Below are positions 1 to 56,005 of a stretch of DNA of 56,005 bases, in pieces. Source of the DNA: Bdellovibrionales bacterium (lineage in GTDB: Bacteria; Bdellovibrionota; Bdellovibrionia; Bdellovibrionales; UBA1609); contig JALZUS010000003.1 of the NCBI GenBank assembly GCA_023299885.1, positions 1 through 56,005 of the forward strand. The letters run 5' to 3'. The position numbers were made by a program, and so were the translations under genes. The notes beneath the pieces were generated by a model that saw nothing but the letters and a program-made list of their open reading frames with translations, did not search any database and was not told the DNA's origin. The stretch's first letter is position 1. Every line of letters starts with the position of its first letter.

Positions 1-506
1 GTTAAGTTGTCCGCCATTGCTAAACCTTGCGATTGTGGCACTGCCGATCCTAATGGGCCATTACTAAGATACACACCTTCTGGAAACAAATGAGACTCGC
101 CATGCCCTGTAAGCTGACTATTTATAGATCTAAAACCTTTTAGTTTATCAATACCTAAACCACCCCAATTATAATTGGCGCGTAAAGCATAAAGACCGTT
201 TTCACAATGGCCACCATCATTTACAAAGTGAAAAAGTTCATGCCATTCTTTCTTAGCTTTTTCAGCTTTATAAAACATATAAGCATGAGTGGCTGACATA
301 ATTTCTGCAAAAGCAGAAGGCCCACCAAAGTGACTAGCCGCTCCACCAAGTACAGCCTGCATATCCATCATAGAAACTAAAGCTCTTGTTGCTGTTGGGT
401 CTGCTAGCTTTAAAGCTGTCCCATCTACAAGACTAGCCTCTGTGAAATACTTTGGATGAGAAGCTGGGTTACCAGCAAGCTTTGTTTTACGCTCAATAGG
501 TTTCAT
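1..506 (-). CDS. Transketolase, N-terminal part (runs off the left edge)
   Basis: The 168 codons present correspond to the thiamine-diphosphate-binding N-terminal half of transketolase, which moves two-carbon units between sugar phosphates in the non-oxidative pentose phosphate pathway. The matching landmarks are a His in an S-H-F-G-G-P segment (family: SGHPG), G-L-Y-A-L followed by F-R-S-I-N-S-Q-L-T-G-H, and S-N-G-P-L-G-S-A-V-P-Q-S-Q-G-L-A (family: TGPLGQG). The ATG at 506 follows AAAAGGA about 6 nt upstream on the minus strand. The spacing inside the GHG..PEG region differs from the classical GHPE, so this may be an atypical transketolase subfamily. The C-terminal half lies outside the window. 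Confidence 0.8.
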   Translation of the reverse strand, partial: MKPIERKTKLAGNPASHPKYFTEASLVDGTALKLADPTATRALVSMMDMQAVLGGAASHFGGPSAFAEIMSATHAYMFYKAEKAKKEWHELFHFVNDGGHCENGLYALRANYNWGGLGIDKLKGFRSINSQLTGHGESHLFPEGVYLSNGPLGSAVPQSQGLAMADNL

Positions 507-713
507 AGGTTGTCCTTTTAGTTGTTCAATAATTATTATCACCCCAAAACCGCTAAATAAAGGCCAGAACGACTTATAAAGCTTCAACAGCTCACATCTA
601 TGCCTATAAATAGTGCTGCAAAAGCCCATCTTGCCCTAAAGGCCCTCGCATACTAGTCTGCTTTTCTAACCAGTTAGGCCGACTTTGGAGGTCTGAGACC
701 AGAGGAGAAAATT

Positions 714-1712
714 ATGGATTTAAAAAGTATTCCTAAAGTTGCATTGCATCGTCACCTAGAGCTATCAGTAAGGCATAGCACAATTAAAGAACTTGCCCCA
801 CAATTTGGCTTTGACGTTTCGACTCAAGAAAAATTTGCTGAAAAGTTTTTACTCACTGAACCTATGGCTGACCTTGGCAGCGCTTTAAGTAAATTCTTAG
901 ACACTCAAAAATTATTAGCCTCTGAAGAAATTTTAGAACGCTTGGCTTTTGAAGCTTGTGAAGACGCCGTTAACGAAGGTATTAAAATTTTAGAGCTACG
1001 CTACGCTCCTACATTTGTACGCTTAGGCCACGAAGACAAACTCACTTACGACCAAATCCATAAAGCTTTTGTTCGTGGTATAGAAAAAGCAGAAGCACAA
1101 TTTAATATTGCAGTTGGCTTAATCTGTATTGTTCAAAGAATTTTACCACTAGAAACTGCAGAAGAAATTATCGATTTTGCAATAGCCAACAAAGATACTT
1201 TTGTAGGTGTTGATTTAGCAGACAACGAAGTAGGCTTTGATTGTAAACCTTTTGCACCTTACTTTAAAAAAGCTAAAGAAGCGGGCCTTGGCATTACTAT
1301 CCATAGTGGCGAAGCTAATGTACCAGAAGCTCCTCAATATATTTTAGATGCTGTTAAAGAATTAGGAGCCACAAGAATTGGTCACGGAGTACAAATACAC
1401 AGAGACCAAGCGGTTATTGATTTTGCAAAAGAAAATAATATTACATTAGAGCTTTGCCCTACTAGTAACTGGCTAACCAATGCTACTGGCGAAACTAAAG
1501 ACCATCCATTTAGAAAGATTATGGAAGCCGGCGTTCGTACAACTATTAATACTGATGACCCTGGTATTTTTAATATTGATATGCTTCATGAGTATAAAGT
1601 TTTACAAGACCAACATGGTTTTACATTAGAAGAGTTTAATAAGTGTAATCAATTTGCTTACGAAGCTAGCTTTATCCCTGAAGAGAAAAAAGCTAAGGTT
1701 TGGAAGAGCTAG
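714..1712 (+). CDS. add: Adenosine deaminase family protein
   Basis: 332 aa, close to the normal length of bacterial adenosine deaminase, a zinc TIM-barrel enzyme that hydrolyses adenosine to inosine in purine salvage. The zinc/catalytic motifs are present: H-R-H at residues 12-14, H-S-G-E at 197-200, G-H-G-V at about 223, C-P-T-S-N at about 257, and N-T-D-D-P at 279-283. The first motif reads HRHLELS rather than the usual HxHLDGS, so the substrate range (adenosine, adenine or a futalosine-type nucleoside) is not certain. The classical Men pathway elsewhere in the window argues against aminofutalosine deaminase. An AGAGGAG Shine-Dalgarno sits about 7 nt before the ATG. It is a single gene with a hairpin terminator just after it. 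Confidence 0.82.
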   Translation: MDLKSIPKVALHRHLELSVRHSTIKELAPQFGFDVSTQEKFAEKFLLTEPMADLGSALSKFLDTQKLLASEEILERLAFEACEDAVNEGIKILELRYAPTFVRLGHEDKLTYDQIHKAFVRGIEKAEAQFNIAVGLICIVQRILPLETAEEIIDFAIANKDTFVGVDLADNEVGFDCKPFAPYFKKAKEAGLGITIHSGEANVPEAPQYILDAVKELGATRIGHGVQIHRDQAVIDFAKENNITLELCPTSNWLTNATGETKDHPFRKIMEAGVRTTINTDDPGIFNIDMLHEYKVLQDQHGFTLEEFNKCNQFAYEASFIPEEKKAKVWKS

Positions 1713-1720
1713 TAATAATC

Positions 1721-1751
1721 AAAAAAAGCCTTGTGATTCACACAAGGCTTT
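1721..1751. terminator. Bidirectional intrinsic terminator between add and a secreted-protein gene
   Basis: A perfect 11-bp stem (AAAGCCTTGTG at 1725-1735, its complement at 1741-1751) closes on a 5-nt loop. Seven A residues precede it, which give a U7 tract for the minus-strand transcript. On the plus strand the tail is weaker (TTTAAAATTTTA). It sits between two convergent genes. Confidence 0.85.
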
Positions 1752-1775
1752 AAAATTTTAAAATAAACTCAGTAT

Positions 1776-2342
1776 TTAATCTGTATGCGCAAACTCAATA
1801 TTTAAAACTGTTCCTGACTCTCTAAACACATAAAAATTATAATAAGCACAACTCGCAGAGTCTCCACCCTTAGCATCAGATTTTTTAGCATCAAAAATAT
1901 CTGAAATTACAGCCACAGTACTATCTTCTCGCATATACTTACTAAGCTTTTCACTAGCCTCTGAAGCATATTTACTGACACACTCATAAGAACTAAATCT
2001 ATCTTTATTCGCTTCTGAAACATGGCGCTTATAACTTCTAATTCCGCTCTTTTTACTTGTAGAATATTTTCTCTCGCAGCTCTCGTTTTCTTTTTTTAAT
2101 TTTTTAATAAAGAGACCCACATCAAAAGACTTAGCATTATAGGTGCCCACTCTGCTTCCACCATTGTAGCCACATTCACTCATTGCGTTTGCAATATCAG
2201 TAGCAATATTCTCAGGGTAAGTAATTCTCATAGACTCTTCGGACGATCCATTTTTTGCAGCCTGTAATAAAAGCAAAGAGGAAGCGTTTGAAACACTACT
2301 AAAACCAATCGTTGTTAATATTAATAAAAGTAGACTTCTCAT
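1776..2342 (-). CDS. Secreted protein of unknown function
   Basis: 188 aa from the ATG at 2342, chosen because AAGGAG lies 7 nt upstream; the open frame extends two codons further to a TTG. The N-terminus is a signal peptide (M-R-S-L-L-L-L-I-L-T-T-I-G-F, then a small-residue stretch ending N-A-S), so export to the periplasm or beyond is likely. The mature part is Lys/Ser/Glu-rich with five cysteines (near C-G-Y-N-G-G, E-S-C-E-R, Y-E-C-V and S-C-A-Y-Y) that could form disulfides. I recognise no family. It converges on add and shares its terminator. Confidence 0.65.
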   Translation of the reverse strand: MRSLLLLILTTIGFSSVSNASSLLLLQAAKNGSSEESMRITYPENIATDIANAMSECGYNGGSRVGTYNAKSFDVGLFIKKLKKENESCERKYSTSKKSGIRSYKRHVSEANKDRFSSYECVSKYASEASEKLSKYMREDSTVAVISDIFDAKKSDAKGGDSASCAYYNFYVFRESGTVLNIEFAHTD

Positions 2343-2407
2343 ATTCAAACTCCTTGATATAAAGTCAACATTATTAGCTTTAGAGATATGGAGGCAACCT
2401 ATGAGAG

Positions 2408-2845
2408 TTAAGTTGAAATATTTACCGCTTGCTTAAATTGGCTCATAAGCTCAGAAAGCTCTAAACCGCCAATCCTATCAGCGCCAGCCCACTCATGAAG
2501 CTTACGACCACCCCAATATTCTGTTGGGGTATTTTTGTATCTAGGCACTAAATGAATATGTAAATGATCTACCTGGTGGCCCAAATTAAACTGATACAGA
2601 TGCTCTGGCTTTAAAACTCTCATTATCGCCTTACCACCCATAGCTATTAATTGACCCATTTCCTGAGACTCTTCATCTGTTAGTTCTGCCACAGTAATAA
2701 TATGCCTTTTGGGCTCTATAAATAAGTGGCCGCGATAAACTTTTTGAGTGTCTTTGCTAATATTATAATGAGAAAGGTAGAAATATTTACCCTCATAAAT
2801 TACTGGAAACTCTGCTTTATGTTTTTCGCAAATGAGGCAACTCAT
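2408..2845 (-). CDS. HIT family protein (histidine triad hydrolase)
   Basis: 145 aa. The histidine-triad signature H-L-H-I-H-L-V-P lies near residues 114-121, preceded by the family's N-L-G-H-Q-V segment and by R-G-H-L-F-I-E-P-K-R-H in the central sheet. HIT proteins hydrolyse or transfer nucleotides, for example AMP-lysine, AMP-NH2 or Ap4A. An N-terminal CxxC (C3, C6) with a further His resembles the zinc site in some HIT proteins. The start ATG overlaps the stop of the ABC ATPase gene by 4 nt (2842-2845), so it is probably translated as the last gene of the thiBPQ-like operon. A link between HIT activity and thiamine uptake is not established. Confidence 0.85.
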   Translation of the reverse strand: MSCLICEKHKAEFPVIYEGKYFYLSHYNISKDTQKVYRGHLFIEPKRHIITVAELTDEESQEMGQLIAMGGKAIMRVLKPEHLYQFNLGHQVDHLHIHLVPRYKNTPTEYWGGRKLHEWAGADRIGGLELSELMSQFKQAVNIST

Positions 2846-3465
2846 ACTAGGCTTCCTTCTTTTAATTTCACTAAACCAATGGCTTCTTTTTCTATATCTG
2901 AGTATTCATGTGAAGCTATGAGCGCTGGGACATTATTTTCTTTTGCGTAAGCGCTAATAATTCTAAAAAGTTTTAATTTATTTTTTTCATCAAGTGCTGA
3001 AAAAGGCTCGTCCATAATGATAGCCTTTGGCTTGCCCGACAAAGCTCTTAATACAGAAAGTCTTTGCCTTTCACCACCAGACATATTTATGGCTTTTTTA
3101 TTATAACAATCATAAATACCTGCCTCTTCAAACCAATCTTTTAATTGGCTTTCTGGCAGCTTATAGTTTCTTGCATTGGCCGCAAACAAGCAGTTTTTTT
3201 CGGCTGTCATATGGTCAAATAAAATTACATCTTGAAAAACTACACCTAAGCCTTTTTCTTTAATGGGTTTGTTAGAAATATTATTACCATCAACCAGGCA
3301 TTCAAAGTCTGTACTCACCAAACTCAAGATAGAATTAATCAGCGTCGACTTTCCTGAGCCAGAGCTACCCACCAATAAAGTGATGCCACCTGATTTAATT
3401 TCAAGGCTATCAATAGCTAATTTAAAATCTCCAATTTTATAGTTTAAGTTTTTTATCGCTAACAT
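2842..3465 (-). CDS. thiQ: ABC transporter ATP-binding protein, ThiQ-like
   Basis: 207 aa, typical of the compact ThiQ-type ATPases. Walker A is G-S-S-G-S-G-K-S-T at residues 33-41, the Q-loop is F-Q-D-V at 77-80, the signature S-G-G-E-R-Q is at 129-134, Walker B I-I-M-D-E-P is at 149-154, and the switch His is H186. It would energise uptake through the permease encoded just upstream, whose 3' end overlaps it by 29 nt. The ThiQ assignment rests mainly on the neighbouring ThiB-like binding protein and fused permease; the ATPase alone could serve another substrate. Confidence 0.78.
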   Translation of the reverse strand: MLAIKNLNYKIGDFKLAIDSLEIKSGGITLLVGSSGSGKSTLINSILSLVSTDFECLVDGNNISNKPIKEKGLGVVFQDVILFDHMTAEKNCLFAANARNYKLPESQLKDWFEEAGIYDCYNKKAINMSGGERQRLSVLRALSGKPKAIIMDEPFSALDEKNKLKLFRIISAYAKENNVPALIASHEYSDIEKEAIGLVKLKEGSLV

Positions 3466-4795
3466 AAGCTAAACTCCAAAATAGGCCAGCTGTTAAGCCA
3501 CCCACTAGTAATAAAAGTAATACGGTAAAGGCTCCAAGCTCTACTTTATAAGAAGACAATACCGTTTTAGAAAACAAAGCTAGAGTAAAATCATTATAAG
3601 ATAAAAACGAAGATACACCAAAGTCCCCCGCCGTCCAAAGCGCTGCAAACGCACCCGCTTTTAAAGCCATTGGCAAAGCTCGCCTCACATAAACAGGCAT
3701 CCACATTTGAAGAGTATTAGAACCCAAGAATAAACCCGATTGATGGGTTTTAAAATGCTCCTGCCAAAAAGATTCAGCAGTGTATCTTATCAAGTGAGGC
3801 AAAAAGAGCAGCGACAAAACAATAGTAATTTTAAAAGCTGCAAACCATTGGCTTATGGGCCCAATTGGATAAATAAGTAATGACAATAATATAGAGCTTG
3901 GCGCCACTACACCCAATAAAAACTTTCTCGTTTTTAATAATGGGTAAAGCAAACCAGCTGTCAAAAAAAAGAGCACTATCAACAAGCCTACAGCTAAAGA
4001 CAAACCAGCTGTCTTTAAACTTAAAAAGCTTAAACTACTAATAAGATCACTGTCTAAATATGAAAATGCTTTTGCCGATAATCCTTCTTTTAATACTGAA
4101 GACAGTAAGTAAAGTGAAGCCACCACCGGCACTATAAGCCCAATGCGCACACCAAAAGAAGAGATATCATAACTTTTAGAAGTTACACTTTGTTTTTTAT
4201 TTCTTAGCAATACAAAAGACAACACAAGCACTATTAAAAACTGTAATAAGGCCAGTAGCGACGCAAGCCCATAATTAGACTTAATTTTAACAGCGTCATA
4301 AATTGCTATTTCCATACTATAGCTAGCCCCATCAAAAAATAAAGGTACAGACAAACTAGTAAATGAAAGCGCAAAAATCATAAAAAACAAAACAAGCACC
4401 TGATACCTTAAGTCATAATAAAAAATAGCCACTAAAGATTTCAACTGTGAAGCCCCTTCAAACAAAGAAAGCTGTAATTTACCCGAAGCCTCTTTTTGCA
4501 TAAGGTAGTAAATACCCATAGAAGCGACTCCAATATTAAGCAGTATATGAGCTGAAACCGTCTGTAAAAACCCAGAGTACTTGCCCGCAAAAGTAAACCA
4601 CTCCATAACAGCAATAATAACCACTAAGGTTGGAAGCATATTGGGAAGTAGATAAATAAAACTAAAAATGCTTTTATTTTTATTATTTTTTATAGATGCA
4701 ATACCTAAAGCACCAATAAAGCCAAAAACAATAGCAATGCTAGCACTTAAAAAAGCTTGAGCTGTATTAAGGCTAACTATCCCAAAAATATCCAT
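3437..4795 (-). CDS. thiP: ABC transporter permease with two fused permease halves, ThiP-like
   Basis: 452 aa integral membrane protein with about 11-12 hydrophobic segments. As in ThiP and the iron permeases FbpB/AfuB, it is a tandem of two permease domains, so one polypeptide replaces the usual permease dimer. It is somewhat shorter than ThiP (about 530 aa). The order binding protein, fused permease, ATPase (2-nt gap upstream, 29-nt overlap downstream) is the thiBPQ order. The second EAA-type loop is near Q-M-W-M-P-V-Y-V-R-R-A-L-P, where Gly is expected in the canonical motif. Substrate is inferred from the binding protein. Confidence 0.75.
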   Translation of the reverse strand: MDIFGIVSLNTAQAFLSASIAIVFGFIGALGIASIKNNKNKSIFSFIYLLPNMLPTLVVIIAVMEWFTFAGKYSGFLQTVSAHILLNIGVASMGIYYLMQKEASGKLQLSLFEGASQLKSLVAIFYYDLRYQVLVLFFMIFALSFTSLSVPLFFDGASYSMEIAIYDAVKIKSNYGLASLLALLQFLIVLVLSFVLLRNKKQSVTSKSYDISSFGVRIGLIVPVVASLYLLSSVLKEGLSAKAFSYLDSDLISSLSFLSLKTAGLSLAVGLLIVLFFLTAGLLYPLLKTRKFLLGVVAPSSILLSLLIYPIGPISQWFAAFKITIVLSLLFLPHLIRYTAESFWQEHFKTHQSGLFLGSNTLQMWMPVYVRRALPMALKAGAFAALWTAGDFGVSSFLSYNDFTLALFSKTVLSSYKVELGAFTVLLLLLVGGLTAGLFWSLAYVSDKKLKL

Positions 4796-4797
4796 TA

Positions 4798-5799
4798 CTA
4801 CTTATTATTATTCCAAAATTGAAATGCTTCAGACTTTACTTTTGTAACTTCATGCCAATCAGGCCTAAGCTTTAGCTTTGGTAGTTTTTCAAAATCTGCA
4901 TCAGCTTCTACATTTTTAACAACAGGGAACATATAGTTTTTATTACGTATAAACTTTTGAGCCCTTGGCGTAAGCATATACCTCATAAACTTTTTTGCGA
5001 CCTGACAGTTTTTACAAGTTGCTGGCACGCCCATATATTCTACTTGGTAAGGGTGCCCCTCTTCTATTACAGCCACATTATGTGAAAAATCTTTCTCCTC
5101 TTTCATATGATAAATAAGAGAAGTTAAATAAGAGAATGTAGCTTTCACTTTACCTTTTTGAAAAAGACCATAAGACTTAGACCAACCAGGCGCTACATTA
5201 GAAGGCCTTTCTTTTAGTGGTGAATTTTCAGACTTATAACCCCACAATAAAAACTGAATACCTGCAGTACTGTAATTAGGGCCCGGGATGCTTAAGCTAT
5301 TTTTATAAACATCATAAGCTTGGTTAAATGTTTTGTAGGTTTTTGGATTTTCAGATTCTTCAATAAAAGTCATAGGCGCCCAGTTGTAAGCCACTAACCC
5401 GTCTTTTGATATATTTTTAAAATCATCTATAAAATCAACGTCATATAAGCTGGGCTCATCCCATTTAAAATTAGCAAGTGCTTCATCAAAAGAAAATTGG
5501 TCTAAGCCCACAACAAAATCTATTTCTTTTAATTGTTTCAGTTGGCGCAACATAACTGACGACTCTTCAGCTTTAATAAATTCAACTACGCAGTTACATT
5601 CCTTTTGAAATTCTTTAATTAACGACGGACCCGGGCCAAAATTCCCCATAAATGTTGGGTACGTTAAAACTTTTAATCTTGGGCGCTCTGGCTGATTAGA
5701 GTGATCTAATCTATGAAAAGACCATAAAGTAATCGCCAAGAAGGCCACTGATGTAATAACTACTACAAAGAATAACAATTTTTTTTGTGCTGAACTCAT
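4798..5799 (-). CDS. thiB: Thiamine-type ABC transporter substrate-binding protein, ThiB-like
   Basis: 333 aa. Segments that match my memory of E. coli ThiB include G-P-G-P-S near residue 56, E-C-N-C, G-L-D-Q, G-W-S-K-S-Y-G-L-F-Q-K-G, Y-L-T-S-L-I-Y-H-M-K-E-E, E-G-H-P-Y-Q-V-E and the C-terminal K-F-M-R-Y-M-L-T-P, N-Y-M-F-P-V. Thiamine or thiamine (di)phosphate in the periplasm is therefore the likely ligand. The N-terminus is a hydrophobic segment (residues 8-27) without an obvious signal-peptidase or lipobox site, so the protein may stay anchored to the inner membrane. It is the first gene of a four-gene minus-strand operon. The 64-bp spacer to elbB holds no recognisable TPP riboswitch. Confidence 0.75.
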   Translation of the reverse strand: MSSAQKKLLFFVVVITSVAFLAITLWSFHRLDHSNQPERPRLKVLTYPTFMGNFGPGPSLIKEFQKECNCVVEFIKAEESSVMLRQLKQLKEIDFVVGLDQFSFDEALANFKWDEPSLYDVDFIDDFKNISKDGLVAYNWAPMTFIEESENPKTYKTFNQAYDVYKNSLSIPGPNYSTAGIQFLLWGYKSENSPLKERPSNVAPGWSKSYGLFQKGKVKATFSYLTSLIYHMKEEKDFSHNVAVIEEGHPYQVEYMGVPATCKNCQVAKKFMRYMLTPRAQKFIRNKNYMFPVVKNVEADADFEKLPKLKLRPDWHEVTKVKSEAFQFWNNNK

Positions 5800-5863
5800 A
5801 GCCCCTTTTACAATTTGACAGATAAGACTTCAAATGATTATTAGGGTTATATAAGGAGCAATT

Positions 5864-6514
5864 ATGAGAAAATTTGCAGTTGTACTATCTGGTTGTGGTT
5901 ATTTAGATGGGTCTGCCATCACAGAGGCTGTCAGCACCTACATAGCTCTTTCTGAGCTAGGCGCTCATTATGAAAGCTTTGCTCCTAACTCTGACTTTAG
6001 CTCTGCAAATCACAGCGACAATACCTCATCTGAAAACAGAAACGCCCTTACTGAGTCTGCCAGAATCACTCGTGGCCAAACAAAACCACTAGCCGATTTA
6101 AAACCTGAAAATTTTGATGCCCTTATTTTACCTGGTGGCTTTGGCGCTGCTCTTAACTTATCGACTTGGGGCACTGAAGGCTCTAAATGTAGTGTTAACG
6201 AAACCTTATCTTCTATAATTAAAAATTTTCATGAAGACTCTAAACCTATTGGCGCTATTTGTATTGCACCCGCTATCGTAGCAAAAGTTTTAGGAAAACA
6301 TGAAGTCGCACTCACTATTGGCAATGATAAAGCTACCGCCACTGAAATTGAAAAAACAGGGGCCCTTCATGAGGACTGTGATGTTGCCGACTATGTTACT
6401 GACCGTGAAAATAAAATTGTAACCACACCAGCCTACATGTACGGTGATGCCAAACCTAGCGAAGTCTTCAAAGGCATTACTGGCTTAGTTAAAGAACTTT
6501 TTGAAATGGCTTAG
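5864..6514 (+). CDS. elbB: ElbB-like DJ-1/PfpI superfamily glyoxalase
   Basis: 216 aa, the same length as E. coli ElbB. Matching segments are V-L-S-G-C-G-Y-L-D-G-S at the N-terminus, S-F-A-P-N, A-R-I-T-R-G, L-I-L-P-G-G-F-G-A-A, I-C-I-A-P-A with the nucleophile Cys at about residue 133, and I-V-T-T-P-A-Y-M near the C-terminus. The family has glyoxalase III-type activity in vitro and was named for a link to isoprenoid synthesis; its physiological substrate is uncertain. An AAGGAG Shine-Dalgarno precedes the ATG. It is divergent from thiB, and its stop codon overlaps the convergent crotonase gene by 4 nt. Confidence 0.88.
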   Translation: MRKFAVVLSGCGYLDGSAITEAVSTYIALSELGAHYESFAPNSDFSSANHSDNTSSENRNALTESARITRGQTKPLADLKPENFDALILPGGFGAALNLSTWGTEGSKCSVNETLSSIIKNFHEDSKPIGAICIAPAIVAKVLGKHEVALTIGNDKATATEIEKTGALHEDCDVADYVTDRENKIVTTPAYMYGDAKPSEVFKGITGLVKELFEMA

Positions 6515-7194
6515 ATTTTAAGAGTATTTAAAATACTTAAATGTTCTTTTGACCACCATAAAGATTCAAATAGCTCTACTTCTTTTACGTAATCTAGCTT
6601 CTGCTTTGGTGCGTGAGAGCCATCAAAAGAAATTTCATCAACAGATTCAACAACTTTATCCACAAAACCATATTCTATAGCTTTTTGTGGACTAAAAATT
6701 TCTGTACTTTTAATAAGTTTTTTTAGCAAAGCCGCATCTACCTTTTGAGACCAGCGTGTAAAGCCTCCCCAGCCTGTAGATAAGTTTTGCTTAGACTGCC
6801 AAAAAGCTATCTTTACATCCGGTAAAGCGACCACTTTATCAAAACAGCTTAAAACTTCTAAACCACCACCATAAACATCACCATCAAGATAAGCTATTTT
6901 TTGGTGCTTAAACATATAAAGCGCATCTAGTGCCTCTAGTATTTTTCTATTAATGGCAACGCCCTGCTTTTTAGTTGTTAGCTTTTTATAGGCTTTCAAA
7001 TCACCACCGGCACAAAAGATATTACGCTTTGGTGCACGCCCTGCAGACTGCCATAGCACTGGCTTTAGAGGCAGTTGTTTTAAAAGCTCTAGCAGCTCTT
7101 CTGCCGGCCCTTGGCCAAAGCTATTAGCCGCCTTAGTATTATCAAAAATTAGCTCGGTGTAATTTTCTTTTTCTGTAAATTTAAAAAACTTCAT
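6511..7194 (-). CDS. Enoyl-CoA hydratase/isomerase (crotonase) superfamily protein, one catalytic Glu missing
   Basis: 227 aa, slightly short for the crotonase fold (about 260). The oxyanion-hole segment F-C-A-G-G-D-L is at residues 60-66 and the second glycine loop G-G-G-L-E at 109-113. E113 corresponds to the first catalytic Glu of enoyl-CoA hydratase (E144 in the rat enzyme). The second (E164, in the context FGQPE) aligns with K135 in F-W-Q-S-K, so normal hydration of enoyl-CoA is doubtful. An isomerase, hydrolase or non-catalytic role is more likely. Its start codon overlaps the stop of the DUF457 gene by one base (TAATG), so the two are translationally linked. Confidence 0.78.
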   Translation of the reverse strand: MKFFKFTEKENYTELIFDNTKAANSFGQGPAEELLELLKQLPLKPVLWQSAGRAPKRNIFCAGGDLKAYKKLTTKKQGVAINRKILEALDALYMFKHQKIAYLDGDVYGGGLEVLSCFDKVVALPDVKIAFWQSKQNLSTGWGGFTRWSQKVDAALLKKLIKSTEIFSPQKAIEYGFVDKVVESVDEISFDGSHAPKQKLDYVKEVELFESLWWSKEHLSILNTLKI

Positions 7195-8213
7195 TACTTA
7201 GTTTTCCCTAATAGCATATTAAAAAAAGCATTTTTTTCTCTATCAGACCTTAATGAAACATGCTCTACATGGCTGCCTGGTTTATCCAAAAATAAACGCA
7301 TACCCCATAGCCCTGTAGTCGAATTTGGCAATACTGAATAACGCATATCTATTAGGACACCGTCCTCACTAACAGAAACCCACTGATCGCTAAACCAACT
7401 AAATATTTTAATATCTCTGTACTGCAAACTATCCTTAGGTAAATGAGAGGCATCCCTGTCCAATACAAAGAGTTTTGCAGAGCTCCCTTTAATAACTTTT
7501 GTTTTTAAAGCTATCCTGGCTGCATCTACATAAACTTTATCTTTATGCTGATACATCGTTCTCCATAAAATAATATTCCCCAAAGATGGTTTTGCTGTAA
7601 CTCTTGCTGGAGAATGCCCCCTAACAATAGCTTGCTTTATTGTAACCTCTTTTGCCCGCTGATGCTGAAACAATCCTAGCATCATATAAACACAACAATA
7701 TGCTAAACCTATTTTAGCCCATTTATTATTTTTTTTAAAATAAGCTAAGGCTACAAAAATTATTAATGGAAATGTAAACAAGGGGTCAATAATGGAAATG
7801 CTATTCCAGGCAATGCGCTTATAACTAAAGGGCCACAGCAACATGGTGCCATAGGATGTGCAGGCATCTAAAATGGCATGCGAGGCATAACCAAAAAAAG
7901 AAAACTTATATAAATCCTTAAAAGACATATATTTTTTAGCAAACACCCATAAAAATAAAGCGCATAACAAAGCACCTATAGGAATAAAAACTAAGGAATG
8001 CGTAAAATGCCTATGGTACAAATACCCAAACATAGGATCTGTGGCCGACCTAAAAAACACATCAAAGTCAGGTGCTGTACCCGCAAAAAAGCCCACTAAA
8101 GTAGCTTTTTTTATATAGCTAGCCCTAGATTCTGAAGCCTGCGAAAAGCCCCCGCCTATTATCAATTGTGAAATTGAGTCCATATCAGAAGCAATATAAT
8201 ACGTTTTAAGCAC
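7194..8213 (-). CDS. DUF457-type membrane-bound predicted metal-dependent hydrolase
   Basis: 339 aa with four to five transmembrane segments in the first 180 residues. The family pattern is clear: M-D-S-I-S-Q-L-I-I-G-G, then P-D-F-D-V, H-R-H-F-T-H-S near residue 79, H-A-I-L-D-A-C-T-S-Y-G-T and W-N-S-I-S-I-I-D-P. These His/Asp residues sit at membrane interfaces in the YdjM/YfhP-like family and resemble phospholipase C-type metal sites; no activity is proven. The C-terminal soluble part (about 160 aa) is extra. The start is a GTG at 8213 with AAGGG upstream; an in-frame ATG at 8183 gives the conventional family start but has no Shine-Dalgarno. Confidence 0.75.
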   Translation of the reverse strand: MLKTYYIASDMDSISQLIIGGGFSQASESRASYIKKATLVGFFAGTAPDFDVFFRSATDPMFGYLYHRHFTHSLVFIPIGALLCALFLWVFAKKYMSFKDLYKFSFFGYASHAILDACTSYGTMLLWPFSYKRIAWNSISIIDPLFTFPLIIFVALAYFKKNNKWAKIGLAYCCVYMMLGLFQHQRAKEVTIKQAIVRGHSPARVTAKPSLGNIILWRTMYQHKDKVYVDAARIALKTKVIKGSSAKLFVLDRDASHLPKDSLQYRDIKIFSWFSDQWVSVSEDGVLIDMRYSVLPNSTTGLWGMRLFLDKPGSHVEHVSLRSDREKNAFFNMLLGKTK

Positions 8214-8306
8214 CTATACACCCTTAAATGCCTGTAAAGATTTCGTGATATCTATGAATAAATAATGCGCTATGTCATATTATCCAAACACAAGGAGCCT
8301 ATTAAA

Positions 8307-8588
8307 ATGTTACGACTTAGCCTTATTCTTATATTTGCACTAGGCATAGCCCAGCTGGCCAATACTAGTGATGTTGGTAGCTATGGACAGGCTTCAATCA
8401 ATAAAGCCATCAATATGAAACTAGAAACTAAAAAGACAGCTATAAATAAAGTGTTTGTTTCTGAAGAAGACATTGCTCAAGAAATTACTCGTGCTTTTAA
8501 AGATGGGCGTAAAATTAATAAACAATTAATAGAAAACTATAACCAAACTCTAGGCTCATGCGAAATTGATTTTAGCTGCGTGAAGTAA
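8307..8588 (+). CDS. Small exported protein of unknown function
   Basis: 93 aa from the ATG at 8307, selected because AAGGAG (8292-8297) lies 9 nt upstream; the frame is open back to 8265. The first 18 residues (M-L-R-L-S-L-I-L-I-F-A-L-G) form a signal peptide or anchor. The rest is charged and ends with a C-x5-C pair (C-E-I-D-F-S-C). No family is recognised. It is divergent from the DUF457 gene and convergent with the pilin. Confidence 0.6.
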   Translation: MLRLSLILIFALGIAQLANTSDVGSYGQASINKAINMKLETKKTAINKVFVSEEDIAQEITRAFKDGRKINKQLIENYNQTLGSCEIDFSCVK

Positions 8589-8607
8589 TTAAAAGTTAAT
8601 CAAAAAA

Positions 8608-8619
8608 AGCCTGGCACCT
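8608..8619. repeat. 12-bp direct repeat, copy 1 (AGCCTGGCACCT)
   Basis: Identical to 9414-9425. Both copies follow an A-rich tract (CAAAAAAA here, TCAAAAAGT in copy 2) and together they bracket the pilin gene and its upstream inverted repeat. They could be members of a dispersed genomic repeat family or the ends of an insertion. Confidence 0.6.
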
Positions 8620-8634
8620 TAGCTGCAAGATAGA

Positions 8635-9210
8635 TCAAAGCGCTCCATTCTTTACATTAATAAGCTCTTTAGTGTGACTCATGGTCCAAGTGTCCTCAGT
8701 AGCACCCCCTAATTGCCCGCAAGCACCCATTAGAAAAGTAGCTGGATTAACCCCAGCACCAGGCGGAAATAATGACGTAGCACACAAATCACCAACAACT
8801 ACGCACTGTGTTCCGTAGCCTGCAATGTCTCCAGACAATTTTTCTGAAAAAGTTCTTCTGCAAATATTATGTGTTTCAAACATAATATTTACATTTACAT
8901 ACTGAGAAATACCATTAAGTGAAAATGGCTTAGTAACAGTCGATGCTGTCGATAAATCGCCAATCCTATACTGATATGCACCCTCTGGCAAAAAACCTAA
9001 TGCAATTAGATTATTATAATATGTATTATGTTCTATTCGAAATATTTTTTGACTCGTATAGAGCCCTGCTAAATTTGATTTAGCTTCACTTTGCTTTGCC
9101 TTACGTTGAAACTTCTGGAACTGTGGTACTGCAACAGCTGATAAAATACCAATAATAGCTACAACTATCATCAGCTCTACAAGTGAAAAACCCTTATTAT
9201 TCTGTAGCAT
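8635..9210 (-). CDS. pilA: Type IV pilin / pseudopilin, PilA-like
   Basis: 191 aa. The class III signal is textbook: a short leader ending in G7, then F8-S-L-V-E with Glu at +5 (E12), and a hydrophobic alpha-1 segment I-V-V-A-I-I-G-I-L-S-A-V-A-V-P-Q-F. Prepilin peptidase should cut after G7 and methylate Phe. The C-terminal domain has five Cys residues that could form the D-region disulfides. The length fits a major type IVa pilin, but a minor pilin or general secretion pseudopilin cannot be excluded. No other pilus assembly genes adjoin it. The start has AAGGTGG upstream and sits 14 bp from a 56-bp inverted repeat. Confidence 0.85.
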   Translation of the reverse strand: MLQNNKGFSLVELMIVVAIIGILSAVAVPQFQKFQRKAKQSEAKSNLAGLYTSQKIFRIEHNTYYNNLIALGFLPEGAYQYRIGDLSTASTVTKPFSLNGISQYVNVNIMFETHNICRRTFSEKLSGDIAGYGTQCVVVGDLCATSLFPPGAGVNPATFLMGACGQLGGATEDTWTMSHTKELINVKNGAL

Positions 9211-9224
9211 ACGCCCACCTTATC

Positions 9225-9280
9225 AAATGCTATTTAGCAAATAATAATCGGCACAAATCATTATTTGCTAAATAGCATTT
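9225..9280. promoter_or_regulatory. Perfect 21-bp inverted repeat upstream of the pilin gene
   Basis: Arm 9225-9245 starts AAATGCTATTTAGC and arm 9260-9280 is its exact reverse complement; the 14-nt loop is 9246-9259. The element begins 14 bp before the pilin start codon, just upstream of its Shine-Dalgarno. No U tract follows it on the minus strand, so it does not look like a terminator. As RNA it would form a long stem in the 5' untranslated region. Confidence 0.8.
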
Positions 9281-9350
9281 CTCACATTAGTACATTCTTT
9301 TTTTAAATTCCTATATTGATACAAATATCTTTTCCACTACAACACCAAAC

Positions 9351-9380
9351 AAAAAAATCTCTGTTTCACAGAGATTTTTT
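9351..9380 (-). terminator. Intrinsic terminator of gltA
   Basis: The GC-containing stem TCTCTG (9358-9363) pairs with CAGAGA (9369-9374) across a TTTCA loop and is extended by an A tract and T tract on either side. The minus-strand transcript ends in U7. It lies 44 nt after the gltA stop. Confidence 0.8.
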
Positions 9381-9413
9381 GTTTTTTAAATTACGCGCCG
9401 GGTTTCAAAAAGT

Positions 9414-9425
9414 AGCCTGGCACCT
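9414..9425. repeat. 12-bp direct repeat, copy 2 (AGCCTGGCACCT)
   Basis: Second exact copy of the sequence at 8608-8619, about 806 bp away. Its last two bases fall in the gltA stop codon (TAG, complement of 9424-9426). Confidence 0.6.
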
Positions 9426-10557
9426 ATCTATCCGCAGCAGGTTTCCACTTAAGACCTTCGTTGCCTTTCCAGTCACCACGTGGGCGATAAATTCTGTTTT
9501 GATCATACTGCTCAAACACATGAGACAACCAACCGCTTACACGAGAAGTTGCAAATATTGGAGTGTATAAATCTAAAGGGATACCCATGCTGTAGTAAAC
9601 AGTTGCAGAGTAAAAATCTACATTAGGCAGTAAACCTTTTTCACTTGTTACCGTGTTATCTAAAATTTCAGACATTTCATAAAACTTACCGTTACCAGTT
9701 AGCTCTGAAAGGCTTTTGCTCATGCCTCTTAAGATTTTTGCTCTTGGGTCACCGTTTTTGTAAACTCTGTGTCCAAAGCCCATAATCTTTTCTTTATTAG
9801 CTAATGCTGTATTTACCCAATCTTGAGCTTTATCTACAGAACCAATTTCCATTAATGTACGCATCACTTGCTCGTTAGCACCGCCGTGAAGTGGGCCTTT
9901 AAGAGCGCCAATACCTGCAGTAATAGCCGAATAAATGTCACTAAGTGATGACGCAACAACTCTTGTTGTAAATGCAGAGCAGTTTAACTCATGGTCTGCA
10001 TGTAAAATTAAACATGTATCAAATACTTTAACCGCTTCAGCTTTAGGCTCTTCACCTTTTAGCATGTATAAGAAGTTCCAAGCGACTGACTGTCCTGCTT
10101 TTGGAGCAACATAGTCTTTACCTTCACGAAGCCTTTGGAATAAAGCTACTAATGAACCCATTCTACCAGTTAAAGACATTGCTACTTTTTCTTGGTCAGC
10201 TCTGTCTGTTGATTGAGCGTTAGCATCCCATAAAGATAAAGTAGAAACCGCAGACCTTAACCAAGCCATCGGGTGAACATCTTTAGTTGGGAACTTTTTT
10301 AATAACTCAACAAGCTCAGGCTCTAAAGCTAAGCCACTGCTTAACTCTTTACTAAAATCTGATAACTCAGACGCTGTTGGCAGCCTGTTGTTCCATAATA
10401 AATAAATAACTTCTTCAAAACTTGAGTTTTCTGCTAAGTCTTCGATTGTGTACCCACGGTAACAAAGTGTTGCATCAACAATTGATGAAATCTTTGTTGT
10501 ACAAGCCACAACTCCCTCTAAACCACGATCTAATGCTCCACTATATACTTCAGCCAT
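9424..10557 (-). CDS. gltA: Citrate synthase
   Basis: 377 aa, the size of the short dimeric citrate synthases. It condenses oxaloacetate and acetyl-CoA at the entry of the TCA cycle. The catalytic triad is visible: H224 in L-H-G-G-A-N-E, H263 in G-F-G-H-R-V-Y and D314 in P-N-V-D-F. The following F-A-T-S-R-V-S-G-W segment is also typical. The lack of an N-terminal extension argues against the allosteric, NADH-sensitive Gram-negative type. A 2-methylcitrate synthase role is possible in principle, but no prp genes are nearby. It is a single gene with its own terminator at 9351-9380. Confidence 0.9.
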   Translation of the reverse strand: MAEVYSGALDRGLEGVVACTTKISSIVDATLCYRGYTIEDLAENSSFEEVIYLLWNNRLPTASELSDFSKELSSGLALEPELVELLKKFPTKDVHPMAWLRSAVSTLSLWDANAQSTDRADQEKVAMSLTGRMGSLVALFQRLREGKDYVAPKAGQSVAWNFLYMLKGEEPKAEAVKVFDTCLILHADHELNCSAFTTRVVASSLSDIYSAITAGIGALKGPLHGGANEQVMRTLMEIGSVDKAQDWVNTALANKEKIMGFGHRVYKNGDPRAKILRGMSKSLSELTGNGKFYEMSEILDNTVTSEKGLLPNVDFYSATVYYSMGIPLDLYTPIFATSRVSGWLSHVFEQYDQNRIYRPRGDWKGNEGLKWKPAADR

Positions 10558-10667
10558 AATAATCCTCTTTATGTAATTAAAAATTAATAATAGTTAATTT
10601 ATCAGCAGCAGAGCCAAGGTAATACCCCTGACACATTGTTACGCCTAAGAATTATTCAAAGGGCCTG

Positions 10668-11555
10668 CTATGAGCCCGCCAGCTTTAAAACATTGCCCTT
10701 TACTGATGCAGTAACTACCGTTAAGTCCTGCTTGAGCTCCCCACCTTGAGAATGTTTTTTAACGGCCATCAAAATAGAATTCCTAAGCTCATGCACTCCC
10801 GAGGCAGCTCCCAAGGCACTTTGAAACAGCCTCTCAAGGCCAAACTCTTCACCTTCTAAATTTTGAACCTTAATTAATCCCGAAGAAACAAAAATGAGTT
10901 GGTCTTTTGGCTCTAAAATAAGTTGTGCCTCATTAATCTCATCATGAAAATCATTTGAAAACTCTGAAGACTCAACTCCTAAAGGAATCAGCTCTTTACC
11001 TCTTAAAATATAGCCCAAGCAAGAGCCCAGGCGGCTCACTTTGATTTGCAGAGTGCGCCTATCAATCGTTGCATATATCAACGAGACCCTATCAGCCTCA
11101 CCCAATTCTTCTTTAAGCTCTTTTAGTAGGCTCATTAACATTTTTTTAGACGAAGTATATTTTGTCTTATCAAGCTCTTCAGAGCTCTTTAGCAAAACAG
11201 ACAACAATAATGCCGAGGCAGAATGCCCAGAGCAACTAGATACAAACACTCCAAACTTTAGATTTTTCTTTTCATTGTAGATATCAAAATAATCTCCACC
11301 ACTAATAAAACTTGGTAAAAACTTATGGCTAAAATCAAAACCTGGGATATTTGGGAGCTCAGTAGGAACCAATTGGTATTGGAGCTTCTGTAGTAATTTA
11401 TAATGACGATTTATTTGAGCAATTAAGCTCTCTAAGCGCTTATTGGCACTTATCATTTCTTTCTTAAAGTTTTCAATAATGCGATCTTTTTGGACTAAAT
11501 CAGCATTGAGCTCTTTAATTTTGTTTAGTAAAAATTGTTTATCGTTTTCGCTCAC
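10668..11555 (-). CDS. SpoIIE/RsbU-type PP2C-fold protein with degenerate metal site
   Basis: 295 aa. Residues about 10-60 form a coiled coil (K-E-L-N-A-D-L ... K-R-L-E-S-L-I) and residues 65-290 match the SpoIIE/RsbU PP2C phosphatase fold: L-V-P-T-E-L-P-N-I-P-G-F, G-G-D-Y-F-D-I at 86-92, S-G-H-S-A-S-A-L-L-L near 109-118. Family members dephosphorylate anti-anti-sigma proteins or act in c-di-GMP and two-component circuits. Two conserved metal-binding Asp residues are replaced: the D of G-D-V-S-G-H-G is S107 and the D of S-D-G is S225. The final D-D-x-T is Q-D-L-T (276-279). It is likely a pseudophosphatase or a scaffold. Confidence 0.72.
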   Translation of the reverse strand: MSENDKQFLLNKIKELNADLVQKDRIIENFKKEMISANKRLESLIAQINRHYKLLQKLQYQLVPTELPNIPGFDFSHKFLPSFISGGDYFDIYNEKKNLKFGVFVSSCSGHSASALLLSVLLKSSEELDKTKYTSSKKMLMSLLKELKEELGEADRVSLIYATIDRRTLQIKVSRLGSCLGYILRGKELIPLGVESSEFSNDFHDEINEAQLILEPKDQLIFVSSGLIKVQNLEGEEFGLERLFQSALGAASGVHELRNSILMAVKKHSQGGELKQDLTVVTASVKGNVLKLAGS

Positions 11556-11663
11556 CTATAAAGGCTAGGCTCTCAACACAATATGTCAATGCCATCTCTA
11601 CTGAGGTACTAATGCAAAGCTTAAAAAAGAACCGGACTTGAATATTTTTCATAGTTTGGTGTG

Positions 11664-12503
11664 ATGAAGACAATGAATTTGAAAGAGCAACTTATCTGGG
11701 ACCAATTAAATATAGAACTTAAATTGTTCTCTATAGATCCTGATCATAATCTTATTCATTTTTTATTAAAGCTTGAAAGCTTTCTAGAACCAGAAAATAA
11801 TTTTTCTACTTTAGAAAACGAAATCACTCAACTTAGCTTTAATCTTTTTAGCCAATGTAAAGATTTGCCTGAAAACTTACAGATTAAAAAACTAAATGAA
11901 TTCTTTTTTAATGAGCTTCAATTTAAGATTGGAAAAAAACAACCCAACTTACTCTTAAGCCAACTTTTAAAGTCTAAAAAAAGCTCTGCCATTACCATCA
12001 ATGTTCTTTACTGCTTTTTTTGTACGCGTCTTAATCTAGCAGTTTTCCCAATAAACCTAAGCTCTAGTGTTTTAAAGTGGGTACGCGGAGGCAAATCAAG
12101 CTATCTCAATCTAGAAAATAATGGAAAGCTTGCCACCGAAAAAGATTTAGTAAAGTTTTTAAATAAGTCTGAGAGCCAAAAAGATATGTTTGAAATATCT
12201 AGCCAGTGCGACCAGCTTGATGACTACCTTGACCAGCTTTGTCAGTCTTACGAAAAAGAAAACAATTATTTCGCAGCCCTCTCTTGCCTTGATCTTTTAT
12301 TGCAAGGGAAACCAAGCCACTTGCCAACTTTAAAAAAGCGATCAGCATTAAAGCAAAAACTAGGCCTCAACAAAGAGGCGCTAAAAGACTTTAATACCTA
12401 TGCTTCATACTCTGAAATGAACACAAGCGACAAAGAACGCCTTATAGAGCTTACAGAATTAGCTCATGGCGATATTCATAATACTTCAACAACAATACAC
12501 TAA
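11664..12503 (+). CDS. SirB1-like protein (transglutaminase-like fold plus TPR-like tail), divergent
   Basis: 279 aa from the ATG at 11664 (a GTG lies immediately before; no clear Shine-Dalgarno). The arrangement resembles SirB1/YchA proteins: a helical N-terminus, a central segment L-L-S-Q-L-L-K-S-K-K-S-S-A-I-T-I-N-V-L-Y recalling the family's '(L)..R.G.PISLAVLY', and a C-terminal TPR-like pair from about residue 195 (Y-F-A-A-L-S-C-L-D-L-L-L, then G-L-N-K-E-A-L-K-D-F). The assignment is by remembered pattern only. The gene ends 5 nt from the convergent Na/Pi-like gene. Function unknown. Confidence 0.55.
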   Translation: MKTMNLKEQLIWDQLNIELKLFSIDPDHNLIHFLLKLESFLEPENNFSTLENEITQLSFNLFSQCKDLPENLQIKKLNEFFFNELQFKIGKKQPNLLLSQLLKSKKSSAITINVLYCFFCTRLNLAVFPINLSSSVLKWVRGGKSSYLNLENNGKLATEKDLVKFLNKSESQKDMFEISSQCDQLDDYLDQLCQSYEKENNYFAALSCLDLLLQGKPSHLPTLKKRSALKQKLGLNKEALKDFNTYASYSEMNTSDKERLIELTELAHGDIHNTSTTIH

Positions 12504-12507
12504 TAGA

Positions 12508-14010
12508 TTAATTAAATTTTTTAATAAAGGTTTCTAGGCTTTTTATGCGCCTTTCCTCTTTATAGCTATCCGTAAAGCCAATAGAATTAGACCTCACCTC
12601 AGGGATTAGGTTGGTTGAAATAACCTGCTCTACAACCTTGTCTTCATAAATATTTTTTTGCTTTTTAACAAACTCTAAAGTTTCAGGACTTAAGTTATTA
12701 TAACAATAAAGTAGCGAGTTGCCGATTTGGGCTAAATTATCACTAAAACCCATAATTCTTTTTTCTAAAAACACTCTGTTATCAGAAAAGTTAAGGAAGC
12801 TTTTATTTCTAAAAAAATCATTAAGCTCGCTATCAATATTCCATAAGACTTTAGAGTATCTCTCTAGCTTTTTTTCAGCGTTATCATTTTTTTGGTCTGA
12901 CTCTAGTAAAATTTCAAACATGCTACTTACTAGCATGGCTGACTTTTTAACTTCTTGAGTCGCCTGTGCTCTCATTAAAGACGAGGCTGACTGAAAAGAG
13001 CTCCCTATAAATAAAAGCTTTTGGTTCTCTTTAGCTACTGGCTCCTGTACCAGCCAAGCCACAAAAGATCTAGATACGAAAAAAAGAGGTATTGTAAAAA
13101 TCAAAAACAATAAGCCAACGGCAATATCAACTAAAGGCAGTAAGTAGATAGCATCTATATAAGAAAATAAGTCATTTATAAGACCTCTGAAATTAAAAAA
13201 TACAATCAAGCACAAAATATTTACAACAGCATAACAAAGCGTGCGCCCCAAACAGAATTTAGCCACCTCAGTTTTTAGCTTCATGCCCAATAGTGACGAC
13301 GGCACAATAGACCCAAAATAGGAGCCTGTCATAACAGGTATAACAAAAGCAGTATGCATATAGCCTGCCTTGTAAAGAGCCATACAGATAAATAATGCCG
13401 ACCACGAGGATCTAAAAAATAAGCCTAATATAAACCCCAGCAAGGAAAACCCTATCCAAACTGAAAATACATGCAGGCTTGTTTCTTGTAACTCAAAAAA
13501 GGCAAAACCAACTTCTGGTTGAGTTGCTAAACCCCAGCCTAGTACTTGAAATGAGGACACCAATAAACCAATAGAAAATAAATAATGGCCAATCAATTCA
13601 AGCTGTTTTACTTTCAAGTAATAAACAAAATAAAAACCTATTGCAAAACATAAAAAACCTAAAGACCCCCACTCGAATATTAATGTCCATATTAGTAGCT
13701 TAGAAGATAGAAGCACACCGGCTAAAAATACAAAGGCCTGCTCTTTACTGACAAGGCCAGAGTTCACAAAGCTTATACATGAAGAATACAAAGTCCCTCT
13801 GGATGGTATGAGTGCCCCCACCCTAAAACCCAATAAATAGTTTCTAACTTGAGACACCTGTATTTTATCAAAAAATGAAGAAAAGAACTTTGAAAAAATA
13901 ATTTGATTAGCGCCAGTAAAGGCACGCTTAGCAATTAAAGAAAAGAAAGTTTGAGAGCAAATAAAAGCACTCAAGAGTATTGCAGCATTCCAATCAAACA
14001 GTAATGACAT
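12508..14010 (-). CDS. Na/Pi-cotransporter-like membrane protein with PhoU-like C-terminus
   Basis: 500 aa. The first 320 residues contain about 8-9 transmembrane segments with two internally similar halves. The second half reads R-S-S-W-S-A-L-F-I-C-M-A-L-Y-K-A-G (200-216) then G-S-Y-F-G-S-I-V-P-S-S-L-L-G (229-242), which parallels the QSSSA...G and GANIGTT segments of NptA/PF02690 phosphate cotransporters. The first half has S-R-G-T-L-Y-S-S-C-I-S at 70-80. Residues about 330-500 are a charged helical region like the PhoU-like domain of the family. The Gln of QSSS is lost in both repeats, so phosphate transport is uncertain. It follows rsmJ by 17 nt on the same strand. Confidence 0.55.
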   Translation of the reverse strand: MSLLFDWNAAILLSAFICSQTFFSLIAKRAFTGANQIIFSKFFSSFFDKIQVSQVRNYLLGFRVGALIPSRGTLYSSCISFVNSGLVSKEQAFVFLAGVLLSSKLLIWTLIFEWGSLGFLCFAIGFYFVYYLKVKQLELIGHYLFSIGLLVSSFQVLGWGLATQPEVGFAFFELQETSLHVFSVWIGFSLLGFILGLFFRSSWSALFICMALYKAGYMHTAFVIPVMTGSYFGSIVPSSLLGMKLKTEVAKFCLGRTLCYAVVNILCLIVFFNFRGLINDLFSYIDAIYLLPLVDIAVGLLFLIFTIPLFFVSRSFVAWLVQEPVAKENQKLLFIGSSFQSASSLMRAQATQEVKKSAMLVSSMFEILLESDQKNDNAEKKLERYSKVLWNIDSELNDFFRNKSFLNFSDNRVFLEKRIMGFSDNLAQIGNSLLYCYNNLSPETLEFVKKQKNIYEDKVVEQVISTNLIPEVRSNSIGFTDSYKEERRIKSLETFIKKFN

Positions 14011-14027
14011 AGAGCTATTTTAACGCT

Positions 14028-14726
14028 TTAGTTATTAGTATACAAATCATACCTAACACTCTTGCCTGTAAAACTATGCGCCACTAGCTTGTCTTTAGGC
14101 TGCTTAATAGGCCTTTTGACTACTACTCTTGGTATGCCTAGCCCTTTTGCCCATTCTATAAATTGACTCTCAGTTGATGAATCCACAGTGAAGCTTTCAT
14201 TAATTTTTCTAAAAAGCTGCATATCTTTTTTAGGTAATGCTGATTTATTCACATGATGAAACATTGGGTCTATATAAATGACATCAGCATCTGTATCATT
14301 CACTTCTAAACTATTACCAAAAACTAAATTTAATCCAGAAAAACTATCGATGCTTTTAGTAGCTACGCTTATAGCTGATTTTGAAAGCTCATACACAAGA
14401 GGCTGAATTTCAAAAGCTGTCACTTCATGGCCCAAGAGTAACATTTTATGGCTATCTTTAAGGAGACCAGCCGTCGCATCTAATATTTTTTTAGAACCCT
14501 TGCCAATTGCTTTAGCAAAAACAGAGCCTTCAAGCTTGAAGTATTTTTTTGAAAAATCAAAACCTACGCCCTTTAAATCTTTATAATCGACGCAAAGCCC
14601 ATCTTTTGCTTTTTTTAAGTAAAAGGCCTCTTTGTTACCTTTTTGGCTGACTATAGGCCAACCATGAGAGGCTGATATCTCATGAGCCCATTGGCTGTCA
14701 TCATCATCAGCAAGGATAAAAATCAC
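14028..14726 (-). CDS. rsmJ: 16S rRNA m2G1516 methyltransferase RsmJ-like
   Basis: 232 aa. RsmJ uses SAM to methylate N2 of G1516 in 16S rRNA. Diagnostic segments are D-A-T-A-G-L-L-K-D-S (motif I, near residues 83-92), the E-I-Q-P-L-V-Y-E-L stretch, the catalytic-type I-Y-I-D-P-M-F near residues 150-156, and H-H-V-N-K-S-A-L-P-K-K-D-M-Q following it, which parallels the family's 'R.KSAL.KKEM'. The start is one base after the stop of the UbiA-like gene, so it is cotranscribed with the prenyl genes, most likely as a passenger. Confidence 0.85.
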   Translation of the reverse strand: MIFILADDDDSQWAHEISASHGWPIVSQKGNKEAFYLKKAKDGLCVDYKDLKGVGFDFSKKYFKLEGSVFAKAIGKGSKKILDATAGLLKDSHKMLLLGHEVTAFEIQPLVYELSKSAISVATKSIDSFSGLNLVFGNSLEVNDTDADVIYIDPMFHHVNKSALPKKDMQLFRKINESFTVDSSTESQFIEWAKGLGIPRVVVKRPIKQPKDKLVAHSFTGKSVRYDLYTNN

Positions 14727-14727
14727 A

Positions 14728-15789
14728 TTAGATCCAAAAACTGATTAAAACAAAAGTACTTAATAGAACATGAAGATCAACAACTCTGTATCTTAAGCTT
14801 TCTAAGTCTGAAGACAAAGGAGACCGTGAACCCAATATAGTCCTAAGAATACCCCAGCAATAAAAGCCATATGGAAACAATAAAAACAAAGCTATAGAGG
14901 CTGTGCTAAATGAATACATGAAACCAGCAAACAAGGTCCAATTAAGAAACAATTGATAACCTATAAATTTTTTAGCCTTATCAAAACCTAAATAAGTCAC
15001 TAAATTTCTTTCTCCAGAACGAGAATCAGCCACTATATTTTCTAGTTGCCTTGCTTGCATAATTAAAAAAGCAAGCTGCCCAAACAACAAACTCAATGCC
15101 CACTCTTTTGCGCCCATTGGGCTACCAAGGACACTAGTGAAACCAAAGACAATTAATGGTCCAAAGCAAATAAAAGCTAAAATTTCTCCAAAACCTATGG
15201 CTTTAAGGTTAGGCCCATTGAAGCTGTAAATTAAAACGAGTAAAGAAATAAAAAGCACTGAAGCTATAAATATGAGCGGCTGGTTAATTAACACGAAAAA
15301 TCCAACTGCAGCACCCATGCCAAACATAATTACACCCAAAGATTTTACAAAGTTAGCTGGCAACCAACCTTTTTGAATCACTTGACTGCCGCCAAGTTGG
15401 TTCACCCTATCAGAGCCACCCATATGGTCTTTATAATCATTCAGTGCAAATACTGCCGAGTGAAAGCAAAATAAAGAAAGCAATGAAAGGCCCATATATA
15501 AGATATCAACAGACTGTCCCTTAGAGAAAGCATACCCAATGCAAGCGATTGCGGGCCCAAAAGAAAGGCTAAGCCATTCAACCCTAAAAAGCTTACCTAG
15601 TAATAATATTATATTAGGTAATTTAATTTGATCTTTTTCAAATATTAAAAAAGTAACTTTCTCGTTCTCAGTATTTGCATAAAAAACTTTTTGAGGAATA
15701 GCACGCTTATGACTTGAAAAAGTGCCATCTAAATAGGATTGAAACTCTTTGTCTTTTTTTAATACTGTCACAAATTCAGGAGTACTCAT
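14728..15789 (-). CDS. UbiA-family prenyltransferase (second paralogue) with N-terminal extension
   Basis: 353 aa from the ATG at 15789; GGAG lies 9 nt upstream and the ATGA overlaps the polyprenyl synthase stop by 4 nt. About eight transmembrane segments begin at residue ~60. The Mg/diphosphate motif is N-D-Y-K-D at 117-121 followed by G-G-S-D, and the second motif region is Q-L-E-N-I-V-A-D-S-R-S-G-E-R. UbiA enzymes join a polyprenyl chain to an aromatic acceptor. MenA is encoded separately at 18822-19724, so the acceptor here is unknown. The first ~60 soluble residues are not part of the usual family and I do not recognise them. Confidence 0.72.
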   Translation of the reverse strand: MSTPEFVTVLKKDKEFQSYLDGTFSSHKRAIPQKVFYANTENEKVTFLIFEKDQIKLPNIILLLGKLFRVEWLSLSFGPAIACIGYAFSKGQSVDILYMGLSLLSLFCFHSAVFALNDYKDHMGGSDRVNQLGGSQVIQKGWLPANFVKSLGVIMFGMGAAVGFFVLINQPLIFIASVLFISLLVLIYSFNGPNLKAIGFGEILAFICFGPLIVFGFTSVLGSPMGAKEWALSLLFGQLAFLIMQARQLENIVADSRSGERNLVTYLGFDKAKKFIGYQLFLNWTLFAGFMYSFSTASIALFLLFPYGFYCWGILRTILGSRSPLSSDLESLRYRVVDLHVLLSTFVLISFWI

Positions 15790-16712
15790 TTTTGTTTTCT
15801 CCAATACAATAATTCAGGTAAAGGCTTTAAGTTTTCTATTAAAGCTTTTGGCGCATGCTGAGAAAGCTCCAGTAAATAATGATTGTATTTAGCAATAAGC
15901 TCTTCATTCTCGGCATCAAACTGCGAGAGTTTGTCTATAAAATAATTTTTACCAACAACATTGTAAATATCATCTAATGTTTGAACTTTTTTATAGTCTT
16001 CAACTATAGGCCTTGAAAGCTCAGACAATAAATAAGCAGAAAAAGAATTCATATAGCCTGACTTTAAATCACCCAAAATAGCCTTACCTTCAGCATTCCT
16101 AATATCAAAATCTAATAAGTCATCACTTCTTTGAAATAATAAGCCAAGGATTACTCCCAGTTCGTTTAAAATTTCATAAATCTCTTTAGACTTATTTTCT
16201 TGAGCAATAAAAGGAGCCACCAAACACCACTTAAACAATGATCCTGTTTTTAACTTATGCACTTGATCTAGCTGAGACGCTTTAACGCTCCAGTCATGAA
16301 CCAAAGAATCTTGTATCCACTCACCCTCTAGTAAGTCTGAAATAGTTTGAGCTGTTTTTTGAATTAATTCTAAATTGCCATAAGAAGATAAATTAACCAT
16401 AACTCTAGCCAATAAATAGTCACCAGCAAGGACAGCATACTCTGGAGTATACTTTAGCCAAGCCGCTGTTTTATTTCTCCTTAATGCAGACCTATCAATA
16501 AGATCATCATGTAAAAGAGAGGCGTTATGGATAAACTCAATAGTTTGGCATAAAAGAAGAAGAGTTTTTTTATCTATACCCAGAGGCTCAGCTACAAAAC
16601 TTACTAACTTAGAGCGGAAGCCTTTACCGCCAGTAAATAAATCATCATACAAACCATTTAACTTAGGTAAGTATTTTGGGAAATCGCTCGACTGATAATA
16701 TTTTAAACTCAT
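15786..16712 (-). CDS. Long-chain polyprenyl diphosphate synthase
   Basis: 308 aa trans-isoprenyl diphosphate synthase. The first aspartate-rich motif is D-D-L-I-D at residues 69-73 within L-L-H-D-D-L-I-D-R-S-A-L-R-R-N, the second is D-D-L-L-D at 197-201, and G-G-K-G-F-R-S lies at 28-34. It elongates farnesyl or geranyl diphosphate with isopentenyl diphosphate to make the side chain of menaquinone. The residues before the first motif (A-S-L-L) are small, as in IspB/HepT-type long-chain enzymes; exact length cannot be read from sequence. Its place between menE and a UbiA-family gene supports quinone side-chain supply. Confidence 0.85.
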   Translation of the reverse strand: MSLKYYQSSDFPKYLPKLNGLYDDLFTGGKGFRSKLVSFVAEPLGIDKKTLLLLCQTIEFIHNASLLHDDLIDRSALRRNKTAAWLKYTPEYAVLAGDYLLARVMVNLSSYGNLELIQKTAQTISDLLEGEWIQDSLVHDWSVKASQLDQVHKLKTGSLFKWCLVAPFIAQENKSKEIYEILNELGVILGLLFQRSDDLLDFDIRNAEGKAILGDLKSGYMNSFSAYLLSELSRPIVEDYKKVQTLDDIYNVVGKNYFIDKLSQFDAENEELIAKYNHYLLELSQHAPKALIENLKPLPELLYWRKQK

Positions 16713-16779
16713 TGTTCTTGTTTTAATAGATTTGGTACCTATGGTAAAGCCATAGTTATTATGCCTGCACGAGCTACGC

Positions 16780-17847
16780 CTAGATTAACCCTAAGGCTTC
16801 AATAATTTTTGGAATCTGTGGTTTACCCAATGCTGACCTGGGTATTTCAGAAAGTTGGTAAATTTTACTGACCCTATTTGGTCCCTCCGCATTTAAATTA
16901 TAAGCCTCAATACGGGCTGAAACCTCACTAAACACACTGCTTTCAGATATAACAATTAATCTATTTTCTGTACGACCATCTTTAACAAAAGCTAATTCTA
17001 TTTTTTGCGCCCATTGAGGATAGTTTTTCAATAACTCTGATTTGATCTGCTCTTTATCCACCAAAACACCTAATATTTTTTTAGATGATGAGTCTCTACG
17101 CACTGATATTAACTGATTGGACTCTATAATAGCTTTATCTGAAGTTAAAAAATCATGCTCTCGTTTTTTGATACTTTTTTTTAGGGGGCAGTAATAACCT
17201 TCAAATAAGAAATCACTTTTTATTTTTAAAAACCCCTCATTATTTATGCTTGGTCTAACATGACTTAAAAAATTTAATGCTGGGTAAGCATAAGAAGCCA
17301 AGCTCTCTAATGAGGCTGTTGCTACTTGAGAGCCCGCCTCAGACAAACCGTATGTTGGAAGAATAGGCCAACCTAAATCTCTGGCTTTTTTATAAAGGCT
17401 AGAACTGATGGCGCCGCCCCCTACAAGGACAAATCGTATATGTTGAGGTGCTTTTAGATTTTTCTCTACTAAATCATAAACTTGAGTGGGCACCAGCGAA
17501 CTCACTGTGGCTTTTTTAATTTTTTTAATAAATACTTCTGGGTTCCATTTTTCTTTACTTGAGATAATTTGAAAGCCTGCGCTATAAGCACGAGCGCCTA
17601 CTGATAAAGAAGCTACATGATGAGAAGGTAAGACATCAAGCCAAGTATCTTTAGCTGTCATATTTAAAAATTGATTGGCAGATTCAGCAGCTTTTAAAAA
17701 TTTATTTTTTTTATAAGCTATCCATTTAGAATCCGCCGTACTGCCTGAAGTCTGATAAAATATAAAATTATCTTCAACATCTAGTCCCAAAGGCTTAGAG
17801 GCTCCAACCCAAATATTATCTCTGCTGCTAAACAGTGAGCTATGCAT
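16780..17847 (-). CDS. menE: o-Succinylbenzoate-CoA ligase, short form
   Basis: 355 aa against about 450 in typical MenE. MenE adenylates o-succinylbenzoate and transfers it to CoA. The ATP-binding loop T-S-G-S-T is at residues 33-37, followed by L-P-S-H-H-V-A-S-L-S-V-G-A-R, V-P-T-Q-V-Y, the G-G-G-A-I-S segment and Y-G-L-S-E-A-G. The C-terminal lysine region is S-A-L-G-K-P-Q-I. The ~100 residues that normally precede the loop are almost absent, so this is a naturally shortened enzyme rather than a frameshift; no in-frame start lies further upstream outside menC. It overlaps menC by 8 nt. Confidence 0.82.
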   Translation of the reverse strand: MHSSLFSSRDNIWVGASKPLGLDVEDNFIFYQTSGSTADSKWIAYKKNKFLKAAESANQFLNMTAKDTWLDVLPSHHVASLSVGARAYSAGFQIISSKEKWNPEVFIKKIKKATVSSLVPTQVYDLVEKNLKAPQHIRFVLVGGGAISSSLYKKARDLGWPILPTYGLSEAGSQVATASLESLASYAYPALNFLSHVRPSINNEGFLKIKSDFLFEGYYCPLKKSIKKREHDFLTSDKAIIESNQLISVRRDSSSKKILGVLVDKEQIKSELLKNYPQWAQKIELAFVKDGRTENRLIVISESSVFSEVSARIEAYNLNAEGPNRVSKIYQLSEIPRSALGKPQIPKIIEALGLI

Positions 17848-18835
17848 TTAAAATTTTCCAAGGAAGCTTTTCTAAATCTGAACTAGAGCCAAACCCTATA
17901 TCTTCTTTTGGGACAATGTGTGGGCCTTTAACTTCGAAAGGCTGAAAGTGTGCATCCCACTCGAATTGCTCTCCTGGTAAAAATCCACAGTCCATAAGCT
18001 TATCTTTAATAAAAAACTGTAACTTAATCGCCATGGCCATAGCTGATAAAATACCAAAAGGATGATCCATACTATGTGTCACTACGAAGTGAAGGTTTTT
18101 ACTTTTTACCTTTTTAAGTCTTTCAATAATATTATATCGACCAGGCTTTAACACCATGACATCTGCAGCTAGGTTTTCGAAATCTATATCTAATGCACAA
18201 TTATCAATTGCTAATTTTACGCCAAAAGACTGCAAATGGCTCCACTCTTCATCATTATAGTTACAAATATCTTCTACAAATTGGATCTTAGATTTAGCCT
18301 CCGCTGACAGCTGACTTAAAAAAGCTTTAGCTTGTTCAAAACTTAAAAGATTATTAAAATCAAATCTCCATAACAAATTGGATCCCGCACTCAATTGCTC
18401 TATGGTTTCAATATTTTGAGCAGTCGCTAGATCAGACTTTATCTTAATAACCTTAAATCCTTCTTTTTCTATAGCTTTTAAACTCTCAATTGTAAGTTCA
18501 TCCAAGCTAGAAATAAGCTTATGGTTTCTTAACATAAAACCTGAGGCCAATAGATCCGTATCGTTGCTACGCGCCTGCGCATCCAACATAGAAAGAGTCA
18601 TAGCATTTTTCACTAAGTCTGAAGGTTGGTCTAACAACAAACCCTCCATCTGAAAACTTAATGGTGCGTCTTTAAAAAAAGGTTTTGGACAAATATCAGC
18701 GTAACCAAATTGCCCAGGCTTCCATTCACAACCTATAATACAACCTTCTTGGTTAGATACAGTTGATTTTGACCGGTTGAGAGGCTTTAAGCCTTTTAAA
18801 TCATAATTATATATTTTTATACTAAGTGGTAACAT
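17840..18835 (-). CDS. menC: o-Succinylbenzoate synthase
   Basis: 331 aa enolase-superfamily enzyme that dehydrates SHCHC to o-succinylbenzoate. Active-site residues are in place: K131-I-K133, metal ligands D159 (W-R-F-D), E188 (F-V-E-D) and D211 (A-I-D-N), and the second base K230 (V-L-K-P-G). The ATG at 18835 is preferred to the TTG at 18838 because AGGAT precedes it by 6 nt. It overlaps menA by 14 nt upstream and menE by 8 nt downstream. Confidence 0.87.
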   Translation of the reverse strand: MLPLSIKIYNYDLKGLKPLNRSKSTVSNQEGCIIGCEWKPGQFGYADICPKPFFKDAPLSFQMEGLLLDQPSDLVKNAMTLSMLDAQARSNDTDLLASGFMLRNHKLISSLDELTIESLKAIEKEGFKVIKIKSDLATAQNIETIEQLSAGSNLLWRFDFNNLLSFEQAKAFLSQLSAEAKSKIQFVEDICNYNDEEWSHLQSFGVKLAIDNCALDIDFENLAADVMVLKPGRYNIIERLKKVKSKNLHFVVTHSMDHPFGILSAMAMAIKLQFFIKDKLMDCGFLPGEQFEWDAHFQPFEVKGPHIVPKEDIGFGSSSDLEKLPWKILNA

Positions 18836-19724
18836 CAATTATTAATCCTACACAAAATAATAAACTATAGATAATACAAATCTTTGAAGACTCTGCTAAA
18901 TACTGGTTATACCTAGACGAAGGCTCTTCTTTAAACAGCTTAACAACTAGCCTTAACACCAAAAGAAAGGCTATCAATGGCAGAAAAGCCGCCCACTTTA
19001 GACCTTGGCCCCACCAAAAAAAACTACAAGAAAATATAGCCACGTAAATAAAAAGCACTTCATAGCGACTAAAAGTTAAACCAAATCTAGCAGCCAATGT
19101 CATTTTATTCACTTTTTTATCTTCTTTATAATCACGCATATTATTAATCACAATTAATACTGTTGCTAAGAGCCCTGCCTGCAACCCAGCAATAAAGCTA
19201 ATTAAATCATACTGGCCTGCTTGCAAATAATAAGTACCGCCGACAGCAACAAAGCCAAAAAAAATAAGGACAAATAAATCACCTAGTCCCAAATATGCTA
19301 AAGGAAAGGGCCCACCCGTATAACCATAAGCAAAAAATAAAGAAAGTAAGCCAACAAACAATATAGGCATACCCCCTTCAAGCACCAAAGGGATAGACAG
19401 CAAAGCCGCTAACAACAAGCAACCATAAGCCATTTTCATAACATGTTCGTAAGTATAAACTCCTGATTGAATCATTCGTTTTGGACCTAAGCGTGTTTCT
19501 TTGTCTGCACCTTTTTTAAAGTCCTTAGCATCATTTATAAAATTTGTAGCAATCTGTATTAATAGCGCTGCCAATAAAGTTAGTAACATTATTGTTTTAT
19601 TAATAGAACCAATACTCACAAAAGCTAATGTCGTACCAATAGCTACAGGGACTACTGCAGCTGATAAGGTTTTTACTCTTAAAGATAATAAAAAAGGCCT
19701 AAGTTTCACTAGATAAAACCCCAT
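18822..19724 (-). CDS. menA: 1,4-Dihydroxy-2-naphthoate polyprenyltransferase
   Basis: 300 aa, eight to nine transmembrane segments. The UbiA motifs are N-D-A-K-D at 64-68 followed by K-K-G-A-D, and N-N-M-R-D-Y-K-E-D near residues 193-201. MenA attaches the polyprenyl chain to DHNA, giving demethylmenaquinone at the inner membrane. L-G-P-K-R-M-I-Q-S-G-V after the first motif is typical of MenA. The ATG at 19724 gives a 26-nt overlap with menH; a GTG at 19709 would shorten both the overlap and the leader and cannot be excluded. Confidence 0.88.
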   Translation of the reverse strand: MGFYLVKLRPFLLSLRVKTLSAAVVPVAIGTTLAFVSIGSINKTIMLLTLLAALLIQIATNFINDAKDFKKGADKETRLGPKRMIQSGVYTYEHVMKMAYGCLLLAALLSIPLVLEGGMPILFVGLLSLFFAYGYTGGPFPLAYLGLGDLFVLIFFGFVAVGGTYYLQAGQYDLISFIAGLQAGLLATVLIVINNMRDYKEDKKVNKMTLAARFGLTFSRYEVLFIYVAIFSCSFFWWGQGLKWAAFLPLIAFLLVLRLVVKLFKEEPSSRYNQYLAESSKICIIYSLLFCVGLIIDVTT

Positions 19725-20445
19725 CTACCATATCTTTACACCAATGCTCTGGACAAAAAAGAGTCCTATGGCCAATACCGCTTAGGTATTTAAATTTACC
19801 ATTTAATGATTTTTGCATTTTCTTATAAAGCTCAGTGTACTTTATGTCTTTATCACCACAAATCCAATGGTGCTTATCCAGCTGCTCTTTTGGAATAATA
19901 ATTTGAGCGGGCGACCATCTCTTAAAAGCTAAAGAGAGTTTATCTTTATTGTAGTTTTCAGATTTTCTTAATTGGAGATCATCATGTTTAAAAACATCAA
20001 GGGTCTGCCACTCCTCAAAAGCACTGTTAAAACCAGAGTCCCTAGAGAATTTATCAGCCCATATATTGTCCCAATTTTTTCTTTCTAAAACCAAGCCATC
20101 AACATCTTTCTCAGGGTAATGAAATTTAGAAATACCTGGATGAACCGACAATAAATGCATTGATTTTACAGGATGAACTCTTTCCTGATTCAACTTTAAA
20201 GCTAATCTTCCACCCATAGAATAACCTACGAAATGAATGGTCTCACTTTTTGAATTTTTAGAAATATACTGATTAAGCTCATTCCACGTGTTTAAGGGCG
20301 ACAACTGACTTTTTCGAGAAAAATAATCCATAAAAAGACATTGAGTTTCTTTAGCAAAGCCTGCCGGCAAGAGTCTTACCAGTAAATCCCAATCTGAAGG
20401 CTGACCCAGAAAACCTGGGAAAAAAACAATGCTTCTTTTAAACAT
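19699..20445 (-). CDS. menH: SHCHC synthase-like alpha/beta hydrolase
   Basis: 248 aa. MenH removes pyruvate from SEPHCHC to give SHCHC. The nucleophile elbow G-Y-S-M-G-G places Ser at 76, the oxyanion loop is F-P-G-F-L-G at 9-14, and the catalytic His is in G-I-G-H-R near residue 226. Family resemblance outside these motifs is modest, so the identification leans on its position: between menD and menA, overlapping them by 8 and 26 nt. Length agrees with E. coli MenH (252 aa). Confidence 0.8.
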   Translation of the reverse strand: MFKRSIVFFPGFLGQPSDWDLLVRLLPAGFAKETQCLFMDYFSRKSQLSPLNTWNELNQYISKNSKSETIHFVGYSMGGRLALKLNQERVHPVKSMHLLSVHPGISKFHYPEKDVDGLVLERKNWDNIWADKFSRDSGFNSAFEEWQTLDVFKHDDLQLRKSENYNKDKLSLAFKRWSPAQIIIPKEQLDKHHWICGDKDIKYTELYKKMQKSLNGKFKYLSGIGHRTLFCPEHWCKDMVDGVLSSET

Positions 20446-21901
20446 GCAGACTATCCAAAAAGTTTATAGTTTGATTATTATCAATGACACATTCTATCAC
20501 TATAGCCTCTTCGTTATATTTTTTAAAACCCTCTGAGTCAGTGACTAAATGATAATCCATATTAAACATTTGAGCCCACGGCTTAAACGATAAGCTATGA
20601 TTATTTTCTAAACTTTCTAGTAATTTATTGTCTTTAAAAATTTTTGAAAAAATCTTGCCACCGCCATTATTAATAACAACAACTCTAAGCCTAACATTTT
20701 CTAAAGACTGATGAGCCCACAAAGCCTGCATGTCATACAGTGCCGACTGGTCTCCCACAACAACCCACAAATCCTTACCAGCTTCAGCACAACCCATAGC
20801 CGTAGAAATAAGCCCATCGATACCATTAGCACCCCTATTGGCATAAATTTTTTGTTTCTTTTTTGTTTCCGCAAAATCATCCCAATTTCTAATGACCATA
20901 CTGTTTCCTAAAAAAACAACAGAGTCCTCTGGAATAATACTTGATAAATAATAAATAAAACTGGGCTCTGCTAGAGGGTATTTCTCATAATTATAATTTA
21001 AGCTTTTAAGCCCATCGTTCACTCCATCATTAATTTCACCAGGAACATTTAAAGAACTTATTGGCCTAGCACTTTCTTTAATTCTAGATAAACCTGAAAA
21101 AATAGCCTTAGAAAAACTCTTTACTGGTAAGTTCGATTTCTCTAAGTCTCTCCATAGCCTGATAGTGGGCACCGAACCAATTCTTATAATGCTATCAAAT
21201 ACTGACTCAACGTAGCTTAAAGACAATTGGCTTGAGTGAATCTTTAATTGATTAATTTCTGGCTCACTCTTTAAATTTGAAGAGGACTCCAGATAAGACA
21301 TTAAATTATGTTTTTTTAAAAATAAAGCTACCGACTCTCGCTCATCATGAGTTAGAGCACCAACTATAACTAAAGGCTTTTTAAAGAAGCCTTCCGCACT
21401 CACTTTACTTACTACTTGCTTTGTTTTTTGACCAAGCAACGGCTCATCAAACCCAATATTAATATGAACTTGCCCGCTTAACTGATTAAGCTGAGTCTCG
21501 CCCTCTAAATCGTACTCATGAGTGGCAAAACCAGAAAACAAATGAGCTTGATCAATAGCCTGAGGCGCGCCAGAGCCTCTAAAGCTCTTAGGCCTATCAG
21601 CAGAAAGTATAATTATTGGAGTTGCACTATAGTAAGCCTCAATAAAAGCAGATAAACATTCAGAAACAGCAGTACCTGATGTAGTGACTACAACAGCAGG
21701 TTTATTAGTTTTTTTACCTAAACCCAAAGCAAAAAAGCTTGCACTTCTTTCGTCAAAAAAATGATGCGTGTTAATAGCTTCTGTAGATTCAATAACTGAA
21801 AGTAGCGGTGCGCAGCGCCCACCAGGACAAATCACAAAATCAGTTACACCAAAAGCAACAAGCTGATTAATAATTTTCTTTGAGGCCTCTAAATTTGTCA
21901 T
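20438..21901 (-). CDS. menD: SEPHCHC synthase
   Basis: 487 aa against about 550 in E. coli. MenD is a thiamine-diphosphate enzyme that adds decarboxylated 2-oxoglutarate to isochorismate. Landmarks: C-P-G-G-R near 25-29, F-D-E-R-S-A-S with the cofactor-activating Glu at 51, V-T-T-S-G-T-A, S-A-D-R-P, N-R-G-A-N-G-I-D-G for substrate binding and V-V-G-D-Q-S-A for the ThDP/metal site. The reduction in length lies in the central domain. A thiamine uptake system is encoded 15 kb away in the same window. It overlaps menF by 4 nt (ATGA) and menH by 8 nt. Confidence 0.9.
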   Translation of the reverse strand: MTNLEASKKIINQLVAFGVTDFVICPGGRCAPLLSVIESTEAINTHHFFDERSASFFALGLGKKTNKPAVVVTTSGTAVSECLSAFIEAYYSATPIIILSADRPKSFRGSGAPQAIDQAHLFSGFATHEYDLEGETQLNQLSGQVHINIGFDEPLLGQKTKQVVSKVSAEGFFKKPLVIVGALTHDERESVALFLKKHNLMSYLESSSNLKSEPEINQLKIHSSQLSLSYVESVFDSIIRIGSVPTIRLWRDLEKSNLPVKSFSKAIFSGLSRIKESARPISSLNVPGEINDGVNDGLKSLNYNYEKYPLAEPSFIYYLSSIIPEDSVVFLGNSMVIRNWDDFAETKKKQKIYANRGANGIDGLISTAMGCAEAGKDLWVVVGDQSALYDMQALWAHQSLENVRLRVVVINNGGGKIFSKIFKDNKLLESLENNHSLSFKPWAQMFNMDYHLVTDSEGFKKYNEEAIVIECVIDNNQTINFLDSLHV

Positions 21902-22968
21902 AACTCTTTCATTCCAATAGATTCTTTAACCGAGTTTCTTTTTAAAACAAGCTCTGTCCATTCTTTACCACAGTCACTCTGCTCTACAACCCCACACCCA
22001 GAGCCGATATAAAGCTGCCTCGAGTCCCATTGCAAATTTCTAATAGCAACTGCTATCTCCAGACTATCCTCAAGCAAGACGCCAAAGGGAGCTCCATAAA
22101 TTTCTCTATCTAGCTTTTGTCTTATTTTTTTCATTTCAGGCTTCCAAGATTCTACTCTTGGAAACAAGCCTAAGGCAGCTGTAGGATGTAATGATTTTAT
22201 CATGGAGCCGACAAGATCTTCATATTTTTTTTTGCTACCCAACTGATTATTTAGCTGGTTACCTAACCCACTATCTAATTGAGCCGAAATCAAAGTCTTT
22301 AAGTGCTTTAAAGACTTTAAAACAACTTCTTTGGTTTGTGATGTTTCTATTTTATTCGCAACAGCACTTAGTTGTCTTTTTATATCCTCAACAACAAGGC
22401 CATGCTCGTGCATCTCTTTAGCATCTTCTAATAGATTCTTACTAGAGTCTGCAGAGGCCGTACCCGCCAAAGCCATAGTTTCAAAACAATTATCTTCTAT
22501 TTTAAATAAAACTTCAGGCGTATAACCAATAATACCTTTTTGTTGATCCCAAAAACCATATAAAGAACCCTCATGCTTTAAAGAGAGTAAACTAAACAAG
22601 CAAGATGAAAGCTCGTCAGCAAGCAAAGGCCTCATAGAGGTTTCATAGACGATAGGAACCATTTTATCAAAATTAGATTTTTTTATTTTTTCAAAATACT
22701 GATTAAAAATTTTCTTTTCAGGTAGCAACCAATCTCGTACTGGGTTTATTTCTTTTAACTTTTTTCGAAGATCAGACTTATCTAATATAATATTATTCTC
22801 ATAGTTAACAAAAGGCGACGCCTCTTCGAGATAAAAATCAGTATGATAGTAGCTTGGATAACTCTTGATTTTTGAACTTTTCACAGCTTGCCCCCAGGAG
22901 ATAATCACCTTTGGACTTCCCGCTTTGGAAAAAATAGCTCCTGAATTCAAAAATTTATTAACATCCAA
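21898..22968 (-). CDS. menF: Isochorismate synthase
   Basis: 356 aa, first gene of the men operon. It converts chorismate to isochorismate. Recognisable chorismate-binding motifs: G-Y-T-P-E-V-L-F, M-A-L-A-G-T-A, H-P-T-A-A-L-G, R-E-I-Y-G-A-P-F-G, A-V-A-I-R and G-S-G-C-G-V-V with a Glu shortly after. It is shorter than E. coli MenF (431) because the N-terminal part is reduced. An entC-type role is possible by sequence alone, but no siderophore genes are present and menD overlaps it. It is divergent from aroF across a 107-bp spacer. Confidence 0.88.
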   Translation of the reverse strand: MDVNKFLNSGAIFSKAGSPKVIISWGQAVKSSKIKSYPSYYHTDFYLEEASPFVNYENNIILDKSDLRKKLKEINPVRDWLLPEKKIFNQYFEKIKKSNFDKMVPIVYETSMRPLLADELSSCLFSLLSLKHEGSLYGFWDQQKGIIGYTPEVLFKIEDNCFETMALAGTASADSSKNLLEDAKEMHEHGLVVEDIKRQLSAVANKIETSQTKEVVLKSLKHLKTLISAQLDSGLGNQLNNQLGSKKKYEDLVGSMIKSLHPTAALGLFPRVESWKPEMKKIRQKLDREIYGAPFGVLLEDSLEIAVAIRNLQWDSRQLYIGSGCGVVEQSDCGKEWTELVLKRNSVKESIGMKEL

Positions 22969-23075
22969 AATAAGCTCTCCTGCTTCAGTTTAATAATAGT
23001 ACTATTTGAGAATAAATTCTACGACTAAACCCTATTATCCTTGCTTGCCTTCTCTGTTCATAATAAAAAACACCT

Positions 23076-23870
23076 ATGAGTAAAAAGACAACGACCTTTA
23101 AATTAGGAAATACCACAATCGGAGATGGAAATTTTGCAGTTATTGCAGGGCCTTGTTCAATTGAATCTGAAGAGCAATTACTATCAACAGCTCAATTTGT
23201 TAAAGAGCATGGAGCTTGTGGCCTAAGAGGTGGAGTTTACAAACTAAGAACTCGCCCCGGCACTTTTCAAGGACTAGGACAAGAAGCCTATAATTACGTA
23301 AAAGTAGCTAAAGAAAAAACTAAGCTTCCATTTGTCGCAGAAATTACGGACCCAAGACAAGTGAGTGAGCTTTATGAAGTTTGTGATATGTTTCAGGTCG
23401 GCGCTCGCAATATGCACAACTATGCTCTTTTAAAAGAGCTTGGTAAAATTGACAAACCTGTACTTTTAAAACGAGGATTTGCAGGGCTTATTTCTGAATG
23501 GATTTACGCTGCAGAATATATCCGCATTGAAGGCAATAACAGCGTTGCTCTTTGTGAGCGTGGCATTCGAACTTTTGAAACGGCCTATAGAAATACTTTT
23601 GATATTAATGCCATCGCCTATATAAAAAAACATTCAGACCTCCCTATTATTGCAGATACTTCACATGGGACTGGCGAGCGTGAACTCGTTAGCCCTGTAG
23701 CCTTGGGTGCACTAGCTGCAGGAGCTGACGGGCTGATTGTTGAAGTTCACCCCAATCCAAGTGTTGCAAAGTCAGATAAAGACCAAGCTTTAACATTTGA
23801 TGACTTTAAAACTTTAATGAGTAATCTAAACACAATAGCCAAAGCCATGGGTAAAGAAATTACTTTATAA
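23076..23870 (+). CDS. aroF: 3-Deoxy-7-phosphoheptulonate synthase (DAHP synthase, type I-beta)
   Basis: 264 aa. The enzyme condenses phosphoenolpyruvate and erythrose-4-phosphate, the first step towards chorismate. Characteristic segments: A-G-P-C-S-I-E-S near residue 25 with the metal-binding Cys, R-G-G-V-Y-K-L-R-T-R-P, Q-V-G-A-R-N-M-H-N, L-L-K-R-G, D-T-S-H-G-T-G and V-E-V-H-P-N-P. It lacks the extra N-terminal ferredoxin-like regulatory domain of the Thermotoga-type enzyme, which starts directly as here minus ~70 residues, so feedback control through that domain is not expected. Its divergence from menF and position 12 nt before ubiE link chorismate supply with menaquinone. Confidence 0.88.
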   Translation: MSKKTTTFKLGNTTIGDGNFAVIAGPCSIESEEQLLSTAQFVKEHGACGLRGGVYKLRTRPGTFQGLGQEAYNYVKVAKEKTKLPFVAEITDPRQVSELYEVCDMFQVGARNMHNYALLKELGKIDKPVLLKRGFAGLISEWIYAAEYIRIEGNNSVALCERGIRTFETAYRNTFDINAIAYIKKHSDLPIIADTSHGTGERELVSPVALGALAAGADGLIVEVHPNPSVAKSDKDQALTFDDFKTLMSNLNTIAKAMGKEITL

Positions 23871-23882
23871 AAAGAGGAATGA

Positions 23883-24590
23883 ATGAAACACACAGAGCCA
23901 AAACCAGAAAAAGTACAAAATTTATTTGGAAGCATTGCAAAAACTTATGATACAGCTAACGATGCTATGACTTTTGGAATGGCTAGGCTTTGGAGAAGAA
24001 AACTAGTGAAAGTTTCTGGCGCCAAACAAGGTGACTCTATCTTAGATTGTGCTACAGGCACAGGCGACCTAGCTATTGATTTTAAAAAAGTTGTTAAAGA
24101 AGGGGCTGTAATAGGATCTGACTTTTCTCCTGAAATGCTTTCTTTTGCTGGCCCTAAAGCGAAAAAACAAAATTTAGATATTTTATTTGAAATTGCCGAC
24201 GCCACACAACTTAAGTACTCATCACAACAGTTTGATATAACAAGTATCGCTTACGGCATAAGAAATGTAGGCAGCCTAGAAAAGGCCTTTTCAGAATTAG
24301 CCCGCGTTACTAAACCTGGTGGCAAGGTAATGATTTTAGAAACAGGTACGCAAAAAAACCCAATAGTACGTACTCTTATTTCTTTATATTTCACAAAAAT
24401 AGTACCTATTATTGGAGGCCTTATATCTAAAGAGAAGTGGGCTTACGATTACCTTAATGACACCTCTAGAAATTTCCCCGGAGGAGAAGACTTTGCTCAA
24501 CTCTTAAGAGAGACCCAGCTTTTTTCTGAAGTAAAATGTAAAACTCTTATGCTGGGTGCCAGCTATATTTACACTGGCGTAGTAAAATAA
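23883..24590 (+). CDS. ubiE: Demethylmenaquinone methyltransferase UbiE/MenG
   Basis: 235 aa SAM-dependent methyltransferase for the final C-methylation of demethylmenaquinone. Family motifs: V-Q-N-L-F-G-S-I-A-K-T-Y-D at the N-terminus, motif I D-C-A-T-G-T-G-D-L-A, G-S-D-F-S-P-E-M-L, the diagnostic I-A-Y-G-I-R-N-V near residue 121, and P-G-G-K-V-M-I-L-E. A second ATG four bases upstream is out of frame; the ATG at 23883 follows AGAGGA. It is in an operon with aroF. Confidence 0.93.
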   Translation: MKHTEPKPEKVQNLFGSIAKTYDTANDAMTFGMARLWRRKLVKVSGAKQGDSILDCATGTGDLAIDFKKVVKEGAVIGSDFSPEMLSFAGPKAKKQNLDILFEIADATQLKYSSQQFDITSIAYGIRNVGSLEKAFSELARVTKPGGKVMILETGTQKNPIVRTLISLYFTKIVPIIGGLISKEKWAYDYLNDTSRNFPGGEDFAQLLRETQLFSEVKCKTLMLGASYIYTGVVK

Positions 24591-24689
24591 ACCTTCTATA
24601 TAAAAAATAAATTCACATATAGTATATTTTTAATAACCTCTACTTAACTATCATAGGTCTATTTATTTGATTTGCATCTTAGACTCTCT

Positions 24690-25913
24690 ATGAAACAAAT
24701 CATTATACTCCTGCTACTTCTTAGCCCATTACAATCTGTCGCTAAAGACTACTTTATCACCCAAGGCGAAAGCCTCTACCTACCCGTATCGCCCTCGTCA
24801 CGTATTATAGTAGGTAATAGTAATATTATTAGCATTAAAGACTTGGGCAGTAAGATAAAAATATCAACCAAGAAAAAAGGCTTTTCAGCTTTAAAAATTG
24901 GGCTAAAAAGCCATAATGTTTATAGCGTAAATACCTTAGAAAAAGATCTTTACTATAAGCTACAAGAACTCATGAAAACCTTTAAGGGCTTAAAACTTAA
25001 AATGCTTAACAAAGAAGTCACTATTGAAGGAAAACTACTAAGGGTTTCTGATTATATTAACATTAAAGACCTAGCTGCTACTTCAAAACAGCCTTTACGT
25101 TGGAGGGCAAGGCCTCATAAAAATATCATTAAACCCTTTAATAAATACATTAAAAATGAACTTTTAAAATTTGGAATTGAAGCTCACTCTATTGAAAATG
25201 GTGCTGATGTATACCTACATAAAGACTATAAAAAATTGAGCCTTGAAAAGAAACTGCCTGGCATAAATTTTTATTACCTTAGCCACACACCCAAGCTTAG
25301 TAAAAAAATTAAAACAAAACTCTATTTTTTAGAAATGAGTCGATCGGCACAAAAAAAGCTAGGTGTTAACTGGGAGCAAAGTTTAAAAAAACAGCTATCG
25401 CCAACAACGACTACTACTGGTGCTCTTACCGCTTTTATCAGCGCACTTGAAGATACTGGCAATGGTCAGCTTTTAGCTAAACCTCACATTATTACAAATT
25501 CTGGAACCCAAGGTCAGTTTTTAGCTGGTGGCGAATTCCCAATTAGAAGCTACAATAGTGAAAACTCAGGAAGCATCAGTTGGAAGACTTACGGCATACA
25601 GCTTAATATCACTCCAACATATTATAAAAATAAAATTCATATAGATATTCATTCTGAAACCTCTAACATTGATCCAAGCACTAGTATTGATGGCATACCG
25701 GGCCTTAAAACTAATAAAGTCACGTCCACTATCACCCTTAAGAATAAAGCCATTAGTGTTTTATCTGGCGTTTATAAATTAGAGCATATGGAAGGTGTTA
25801 AACAAATACCCATCCTAAGCAATTTGCCCATACTCGGAGAACTCTTTAAAAGCCATACCTTCATGAAGCGTGAAAGCGACCTTGTCATTTTAGTGCAAGC
25901 AGAGGTTTTATGA
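24690..25913 (+). CDS. cpaC: Secretin, CpaC/RcpA-like
   Basis: 407 aa from the ATG at 24690, chosen because it begins a clean signal peptide (M-K-Q-I-I-I-L-L-L-L-L-S-P, then S-V-A-K); a TTG at 24672 is the alternative. Residues about 20-180 resemble the pilus assembly N-terminal and BON-like domains of CpaC. The secretin core occupies the last 200 residues: L-L-A-K-P-H-I-I-T-N-S-G, G-G-E-F-P-I, Y-G-I-Q-L-N-I-T-P and V-K-Q-I-P-I-L-S-N-L-P-I-L-G-E-L-F. It would form an outer-membrane ring for Tad pili or a related exporter. It overlaps the ATPase gene by 4 nt. Confidence 0.85.
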   Translation: MKQIIILLLLLSPLQSVAKDYFITQGESLYLPVSPSSRIIVGNSNIISIKDLGSKIKISTKKKGFSALKIGLKSHNVYSVNTLEKDLYYKLQELMKTFKGLKLKMLNKEVTIEGKLLRVSDYINIKDLAATSKQPLRWRARPHKNIIKPFNKYIKNELLKFGIEAHSIENGADVYLHKDYKKLSLEKKLPGINFYYLSHTPKLSKKIKTKLYFLEMSRSAQKKLGVNWEQSLKKQLSPTTTTTGALTAFISALEDTGNGQLLAKPHIITNSGTQGQFLAGGEFPIRSYNSENSGSISWKTYGIQLNITPTYYKNKIHIDIHSETSNIDPSTSIDGIPGLKTNKVTSTITLKNKAISVLSGVYKLEHMEGVKQIPILSNLPILGELFKSHTFMKRESDLVILVQAEVL

Positions 25914-27010
25914 GTATTGATAAACAGCGCAAAGCTTATAACGAGTTAAATAATGAAATAAATAAAACAAGCCCATCTGTTTTTTCAAATTTTGAAAAAT
26001 TCAAAAGCTCTGAAATACTTATAAAACAAAATATTAATAAAATTTCTAAAAATTATGACGATAAAACTATCGCAGCTATTTCTCGCGAAAGCCTTGGCTA
26101 TGGCCCACTAGAGGGTTTAATTGATAACCCAGATATTACAGAGATTATAATTAATAGTTATAATGAGATTTTTTTTGAAAATGATAGAAAATTTGAAAAA
26201 CATTCTCAAGTTTTCTCAACACCAGAAAGCTACTTGCAATTTATCAGAACACTTTCTTCTGAAGCTAATATAAAACATGACATCAATACGCCTTTTAGCA
26301 ATGGGCAGTGGCAAAATTTTAGGGTGCACTTAATTGCACCTCCACTAGCAGCAAACACACAACTTACCTTAAGGCGCATCAAAGAAAACGGCTGGGACTT
26401 AGAAAGCCTTATAAATAACAGCCTTATGACAGCACCACAGGCTGAAAAGTTAAAAACATTCTATAAAGATAAAAAAAGCTTACTTATTATTGGCCCGACA
26501 GGCACAGGCAAAACCTCACTTGTTAATTCGCTACTTAAGCTCTCAAAACCTTTAGAACGTATAGTTTGCCTTGAAGATACCGACGAAATTAAATTACCAA
26601 ACACATTATCCACAAAGTTACTCACAAGAATGGATCTCCATAAAAGGCTTCAAGATTTTGAGCTTTCTGATCTCATTATTCAATCGTTAAGAATGCGGCC
26701 AGACAGGCTTATATTAGGCGAAGTCAGGGGCAAAGAAGCAAAAGATTTATTAATGACATTCTCTACAGGGCACAAAGGCGGTATAGCTACCTTGCATGCT
26801 GAAAACCCCAAGCAAGCTTTATGGCGCCTAGAAATGTTAGTACAAATGGGCGCCCCTTCATGGAGCAATGATGGCATTAGACGGCTTATTAAACTGGGCA
26901 TAGATTATGTTATTACCCTAGGCTTTGAGGGCAATAAGCGAAAGCTTACTGGCATCCATAAAATACAAAGCCTAGAACCAACAGGATTTTTATTTAAAAA
27001 TGAAACTTAA
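25910..27010 (+). CDS. cpaF: CpaF/TadA-family secretion ATPase
   Basis: 366 aa, at the short end for CpaF (usually 420-480). Walker A G-P-T-G-T-G-K-T is at 195-202; the Asp box is E-D-T-D-E-I, Walker B L-I-L-G-E-V-R, and the His box G-H-K-G-G-I-A-T-L-H-A. N-terminal CpaF landmarks G-Y-G-P-L-E-G-L and I-T-E-I-I-I-N are present. Such ATPases power Tad pilus assembly at the inner membrane. No TadB/TadC platform, CpaA peptidase, CpaE or Flp pilin adjoins it: the next gene is aspS, convergent with a 4-nt overlap. Confidence 0.87.
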   Translation: MSIDKQRKAYNELNNEINKTSPSVFSNFEKFKSSEILIKQNINKISKNYDDKTIAAISRESLGYGPLEGLIDNPDITEIIINSYNEIFFENDRKFEKHSQVFSTPESYLQFIRTLSSEANIKHDINTPFSNGQWQNFRVHLIAPPLAANTQLTLRRIKENGWDLESLINNSLMTAPQAEKLKTFYKDKKSLLIIGPTGTGKTSLVNSLLKLSKPLERIVCLEDTDEIKLPNTLSTKLLTRMDLHKRLQDFELSDLIIQSLRMRPDRLILGEVRGKEAKDLLMTFSTGHKGGIATLHAENPKQALWRLEMLVQMGAPSWSNDGIRRLIKLGIDYVITLGFEGNKRKLTGIHKIQSLEPTGFLFKNET

Positions 27011-28791
27011 TCTTTTTTAATAGTCCTAATGCCTAACTCTAACAATTGATCACGGTCTACCGCGCTTGGCGCCGAACTCATCAAACAAGTAGCTTTAGCT
27101 GTTTTAGGGAAAGCAATTACGTCGCGGATAGCGTCTGTGTCACATAAAATCATAACAAGCCTATCCAAGCCCCATGCAATACCACCATGTGGAGGCGTTC
27201 CATAGCTTAAAGCCTCAATAAAGAAACCAAATTTCTCTTTAGCTTCATCTTCTGTTAAGCCTAACGATTTAAAAATAGCCTTTTGTTGATCTTGCTGATG
27301 GATACGAATACTTCCGCCCGCAATCTCATGGCCATTACAAACTAAATCATAAGCCTTAGCTTTTAAATCATGAAAATTCTTAGTGTTATTAGCAACTAAG
27401 TCACCTGCAGAGTCTGCATCAGGAGCTGTAAACGGATGGTGACAAGCGACCCAGCGGCCTTCATCTGGCGCATAATCAAATAACGGAAAGCTTGTGACCC
27501 AGCAAAAAGAGTCTTCAACTCCTTCTGTAACTTTTAACTCTTTACCCAAATGGCTTCTTAAAAACCCTAATGAATTTAAACAAGTTAATTTATCATCAGC
27601 CACTATTAAAGCCGCTCCAGATTTTTCAACACCACAAGCCTTTAAAACTTCCTTTAGCTTATCTTCACTAAAAAACTTAGAAACTGGAGACTGTAGTTTT
27701 CCGCTTTCATCAATTTTAATCCACACCAAACCTTTAGCACCCATTTGCTTGGCACTTGCTGTTAATTTATCAAACTGAGTACGGCTGTAGTGACCTATAC
27801 CCTCTACCCCAAAACCCTTAATGTAAGCGCCTCTTGAGATAACATCTGAAAATACTTTGAAGTCTGTGCCTTCAAAATTAGGCTTTAAATCAATAAGCTT
27901 CCAAGGAATTCTTAAGTCAGGCCTATCAGATCCATAATCTTCCATAACGTCGTCATACTTATAGATAGGAACCTTAGGGATATCTTTACCTTTAAATTCT
28001 TTCCATAGTTTTTTTAATAACTTTTCGTTAACAGCCATCACATCGTCTTCATCGACAAAGCTCATTTCAATATCTATTTGGCTAAACTCTGGCTGGCGAT
28101 CTGCACGCAAATCTTCGTCACGAAAACAACGAGCAATCTGAAAATATTTATCAAAACCAGAAATCATTAATAACTGTTTTAAAGTTTGCGGGCTCTGAGG
28201 AAGTGCATAAAAATCGCCATGGTTAACTCTTGAAGGCACCAAGTAATCACGCGCGCCTTCTGGAGTGCTTTTATAAAGTATAGGTGTTTCAATTTCTAAA
28301 AAGTCTTCTTCTGTTAAAAACTGCCTCACCATTTGCATCGTTTTATGGCGAGTAATCATATGTGATTGTAATTTTTTAGAGCGTAACTCTAAGTATCTAT
28401 ATTTTAATTTTAAACTCTCAGTTACCTTTTCATCACTAATTTGAAACGGAGTTGTTTCAGCAGCAGATAAAATATCAAATTCTTCTGCTATAATTTCTAT
28501 AGCACCTGTTGGTATTTTTTTATTTTCCATGCCCTCCGGCCTCTTATTGACCTTGCCTTTAAGAGCCACAACATACTCAGTCCTGACATCTTTTGCCGAA
28601 GCTTGAGCCGCTTGCTGAGGGTCAAGAACCACCTGCACTATACCTTCTCTGTCTCTAAGGTCTATAAAAACCAGGCCACCATGATCACGCCTTGTATCCA
28701 CCCAACCCATAAGGACAACAGTTTCGCCGGCATTATCTGCTGCAAGCCTGCCGCAATAATGAGTTCTTTTTTCTTTAGATACAAAGTTCAC
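27007..28791 (-). CDS. aspS: Aspartyl-tRNA synthetase, bacterial type
   Basis: 594 aa, the full bacterial AspRS length including the GAD insertion. The anticodon-binding OB fold is at the N-terminus (V-L-M-G-W-V-D-T-R-R-D-H-G-G). Class II motif 2 is F-R-D-E-D-L-R-A-D-R-Q-P-E-F, motif 3 G-G-I-A-W-G-L-D-R-L. I choose a GTG at 28791 because AAGGAG (28798-28803) lies 6 nt upstream and the following residues match the family start; the ATG at 28809 has no ribosome site. A residue typical of discriminating or non-discriminating enzymes cannot be judged by eye. Confidence 0.93.
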   Translation of the reverse strand: MNFVSKEKRTHYCGRLAADNAGETVVLMGWVDTRRDHGGLVFIDLRDREGIVQVVLDPQQAAQASAKDVRTEYVVALKGKVNKRPEGMENKKIPTGAIEIIAEEFDILSAAETTPFQISDEKVTESLKLKYRYLELRSKKLQSHMITRHKTMQMVRQFLTEEDFLEIETPILYKSTPEGARDYLVPSRVNHGDFYALPQSPQTLKQLLMISGFDKYFQIARCFRDEDLRADRQPEFSQIDIEMSFVDEDDVMAVNEKLLKKLWKEFKGKDIPKVPIYKYDDVMEDYGSDRPDLRIPWKLIDLKPNFEGTDFKVFSDVISRGAYIKGFGVEGIGHYSRTQFDKLTASAKQMGAKGLVWIKIDESGKLQSPVSKFFSEDKLKEVLKACGVEKSGAALIVADDKLTCLNSLGFLRSHLGKELKVTEGVEDSFCWVTSFPLFDYAPDEGRWVACHHPFTAPDADSAGDLVANNTKNFHDLKAKAYDLVCNGHEIAGGSIRIHQQDQQKAIFKSLGLTEDEAKEKFGFFIEALSYGTPPHGGIAWGLDRLVMILCDTDAIRDVIAFPKTAKATCLMSSAPSAVDRDQLLELGIRTIKKD

Positions 28792-28845
28792 AGTACACTC
28801 CTTAGACATATTGAAAATTAAGACCACATGAGGTTATAATGACCC

Positions 28846-29148
28846 ATGCCAAAAATCAATTTATCTCATAGTTCAAAACTCAGTCCAGAAGAAGCTTTTG
28901 AAAAAGTTTGCTGCATTATCGAAGAAGACAAACAACTCAAAAGCCTAGACTCTGGTTATCAGTGTGATTTCAACAAAAAGAAGCTCTGCGGAAGTGCCAA
29001 GAGCAAATTTTTCAAAGCAGACCTATCTGTTACTGAGTCTAAGTCCGGTAGTGATATTGAAATCATTATAGACCTTCCAATGAAATTTGCCCTTGCTAAG
29101 GGAATGATCACAAAAACCCTACAAAACAAGATGAAGTCAGTGCTATAA
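28846..29148 (+). CDS. Small protein resembling the polyhydroxyalkanoate-system family (PF09650-like)
   Basis: 100 aa, cytosolic, no signal. The pattern (early S-P-E-E-A-F-E-K-V helix, beta strands with Y-Q-C-D-F, F-F-K-A-D-L-S-V, then I-E-I-I-I-D-L-P-M-K-F-A-L-A-K-G and a terminal basic helix) matches my recollection of the 'putative polyhydroxyalkanoic acid system' family. No PHA synthase or phasin gene is nearby, so that name should not be taken as function. It ends 10 nt before rpoH and is probably cotranscribed with it. Confidence 0.5.
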   Translation: MPKINLSHSSKLSPEEAFEKVCCIIEEDKQLKSLDSGYQCDFNKKKLCGSAKSKFFKADLSVTESKSGSDIEIIIDLPMKFALAKGMITKTLQNKMKSVL

Positions 29149-29158
29149 AGAGGTCGTA

Positions 29159-30064
29159 ATGACCAGCGACGACAAGAAATCAAAAAAACCAAAGATGCCT
29201 GCCATTAAAGAAAAGGCATTAAGTGTAACGGACCCCCTGGGCCGATACATGGCTGAGGTTAAAAAATACCCCCTCCTTTCAAAAGAAGAAGAAAAGCGCC
29301 TAGCACTACTTTTTTATGATGAAGGCGATCAGTCAGCCGCCGAGCAGCTAGTGACTGCTAATTTACGCTTCGTTGTAAAGATTGCTGCTGAGTATTCTAA
29401 GTTTGGAAATAAGATGATCGACCTCATACAAGAGGGCAATATGGGCCTCATGCATGGGGTTAGACAATACAACCCCTATAATGGTGCCCGCCTTATAACT
29501 TATGCTGTTTGGTGGATACGCGGCTACATTCAAGAATACCTCATGAAGCAACACTCTATGGTTAGAGTTGGGACCACGGCCAACCAAAGAAAGCTTTTTT
29601 ATCAATTACGCAAACAAAAAGAAGAGCTAGAGCGACTTGGTTTTGATGCTGGTGTAAAAAAATTAAGTGGCCAACTTGGGATTTCTGAAAAAGAAGTTTC
29701 TGAAATGACTCAAAGAATGTCTGGTGGCGACATCAGTCTTAACAAACCCATTAATCAAGATGGGACAACAACTCTGATCGAGCTTCAGCAAGATGAATAT
29801 CAGTCACAAGCTGACGATCAGCTGGGGAATAAAGAAGAAATACAGCAATTAAGAGAAAGCATTAACAGCATTAAAGATCAGCTGAATGCTCGTGAAATTG
29901 AATTATTAAATGATAGGCTACTTTCAGACTCACCAAAAACTTTAAAAGTGATTGGCGATAAATATGGAGTGTCACGAGAGGCGGTTCGCCAAATGGAAGC
30001 TCGCCTTCTTAAAAAAATTAAAGCTAAGCTTCATGAAGCCTTAGACATAGACTCAGGAAATTGA
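29159..30064 (+). CDS. rpoH: Heat-shock-type sigma factor RpoH (sigma-32)
   Basis: 301 aa group 2/3 sigma-70 factor. Region 2 contains L-V-T-A-N-L-R-F-V-V, D-L-I-Q-E-G-N-M-G-L and T-Y-A-V-W-W-I-R; region 4 ends with S-R-E-A-V-R-Q-M-E. The RpoH box Q-R-K-L-F-Y-Q-L-R near residues 142-150 distinguishes it from RpoD and RpoS and is the site through which RNA polymerase binding and FtsH-mediated turnover are controlled in proteobacteria. Its last 34 bases overlap, in antisense, the end of fliA. Confidence 0.88.
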   Translation: MTSDDKKSKKPKMPAIKEKALSVTDPLGRYMAEVKKYPLLSKEEEKRLALLFYDEGDQSAAEQLVTANLRFVVKIAAEYSKFGNKMIDLIQEGNMGLMHGVRQYNPYNGARLITYAVWWIRGYIQEYLMKQHSMVRVGTTANQRKLFYQLRKQKEELERLGFDAGVKKLSGQLGISEKEVSEMTQRMSGGDISLNKPINQDGTTTLIELQQDEYQSQADDQLGNKEEIQQLRESINSIKDQLNAREIELLNDRLLSDSPKTLKVIGDKYGVSREAVRQMEARLLKKIKAKLHEALDIDSGN

Positions 30065-30825
30065 GCCCCAAGTTTGCCTCTTAACTTACCAATAGCTTGT
30101 GCATGCAACTGAGAAACACGGCTTTCTGTCACTCTCAAAATTTTACCAATTTCTTTAAGGTTTAAATCTTCGTAGTAGTAAAGTGATAGTACTAATCTTT
30201 GTCTTTCAGGAAGCTCTTCAATAGCTACAGTCATTGTCTTTTTAACTGACTTTACATTTAATTGCGCTACTGGGTTATTGAATTTAATTTCATCTAAAAT
30301 ACTTAGGATTGATTTTTTATCAACATTGCTTAACGTAGCCTGGTCATCAATAGACAAAAGGCTCACTGGCTTTACAGTATTCACTAATTTGTGAAACTCA
30401 GTCATCGTCATTTTAAGCTCTGCTGCTACCTCAGGGTCTTCTGGCAAACGGCCTAGCTCAATTTCAAGCTTATTGATTGTACGATCTAATAATTTAGATT
30501 TATCACGAACAGAACGAGGAACCCAATCTTGTGCTCTAAGCTCATCTAAGATGGCACCACGAATCCTGAACTCAGCATAAGTTTTAAATTTGTTGTCACG
30601 AGTAGAGTCATACTTATTAATAGCATCCATTAAACCAATAACACCACTTGATATTAAATCATCTAACTCTATGTTTGATGGCAAACGCATTGCAATTTTT
30701 TGCGCGATAAATTTAATTAGTGGAGCGTACTCGGTGATCAGCCTGTCTTTTTGCTGATCAGTTAAAAGACTCGGAGTCTCTTTATACTTCTTTAACAGGC
30801 TTGCTACGTTACTCTTCTCTGACAT
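30031..30825 (-). CDS. fliA: Flagellar-type sigma factor FliA/WhiG (sigma-28)
   Basis: 264 aa from the ATG at 30825 (AAGGAG 7 nt upstream). Region 2 has Y-A-P-L-I-K-F-I-A, E-L-D-D-L-I-S-S-G-V-I-G-L and F-R-I-R-G-A-I-L-D-E-L-R-A-Q-D-W-V-P-R-S-V-R, the last being the signature of the FliA/WhiG/SigB branch. Region 4 ends L-K-E-I-G-K-I-L-R-V-T-E-S-R-V-S-Q-L. It directs late flagellar and chemotaxis genes in flagellated bacteria; in this family other regulons (WhiG-like) also occur. It lies downstream of fliO but is separated by a 269-bp AT-rich spacer. Confidence 0.9.
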   Translation of the reverse strand: MSEKSNVASLLKKYKETPSLLTDQQKDRLITEYAPLIKFIAQKIAMRLPSNIELDDLISSGVIGLMDAINKYDSTRDNKFKTYAEFRIRGAILDELRAQDWVPRSVRDKSKLLDRTINKLEIELGRLPEDPEVAAELKMTMTEFHKLVNTVKPVSLLSIDDQATLSNVDKKSILSILDEIKFNNPVAQLNVKSVKKTMTVAIEELPERQRLVLSLYYYEDLNLKEIGKILRVTESRVSQLHAQAIGKLRGKLGAQFPESMSKAS

Positions 30826-30948
30826 CACTTCACTCCTTTGAACTAATGATTATTATACTAATTTGAGACTCTGTTTTATACGGTCAAATAAAAAACAAAT
30901 ACTCGCTTCCATTCTTTTCTACAAAAACTTCATTGTTTTCATAGGCTT

Positions 30949-30980
30949 AACATTGTTTAACTTCTTGTTTTTACAATGTT
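30949..30980. promoter_or_regulatory. Inverted repeat in the fliO-fliA spacer
   Basis: AACATTGT (30949-30956) and ACAATGTT (30973-30980) are exact inverted 8-mers separated by 16 bp, about 125 bp upstream of the fliA start. The spacing (24 bp centre to centre) could suit a dimeric regulator bound to adjacent helical faces; a TATAAT (complement of 30852-30857) lies nearer to fliA. In AT-rich DNA chance occurrence is possible. Confidence 0.4.
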
Positions 30981-31094
30981 ATTTTGTATCGATCTGAAAC
31001 ATAAAAAATATTTTTTCTTTTCTTTCTCTTGTCTCAACCTGATACACATTTTATTTCTATCAACACTTTCGCAACACTCTTGGTTTCTTTTTTC

Positions 31095-31949
31095 TTATAT
31101 TGCCTTTTGCATGTATTCACTCACATGGCGCTGGCTTTCTACTTTAGATACAAACCTTGTCTTGAAAATGTTTTTAATAAATAAGTACTGTGTCCCTTCG
31201 ATCTCTATAACCAAGAGCTTTTGAAAAAGCCCCAAGCTATACTCATCAGACACATGTACAAAGCTATTTGAGTTAAATATTTTTTTCTTTCTTTTAAAAG
31301 AACCAATAAATACAAAGAAAAGTGCAGCCAATAATAAAGCCATAGCTGCATAGACAATGCCTTGTAAATTTTTCTCAAAATTTGATGGATTACGCTCAAT
31401 AGAATTAACCGAAATCTGATCAGCCTGTGTCTTACTTATAACCGGAGCTAAAGCCTCAACAGGTGTCTTATCAGTATTCTTATTGGTAGTTTTTTCTTGA
31501 ACCTCTTGCTCAATCTCACCAAGCCTTTGGCTTAATTCAAATGAAGGCTTTAAATTAATGAAGTTTTCAAGGTTTAAGCTCAAACGCTTTCCATCTTTTT
31601 CCGCCACAAACTTATCTTTTACAGATAAAGCGTCAAAGCCTTTCTCAAAAACAATACGCACTCTCATTGTGTTCTTATCATATTGATAAAAAGAGACTTT
31701 ATTTATTTTTTGAGTATTTTCAGGGCTGAATTCTGCTTTTCTCATTACAATAGAGTTAGGAATACTAAGTTGTATAATATTAGAAAAATAACTCGTTTTA
31801 ATTTTGTTATTTTTTAAAGCCTCGTCAAAAAATACGTTGATATTGAATTTACCATTCTTTTGCTCGTAATTATGACTTCTATAAAAAGGCTTAGCATAAG
31901 ATATACTACACGAAAGTAAAATAGCCGCCATTAATGCTTTTTGATACAT
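31095..31949 (-). CDS. fliO: FliO-like protein with AMIN-like periplasmic domain
   Basis: 284 aa, about twice the usual FliO. A signal peptide (residues 1-19, ending S-Y-A-K) is followed by a beta-rich region (20-135) that recalls AMIN domains (K-I-K-T-S-Y-F-S-N-I-I-Q-L-S-I-P, then T-M-R-V-R-I-V-F). A linker leads to one transmembrane segment (about residues 197-216), a basic K-R-K-K-K, and the short cytosolic FliO motif S-L-G-L-F-Q-K-L-L-V-I-E-I-E-G. FliO assists assembly of the FliP ring of the flagellar export gate. Its stop-to-start junction with the preceding gene is direct (TAAATG). No fliP follows. Confidence 0.65.
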   Translation of the reverse strand: MYQKALMAAILLSCSISYAKPFYRSHNYEQKNGKFNINVFFDEALKNNKIKTSYFSNIIQLSIPNSIVMRKAEFSPENTQKINKVSFYQYDKNTMRVRIVFEKGFDALSVKDKFVAEKDGKRLSLNLENFINLKPSFELSQRLGEIEQEVQEKTTNKNTDKTPVEALAPVISKTQADQISVNSIERNPSNFEKNLQGIVYAAMALLLAALFFVFIGSFKRKKKIFNSNSFVHVSDEYSLGLFQKLLVIEIEGTQYLFIKNIFKTRFVSKVESQRHVSEYMQKAI

Positions 31950-32792
31950 TTAAGCTCCCTTCATTTCATGCTGAGTGCTTATAGAAAAACTAACTACACC
32001 CTCTTTAATAGTGATTTCACCAGTCTCTATACGAACCCTATCAACCACTAAATAGAACGGATACACCGCTAGAACTTCAAAAGATTTTTTAGCGATCTCA
32101 TCTAGATTAATATTTTCAAGATAAGCATATGTGCTCACCTTTAAAGAATCTCTTGTATTAAAAATTTCAAAATTAAGGCTATCAATATCTACAGAAACTA
32201 TATTTTCTTGAGTGAGCTCTGCAATCACAGCATCTTCAAAATAAAGGGCTAAATTCGCATTAATTTTCTCAGCCAAAGTAGACTTTGCAACCACTACATT
32301 CTTTTTAGTGATTGGAGTCACTACAGCTAAATCCGCAGTACGCGACTTAAAGTAATTTGCAGGCACACTTATCTTTATCATTTGATCTTCAAAGTTAAAA
32401 CGATAAAGAGTAGCTGATTCATTATTTTCAAAGCCATCCAATAAAGCGGAAGCTTTTAAAATTTGCTTTGATACATTATTTTGAATTTTAGAAAAGATAT
32501 GCTTTTCTAAATGACTAGGCTTACTAGCACTAGCATAAGCTTTACGCGAATACTCTTTAGAAAGAAGCTCTCTATTAACAGTATTACTAATTTCAAGATC
32601 AATACTTTCAACATCATTTTCTAAAGGCTTAGAGTCGATAAAATAAAGATCTATTTTATAACCTAAACGATCTGTAAAAATAGACTCTAAAGTCTCAGAA
32701 AGCTTATCAATACCATCTACAGCATTTGTGTTGCTGCCAGAAAATACAGCCTGTATGGCCTGAAGTTCTGTCTGTGATAATTTATCGCTCAT
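31950..32792 (-). CDS. Protein in the fliM/fliN position, weakly FliM-like
   Basis: 280 aa. The first residues, M-S-D-K-L-S-Q-T-E-L-Q-A-I, parallel the conserved N-terminus of FliM (L-S-Q-x-E-I-D-A-L-L), which binds CheY-P. The rest is a soluble alpha/beta protein with two similar-sized parts; I do not see the FliM CheC-like core nor a clear SpoA domain, so identity depends on this short match and on its location between fliL and fliO, where fliM and fliN belong. It may be a highly diverged switch protein. A 22-nt gap separates it from fliL. Confidence 0.5.
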   Translation of the reverse strand: MSDKLSQTELQAIQAVFSGSNTNAVDGIDKLSETLESIFTDRLGYKIDLYFIDSKPLENDVESIDLEISNTVNRELLSKEYSRKAYASASKPSHLEKHIFSKIQNNVSKQILKASALLDGFENNESATLYRFNFEDQMIKISVPANYFKSRTADLAVVTPITKKNVVVAKSTLAEKINANLALYFEDAVIAELTQENIVSVDIDSLNFEIFNTRDSLKVSTYAYLENINLDEIAKKSFEVLAVYPFYLVVDRVRIETGEITIKEGVVSFSISTQHEMKGA

Positions 32793-32814
32793 TCTTTTCC
32801 CTTACAGCAAGCTA

Positions 32815-33240
32815 TTACAGCTTGGCTCCTATATATGTGACACTTAAAACTTCGCCTTGAGTTAAAAAGTCATTTATAAAAAGCTGAAGCTCTTTACCCA
32901 TTTTATTTTGACCTTTTTTACTTAATACCGTGTCTGAAGTGTTTGAAGAAAAAGTCATAGAAATCATATTTTCAAACTGACTCCCCATACTATCTATTTC
33001 TTGTTTTACACGGTTGTTACTGCAGTATAATTTAAAATCAAGCTCGTAAGCCTTAATTCCTTTATTTGAATTTAATCTCACTAGTAGTTTTTTTTCTGAT
33101 ATATGATTGCTTGTTCTAGGCTTAACCTCTACCACTTGATTAGGAACATTGTTTGTTTCTTTGTGAGTGTTTAATGACCTGTACATAAATAATCCTGCAC
33201 TGATCATAAGAGTTAAAATTAAAAAAGGTTTTATCAACAT
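32815..33240 (-). CDS. fliL: FliL-like basal-body-associated protein
   Basis: 141 aa from the ATG at 33240 (a GTG is immediately before it). One N-terminal transmembrane segment (residues 4-19) precedes a periplasmic domain with the FliL C-terminal pattern: ...S-M-T-F-S-S-N-T-S-D-T-V-L-S-K-K-G-Q-N-K-M-G split here for length, then I-N-D-F-L-T-Q-G-E-V and a final beta strand. FliL forms rings around stators and raises motor torque. Similarity is limited to the C-terminal half, so confidence is moderate; the following FliM/N-position gene and fliO support it. Confidence 0.62.
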   Translation of the reverse strand: MLIKPFLILTLMISAGLFMYRSLNTHKETNNVPNQVVEVKPRTSNHISEKKLLVRLNSNKGIKAYELDFKLYCSNNRVKQEIDSMGSQFENMISMTFSSNTSDTVLSKKGQNKMGKELQLFINDFLTQGEVLSVTYIGAKL

Positions 33241-33417
33241 CACACAAGTATCAATTGCAACACGGATACCAAGCAGACCTTGTGACAGACAAGATGCTTA
33301 AAACAAATCTAGAGTGTTTGAAAAACGTCTAGGATCTGAATTTTGTCGATTTTAATAACTATAAGACTAATTTTTGACTGGCCCTAAGAAAGGCCACTGG
33401 ACTTAGTGTGGTCGAAA

Positions 33418-34233
33418 CTACAAAGTTTCTTTAAGCTTACTAATAGATAAATCATGAAGGGTACCGTTAGTAGCTAAGATGCTCTTAGAGTCCATGGCAA
33501 AAGTATCACCACTATATTGAGAAACACGGCCGCCAGCTTCTTCTACCAGTAATGAGCCCGCAGCTACATCCCATGGCTTTAATCCTGATTCCCAGAAGAT
33601 ATCAATTACACCGGCCGCCACCAAACATAAATCATAAGCAGCAGACCCCGTACGTCTAAAGCCTCTTATGCCTGAAATCATTTTTGAAAACCTTTGAATT
33701 TGCTGGTTAAGCACTTCTTTATCTGGAGCAATAAATCCAGTCGCCATTAATGCCTGCGAGTACTCTCCCCTAGAACTTACTGATATCTGATGAGTCCCTT
33801 CAGGAGTTTTTAAATAGGCACCCTTATTCTTTTCTACGTAAAATGTGTGCTTGAGTTCGGGCAAGTGCACTACACCGACCTGCATTTGACCATCTACTTC
33901 GACGCCAATGCTAGTGCAGTACAATGGGACTCCATATATATAGTTAGTTGTCCCATCTAATGGATCAATAATCCAGCGAGTACCCTCAGAGCTTAATAGG
34001 CTACCACCGTCTTTGAAGTGAGACTCTTCTGCAATAATGTTATGATCTGGAAAGCTCTTTTTTATTATGGATATAATAGCGTCTTCACAGGCCTCGTCCG
34101 CCTCTGAAACTAGCCCTTCATTATTTTTTTCTCTGATATTTTTAAGCTGGCCTTTGTATTTTAAAAGTATTTCAGCCGCTTTATCTGCAGCCTCTAACCC
34201 CACCTCAAGAATTTTGTTATTTGAAACGTTCAT
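33418..34233 (-). CDS. Inositol monophosphatase family protein (SuhB-like)
   Basis: 271 aa from the ATG at 34233, which has GAGGT about 12 nt upstream and matches the family start; the frame is open to a TTG at 34311. The Mg-dependent phosphatase motifs are present: A-E-E-S, W-I-I-D-P-L-D-G-T-T-N and K-P-W-D-V-A-A-G. Substrates in this family include myo-inositol-1-phosphate, fructose-1,6-bisphosphate and PAP, and SuhB also acts in rRNA antitermination; the precise role is not readable. It is divergent from the SPOR gene. Confidence 0.85.
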   Translation of the reverse strand: MNVSNNKILEVGLEAADKAAEILLKYKGQLKNIREKNNEGLVSEADEACEDAIISIIKKSFPDHNIIAEESHFKDGGSLLSSEGTRWIIDPLDGTTNYIYGVPLYCTSIGVEVDGQMQVGVVHLPELKHTFYVEKNKGAYLKTPEGTHQISVSSRGEYSQALMATGFIAPDKEVLNQQIQRFSKMISGIRGFRRTGSAAYDLCLVAAGVIDIFWESGLKPWDVAAGSLLVEEAGGRVSQYSGDTFAMDSKSILATNGTLHDLSISKLKETL

Positions 34234-34360
34234 GAAGTCAGCATACCTCAAAAGAACTGCATTATCTATACTATTGATTCTACTTAACATTAGATTTTTA
34301 CTTAGATTCAAGATACCATTTTAAAAAAGCGTTGTGACAACGACTCAACCGGAGGCCCAA

Positions 34361-34981
34361 ATGTCTGAAGAAGAAAACAACAATGATTCTAAAATGCAAT
34401 CTTTTGCTAAGCTTATTTTATTTTTATTCATTTCTTTAGTTTCTTTTGCAACAGGTACATTTGTTGGTAAAAATCTTGATTCATCAAAAAGCAGCACAAA
34501 AAGTGTTTTAATAGAACCCAACAATGAGGTTCAGTCTGATATTGCTATTTTAGAAGACGAAAGTGATAACGATGAAGCTACTACAATTATCACCGAAGAA
34601 GATGTCTCCGAAGAAATTAAGGCCATAGATAGCCCTGCAATTCAAAAGATAGCTAAGGAATTCGAAGCCACAAAAAAGAAATTAGCAGAAAAAATTGCTA
34701 ATCGTCCCAAAACAAAAAAAGCTATTGTGCCTGCAGCCTTCAAATACACTATTCAAGTTTCTTCTTACTCTTTAGAGTCTGAAGCGCAAACAAAGGTTAA
34801 GAATTTAAAAGCTCGTGGCTTTGATAAAGCTTTTTATATCCCTGCAGTAGTAAGAGGAACCACTTGGTACAGAGTCGGTCTTGATTTCTTTGAAACCTAC
34901 AAAGAGGCTGATAATAAAAAAACCTCTCTTACAAAACGTGGCGCTATTTCTGATGCTATTGTACAAAAAGTAGAGCTTTAA
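34361..34981 (+). CDS. SPOR-domain membrane protein
   Basis: 206 aa from the ATG at 34361: GGAGG (34351-34355) lies 5 nt upstream, which rules out the GTG at 34334. One transmembrane helix (about residues 20-38, ending A-T-G-T-F-V-G) anchors an acidic linker and a C-terminal SPOR domain from about residue 130 (Y-T-I-Q-V-S-S-Y-S, then W-Y-R-V-G-L-D-F-F). SPOR domains bind denuded peptidoglycan glycans and recruit proteins to the septum. The PhoD-like gene starts 10 nt later. Confidence 0.85.
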   Translation: MSEEENNNDSKMQSFAKLILFLFISLVSFATGTFVGKNLDSSKSSTKSVLIEPNNEVQSDIAILEDESDNDEATTIITEEDVSEEIKAIDSPAIQKIAKEFEATKKKLAEKIANRPKTKKAIVPAAFKYTIQVSSYSLESEAQTKVKNLKARGFDKAFYIPAVVRGTTWYRVGLDFFETYKEADNKKTSLTKRGAISDAIVQKVEL

Positions 34982-34991
34982 AAAATATTTT

Positions 34992-36281
34992 ATGAAGCTC
35001 TTTATTTTTATAGGGCTTTTGCTCACACTATCAGGCTGCCAAAGCTCACCAAAGTCCATCAAACTTATGTGGCCCATCATGCAGTCTGTAACCGATGAGA
35101 CTTCAACTACTTTTGTTATTCAAAAGCAAAAAACAGAAGCCCTCCAATACTATTATTTTGATACTACATGGAAAAAAATTAACTCTATTAAATCTTATCA
35201 GCGCAACGACTCTGATATAGCTATTGAGCATTTATCCCTTTCTGGACTTTCTCATTTAAAAAACTATAAACTTAAAATAAAATCACATAGCAATGAAGAC
35301 ATTAGAAACTTTAAAACCATTACCTATAAAGATAATTACAACTTTAAGGCAGCCTCTTGTATTGTTGATGGACAGCCTAAAACATTAAACCCCATCATGA
35401 ATCAAATGACCTCGTCACCCACTGATTTTTTCTTATTGATTGGAGACAATGTTTATATAGACTTTGACCCCAAGAAACTAATAAAACTTAAACACGTAAC
35501 ACCAAAAATTATCTGGGACCGTCATACTCAAGCCAGAAAGGCTTTCCCACTGTTTTATCTGAAAAATCTTAAACCCATTTTAGCCTCGTGGGACGATCAT
35601 GATTATGGCAAAAATAATGGAAATAAATTTTTTAAATATAAAAACACTTCGCTTAATGCTTTTAAGATATTTTTTGGTTTAAAAAAAATATCTTCTAAAA
35701 ATTATGAAGACGGCCCTGGCCTCTCTTATACTGCCAAATTTGGAACACAACAGTTTATATTTTTAGATAATCGATATTTTAGAGACAAAAAAGGTAAAGG
35801 TAGCCACTGGGGGCCGCAACAAGAAGAATGGCTCCTTAACTTACTAAATAACTCTACTACACCCTCATGGATTATTAATGGCGACCAACTTTGGGGCGGA
35901 TATCACCCTTTTGAATCTTTCGAAGGTGACAGGCCTCATCACTTTAAAGCCATAATGAAAAAAATTGCGCAGGCATCACCCCACCCTATTGCTTTTTTAA
36001 CTGGGGATCGTCACCTTTCTGAAGTTATGGAAATTAGTGAAACTGATTTTAAATACAAAACAATTGAAATAACGGCCAGCCCTCTTCATGCAAAGCTTTA
36101 CCCTAGCCGATGGGACAAAAACCCCAACCCAAGACAAATACAAGGAATAGCGCAGACTCATAATTATGTCGTAATAAGAAGTAAGTCTGATGACCGTCAA
36201 ATGAGTGGCGAGGTCTTATCAGTTGGACCAAAGAATAAGATTTTATTTAAACATAAATTTAAAGTGAGTACTGAACAATAA
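34992..36281 (+). CDS. PhoD-like metallophosphatase lipoprotein
   Basis: 429 aa. The signal ends in a lipobox L-S-G-C with Cys16, so the mature protein is membrane-anchored. An Ig/fibronectin-like N-terminal region (about 20-110) precedes a PhoD-type metallophosphatase domain with L-I-G-D-N-V-Y, S-W-D-D-H-D-Y-G, N-G-D-Q-L-W-G-G and L-T-G-D-R-H. PhoD enzymes are Ca/Fe-dependent phosphodiesterases or phosphatases acting on teichoic acid or phospholipid-type substrates. The R-D-H motif usual in the second site is D-D-H here, a conservative variation. It is in a probable operon with the SPOR gene. Confidence 0.8.
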   Translation: MKLFIFIGLLLTLSGCQSSPKSIKLMWPIMQSVTDETSTTFVIQKQKTEALQYYYFDTTWKKINSIKSYQRNDSDIAIEHLSLSGLSHLKNYKLKIKSHSNEDIRNFKTITYKDNYNFKAASCIVDGQPKTLNPIMNQMTSSPTDFFLLIGDNVYIDFDPKKLIKLKHVTPKIIWDRHTQARKAFPLFYLKNLKPILASWDDHDYGKNNGNKFFKYKNTSLNAFKIFFGLKKISSKNYEDGPGLSYTAKFGTQQFIFLDNRYFRDKKGKGSHWGPQQEEWLLNLLNNSTTPSWIINGDQLWGGYHPFESFEGDRPHHFKAIMKKIAQASPHPIAFLTGDRHLSEVMEISETDFKYKTIEITASPLHAKLYPSRWDKNPNPRQIQGIAQTHNYVVIRSKSDDRQMSGEVLSVGPKNKILFKHKFKVSTEQ

Positions 36282-36329
36282 AAGCAGCTAGCACTGGAAG
36301 ACACCTCTTAGGTTTGATAGCATCTTTAC

Positions 36330-37379
36330 ATGAGCAAACAACAAACATTATTAGAACTAGAAGCAGAACTTAAAAAATTAATATCTACAGAAATGGGCCG
36401 AAGAAGCTTTTTAACAGCTCTCCCATTATTAATGACAGCTTGTGCAACGTCGGGACAAACACGCTACCGTGAAGGCGATAACCGTGGGCAAGCAACAAGC
36501 ATGACTGTTGGTGATGAAGTCCGAATGACGGCTGAAGTTTTACCAAAAATGAAACAAGAGTATCCGGTAATACCAAACCCAGAGCTGCAAAGATATATTT
36601 CAAACCTGGGTACACGAATAGCCATTAAGAATGGCTTACAAGGAAACCCTTATAATTATAACTTTAGTGTTGTCGATGTCGGCTATGTAAATGCTTTTGC
36701 CCTACCTGCTGGAACAGTATTTATTACTGCACCTTTAATAGCTATGGCTGATAGCGAAGCTGAACTTGCTGGAGTTGTCGGGCATGAAATTGGCCACATA
36801 CAAGCACGACATACAGCTGAAAGAATGCATGCACAAAATAAATCTAAAGGAAAATCATTACTTTTAAGCCTAGGCACTGGCCTCTTAGGAGCGGCTGCAG
36901 GCTACGGGCTAGGGCAAGTTGTTTGTAGACGCTCAAGCCGAGCTGAAGAAAAAGCCTGTTTAAATAAAACATTACAACTTGGAGCTGTCGCTGGTTTTAG
37001 TGGCGGGCTTTTAATACAACAATTTGGTTTTATGGCTAACTCTCGAGAAGATGAGATGGAAGCCGATCGCATTTCTTTTAATACAGCTTTTAAAGCTGGC
37101 TACCATAAAGATTATGTCGGTAAATTTTACGATAAACTTTTAGTAATGAATCAACAATCTCATGGTAAGCAACAGCAAGATGTTGTTAGCGTTGCTTTAG
37201 CTGATGTTATGAGCACTCATCCACCAAGCATTAATCGCGTTAACCAAATGAAACAAATGGCCAGTACCGTTCAAAACCCTGCAGGAACAAAAATTTCTAC
37301 AAAATCTTTTGAACGTGCAAAAAGCATAGCTAAACAATATGCTGCCAGAGCACAATCTGCTGCAAAAGCACGCAGTTAA
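36330..37379 (+). CDS. M48-family metalloprotease, predicted Tat lipoprotein
   Basis: 349 aa. The zinc motif H-E-I-G-H is at 152-156 and the third ligand Glu in E-D-E-M-E-A-D near residue 240, as in BepA/YfgC and LoiP-type periplasmic M48 peptidases that police outer-membrane assembly. About 22 residues from the start is G-R-R-S-F-L followed by a hydrophobic stretch and L-M-T-A-C, i.e. a twin-arginine signal with a lipobox. A hydrophobic hairpin near 170-190 interrupts the protease domain. There is no TPR domain, unlike BepA. The start ATG has only a weak AGG upstream. Confidence 0.83.
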   Translation: MSKQQTLLELEAELKKLISTEMGRRSFLTALPLLMTACATSGQTRYREGDNRGQATSMTVGDEVRMTAEVLPKMKQEYPVIPNPELQRYISNLGTRIAIKNGLQGNPYNYNFSVVDVGYVNAFALPAGTVFITAPLIAMADSEAELAGVVGHEIGHIQARHTAERMHAQNKSKGKSLLLSLGTGLLGAAAGYGLGQVVCRRSSRAEEKACLNKTLQLGAVAGFSGGLLIQQFGFMANSREDEMEADRISFNTAFKAGYHKDYVGKFYDKLLVMNQQSHGKQQQDVVSVALADVMSTHPPSINRVNQMKQMASTVQNPAGTKISTKSFERAKSIAKQYAARAQSAAKARS

Positions 37380-37392
37380 TCCTTTTGAATGC

Positions 37393-37421
37393 CGCCCCAC
37401 AGCTGGTTCCAAAGTGGGGCG
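37393..37421. repeat. GC-rich hairpin downstream of the M48 gene
   Basis: CGCCCCAC (37393-37400) and GTGGGGCG (37414-37421) form an 8-bp stem with a 13-nt loop. No T tract follows, so it is at best a Rho-assisted or 3'-end-protecting hairpin. The rest of the 232-bp spacer (37380-37611) holds a short palindrome GGCCATAATGGCC at 37492-37504. Confidence 0.5.
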
Positions 37422-37611
37422 AAACAACACCAAAGTCTTGCTTTTCTGGATATTATGACACCAGAACAATATGAAATATCCTAAATAATTAGGCCATAAT
37501 GGCCCCAAAAAAACTTTTAACCCTTTTATTTTCGATCTGTGTCTTGGCATCTTTCCTGCTTTATAAAGTGGTGAGGGTTACAAAAAAACAAAACACTAAA
37601 GGAGTGGTTAT

Positions 37612-38355
37612 ATGTATAAAAAAATTCTTACACTTGCGACTATTGGAGCGGCCTTATTACTGGCATCACCTGCACAAGCTTACCAAGAAGTAGTTAATCT
37701 TCGGTTAGGACAACTAGAAGTTCGGGGACAAAACCAACTCCTTAATATAGGACAGCAGCTAAGGTCTAGAGGCTATAGCTTAATAGGCAAAGAGGTTGTC
37801 TCTGTGACAGTAAATGCTGTAAGCAGAGTAGGTTTACGCACTAATCAATACGGAACACTCAGTTTAAGATCTGGATTTAATACAACTTACCCACAAACCG
37901 TTTATGGAGATCGACATGCATATCAAAGTCCACGATCTCGAGATTTTCAACAAGTTACTTTATACACACCTTACTCAAGAACAGCATCCAACAGCCAAGT
38001 TTCTCTAGTTGTTGACGGACCTATTAAGCTTGGACAAATCAGAGTTGTTTTAAATAATACAAGAAGAGCACCAGTAAACCGTACACCTAGAGGTTGTTAC
38101 ACGGATAGACATCATCGCACTATTTGTAACGGAGTTATTATAGACAGCGGCCGTAGAGACAGAACAAGAGGCTGTACTGTAAACAGAAGAGGACAACGAG
38201 TATGTACAGGGAACGACAGTCGTCGTGGTAATGACCGTACTGATGGCAGGCGTGGAAATGACAGACGTGATGATAGCCGCTCTGACAGAAACCGTGGCGG
38301 AAGCGACCGTGGTAATGACAGAGGGAACGATCGCGGAAGACGAGGCGGAAGATAG
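37612..38355 (+). CDS. Secreted basic protein with Cys repeats and Arg/Gly/Asp/Asn-rich tail
   Basis: 247 aa. A clear signal peptide (M-Y-K-K-I-L-T-L-A-T-I-G, cleavage after S-P-A-Q-A near residue 23) precedes a beta-rich domain of about 125 residues. Two copies of a G-C-x9-C-x-G motif follow (first C-Y-T-D-R-H-H, second C-T-V-N-R-R-G), and the last ~45 residues are a low-complexity run of R, G, N and D (R-R-G-N-D-R repeats). It is strongly cationic and probably binds an anionic polymer such as LPS, DNA or peptidoglycan, but no family is recognised. AAAGGAG lies 7 nt before the ATG. Confidence 0.75.
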   Translation: MYKKILTLATIGAALLLASPAQAYQEVVNLRLGQLEVRGQNQLLNIGQQLRSRGYSLIGKEVVSVTVNAVSRVGLRTNQYGTLSLRSGFNTTYPQTVYGDRHAYQSPRSRDFQQVTLYTPYSRTASNSQVSLVVDGPIKLGQIRVVLNNTRRAPVNRTPRGCYTDRHHRTICNGVIIDSGRRDRTRGCTVNRRGQRVCTGNDSRRGNDRTDGRRGNDRRDDSRSDRNRGGSDRGNDRGNDRGRRGGR

Positions 38356-38466
38356 TCTCTACCCTATTGAATTAAAATCATTGGACTTGTTAGCAAGCCC
38401 ATAAAAAATAAAATGGTGGTAATTTAGAGGGGGCAAGAAAATTCAATTAAACTTTATTTAGACACA

Positions 38467-38496
38467 AAAAAAGAGAGCTCATGGGCTCTCTTTTTT
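38467..38496. terminator. Bidirectional intrinsic terminator between the Arg-rich protein gene and rpsN
   Basis: GAGAGC (38473-38478) pairs with GCTCTC (38485-38490) around a 6-nt loop and is flanked by A6 and T6, so it works in both directions. It separates two convergent genes. Confidence 0.85.
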
Positions 38497-38517
38497 ATTG
38501 CTTGTTTTTTATTTTGC

Positions 38518-38532
38518 TTACCAGCTAGATCT
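38518..38532 (-). pseudogene. Relic of an rpsN 3' end (RSSW-stop)
   Basis: Read on the minus strand, 38532-38518 encodes R-S-S-W-stop, almost the same as the intact rpsN tail K-S-S-W-stop that ends at 38547. The shared GAGCTGGTAAGC/TAGCTGGTAAGC blocks are offset by 29 bp. The simplest reading is a partial tandem duplication or a recombination scar from replacement of one rpsN allele by another. Confidence 0.45.
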
Positions 38533-38546
38533 GATTATTGGCTCGC

Positions 38547-38852
38547 TTACCAGCTCGACTTAGTTACTCCAGGTAGCTCACCACGAGAAGCCATCTCTCT
38601 GAAAGCAATACGAGATAAACCAAATTTTCTCAGATGACCACGAGGGCGACCTGTAACAAAACAACGACGAATTACTCTATGGATAGACGTATCTCTTGGA
38701 AGCTTTTGTAACTTCATACGCGCTTCCCAACGCTCTTCTTCAGTAGCTTTCATATCGACAGCTTTTTTTCTTAATTCAGTACGATAAGCTGTGTATTTTT
38801 CAGCTCTTTCTTGATTCTTTTTATTCTTATCAATCATGCTCTTTTTAGCCAT
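38547..38852 (-). CDS. rpsN: 30S ribosomal protein S14, zinc-free long form
   Basis: 101 aa, the same length as E. coli S14. Start at 38852 is fixed by AAGGAG 9 nt upstream and by M-A-K-K-S-M; an upstream in-frame start at 38900 has no support. Core motif: [15 protein letters not shown], ending G-K... here P-G-V-T-K-S-S-W. It lacks the CxxC zinc ribbon of the short S14 form. It lies alone, outside the spc ribosomal operon where rpsN normally sits. Confidence 0.93.
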
Positions 38853-38981
38853 TAGCAGAGTCTCCTTAGTAATAAGTAGTTCTCTCGTAGTAGTGCCCAA
38901 AATGCAAGAATCTGGGATGACAATATGTATTAATTACCAGTAGAAGTGACCCTAAGGTCCTGAGCCTTTATTCTCCTCCCC

Positions 38982-41231
38982 ATGGAAGCTGACTTTTTTG
39001 CTAAAAAACTAAACCCTATGCAGCTAGAAGCCGTTAAATCGGTCCATGGCCCCCTACTCATATTGGCTGGAGCTGGCTCTGGAAAAACAAGGGCCCTCAC
39101 CTACAGGATGATATATCTCATCTCCGAAGGCGAAGCCTCGCCCTCAGAGATTTTAGCTGTAACATTTACCAATAAAGCCGCCCGTGAAATGGAGCAACGC
39201 TGCTGGAAAGCCCTAGACGAGTTTGGCATCCCATTATCTGAACCACCATGGATTAGTACTTTTCACTCTACATGTACAAAAATTCTAAGAGAGCATATTC
39301 ATTTATTAGACTACCAGCCCTTCTTTAATATTTATGATGCTTCTGATTCACTACAGCTCATTAAAAAAATATTAGCTACATTAAATATTAACGACAAAGC
39401 TTATCCAGCAAAAGGTTTTAAAGCTAAAATTGACGAGGCCAAATCATCAGCACTACTACCCGATGACCTTCCTCAAAAAAATGACAGCCTCATGGATGAT
39501 AAACAAATTGAGGTTTATAAGTATTACGAAGAAGAGCTTAAAAAAGCTAACTCTATAGATTTCAGTGGATTACTTTTAAAAACATACGAACTTTTTAGAA
39601 ACTACCCCGCCATCCTAGAAATGTATCAAGACCGCTTTCGCTTTATTATGGTAGACGAGTATCAAGATACCAACCATGTCCAATATCTAATTGTTAAAAT
39701 GTTAGCGCAAAAATATAAAAATATTTGTGTTGTCGGCGACGAAGACCAATCGATATATAGCTGGCGTGGCGCTGACATCAGAAATATTTTAGATTTTGAA
39801 AAAGATTTTGATAATTGCAAAATGATTAAACTAGAACAAAACTATCGCTCATCTAAAAATATCGTAGAAGCAGCTACTCACTTAATTAAAAATAACTCTC
39901 AAAGAAAAGAGAAAGAGCTTTTTACTAATAATAATGAAGGCTCTAAAATTTTAATTAAAGAAGTGAACACCGACTACGATGAAGCTCGCTTTGTTTTAAG
40001 TAAAATCCGGCACCTTACAGAGGTGGATACTCATAACTATAATGAGATTGCTGTTTTCTACAGAACCAATGCTCAGTCACGTGTACTTGAGGACCAACTA
40101 CGAAGTAACGGTATACCTTACAAACTGATTGGGTCTTTAAAGTTCTATGAGCGTAAAGAGATTAAAGATATTTTATCTTATATGAAATTAGCCATCAATG
40201 TGTCTGATGATATATCACTTAAACGCATCATTAATGTGCCAGCACGTGGCATAGGAAAAACTACTGTTACAAAATTAGAAATGCTAGCTGACACCAACGG
40301 CTTTAGGCTTTTTGAAGCTATACGCGTGGCCTGCACTCAAAAACTTGTGCACTCGGGCGCTGTTAAAAAGCTTTTTAATTTTTACGCCATGATTGGACAA
40401 TTTCAAAATGACGTAAAAGAACTTAAGCCTTCAGAAGTGTTTCAAAATATTTTAGAAAAAACAGAGTATGCTATAAGACTAAAAGCTGAGAACTCAGTTG
40501 AAGCCACAAACCGTATAAAAAATATTGAAGAATTCTACAATGCTATACTTCAGTTTGAAGAAGAGCGTGGCGACGATGCCACCATGGTTAACTTTTTAGA
40601 AGAGATGGCTTTGGTTTCTGATGCCGACAACATCGATGAAGATGAAAAATCTGTAACCTTAATGACTTTGCATTTATCTAAAGGCCTTGAGTACCCTAAC
40701 GTATTTATTGTTGGTATGGAAAACGGACTATTTCCAGGATTTAGAAGCATTGAAGGTGATTTTGAAGCTATGGAAGAAGAGCGCCGCCTAGCTTATGTGG
40801 GCCTTACCCGTGCAGAGAAAAACTTATTTTTATCTTATGCCCGAACTCGCCGTGTTTGGGGACAAGAGCAAAACCATATGCCAAGCACATTCTTAAGTGA
40901 AATCCCAGAGCAATATGTAGTACACGAGCGTAGCAGTGACCCCAACAGACCTCGCGCTATACTTGGCAAACCTTCTTGGAAAAAAACCAAATTTAAAGCA
41001 GAAGAAACTTTTGATAGCTTTCCTGATTATGAAAATCAAAGTAACGATTTTTATGCAGAAGGCTCTGGATCGAGCTACCAACGTGGTATGCGTGTAAAGC
41101 ATCCTACCTTTGGGCCCGGTACTATTTATAAAGTAGAAGGCAGCGGTGACACAGAAAAAGTAACTGTTAAGTTTCCAAACAACAGGCTTAAAAAGTTTGT
41201 GACTAAATATGCTCGCCTTGAGGTTTTGTAG
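38982..41231 (+). CDS. pcrA: UvrD/PcrA superfamily I DNA helicase
   Basis: 749 aa, full length. Helicase motifs in order: N-P-M-Q-L-E-A-V Q-motif at 11-18, Walker A G-A-G-S-G-K-T at 30-36, T-F-T-N-K-A-A, F-H-S-T, V-D-E-Y-Q-D-T-N (motif II), V-G-D-E-D-Q-S-I-Y-S-W-R-G-A (III), N-Y-R-S (IV), T-L-H-L-S-K-G-L-E (V) and V-G-L-T-R-A (VI). The C-terminal Tudor-like domain (H-P-T-F-G-P-G-T-I) binds RNA polymerase in PcrA/UvrD. It functions as a 3'-5' helicase in nucleotide-excision and mismatch repair. Its end overlaps the convergent kamA gene by 29 nt. Confidence 0.93.
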   Translation: MEADFFAKKLNPMQLEAVKSVHGPLLILAGAGSGKTRALTYRMIYLISEGEASPSEILAVTFTNKAAREMEQRCWKALDEFGIPLSEPPWISTFHSTCTKILREHIHLLDYQPFFNIYDASDSLQLIKKILATLNINDKAYPAKGFKAKIDEAKSSALLPDDLPQKNDSLMDDKQIEVYKYYEEELKKANSIDFSGLLLKTYELFRNYPAILEMYQDRFRFIMVDEYQDTNHVQYLIVKMLAQKYKNICVVGDEDQSIYSWRGADIRNILDFEKDFDNCKMIKLEQNYRSSKNIVEAATHLIKNNSQRKEKELFTNNNEGSKILIKEVNTDYDEARFVLSKIRHLTEVDTHNYNEIAVFYRTNAQSRVLEDQLRSNGIPYKLIGSLKFYERKEIKDILSYMKLAINVSDDISLKRIINVPARGIGKTTVTKLEMLADTNGFRLFEAIRVACTQKLVHSGAVKKLFNFYAMIGQFQNDVKELKPSEVFQNILEKTEYAIRLKAENSVEATNRIKNIEEFYNAILQFEEERGDDATMVNFLEEMALVSDADNIDEDEKSVTLMTLHLSKGLEYPNVFIVGMENGLFPGFRSIEGDFEAMEEERRLAYVGLTRAEKNLFLSYARTRRVWGQEQNHMPSTFLSEIPEQYVVHERSSDPNRPRAILGKPSWKKTKFKAEETFDSFPDYENQSNDFYAEGSGSSYQRGMRVKHPTFGPGTIYKVEGSGDTEKVTVKFPNNRLKKFVTKYARLEVL

Positions 41232-42405
41232 ATTTAATCTCTTCCCACTCTGATTTGTAAGCCTGACTCACTTCAGGCTTCACAATATTAAGCGGATTTT
41301 TATAAACACCCTCTTTATTATCCCAACCCTTAAAGTGCCATTCTTTATCTGATTGTGAAGTTATAAAGTTTGGTGTTAACCCAGCCTTGCCGCCACCACC
41401 TGGGATATCTAAAGATAGGTTAGGCATAGCCAGCCCTGACATATGACCCCACAACTCTTTTTGAATAGCTAAACTATCCTGGATACTTGTTCGCAAGTGA
41501 TCTGTACCCTCTGAAGGGTCACACTGAAACATATAGTATGGACGCACACGTAAATATAAAAGCCTACGAGACAAAGCCTGCACAATGGCAGCATTATTAT
41601 TTATTCCGTTTAATAAAACCATTTGGTTATAAACAGGCACACCGTTATCGACTAACAACTCTAAACATTTCGCTGCCTCTATAGTGATTTCATCTGGGTG
41701 GTTAAAGTGAGTCATTAAATAAACAGGCTTATACTTTTTTAATAGGCCTACTAATTCTGCTGTTATTCTAAATGGATTAACCACTGGCATGCGAGAACCT
41801 ATACGAATAATTTCTATGTGCTCTATCTGTCTTAAGTCAGATAATACTTTTTCTAACTTTGAATCTGAAAGTGTTAAAGGATCGCCACCTGATAAAATAA
41901 CCTCACGCAACGATTTTGTTTTTTTAATATAGCTTAAAGCTTCTTCGTACTCCGATGCCTTTGGAAACACTTGCTCTTGGCCGGTAAAATGTTTTCTTGT
42001 GCAGTAACGGCAGTATACATTGCAAAAATCTGTTACTAAAAACAAACAACGGTCAGAGTACCTATGGATAATTCTTTTTTGTGGCCTATTCGCGTTTTCG
42101 CCTAAAGGGTCTAACATAGATTGCTGGCCTTCAAAAAGCTCTTGTGTTTTTGGAAGTATAATTTGGCGGACAGGGTCTTTAACTGAGCCCGAAGCACTCG
42201 CAACAGCCGCATAGTAAGGAGAAACTCTTACTTTAAAAATCTTATCATTACCCGAGAAAGCCTTCGCTTCATTTTCAGTGAGTGAAAATACTTTTTCAAA
42301 GTCTGACTTTACCTTCAATGAATGCTTAACTTGCCACTTCCAAGAGGTCCAATCCTCTTGCGAAACCACTTTGGGCTTATTTATTTGTCTCCAGTTAAAC
42401 TTCAT
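41203..42405 (-). CDS. kamA: KamA-family radical SAM enzyme (lysine 2,3-aminomutase-like)
   Basis: 400 aa. The radical-SAM cluster motif C-N-V-Y-C-R-Y-C lies at 128-135, the S-G-G-D-P-L SAM-binding segment follows near 175, and the PLP lysine is in P-G-G-G-G-K near residue 343. KamA interconverts lysine and beta-lysine in lysine catabolism or osmolyte synthesis, while the related EpmB (about 340 aa) modifies elongation factor P through EpmA. Length and the G-G-G-G-K-A-G-L-T-P context favour KamA-like, but no epmA, efp, ablB or kam genes are nearby to decide. Confidence 0.85.
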   Translation of the reverse strand: MKFNWRQINKPKVVSQEDWTSWKWQVKHSLKVKSDFEKVFSLTENEAKAFSGNDKIFKVRVSPYYAAVASASGSVKDPVRQIILPKTQELFEGQQSMLDPLGENANRPQKRIIHRYSDRCLFLVTDFCNVYCRYCTRKHFTGQEQVFPKASEYEEALSYIKKTKSLREVILSGGDPLTLSDSKLEKVLSDLRQIEHIEIIRIGSRMPVVNPFRITAELVGLLKKYKPVYLMTHFNHPDEITIEAAKCLELLVDNGVPVYNQMVLLNGINNNAAIVQALSRRLLYLRVRPYYMFQCDPSEGTDHLRTSIQDSLAIQKELWGHMSGLAMPNLSLDIPGGGGKAGLTPNFITSQSDKEWHFKGWDNKEGVYKNPLNIVKPEVSQAYKSEWEEIKSTKPQGEHI

Positions 42406-42658
42406 AAAATGGTTATAGCGAGTGTTGATGATAACTTCTAGAGCCTTTGCGCCACATAAATGCCTCAGACTGATACTAAATCACTGTATAAAAACCTAAA
42501 AACCCCGTCAGAATTCTAAACACTATAAGTGCTTGAAATTAATGGGGTTTCTCAGGCTGAGACAAAACCTCCCCTGTTTTTAACAAGACTCAATTAAAAC
42601 TTAAAACCTTCAGTCTCAAAAAACTAAGTCATTTCAGGCACTTAATTTTTTAAGAACA

Positions 42659-42675
42659 TTGGCACTCCTATTGTA
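42659..42675 (+). promoter_or_regulatory. Possible sigma-54 (-24/-12) promoter, imperfect
   Basis: TTGGCACTCCTATTGTA has the TTGGCAC of the -24 element and correct 10-bp spacing, but GT instead of GC at -12. Transcription would begin near 42686, upstream of the 5' hairpin of the next gene. The -12 mismatch makes this tentative. Confidence 0.3.
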
Positions 42676-42703
42676 TTAATAAGAGGTAAGTAGGCGAAAC
42701 AAA

Positions 42704-42730
42704 GTTATTTAAAAACGATTTTTAAATAAC
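42704..42730 (+). promoter_or_regulatory. Perfect 12-bp hairpin just upstream of the ribosome-binding site
   Basis: GTTATTTAAAAA (42704-42715), CGA loop, TTTTTAAATAAC (42719-42730). It ends about 9 nt before the AGAGGA ribosome site of the following gene. It is not followed by a U tract and so is more likely a 5' mRNA stabiliser or regulator target than a terminator. Confidence 0.65.
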
Positions 42731-42750
42731 ACTAAAAAAGAGGATAACAT

Positions 42751-44379
42751 ATGAAAACAAACAAATTAGGCTTTTTAGGTTTATTAGCAATCATAGCATT
42801 TAACTATGCTTTAATGGAAAAAAGCCCTCTTCAGTTTATTAAAAAAGACGCCCCAAGAAGTTTAGCCGGTGAATTAGCTATCTCTGTACCTAGTACTTCA
42901 GAGGTTGTACAAGCTGCACCTGTAACAATTGAAATTCTTGGTACGATCTCGTCTACTAAAGACTTAAACACTGCCTCTGACTTATGTTTTTCACATATAG
43001 AAAAAGACATAACAACTTCTGGTTCACCAAAAAGTACTTGTTACTTCACATCAAAAGTTTGTGGTACTGACATTACAAACAACTATGAAATCGATTTAAG
43101 GACTGCATCAAAACTAAATGCAGATAAAGAAAACTTAACAACTGCTGAAAAAAGAAAAAACACTAAAGAGTATGTTCTTACTAAAATAACTGAAGGCTAC
43201 AAATCTGTTACAAATTCATTTTGTGCAAAGAAAACAGCTGAAGCACCTGCTAGCAAAACAGACACTACTGAAACTGCTAAAGGATTACTTCCTAGCATTG
43301 CATTAGGCAAGGCAAACACTGACGTAGCTCAAAAGACTGCTGAAGTAGTAAAAGAAGTATCTATCCGTGAAGAATGTACTGCTATTAGAAAAAATGTAAA
43401 ATCTGACAGAAGAAGTCGTAGATCTGCAACTGTAGCCGCTGAAACTGCTGCCTCTAGATACGCCAACAGAAGTGCAAAAACATCTCGCCCAGAAACAAGA
43501 GATGAAAGCCAAGATGAAGACTTAACAGAAGAGCTTATCGCAGATGCTGAGTATATTTTATTTAATGAAGATACAACAAAAAGTGAACTAAGCCATTGCT
43601 TAGATGAATTTAGAAAGTCTAAAAATAATACTTTAAAAAATATAGCTAAAGATTATAAAACAGCTAAAAAGCATGAAGAAAAAATTGCTAAAGAAGTAGA
43701 AAACAGTCTTTCTAACTATGACTTAGCTGCTGCTAAAATTAACCAAAACCAAAGCCTATGCTTACAGCAAGCTCAAATTAGACTTTCACAAAGCACAATA
43801 CAGCAACCACAACAAAATTTTAACCAACCACAGTTTCAAAATCAGTTAGCTCAAATTCAACAGAACTTACAAAACTTAAACCAAGGCGCACAACAAGCCT
43901 ACCAAACACAAGTAAGTGCTTGTAATGCTCAATACAATACAAACATATTAACAAGCCAGTACTCTAACGGTTTAAATAACTACTTAACTAATAGCAGCCA
44001 GTATGTTCAGAGCAAGGTTCAGTCTAGCAGCATTCTTGAAAACTACAGAAGCTGGGTAAGAACTGAAATCTCTGCAGTACAAAATGCATTAGGATACAAC
44101 ACTCAGTTTACAAACCCATCATTTGTACCTGGAACTACCCAAAGAACATTTGATACCTCTAGCCTTACAAATATCCAACAGCCAGTAATTTCGCCAAGTG
44201 TTGCTAACCCAAACTTTGCGCCTAACACTGTGCCCGGTACAAGAACATTATCTACAAACAGCAGTGTTACTGGTGTTTACACACAGACTCCACAAGTAGC
44301 TCTTCCTAATTTTGCAGCCCCTAGAAGTGGTGCTTCAGTTACAGTGCCTACTAACAGACAGCCACTAGTAAGACGATAA
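42751..44379 (+). CDS. Exported Gln/Asn-rich coiled-coil protein of unknown function
   Basis: 542 aa. An N-terminal hydrophobic segment (residues 6-21) acts as signal or anchor. Residues about 45-200 contain six cysteines; 220-260 are Arg/Ser/Thr-rich (R-S-R-R-S); 265-330 are charged and helical; 331-390 are dominated by Gln and Asn (Q-Q-P-Q-Q-N-F-N-Q-P-Q-F-Q-N-Q) and could form a coiled coil or fibrous/aggregating region; the last 100 residues are Thr/Pro/Asn-rich and end R-R. This composition suits an extracellular or surface fibre-like protein. I recognise no family. AGAGGA precedes the ATG and a terminator follows at 44443. Confidence 0.72.
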   Translation: MKTNKLGFLGLLAIIAFNYALMEKSPLQFIKKDAPRSLAGELAISVPSTSEVVQAAPVTIEILGTISSTKDLNTASDLCFSHIEKDITTSGSPKSTCYFTSKVCGTDITNNYEIDLRTASKLNADKENLTTAEKRKNTKEYVLTKITEGYKSVTNSFCAKKTAEAPASKTDTTETAKGLLPSIALGKANTDVAQKTAEVVKEVSIREECTAIRKNVKSDRRSRRSATVAAETAASRYANRSAKTSRPETRDESQDEDLTEELIADAEYILFNEDTTKSELSHCLDEFRKSKNNTLKNIAKDYKTAKKHEEKIAKEVENSLSNYDLAAAKINQNQSLCLQQAQIRLSQSTIQQPQQNFNQPQFQNQLAQIQQNLQNLNQGAQQAYQTQVSACNAQYNTNILTSQYSNGLNNYLTNSSQYVQSKVQSSSILENYRSWVRTEISAVQNALGYNTQFTNPSFVPGTTQRTFDTSSLTNIQQPVISPSVANPNFAPNTVPGTRTLSTNSSVTGVYTQTPQVALPNFAAPRSGASVTVPTNRQPLVRR

Positions 44380-44442
44380 TTTATTTTAAATTTAACTCTG
44401 CAAAGGATTTGCTAATGTTATCTTAAGTGTTCGCCCACTTAG

Positions 44443-44469
44443 CCAGCTTTGAAAAAAGCTGGTTTTTTT
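44443..44469 (+). terminator. Intrinsic terminator after the Gln/Asn-rich protein gene
   Basis: CCAGCTT (44443-44449) pairs with AAGCTGG (44456-44462) and is followed by T7. It lies 63 nt after the stop codon. Confidence 0.85.
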
Positions 44470-44485
44470 ATTTAGTGGCTTTATC

Positions 44486-44519
44486 AAAAAAAAGCCCAGG
44501 AAACTTTCGCTCCCTGGAC
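44486..44519 (-). terminator. Intrinsic terminator of the porin-like gene
   Basis: On the minus strand CCAGG and CCTGG (44513-44517 with 44496-44500) close an imperfect stem around a GAAA-containing apex; U8 follows (complement of 44486-44493). It lies 52 nt after the porin-like stop codon. Confidence 0.7.
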
Positions 44520-44570
44520 CCCCCACCGCTCTCACATGTTGTATTCTAAGATGTCAGATCTCTGTTGCTT

Positions 44571-45920
44571 TTAAAAATGAACAACGGCTTTAGTAAATAA
44601 TCCAATAGTTGTGCTCGTTTCAAAAGCTGATGAGCCGCCTTCAAATGCAGAGCCAGGAAGTAACACAGCACCACCTGCTGTTAATGATAACCTCTCATGA
44701 GGCTTCCAATTAACAAATAAATCAAATTCATAACCTAAGTCCTTATCAGTAGATCCGGTAAACTCTTCATCCATAAAGCCTGCAGTTATACGAACGTCAG
44801 TGCTCCACTCACTATTCCACTGATAGCTAAGCATTGGAGCTATATAAAATGCATTACTAATGGCTTCTTTATCAAAACGACTAATAGATGGGTCATTATT
44901 TAAAGGATTATTTGTTTTCAATAAGTCTTGCTGGCCAAGCTTATAGTTAAACATTAAATGAGCAACGTCATAGTTTCTTGCAAAGGTAAAACCTTCGTAA
45001 GTATCTGTTGTAGAATCATCATCTCCAGAGGCATAACCCAATTTAAAGTTAAGCTTCCATTTAGACCACTCATAATTAACTTCGGCAGCAACACCAACAC
45101 TACCAGATGCCTTTACTCTTGAACCCGTTACATTGTCAGCCACGCCCAAATCACCGCTTTGAGTAGCACCCTCTAAAGACCATCCCCAGTTTTCATACTG
45201 GCGCTTAATAAATAAAGAGTAAGTTGTTAGGTTTAAGTCGCCATCTTGAAAGTAATTGCCTGTATGTAAACCAAAAGTACCTTGAGAGGCTTTTCGCTTT
45301 TGAAAATAAAGGCCCATGTCTAGGCCTGTATCTGGGCGCTTATAATCAAGCTGAATGATAAAATCTCTGATGTCATCATTATCAGAAATAGAACCCTCTA
45401 ATAATTTTGCATACATTGGCGTCACTGTGAAATTACCAATTTCAACTTTAACAGCCGCTAAGTCTCGGCTATTTAACCAATGGTCATAATCACCATGGCC
45501 GCTATTATTAAGTATCCCTAAACCAAAATCTAAAGGAGCGCGACCTAGTACAAATAAAAAGTTGTCGTAACCATAGTTAAGATACATTTCATTAACAGCA
45601 ACATCTCTTGGCGCTAATTTGCTACCAGCAAACGGGTCAGTATCAGAACCTCCCCATAAAGAACCTAACTGATCTACATCTGAATCATTAAAAATATCAA
45701 AGCGACCTCTAATTTCTATAGTGTCAGTAGCCTGAATTGTTGGGTTTAGAACCAAATGATGAGTGCCGTAACTAACATCTCCAGCTTGGCCATCCAAACT
45801 GAGGTCATCGATTGAATGAGCTTCAAAACGGTAATGCCCAGACCAATCTATGAGGCCATAAGCCATAGCCGGCTGAAATAATAAAAAGAAAACAACTAAC
45901 TGACGAAATGCGAAAACCAT
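44571..45920 (-). CDS. Outer-membrane beta-barrel protein, porin-like
   Basis: 449 aa. The signal peptide (to about residue 21, F-Q-P-A-M-A) is followed by alternating hydrophobic strands rich in Tyr, Trp and Gly (D-W-S-G-H-Y-R-F, I-E-I-R-G-R-F-D-I-F, W-K-L-N-F-K-L-G-Y-A), and the protein ends in Phe (V-V-H-F), the BAM recognition signature. The size fits a 16- to 18-stranded porin or alginate-export-type barrel. Substrate cannot be predicted. AGAGGA lies 7 nt upstream, and a weak stem (AATAC/GTATT, 45936-45953) lies just 5' of it. Own terminator at 44486-44519. Confidence 0.8.
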   Translation of the reverse strand: MVFAFRQLVVFFLLFQPAMAYGLIDWSGHYRFEAHSIDDLSLDGQAGDVSYGTHHLVLNPTIQATDTIEIRGRFDIFNDSDVDQLGSLWGGSDTDPFAGSKLAPRDVAVNEMYLNYGYDNFLFVLGRAPLDFGLGILNNSGHGDYDHWLNSRDLAAVKVEIGNFTVTPMYAKLLEGSISDNDDIRDFIIQLDYKRPDTGLDMGLYFQKRKASQGTFGLHTGNYFQDGDLNLTTYSLFIKRQYENWGWSLEGATQSGDLGVADNVTGSRVKASGSVGVAAEVNYEWSKWKLNFKLGYASGDDDSTTDTYEGFTFARNYDVAHLMFNYKLGQQDLLKTNNPLNNDPSISRFDKEAISNAFYIAPMLSYQWNSEWSTDVRITAGFMDEEFTGSTDKDLGYEFDLFVNWKPHERLSLTAGGAVLLPGSAFEGGSSAFETSTTIGLFTKAVVHF

Positions 45921-46059
45921 AAAGAATCCTCTTCCAATACTTAAGTACGTATTAAAATTTAAACATTATTTAGAGTAAAAAAGAAGTCCTTATTAATATG
46001 TGCCGCAATCATGAGCTTGTTTTGTACTTCAAACAATAAGTGCGCCTAATATATATGCA

Positions 46060-48291
46060 CTAATACCCGCTAAGGATTAGCTCTGTATTTTTTTGCTCTT
46101 TTTCAGAGGCGTTTGGTATTTTACTCAGCACCTCTTTAGGGCTTAAAGATTTAATAACAACATCTTCAGGCCATTCAAAATCTTCAGGCTTGTTATCTAC
46201 TTTTTTCATAAGATCTAACCATAACCTTAAGGCACCACTCGCCCCTGTTAAGCCCGTTGATGTTGCATCATCTTTACCAATCCATGTGACGGCTAAATAC
46301 CTTGGAGTAAAGCCAACAAACCAAGAGTCTTTAGTGCCTGTTGTTGTCCCCGTTTTACCAGCAGCAATACCCGTAAACCCCAAAGGTGCACTGGCTCTTG
46401 CTGTACCGCTCACTAATGTTTGCTTCATCATGCCCACAAGCTGAGCCACCTTACTAGCCTCAATCACTTGATTATTTATTGGCTCCCACTCATACAACAA
46501 TTTATCTTTTTGGTTTTTAACTTGGAAAATACTATGTAAGTCTTTCTTTTTACCCATACTAGCAATAGTTGTATAAGCCCTAGCTAAATCAAAGGGCTCT
46601 AGCTCAAAAGAGCCCAAGCTTAATGACGGCAAAGGTTTAATCTTAGAGCGAACACCCATTTTTTTAGCCATAGAAACAATATCAGATAACCCCGTCTCTA
46701 TCCCAAGCCTTGCTGTTGGCACATTTAAAGAATTTTTTAAAGCATAGTAAGCAGGAACCTCTCCAAGAAAATCATTGTCATAATTTCTAGGGGTCCACGA
46801 TTGCCCTTGGTATTTATGAGTGAACGGTTCGTCATTTAAAACTGACAATGGGTTAATAATAGCTTTTTCTAAAGCCGTTAAATAAACAATGGGCTTCATA
46901 ACAGAGCCCACTTGCCGTTTAGATTCAATAGCACGGTTATACTGTGTCTTAGAAAAAGAACGGCCACCAATTAAAGCCACAATCTCTGCTTTAATATGGT
47001 CTACCAAAATAACAATAGTTTGCAGGTCTTTCTTTTTATCAAAACTATTTTTAAAGCCTACTAAAATTTTATCTACACTTTTTTCTGCAAAACTTTGGGC
47101 TGATAAATCTAAAGTGGTGTAAACCTTTAAGCCGTCTTCATTTTTAATATTAAGCTCTTCTAGCTCTTTATATACTTTTTGCACAAAATAAGAGGCTGAT
47201 AATTTTTTAGAAGAGCCCGTCTTTTTTGGTAATGGTTTTTTAATAGCACTTTCATAATCTGATGGCGTTATATATTTAAGAGCTGCCATTTTTTTAAGGA
47301 CAGACTGCCTGCGTTTCATAGCGTTTTCTTGCTGAGTGAATGGGTTGTAGCGCCCCGGAGAATTCAGTAAGGCCGCTAGCATGGCACACTCATCTAGATT
47401 TAAGTTTTCTACTTTTTTACCGTAATAATAATTAGCAGCAGCAGAAAATCCCCTAACCTGAAAAGCACCATCTTGGCCCATGTATATAACATTTAAGTAA
47501 GCGCTTAAGATTTTATCTTTACTGACCCTGCGCTCTAAAGCCAAAGTCATTAAAATTTCTGTAAGCTTTCTTTTAAGTGTTTTCTCACTAGTTAAAAAAT
47601 AATTTTTTACGAGCTGCTGTGATATAGTGCTGCCACCTTGTGAATACCTGGCCGACTTTAAATTAGCAATAATTGCTCTGGCTATACCAAAAGGATTAAT
47701 CCCCCTATGAGTAATAAAGCTTTTATCTTCTATAGCTGTAATCGCTTGGACACACTGAACTGGCACCTGCCCTACGCCAACAACATCCCTTAAAAGAGGC
47801 TGCTTATTATAAAATTGAGCAAATAAAGTTGGAGGCAGCATTACTTTATGACTAATACTCTTTGCATACTCTGTTTGGTTAGGACTGTATTCTTTGTGAT
47901 TAATTATATTTGCAACTTTATTGTTTTCATCAACAACAATAATATAACGCTGGCTATGACTAACCTTAACTTCCCAACAGTCTGAAACTATAAACTCTGA
48001 TAAGCCTAAACATAATTGAGAGTTAGGGTTATAAGCTTTTGCAGCTGTTATGTTTTCAAGATTGCCACGCTTAAAGTAACTTTTTAAAAGACGCTGTCTC
48101 AAAGAGCTTGCGTTAAAGGTATCCCCCTCATTAATAATATAAGGCTTGGAGTAAATTTCTACTGCTGGCGGAAACCAGCCTTTTTTAGTGGCCTCCTGGA
48201 TGCGGTCATCGAGCTTATAAGTCCAAGCCACTAAAGCGACTAAAACGGCTACACCTAAAAATACTAAAGCTAAAAAAATCTTTTTAAACAT
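46060..48291 (-). CDS. mrcB: Bifunctional penicillin-binding protein 1 (PBP1B-like)
   Basis: 743 aa from the ATG at 48291; the frame is open 12 codons further upstream but the ATG starts directly at the membrane anchor (M-F-K-K-I-F-L-A-L-V-F-L). A UB2H-like segment (about 50-150) resembles PBP1B. The GT51 domain shows E-D-K-S-F-I-T-H-R-G and Q-G-G-S-T-I-S-Q-Q-L-V-K; the transpeptidase domain has S-V-M-K, S-L-N and K-T-G-T-T. It polymerises and crosslinks peptidoglycan in the periplasm. It is divergent from the DUF507 pair. Confidence 0.9.
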   Translation of the reverse strand: MFKKIFLALVFLGVAVLVALVAWTYKLDDRIQEATKKGWFPPAVEIYSKPYIINEGDTFNASSLRQRLLKSYFKRGNLENITAAKAYNPNSQLCLGLSEFIVSDCWEVKVSHSQRYIIVVDENNKVANIINHKEYSPNQTEYAKSISHKVMLPPTLFAQFYNKQPLLRDVVGVGQVPVQCVQAITAIEDKSFITHRGINPFGIARAIIANLKSARYSQGGSTISQQLVKNYFLTSEKTLKRKLTEILMTLALERRVSKDKILSAYLNVIYMGQDGAFQVRGFSAAANYYYGKKVENLNLDECAMLAALLNSPGRYNPFTQQENAMKRRQSVLKKMAALKYITPSDYESAIKKPLPKKTGSSKKLSASYFVQKVYKELEELNIKNEDGLKVYTTLDLSAQSFAEKSVDKILVGFKNSFDKKKDLQTIVILVDHIKAEIVALIGGRSFSKTQYNRAIESKRQVGSVMKPIVYLTALEKAIINPLSVLNDEPFTHKYQGQSWTPRNYDNDFLGEVPAYYALKNSLNVPTARLGIETGLSDIVSMAKKMGVRSKIKPLPSLSLGSFELEPFDLARAYTTIASMGKKKDLHSIFQVKNQKDKLLYEWEPINNQVIEASKVAQLVGMMKQTLVSGTARASAPLGFTGIAAGKTGTTTGTKDSWFVGFTPRYLAVTWIGKDDATSTGLTGASGALRLWLDLMKKVDNKPEDFEWPEDVVIKSLSPKEVLSKIPNASEKEQKNTELILSGY

Positions 48292-48375
48292 CTTTTTGGT
48301 TATAAAACAAAGACCCTCAGGCTTCAAACAAAACTCTACCTTGACTTAATAAGCACCCTGCCTTGTAGTTAAGGC

Positions 48376-48654
48376 ATGAGGATAACACCAAAGCAAATAA
48401 ATCGTTTAGTGAGTATGATATTTAAAGAGCTTAAAGAAGGCTCACTAATAGAGTTTAAAACAAAAGAAGAAGCCGCCTTTAAAAGGGCCATCGAAATCGT
48501 TAACCAAGATTTTGAGCGCGAAAAAGACTTAGACGAAGAAGTGAATCAAATGATGGACGACCTAGAGCGCCAACAGGGTGCCGACTTCCAAAGGTATAAA
48601 ATGTTTCCATTACTTAAAAAGCGCTTAGCCGAAAAAAAAGGAATTGTCTTATGA
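48376..48654 (+). CDS. DUF507 family protein, first of a tandem pair
   Basis: 92 aa, soluble, highly charged and almost wholly helical. Family pattern: M-R-I-T-P-K-Q-I-N-R-L-V at the start, a central D-L-D-E-E-V-N-Q-M-M and a C-terminal Y-K-M-F-P-L-L-K-K-R-L-A. The role of DUF507 is unknown. Its last four bases form the ATGA overlap with the second DUF507 gene, so they are translationally coupled and may make a heterodimer. Confidence 0.8.
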   Translation: MRITPKQINRLVSMIFKELKEGSLIEFKTKEEAAFKRAIEIVNQDFEREKDLDEEVNQMMDDLERQQGADFQRYKMFPLLKKRLAEKKGIVL

Positions 48655-48920
48655 TCTCAGATGCACGACTTGGACATTTAGCTTCAATAATAATAGATAA
48701 ACTTTGGAAAGACGATATTGTCGACTACACCGATGAAGAGCGCGCTGTCCGCATGGCCAGAAAAGCCGCCTCTAACTTTGGCCAAGAGTTTAAAGACATC
48801 GATGCCAAAGCTAAAAAAATGGTAGCTTCGCTTAAACGCGGCGTTGTTGAAGGCAGCCCCGAATGGGATGTTATGTACCGCAAATATTTCGAAGAAGAGC
48901 TTAATAAGCGCGGTAATTAG
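48651..48920 (+). CDS. DUF507 family protein, second of a tandem pair
   Basis: 89 aa. The layout repeats that of the first copy: R-L-G-H-L-A-S-I-I-I-D-K-L, a charged middle with D-I-D-A-K-A-K-K-M, and W-D-V-M-Y-R-K-Y-F-E-E-E-L at the end. Identity between the copies is low, so the duplication is old. No signal peptide. Function unknown; co-location with a PBP1 gene (divergent) is the only contextual hint. Confidence 0.8.
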   Translation: MISDARLGHLASIIIDKLWKDDIVDYTDEERAVRMARKAASNFGQEFKDIDAKAKKMVASLKRGVVEGSPEWDVMYRKYFEEELNKRGN

Positions 48921-48955
48921 TTTTAATAAAATTATACTTTAACTATGTACCTTTA

Positions 48956-50032
48956 TTAAAATTTGAGAGAGCACATAAAACTGCTCATTCTTTTTCCATT
49001 CTTAATATCAGATATTTCTTGATTAACTTCATCAGCTGAAATTCTCTCCGACATGAGTAGCTCTTTGTCGCGCAGTGACAGCTGTAGGAAATTTACAATA
49101 GGCTCCATGTTTATATTTTTATCTTGAAATAGACGCCTTAAGCAAAGGTAGCTATCAAAATTAATCTCATCTATTCTTTTCTGCACAACCCCAGCAAGCC
49201 TGTTTTTAAGATTTTCTGAACCCTGACTATCAATATCCGCTACCAAAGCTTTAAGCGCATCCCTGTCTTTACTTTCAATATAATTTATAAAACTAGCCAC
49301 CAAGTAATCATTTTCACTACTATATTTTCTCTTCTCTAGCTCTTGTCTTAGCAAAAAAAACACACTGTTATACTCAGTGATTGCCATTGGATTAACTTCA
49401 AGCTTTGAGGTTACTACACTCGATAGCAGACCAATAATAAATTTTAATGAGTTACCATTTAAATTTGCTAATTCTTCTTTTGAAAACTTTAAATTTGTAG
49501 AATTAAAACCAGAACTACTTGTTGAATAAATACTGTTAACAGCCTGCATCTCTTCTTTTAATAATAATTTAATTTCATTACTTATATTATTGTTAGACTC
49601 TAAATAGCTTTTCTTTTCGCAGCTATAGTAGTCAATATTATCATTACTAATATCATAACTCTTTTTTAAATTTTTAATACTTGTTTTCTCATACAAAGCT
49701 GACTTCACCCACCCTTGCTTTTGATAGATAACAGCGTCACTCACATATACAAAAGAATGAAGGCCACTGGCATAGCCAATCGCACCCTCTTGTGGGCTTT
49801 CTAATTTTTCACACAACTCTGAAGCAAGTATAGCCTCAAGCTCACCAAAGCTAGTGTATCCGACATAATCAATTAAGCCTGACATATATAAAGAGGCATT
49901 ATTACAGTTTGGGCCAGCCAAATCACTCAAGTTACTTTTTAAGTACTCAAACTTACTTTCAATAGTAGCTGAAGCAATTGCTGACATTAAAGTAACTGTA
50001 ATTATAAGTAAAAATTTATTATCTATTTTCAT
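48956..50032 (-). CDS. Secreted protein, possibly NlpC/P60-like
   Basis: 358 aa. A signal peptide (residues 1-22, ...S-A-I-A-S-A) precedes a segment G-P-N-C-N-N-A-S-L-Y (Cys near residue 43) and, after E-G-A-I-G-Y-A, G-L-H-S-F-V-Y-V-S-D (His near residue 92). This Cys-then-His spacing, with an intervening 'GAIG' turn, recalls NlpC/P60-type papain folds acting on cell-wall peptides; it is an inference from spacing, not a firm family match. Residues 140-358 are a helical domain of unknown type. It converges on the DUF507 pair. Confidence 0.6.
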   Translation of the reverse strand: MKIDNKFLLIITVTLMSAIASATIESKFEYLKSNLSDLAGPNCNNASLYMSGLIDYVGYTSFGELEAILASELCEKLESPQEGAIGYASGLHSFVYVSDAVIYQKQGWVKSALYEKTSIKNLKKSYDISNDNIDYYSCEKKSYLESNNNISNEIKLLLKEEMQAVNSIYSTSSSGFNSTNLKFSKEELANLNGNSLKFIIGLLSSVVTSKLEVNPMAITEYNSVFFLLRQELEKRKYSSENDYLVASFINYIESKDRDALKALVADIDSQGSENLKNRLAGVVQKRIDEINFDSYLCLRRLFQDKNINMEPIVNFLQLSLRDKELLMSERISADEVNQEISDIKNGKRMSSFMCSLKF

Positions 50033-50346
50033 ATATATAGTTAAATGCAGAATGAGTGCCTACCAAAAGCCACTAAAATAGATGTGAGCTTGATATCATA
50101 AGTATATTACAAAAATTGGCACAACTTTAACTAGAGCACTAAACACCCATCTCATTTTTAACCTTTTCATGTGCCCCGGGGGTCCAATAATTAATCCCCC
50201 AAATGTGCCATTCTGGGGCCAAAGTGACACTAATCTGGTCAATTATGCAATATTTTCATGGCATTTTGGCTTTCTTATAAAATTTAAAAACCCTATAACT
50301 ACCTGTAATTACTTTACTTATTAAAAACGCAACAATCATACTACAT
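50033..50346. other. Intergenic region upstream of the CHASE2 kinase gene, with GC-rich repeated sites
   Basis: No gene is visible. Two related GC-rich blocks stand out from AT-rich surroundings: 50171-50185 (GTGCCCCGGGGGTCC, containing the palindrome CCCCGGGG) and 50205-50220 (GTGCCATTCTGGGGCC), about 35 bp apart. They lie 130-180 bp upstream of the -24/-12 promoter, a usual place for activator-binding enhancers. GGGGG (50178-50182) and CCCCC (50196-50200) also form a small inverted repeat. Confidence 0.4.
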
Positions 50347-50363
50347 TTGGCAGGACTTTTGCT
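50347..50363 (+). promoter_or_regulatory. Near-consensus sigma-54 promoter of the CHASE2 kinase/NtrC operon
   Basis: TTGGCAGGACTTTTGCT has the invariant GG (50349-50350) and GC (50361-50362) at the exact 10-bp spacing of -24/-12 promoters. The expected start point is about 50374, only two bases before the ATG at 50376. Confidence 0.6.
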
Positions 50364-50375
50364 CAGTATATACGT

Positions 50376-52235
50376 ATGAGCAAGCGAACATTATTTAAAA
50401 AGAACTACAAAATAATAGGCCTAAAAACCTTAAGACTTTGTGCTGCTCTATTATTAACGACTATTTTAACAAATTTTAAATTCCACTCTGTTGAGTCTTT
50501 CTTTTTTGATATGAGGGTTAAATATAAACCCACATCAATGGTGTCTGACATTGTTAAAACAATAACAATAGACCAAGAAACATTAGAAGCCTTAGGACAA
50601 GAGCCCGATGCTGTACAACACACTGATCTTTTTAAAAAGCTTCAGGCTGCTAAGCCCTTAGCTGTTGTTTACGAAGCCGATATAGAAAATGTTGTGGGCT
50701 CTTATGAAGAGCTCGAAAACATGACAAAAAGCACTAGTGAAATTCCTTTTTACGTAGCTGCAAACACTCTGGCTGCCAAAGGTTTAGAGCATACTCTTAC
50801 ATTGCCGCCTCCAATGGAAACCATTAAAGTGGTTCAAGGGCCCAGGACTTCTGACACACATTCTTTTGCAAAAGATGGAGTAACACGTAGGCTTATTTAC
50901 TCATACCAAGATAAAAAAACTTTACATGGTGTTTTAGCTGACAAAGTAAACCAACATAAAAGTCATGATGACTACAATGGTATGTTTTACTTTATCGAAA
51001 CACAGCAAGCCTTAATAGACTATAAACCAAAGGGCTCATACCCAGGAACTAGCTTTTCTAAGCTTTTATCTGGCGAAACTGGTTTTGAAAAATTTAGAGG
51101 AAAAATAGTAATCATTGGCCATGATTCAGGTACACATACAAAGGATTACGTAAGGACTCCTTTTTCTAAAACTGTAAATGCTATGTCTTCATTAGAGCTT
51201 CACGCCAACATGATGGACACTCTTATTTTAGACTCGGCACCTATACAGCCACCTAAATGGATTACATTTTTTATTACTTTCTTTATCTCTTATATTGTAA
51301 TCATTGGCGTATTAATGCTGACTCCAGTACAAGGCCTAAACTCATTATTAATTGCATGTTTTTCTTTCATGGTAATTAGTTATGTTTTAGCAAGCTTTGC
51401 CAATGTTTACTTAACAATGGCTCACCCTTTAATTGCCGCTTTTTTATGTTACTACTTTGCTGTCCCTTACAGGCTTATCAGAGAAAACCAAAAAAGCTGG
51501 GAGTACTACCAAAAAAATAAACTTCTTACACAAGTTGAAGAGCTTAAATCTAACTTTTTAAGAATGATGTCACATGATTTAAAAACGCCACTTGCAAGAA
51601 TTGCTGGCATGACTGATATCATTAAACGTGACTCTAATGCTTTAAGTGTAGGGCAAACAGATGCCATTGATACTATTAAACAGTCGTCTCAAGAGCTTAC
51701 AGAATTTATCGGATCTGTATTAAGCTTAGGTCGTATTGAGAGTAAAGAAATTAAACTTCAACTTCAAAGCAGAGACGTTAATGTTTTACTAGATGAAGTT
51801 GTTAAAAAAGCAGAGTACTTAGCTCAAAAGAAAAATATTGAAATTATTAAAGAGTTTGAACCTTTATTTAGTATCCAAGTTGATACCGAGCTTATTCGTC
51901 AGGTTTTCACTAACCTTATCGAAAACGCTATTAAATATAGCCCTGAAAACTCTAAAGTCTTAGTAAGCACTGAAGACCGTGATGGAAAAGTGATTGTACA
52001 AGTAGCTGACCAAGGGATTGGGATTTCTCAATCAGAGCAAGAAAATATATTTGTTAAATTTTACAGAAGTCGTGAGGTTTCTAATACAAATATCAAAGGC
52101 TCTGGCCTTGGCCTTTACCTCGCTAAATATTTTGTAAACTTACATGAAGGCGAAATTACAATTGAAAGTGAAACCAATAAGGGTTCGACGTTCCAAGTGG
52201 AACTTCCAACCAGCTTACACACAGTAAGTAATTAA
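50376..52235 (+). CDS. CHASE2-domain sensor histidine kinase
   Basis: 619 aa. One transmembrane helix near residue 20-37, a periplasmic CHASE2 domain (about 40-285, F-F-F-D-M-R-V-K-Y, then V-I-I-G-H-D-S), three closely spaced helices (about 290-370), a short coiled coil, HisKA with the phosphorylatable H400 in M-S-H-D-L-K-T-P, and a HATPase with N-L-I-E-N-A-I-K-Y, D-Q-G-I-G-I and G-S-G-L-G-L-Y. The signal is unknown. It is cotranscribed with the response regulator 42 nt downstream. No Shine-Dalgarno precedes the ATG, which fits a leaderless message. Confidence 0.88.
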   Translation: MSKRTLFKKNYKIIGLKTLRLCAALLLTTILTNFKFHSVESFFFDMRVKYKPTSMVSDIVKTITIDQETLEALGQEPDAVQHTDLFKKLQAAKPLAVVYEADIENVVGSYEELENMTKSTSEIPFYVAANTLAAKGLEHTLTLPPPMETIKVVQGPRTSDTHSFAKDGVTRRLIYSYQDKKTLHGVLADKVNQHKSHDDYNGMFYFIETQQALIDYKPKGSYPGTSFSKLLSGETGFEKFRGKIVIIGHDSGTHTKDYVRTPFSKTVNAMSSLELHANMMDTLILDSAPIQPPKWITFFITFFISYIVIIGVLMLTPVQGLNSLLIACFSFMVISYVLASFANVYLTMAHPLIAAFLCYYFAVPYRLIRENQKSWEYYQKNKLLTQVEELKSNFLRMMSHDLKTPLARIAGMTDIIKRDSNALSVGQTDAIDTIKQSSQELTEFIGSVLSLGRIESKEIKLQLQSRDVNVLLDEVVKKAEYLAQKKNIEIIKEFEPLFSIQVDTELIRQVFTNLIENAIKYSPENSKVLVSTEDRDGKVIVQVADQGIGISQSEQENIFVKFYRSREVSNTNIKGSGLGLYLAKYFVNLHEGEITIESETNKGSTFQVELPTSLHTVSN

Positions 52236-52277
52236 GTAGAACGTTTTTAAAAAACTTAACATAGAAAGGACTATGAT

Positions 52278-53741
52278 ATGTTAAAAGTTTTAGTAGTAGA
52301 TGACGATGCAGGATTGAGGCTCTCAGTAAAGAGCTCACTCTTAGAGACAGGCCGTTTTGAAGTTGAAGAGGCTTTTGATGGCGTTAATGCCATGGAAAAA
52401 TTTAAAGAAGGCTCTTATAACCTTGTGGTTTTAGATGTTGATATGCCAAGAATGAATGGCCTTGAAACTTTAAAAGCTCTTAAAGCCCATGACCCCTCTG
52501 TGATTGTTATTATCATGACGGCTTACGCAACTATTGATGATGCTGTACAAGCTGTACGCGATGGCGCTTATAACTATATTTCTAAACCTGTTAGTAGCGA
52601 AGCCTTACTGGCTTTAGTAGATAAAGCTTTAAGTGCACATAGCCTTATTTCTCAAGTGGCGGCTTCTGCACCTGAATTAACAATGGGTTCTAGAAAAATT
52701 ATTGGTAACACAGCGCAAATGCAAAAAGTGTTTCATATTATTGACCGTTTATCTAAAGTGGATACACCTGTTTTAGTGCGTGGTGCTTCTGGTACTGGTA
52801 AAGAAATGGTAGCAAGAGCTATTCACTTAAACTCAACTTTTAAAGATGGGCCATTTGTACCTATTAACTGCTCTGCCATCCCAGAAAACTTATTTGAGTC
52901 AGAATTATTTGGCCACGAAAAAGGCGCTTTTACAGGCGCTGACCAACGTAAAATTGGTAAGTTTCAATTTGCTGAAGGCGGGACCATTTTCTTAGATGAG
53001 CTTGGTGATATGCCAGTCCTTATGCAAGTTAAATTATTACGTGTGTTACAAGAAAAAATGTTTACACCTGTTGGCGCCAATAGAGAAATCCAATCTAATG
53101 TTAGGATTATTGCTGCCACTAACAGACCTTTAGAAGAAATGATGACTAAAGGTACATTCCGTGAAGATTTATATTACAGACTTAATGTAATGCCGATCTT
53201 TTTACCAGAGCTTAAAAAACGTATTAATGATGTAGACCATTTAACAAATACATTTATTAAAAAGTTTAATGAGCGCCAAGGCAAAAAAGTAATTGGCGTA
53301 TCTAGCGAAGCTATGGCTTGCCTTAAAAAGTACACATGGCCTGGAAACATTCGTGAGCTTGAAAACGTGATTGAGCATGCTTTTATTTTAGTAGAAAACA
53401 ATATGATCACTTTAAGCGCACTACCCGAAAACATCTTAATGGCTGCAGGTATAGATATCAGCGCCGCTAATTTAAACCCGGTAGCTATGGAGCCTAACAA
53501 ACCAGCCGCTGAAGTGAGTACTGGCGAAAAGAAAGATAGCGATTATATCAAAATCGAAGGCGATCAATTAGATTTTAGCCGCCATAAAGAAGCCTTTGAA
53601 AGAGAGTTTATTGTTAAAGCCTTAACTATGTTTAAAGGCCGAATCAATCAAACAGCATTACATGCAAATATCCCAAAAAAGACATTACTTCGTAAAATTG
53701 AAAAGTACGGATTAAATGCAAAGGATTATTCTGCACAATAA
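52278..53741 (+). CDS. NtrC-family sigma-54-dependent response regulator
   Basis: 487 aa. The receiver has the phosphoacceptor D53 (V-V-L-D-V-D-M-P), with D8-D9-D10 and K near 106. The AAA+ domain has Walker A G-A-S-G-T-G-K-E near 168, the sigma-54 contact loop G-A-F-T-G-A, Walker B I-F-L-D-E-L-G and an arginine-finger region. After a variable linker (about 390-440) the Fis-type helix-turn-helix ends in P-K-K-T-L-L-R-K-I. It activates sigma-54 holoenzyme when phosphorylated by the upstream CHASE2 kinase. AGAAAGGA lies upstream of the ATG. Confidence 0.93.
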   Translation: MLKVLVVDDDAGLRLSVKSSLLETGRFEVEEAFDGVNAMEKFKEGSYNLVVLDVDMPRMNGLETLKALKAHDPSVIVIIMTAYATIDDAVQAVRDGAYNYISKPVSSEALLALVDKALSAHSLISQVAASAPELTMGSRKIIGNTAQMQKVFHIIDRLSKVDTPVLVRGASGTGKEMVARAIHLNSTFKDGPFVPINCSAIPENLFESELFGHEKGAFTGADQRKIGKFQFAEGGTIFLDELGDMPVLMQVKLLRVLQEKMFTPVGANREIQSNVRIIAATNRPLEEMMTKGTFREDLYYRLNVMPIFLPELKKRINDVDHLTNTFIKKFNERQGKKVIGVSSEAMACLKKYTWPGNIRELENVIEHAFILVENNMITLSALPENILMAAGIDISAANLNPVAMEPNKPAAEVSTGEKKDSDYIKIEGDQLDFSRHKEAFEREFIVKALTMFKGRINQTALHANIPKKTLLRKIEKYGLNAKDYSAQ

Positions 53742-53788
53742 TTTTTAAAGCAGCAGGTTTACTGGCCCGCTGTAAGTAAAAAAACTTT

Positions 53789-53819
53789 AAGCCCTCGTCT
53801 AGTCAACGAGGGCTTTTTT
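53789..53819 (+). terminator. Intrinsic terminator of the two-component operon
   Basis: AAGCCCTCGT (53789-53798) pairs perfectly with ACGAGGGCTT (53806-53815) over a 7-nt loop and is followed by a T tract. Confidence 0.9.
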
Positions 53820-53883
53820 ATGCCTACTTAACACTAGACCAAAAGGCTAAATAATAACTAATTAATGCTTCTTTTACACTTCT

Positions 53884-53904
53884 TAGTGATAATTTATATC
53901 ACTA
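53884..53904 (+). promoter_or_regulatory. 8-bp hairpin immediately 5' of the ribosome site of a barrel protein gene
   Basis: TAGTGATA (53884-53891), 5-nt loop, TATCACTA (53897-53904). It ends about 3 nt before the AGAGGAG ribosome-binding site. The placement matches the hairpins upstream of the pilin and the Gln/Asn-rich gene. Confidence 0.55.
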
Positions 53905-53920
53905 CCAAGAGGAGAAAATA

Positions 53921-54451
53921 ATGAAATTTATATTTAGTATTATCGTAGTATTAAGCGCTTTACCTGCACTAGGTAACAGCCATCTTATCGATTTTAGCGC
54001 TGATAATTTTTTAGACTTTGACACATTAGAAATTAATATTGATTACCAATACGAAGTAATGCCAGGCCTAACAATAGGGCCTAAATTATTTTTTACAGGA
54101 GAAGGTAGTGTCGGCGAAATTGACCAGCAGTATGTCGGTATAGGATTAGCCGCTTTCTATAAAATTTCTGGAAACTGGTACTTAAATGCTGAAGCTTCTC
54201 ATGTAGAAACTAAAACCTTTACCGCTATAGATGAAGTTAAAGACAGCGGGCTTCTTTACTCACTTGGTTTTGGTTATCACTGGGCATGGGATACATTTAG
54301 CCTAAAAATCGGCTTAGCTCTTACAGAAACTGAAATTGATTATGAAGACTCTACGGTAAATACAGCAGACGGCAATAGCGGAGCCAGTGGCTTTGCCTTT
54401 GGAGAGGGCAGCGAAATTGAACCGGTTATCCGAGTTGGCTGGGCCTTTTAA
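53921..54451 (+). CDS. Small outer-membrane beta-barrel protein
   Basis: 176 aa. A signal peptide (residues 1-18, ...L-P-A-L-G) precedes alternating strands typical of an eight-stranded OmpA/OmpW-like barrel (L-E-I-N-I-D-Y-Q-Y, W-Y-L-N-A-E-A-S-H, L-L-Y-S-L-G-F-G-Y-H-W) and a terminal Phe in R-V-G-W-A-F. It is acidic and free of cysteine. No specific function can be assigned. It stands alone between two terminators, so it has its own promoter. AGAGGAG precedes the ATG. Confidence 0.78.
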   Translation: MKFIFSIIVVLSALPALGNSHLIDFSADNFLDFDTLEINIDYQYEVMPGLTIGPKLFFTGEGSVGEIDQQYVGIGLAAFYKISGNWYLNAEASHVETKTFTAIDEVKDSGLLYSLGFGYHWAWDTFSLKIGLALTETEIDYEDSTVNTADGNSGASGFAFGEGSEIEPVIRVGWAF

Positions 54452-54470
54452 AAAAATAACTATTAAAAAC

Positions 54471-54504
54471 AAAAAAGCCTTCATAGAAATATGAGGGCTT
54501 TTTT
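54471..54504 (+). terminator. Intrinsic terminator after the small barrel protein
   Basis: AAAAAAGCCTTCATA (54471-54485) pairs with TATGAGGGCTTTTTT (54490-54504), one T-G wobble, GAAA tetraloop, T-rich tail. The remaining spacer to 54697 holds nothing I can support. Confidence 0.85.
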
Positions 54505-54697
54505 ATGCTTAAAAATTACCAACAAGCTTGTCCTATTTTTTAGACTGACCTGCCCACAGGCCAACCACATAAACTCCCCTGTCAAACAGGTATTTACCAA
54601 AGCGCTCTGTTTTCAAGCTGGTACAATTCTTACAAGCTGCTTCCCTAATATTTTTGAGCTATTCAAGACCAAACATTTGTGAGAACTTTACTCCCCT

Positions 54698-55258
54698 ATG
54701 GGGATATCTTACTTTGCACCGCAAGCTTATACAAAAGAGACATTGGCAGAAGCCTTTGAGTGGCTTAAAAAACAGCCCGCTCATGTAAAGCAATTTACTA
54801 AGTCAGCCGACGAACTCGTTTCGCTGTACCTTAATAGTAAAAAACAAGGCGGAAAAGTTTCTGAAAGCTTTATTAAAGACCTTGCTGGCTTAGCAAAAGA
54901 CCTTGAGGCTTTTGAAGAAGAAAAGCAGCATACTTTTCAACAAATGACTCAACAACAGCAGCCACCCGTTCCTACACCTCCAGCAGCACCTACTCGTGCT
55001 ACCGCTGCTCAAACTGTTGCGCCGCAATCACCTACCCCGCAACCATCTGCACCAAAAAACCAAGTACCAATAATGACTAGTGCAGTGGCAAATCCAGTAA
55101 ATAATACAAGTACTGAGGCTACTCAAAATCATTTTCACCTTGATATCCGAAGCCAAGAGTTTATTAACCAAACTAAGCACCGCTTTAACCTTAATTCTGA
55201 TGGTGAAGCCTTAAGAATGCTAATTGTTTTAGGTTACGAAAAAATCCAAAGCATATAG
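54698..55258 (+). CDS. Putative ribbon-helix-helix protein with Pro/Gln-rich linker
   Basis: 186 aa. Residues 1-85 are helical (W-L-K-K-Q-P-A-H-V, L-Y-L-N-S-K-K-Q-G-G) and recall PHA synthase/phasin-type or unknown helical domains; residues about 86-140 are a Gln/Pro/Ala/Thr-rich linker. The last 45 residues have the layout of a CopG/Arc ribbon-helix-helix: a strand H-F-H-L-D-I-R, then F-I-N-Q-T-K-H-R-F and G-E-A-L-R-M-L-I-V-L-G. It could be a DNA-binding or multimerising protein. No family name is claimed. Ribosome site is weak. Confidence 0.55.
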   Translation: MGISYFAPQAYTKETLAEAFEWLKKQPAHVKQFTKSADELVSLYLNSKKQGGKVSESFIKDLAGLAKDLEAFEEEKQHTFQQMTQQQQPPVPTPPAAPTRATAAQTVAPQSPTPQPSAPKNQVPIMTSAVANPVNNTSTEATQNHFHLDIRSQEFINQTKHRFNLNSDGEALRMLIVLGYEKIQSI

Positions 55259-55352
55259 GCCCTTACGACCTGTTATTACCACCCATAAATAGCCTAATAA
55301 TTGACCTTCTATAAGCTTCTGCTATTACTTTAATATACATAAGGAAATAGCC

Positions 55353-56005
55353 GTGGAACAAAACTATAAAGACAGCATTCATTTACCAAAAACCTCTTTT
55401 TCTATGAAGGCCAATCTCGCAACAGCTGAGCCCAAACAAATAGAAAACTGGAACAAAAATAAATCTTACGAAAAAATGATTGATGGCAAAACAGAACTTT
55501 TTGTTATGCCCGATGGCCCTCCTTATGCGAACGGCTCTATCCATGTAGGACATGCACTTAATAAATTACTTAAAGATTTTATTATTAAATACAAAAATCT
55601 ATCTGGTAAAAAAGCTGTATTTATACCTGGCTGGGATTGCCATGGCTTACCTATTGAATTGAATGTCACTAAAAAGTTAGGCTCTAAACGCAAAGACATG
55701 ACTGACCAACAAGTCCGCGAACTTTGCCGTAAAGAGGCTCACAAATGGGTCGATCATCAAAAAGAGCAATTTAAGCGTTTAGGTATTTTAGCTGATTGGG
55801 AAAACCCTTACCTTACTTTGCACCCTGATTACGAGGCTGAAGAAGTACGAGTACTTGCAAAAATTTTAGAAAATGGAGTCTTAGTCCGAGGTGAAAAACC
55901 TGTTTACTGGTGCCCAGCCCTACAAACAGCACTGGCTGCGGCAGAAGTAGAGTACAAAGACATTACTAGCCCTTCTATTTACACAAAGTTTTTTGTTGAA
56001 GACGG
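55353..56005 (+). CDS. ileS: Isoleucyl-tRNA synthetase, N-terminal part (runs off the right edge)
   Basis: 217 codons of a class I synthetase. The start is GTG at 55353 with AAGGAA 6 nt upstream. Landmarks: F-V-M-P-D-G-P-P-Y-A-N-G, the HIGH signature as H-V-G-H in G-S-I-H-V-G-H-A-L, P-G-W-D-C-H-G-L-P-I-E and the beginning of the CP1 editing insertion (P-V-Y-W-C-P). It charges tRNA-Ile with isoleucine. The KMSKS loop and zinc finger lie beyond the window. Confidence 0.93.
   Translation, partial: MEQNYKDSIHLPKTSFSMKANLATAEPKQIENWNKNKSYEKMIDGKTELFVMPDGPPYANGSIHVGHALNKLLKDFIIKYKNLSGKKAVFIPGWDCHGLPIELNVTKKLGSKRKDMTDQQVRELCRKEAHKWVDHQKEQFKRLGILADWENPYLTLHPDYEAEEVRVLAKILENGVLVRGEKPVYWCPALQTALAAAEVEYKDITSPSIYTKFFVED

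Follow-up and report, generated by a model that had tools for sequence, protein, structure and literature searches.

A probable leaderless sigma-54 promoter of a sensor kinase–regulator operon and a recurrent class of such promoters in Bdellovibrionales

A sigma-54-type promoter needs an activator. Leaderless mRNAs have been mapped in Sinorhizobium (PMC3616915), Leptospira (PMC5243855), and Bradyrhizobium (PMC4842269), and the leaderless motif described in Bradyrhizobium is an extended −10 element (PMC4842269), the only promoter motif for leaderless messages that was found reported being of the sigma-70 type (PMC4842269). Searches of the open-licence literature found no description of sigma-54 being coupled to leaderless mRNAs, and the main text of the start-site map of Bdellovibrio bacteriovorus, which lists 140 attack-phase starts for strain HD100, is silent on leaders (PMC3627812). 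In a lineage where leaderless starts repeatedly occur at one fixed distance from promoters of an activator-dependent sigma factor, stringent control of transcription would be tied to a separate mode of translation. The DNA stretch analysed here (the window, 56,005 nt, G+C content 36.5%) constitutes a single contig of a Bdellovibrionales genome of 1.84 Mb, for which the genome-wide statistics were obtained by pattern searches. This genome carries rpoN (PF00309 match on C65) and eight strong sigma-54 activator domains (PF00158), one of which belongs to the operon of a CHASE2 kinase located in the window. Elsewhere in the same genome (L049, contig 33, ~2435, minus strand), a consensus sigma-54 site, TGGCACTCCTATTGCT, with a G+C-rich hairpin and a T run within ~60 nt, looks like a sigma-54-driven small RNA. 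Pattern search returned zero sigma-54-plus-ATG matches in the genomes G001, G014, G029, and G030, which are among the smallest of the family (1.3–1.6 Mb) and may have lost rpoN.

The operon consists of two genes on the forward strand. The first one (50376..52235) encodes a CHASE2 sensor histidine kinase of 619 aa, recognized by the Pfam domains CHASE2, HisKA, and HATPase_c, which starts with ATG, lacks a Shine–Dalgarno (SD) sequence, and has orthologues in most relatives. The second gene (52278..53741) is preceded by its own SD (AAAGGA, 52265–52270) and encodes an NtrC-type response regulator composed of a receiver, a sigma-54 activator AAA+ domain, and a Fis-type HTH. The regulator matched the Pfam models Response_reg and Sigma54_activat (E 5.7e-71), while HTH_8 remained just under the cut-off (21.5 vs 22); together with the GAFTGA motif read in its translation, the Sigma54_activat domain bears out the sequence-only reading, which had taken the second gene of the operon for a sigma-54 activator. 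The operon is closed by an intrinsic terminator-like hairpin of 10–11 pairs followed by a T run (53789..53815, forward strand).

The −24/−12 promoter TGGCAGGACTTTTGCT ahead of the kinase (50348..50363, forward strand) was recognized from its sequence, from pattern counts in the genome, and from the upstream regions of orthologues. It comprises GG at 50349–50350, ten spacer bases, and GC at 50361–50362, after which come CAGTATATACGT and the ATG at 50376. The site is an exact match to TGGCA-N6-TTGCW, stands one base off the fuller consensus TGGCACG-N4-TTGCW, and scores 18.5 of 19.2. The TGGCA-N6-TTGCW pattern has 20 copies in the genome (13 of them intergenic according to a reading of the match list), compared with a single copy of the backwards pattern. 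Sites scoring at least 16.5 appear in the coding DNA of the orthologues at a background rate of 7.7e-5 per position, from which 2.6 strong sites would be expected within ~350 nt upstream of the kinase in 90 distinct orthologues, whereas 18 of the 90 have one. The genomic count and this enrichment rule out a chance match as the source of the promoter, and the consensus GG-N10-GC promoter proposed for this place is, in fact, near-consensus and well above background. It is also unlikely that the main message comes from an upstream sigma-70-type promoter and carries an SD-less leader, the sigma-54 site being minor or inactive. One sigma-70-like match (9 of 12) is found at 50164–50191, and 185 nt of upstream room are available for such a promoter, but the number of sigma-70-like matches in the region does not exceed that in shuffled sequences (18 vs 21.9), a message of this origin would equally be devoid of an SD, and strong sigma-54 sites recur upstream of the kinase orthologues.

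With the sigma-54 site as the operon's promoter, the transcription start is predicted at G50374 or A50376 (50374..50376, forward strand), based on the spacing from the −12 element and on the bases found downstream of 53 intergenic sites. When the C of the GC is set as −12, +1 falls on G50374, 2 nt before the ATG, and this predicted spacing agrees with the earlier placement of +1 at about 50374. In the 53 sites, of which 21 were classed as leaderless and 32 as other, the base at C+13 is mostly a pyrimidine and the one at C+14 mostly a purine in both groups, the C+14 base of the leaderless sites usually being the A of the ATG. If the pyrimidine–purine step serves as the initiator, the message would start at the A of the AUG with zero leader; if the textbook −12 rule holds, it would carry two leader bases. 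Since the predicted leader amounts to 0 or 2 nt under either rule, an SD has no room in it, and none was found in 50340–50375, where the sole AGGA (50352–50355) sits within the promoter, as the claimed absence of an SD would have it. Judged by sequence, the kinase gene thus has the marks of a leaderless one, its AUG lying at the predicted +1 (50374–50376) or a few nt from it and the SD being absent. The promoters of orthologues mostly have longer leaders, and only one other leader is clearly as short (L029, 5 nt).

The same arrangement was searched for in 59 Bdellovibrionales genomes as TGGCACN5TTGCW followed by an ATG after 8–14 nt, and the DNA was recovered for nearly all. An ATG was regarded as ORF-opening when the ORF had at least 80 aa, which was the case for 41 of 94 ATGs. 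With every close relative counted as a separate genome, the spacing of the window, an ATG exactly 14 nt from the C of the GC, was seen in 20 of the 41 ORF-opening cases, compared with 6 of the remaining 53 (Fisher p=7e-5). For about one quarter of the 41 ORF-opening ATGs, an SD-bearing later start is plausible, and these genes are probably leadered; the remainder have no such start. In 141 genomes of the order, with close relatives again counted as separate genomes, 40 matches were found at the spacing of the window, which makes it about three times as common as the control spacings 3 nt shorter (14 matches) and 6 nt longer (13 matches; binomial p ~5e-4 and 3e-4, respectively). The leader-length histogram was left out of these statistics because part of its loci had been picked by spacing. 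Many products of the class, as assessed by eye and hydropathy, begin at the ATG with a signal peptide or a lipobox, e.g., L206 (MTNKLIISIFISLLFFSCAQ), L224, L246, L277, and, in the source genome, L183, which argues against a downstream start. Pfam searches with ten leaderless products gave five matches above the cut-off (PLD, subtilase, two SLT transglycosylases, and DNA-processing A). Several candidates of the class occur in the cultured B. bacteriovorus kdesi, with matches at 3105757, 2200671, 2562991, 294010, and 1942242 of its chromosome, and one (L310) in a Bacteriovoracaceae genome. At the level of sequence patterns, a leaderless sigma-54 class is therefore real, and the kinase operon conforms to it. 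Consequently, the earlier opinion that a leaderless message for a sigma-54-driven kinase would be unusual stands against the general literature, but not within the order, where many genomes contain members of the class to which the arrangement belongs. As an observation apart, the L183 locus (contig 66, 11661 and 12960) contains two neighbouring similar lipoprotein genes, each with a sigma-54-like site and an ATG 1–2 nt after the predicted +1.

The base composition of the initiator is ruled out as a full account of the class by the contrast between ORF-opening and other ATGs, although single cases can mislead. Such a case is C9:28855 of the source genome, where the same geometry precedes a lipoprotein gene whose likely start, equipped with an SD, lies ~100 nt downstream; this site was rejected as a second leaderless case because the internal start is likelier. 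The example lends some weight to the view that the kinase ATG, at +3, is also a by-product of initiator composition and that translation starts elsewhere. For the kinase, this is very improbable. Its frame contains no ATG, GTG, or TTG until the ATG at 50511, 135 nt further on, which is inside CHASE2 and past the first membrane segment, and the orthologues likewise keep a short N-terminus ahead of that segment, so that the start codon is well fixed; moreover, ATGs that open no ORF show no peak at the spacing of the window.

The orthologous operons differ in their first gene. In many relatives, the kinase–regulator pair is preceded by a radical-SAM/SPASM gene (~425–450 aa) and a gene for a small peptide of ~30–50 aa that begins with a KHIKK-like sequence and has a Cys close to its C-terminus, as in B. 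bacteriovorus kdesi (MEQQTHIKKIKPQKPKPNTNPKAGPGNGTGEGCIPVR, L099) and in L002, L004, L005, L006, L025, L027, L028, L337, L341, L346, and others. Among operons lacking the radical-SAM gene, 16 of 29 have a strong sigma-54 site adjoining the kinase, compared with none of the 29 that contain this gene (p=1.7e-6). In the four radical-SAM operons with readable upstream DNA (L337, L341, L345, and L346), a strong sigma-54 site lies 54–129 nt downstream of the start of a palindrome described below; it clearly precedes the radical-SAM frame in three of them, the start of the frame being ambiguous in L345. The sigma-54 promoter therefore accompanies whichever gene opens the operon; in the window, where a search revealed no radical-SAM gene, this is the kinase, and the promoter lies directly against it. 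The radical-SAM enzyme of the relatives is related to PapB-type ranthipeptide maturases, but its NF047865 score (181.5) is far below the curated cut-off of 340, and no family model was matched above cut-off by the radical-SAM/peptide cluster. The two genes are candidates for a modified-peptide (RiPP-like) cluster that has a two-component system of its own. Because it so often follows these genes in relatives, the kinase–regulator pair appears to regulate an unnamed modified-peptide cluster.

A de novo palindrome search upstream of the kinase orthologues yielded GTGTCA-N3-TGACAC as the top word. With up to two mismatches, the palindrome is present in 21 of 90 orthologue upstream regions, in 1 of 90 shuffled ones, and in 0 of 90 coding stretches. 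Exact copies occupy 17 places in the 59 genomes (3 for a control pattern), and 12 of the 17 are located upstream of the kinase–regulator operon, eight before the kinase and four before the radical-SAM gene, ~1.6–1.7 kb upstream of the kinase. This rarity elsewhere rules out a general sigma-54 enhancer. In the window, the best intergenic match, GGGCCAAAGTGACAC (50216..50230), is a putative upstream activating site located 117 nt upstream of the promoter. The probable autoregulation suggested for the operon is hence supported by a comparative argument, namely the tie of the palindrome to this operon across genera, and the operon's own regulator would be the protein that binds it. As a counterpoint, the window copy is imperfect, with one perfect half-site and two mismatches in the other half, and, after shuffling, about one upstream region in 90 contains a copy with two mismatches. 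This imperfection, along with the eight strong activator domains of the genome, any other of which could act at the kinase promoter, favours an alternative in which the promoter is real and leaderless but is activated by another enhancer-binding protein. We regard it as improbable, as the palindrome is almost confined to the kinase–regulator operon, where it accompanies the sigma-54 site of the opening gene, whichever that is.

A weaker sigma-54 site, AGGCACTCATTCTGCA, is found on the minus strand at 50046..50061 (score 16.9 of 19.2), with its predicted +1 located 3 nt before the ATG at 50032 of a divergent gene (48956..50032, minus strand). This ORF encodes a protein of 358 aa with a signal-peptide-like start and without an SD, for which zero matches were obtained in Pfam and NCBIfam. 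Given the background rate in the coding DNA of the orthologues, roughly one gene in 2000 would have a site as close as this by chance. The divergent gene is probably a second leaderless sigma-54 gene of the window and possibly under shared control with the kinase operon, as GGGCCAAAGTGACAC sits between the two promoters and one palindrome could serve both. At 33240–33271 of the window (minus strand), a possible further leaderless sigma-54 start is marked by TGGTATCCGTGTTGCA, with GTG or ATG located 2 or 5 nt past the predicted +1 and a frame of 141–142 aa with a hydrophobic N-terminus. At 37545–37612 (forward strand), TGGCATCTTTCCTGCT is an ordinary leadered sigma-54 promoter, and the gene at 37612 has an SD and a leader of 41 nt.

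Taken together, these results point to the following mechanism, in which the start site, the leaderless translation, the binding of the palindrome, and the sign of the feedback are predictions. The CHASE2 kinase would phosphorylate the regulator, which in its phosphorylated form would bind the palindrome at 50216–50230 and contact the sigma-54 RNA polymerase held at 50348–50363. Transcription would start at 50374–50376, and the message would therefore begin at the kinase AUG or 2 nt before it and end at 53789–53815. The kinase would be translated by leaderless initiation and the regulator, from the same message, via its own SD, the loop being one of positive autoregulation. That the operon is, as a whole, a leaderless sigma-54 operon driven by its own regulator and a member of a recurrent Bdellovibrionales class is, in our opinion, likely. 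A wider and much more tentative proposal is that the order has a sigma-54 ‘leaderless regulon’, in which promoters 14 nt before the AUG drive exported hydrolases, lipoproteins, and some regulators from SD-less messages. If this were true, sigma-54 output would pass through leaderless initiation and could be controlled apart from SD-led messages, e.g., at a predator phase switch. The class is likely to interest specialists more than the single promoter, and the idea can be tested at once, since the cultured B. bacteriovorus has both candidates and mapped start sites (PMC3627812).

Compared with described systems, the locus resembles the pairs of CHASE2 histidine kinases and NtrC-type regulators in both domain order and gene order, whereas, unlike many of the pairs in relatives, it is not preceded by radical-SAM/SPASM and small peptide genes. 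It also resembles sigma-54 (RpoN)/NtrC-type systems, with the GG-N10-GC promoter, the presence of rpoN and activators, an activator within the target operon, and, as a putative activating site, an imperfect palindrome ~120 nt upstream. The usual sigma-54 promoters differ from it in their leaders: the other sigma-54 sites listed by the pattern search typically have an SD before an ATG 15–45 nt downstream, while the predicted leader of the kinase comprises 0–2 nt and has no SD. In this respect, the kinase gene is similar to known leaderless mRNAs, its AUG being at, or a few nt from, a 5′ end that is here predicted from sequence. Unlike the extended −10 element of leaderless messages in Bradyrhizobium (PMC4842269), however, the promoter in the window is of the sigma-54 type.
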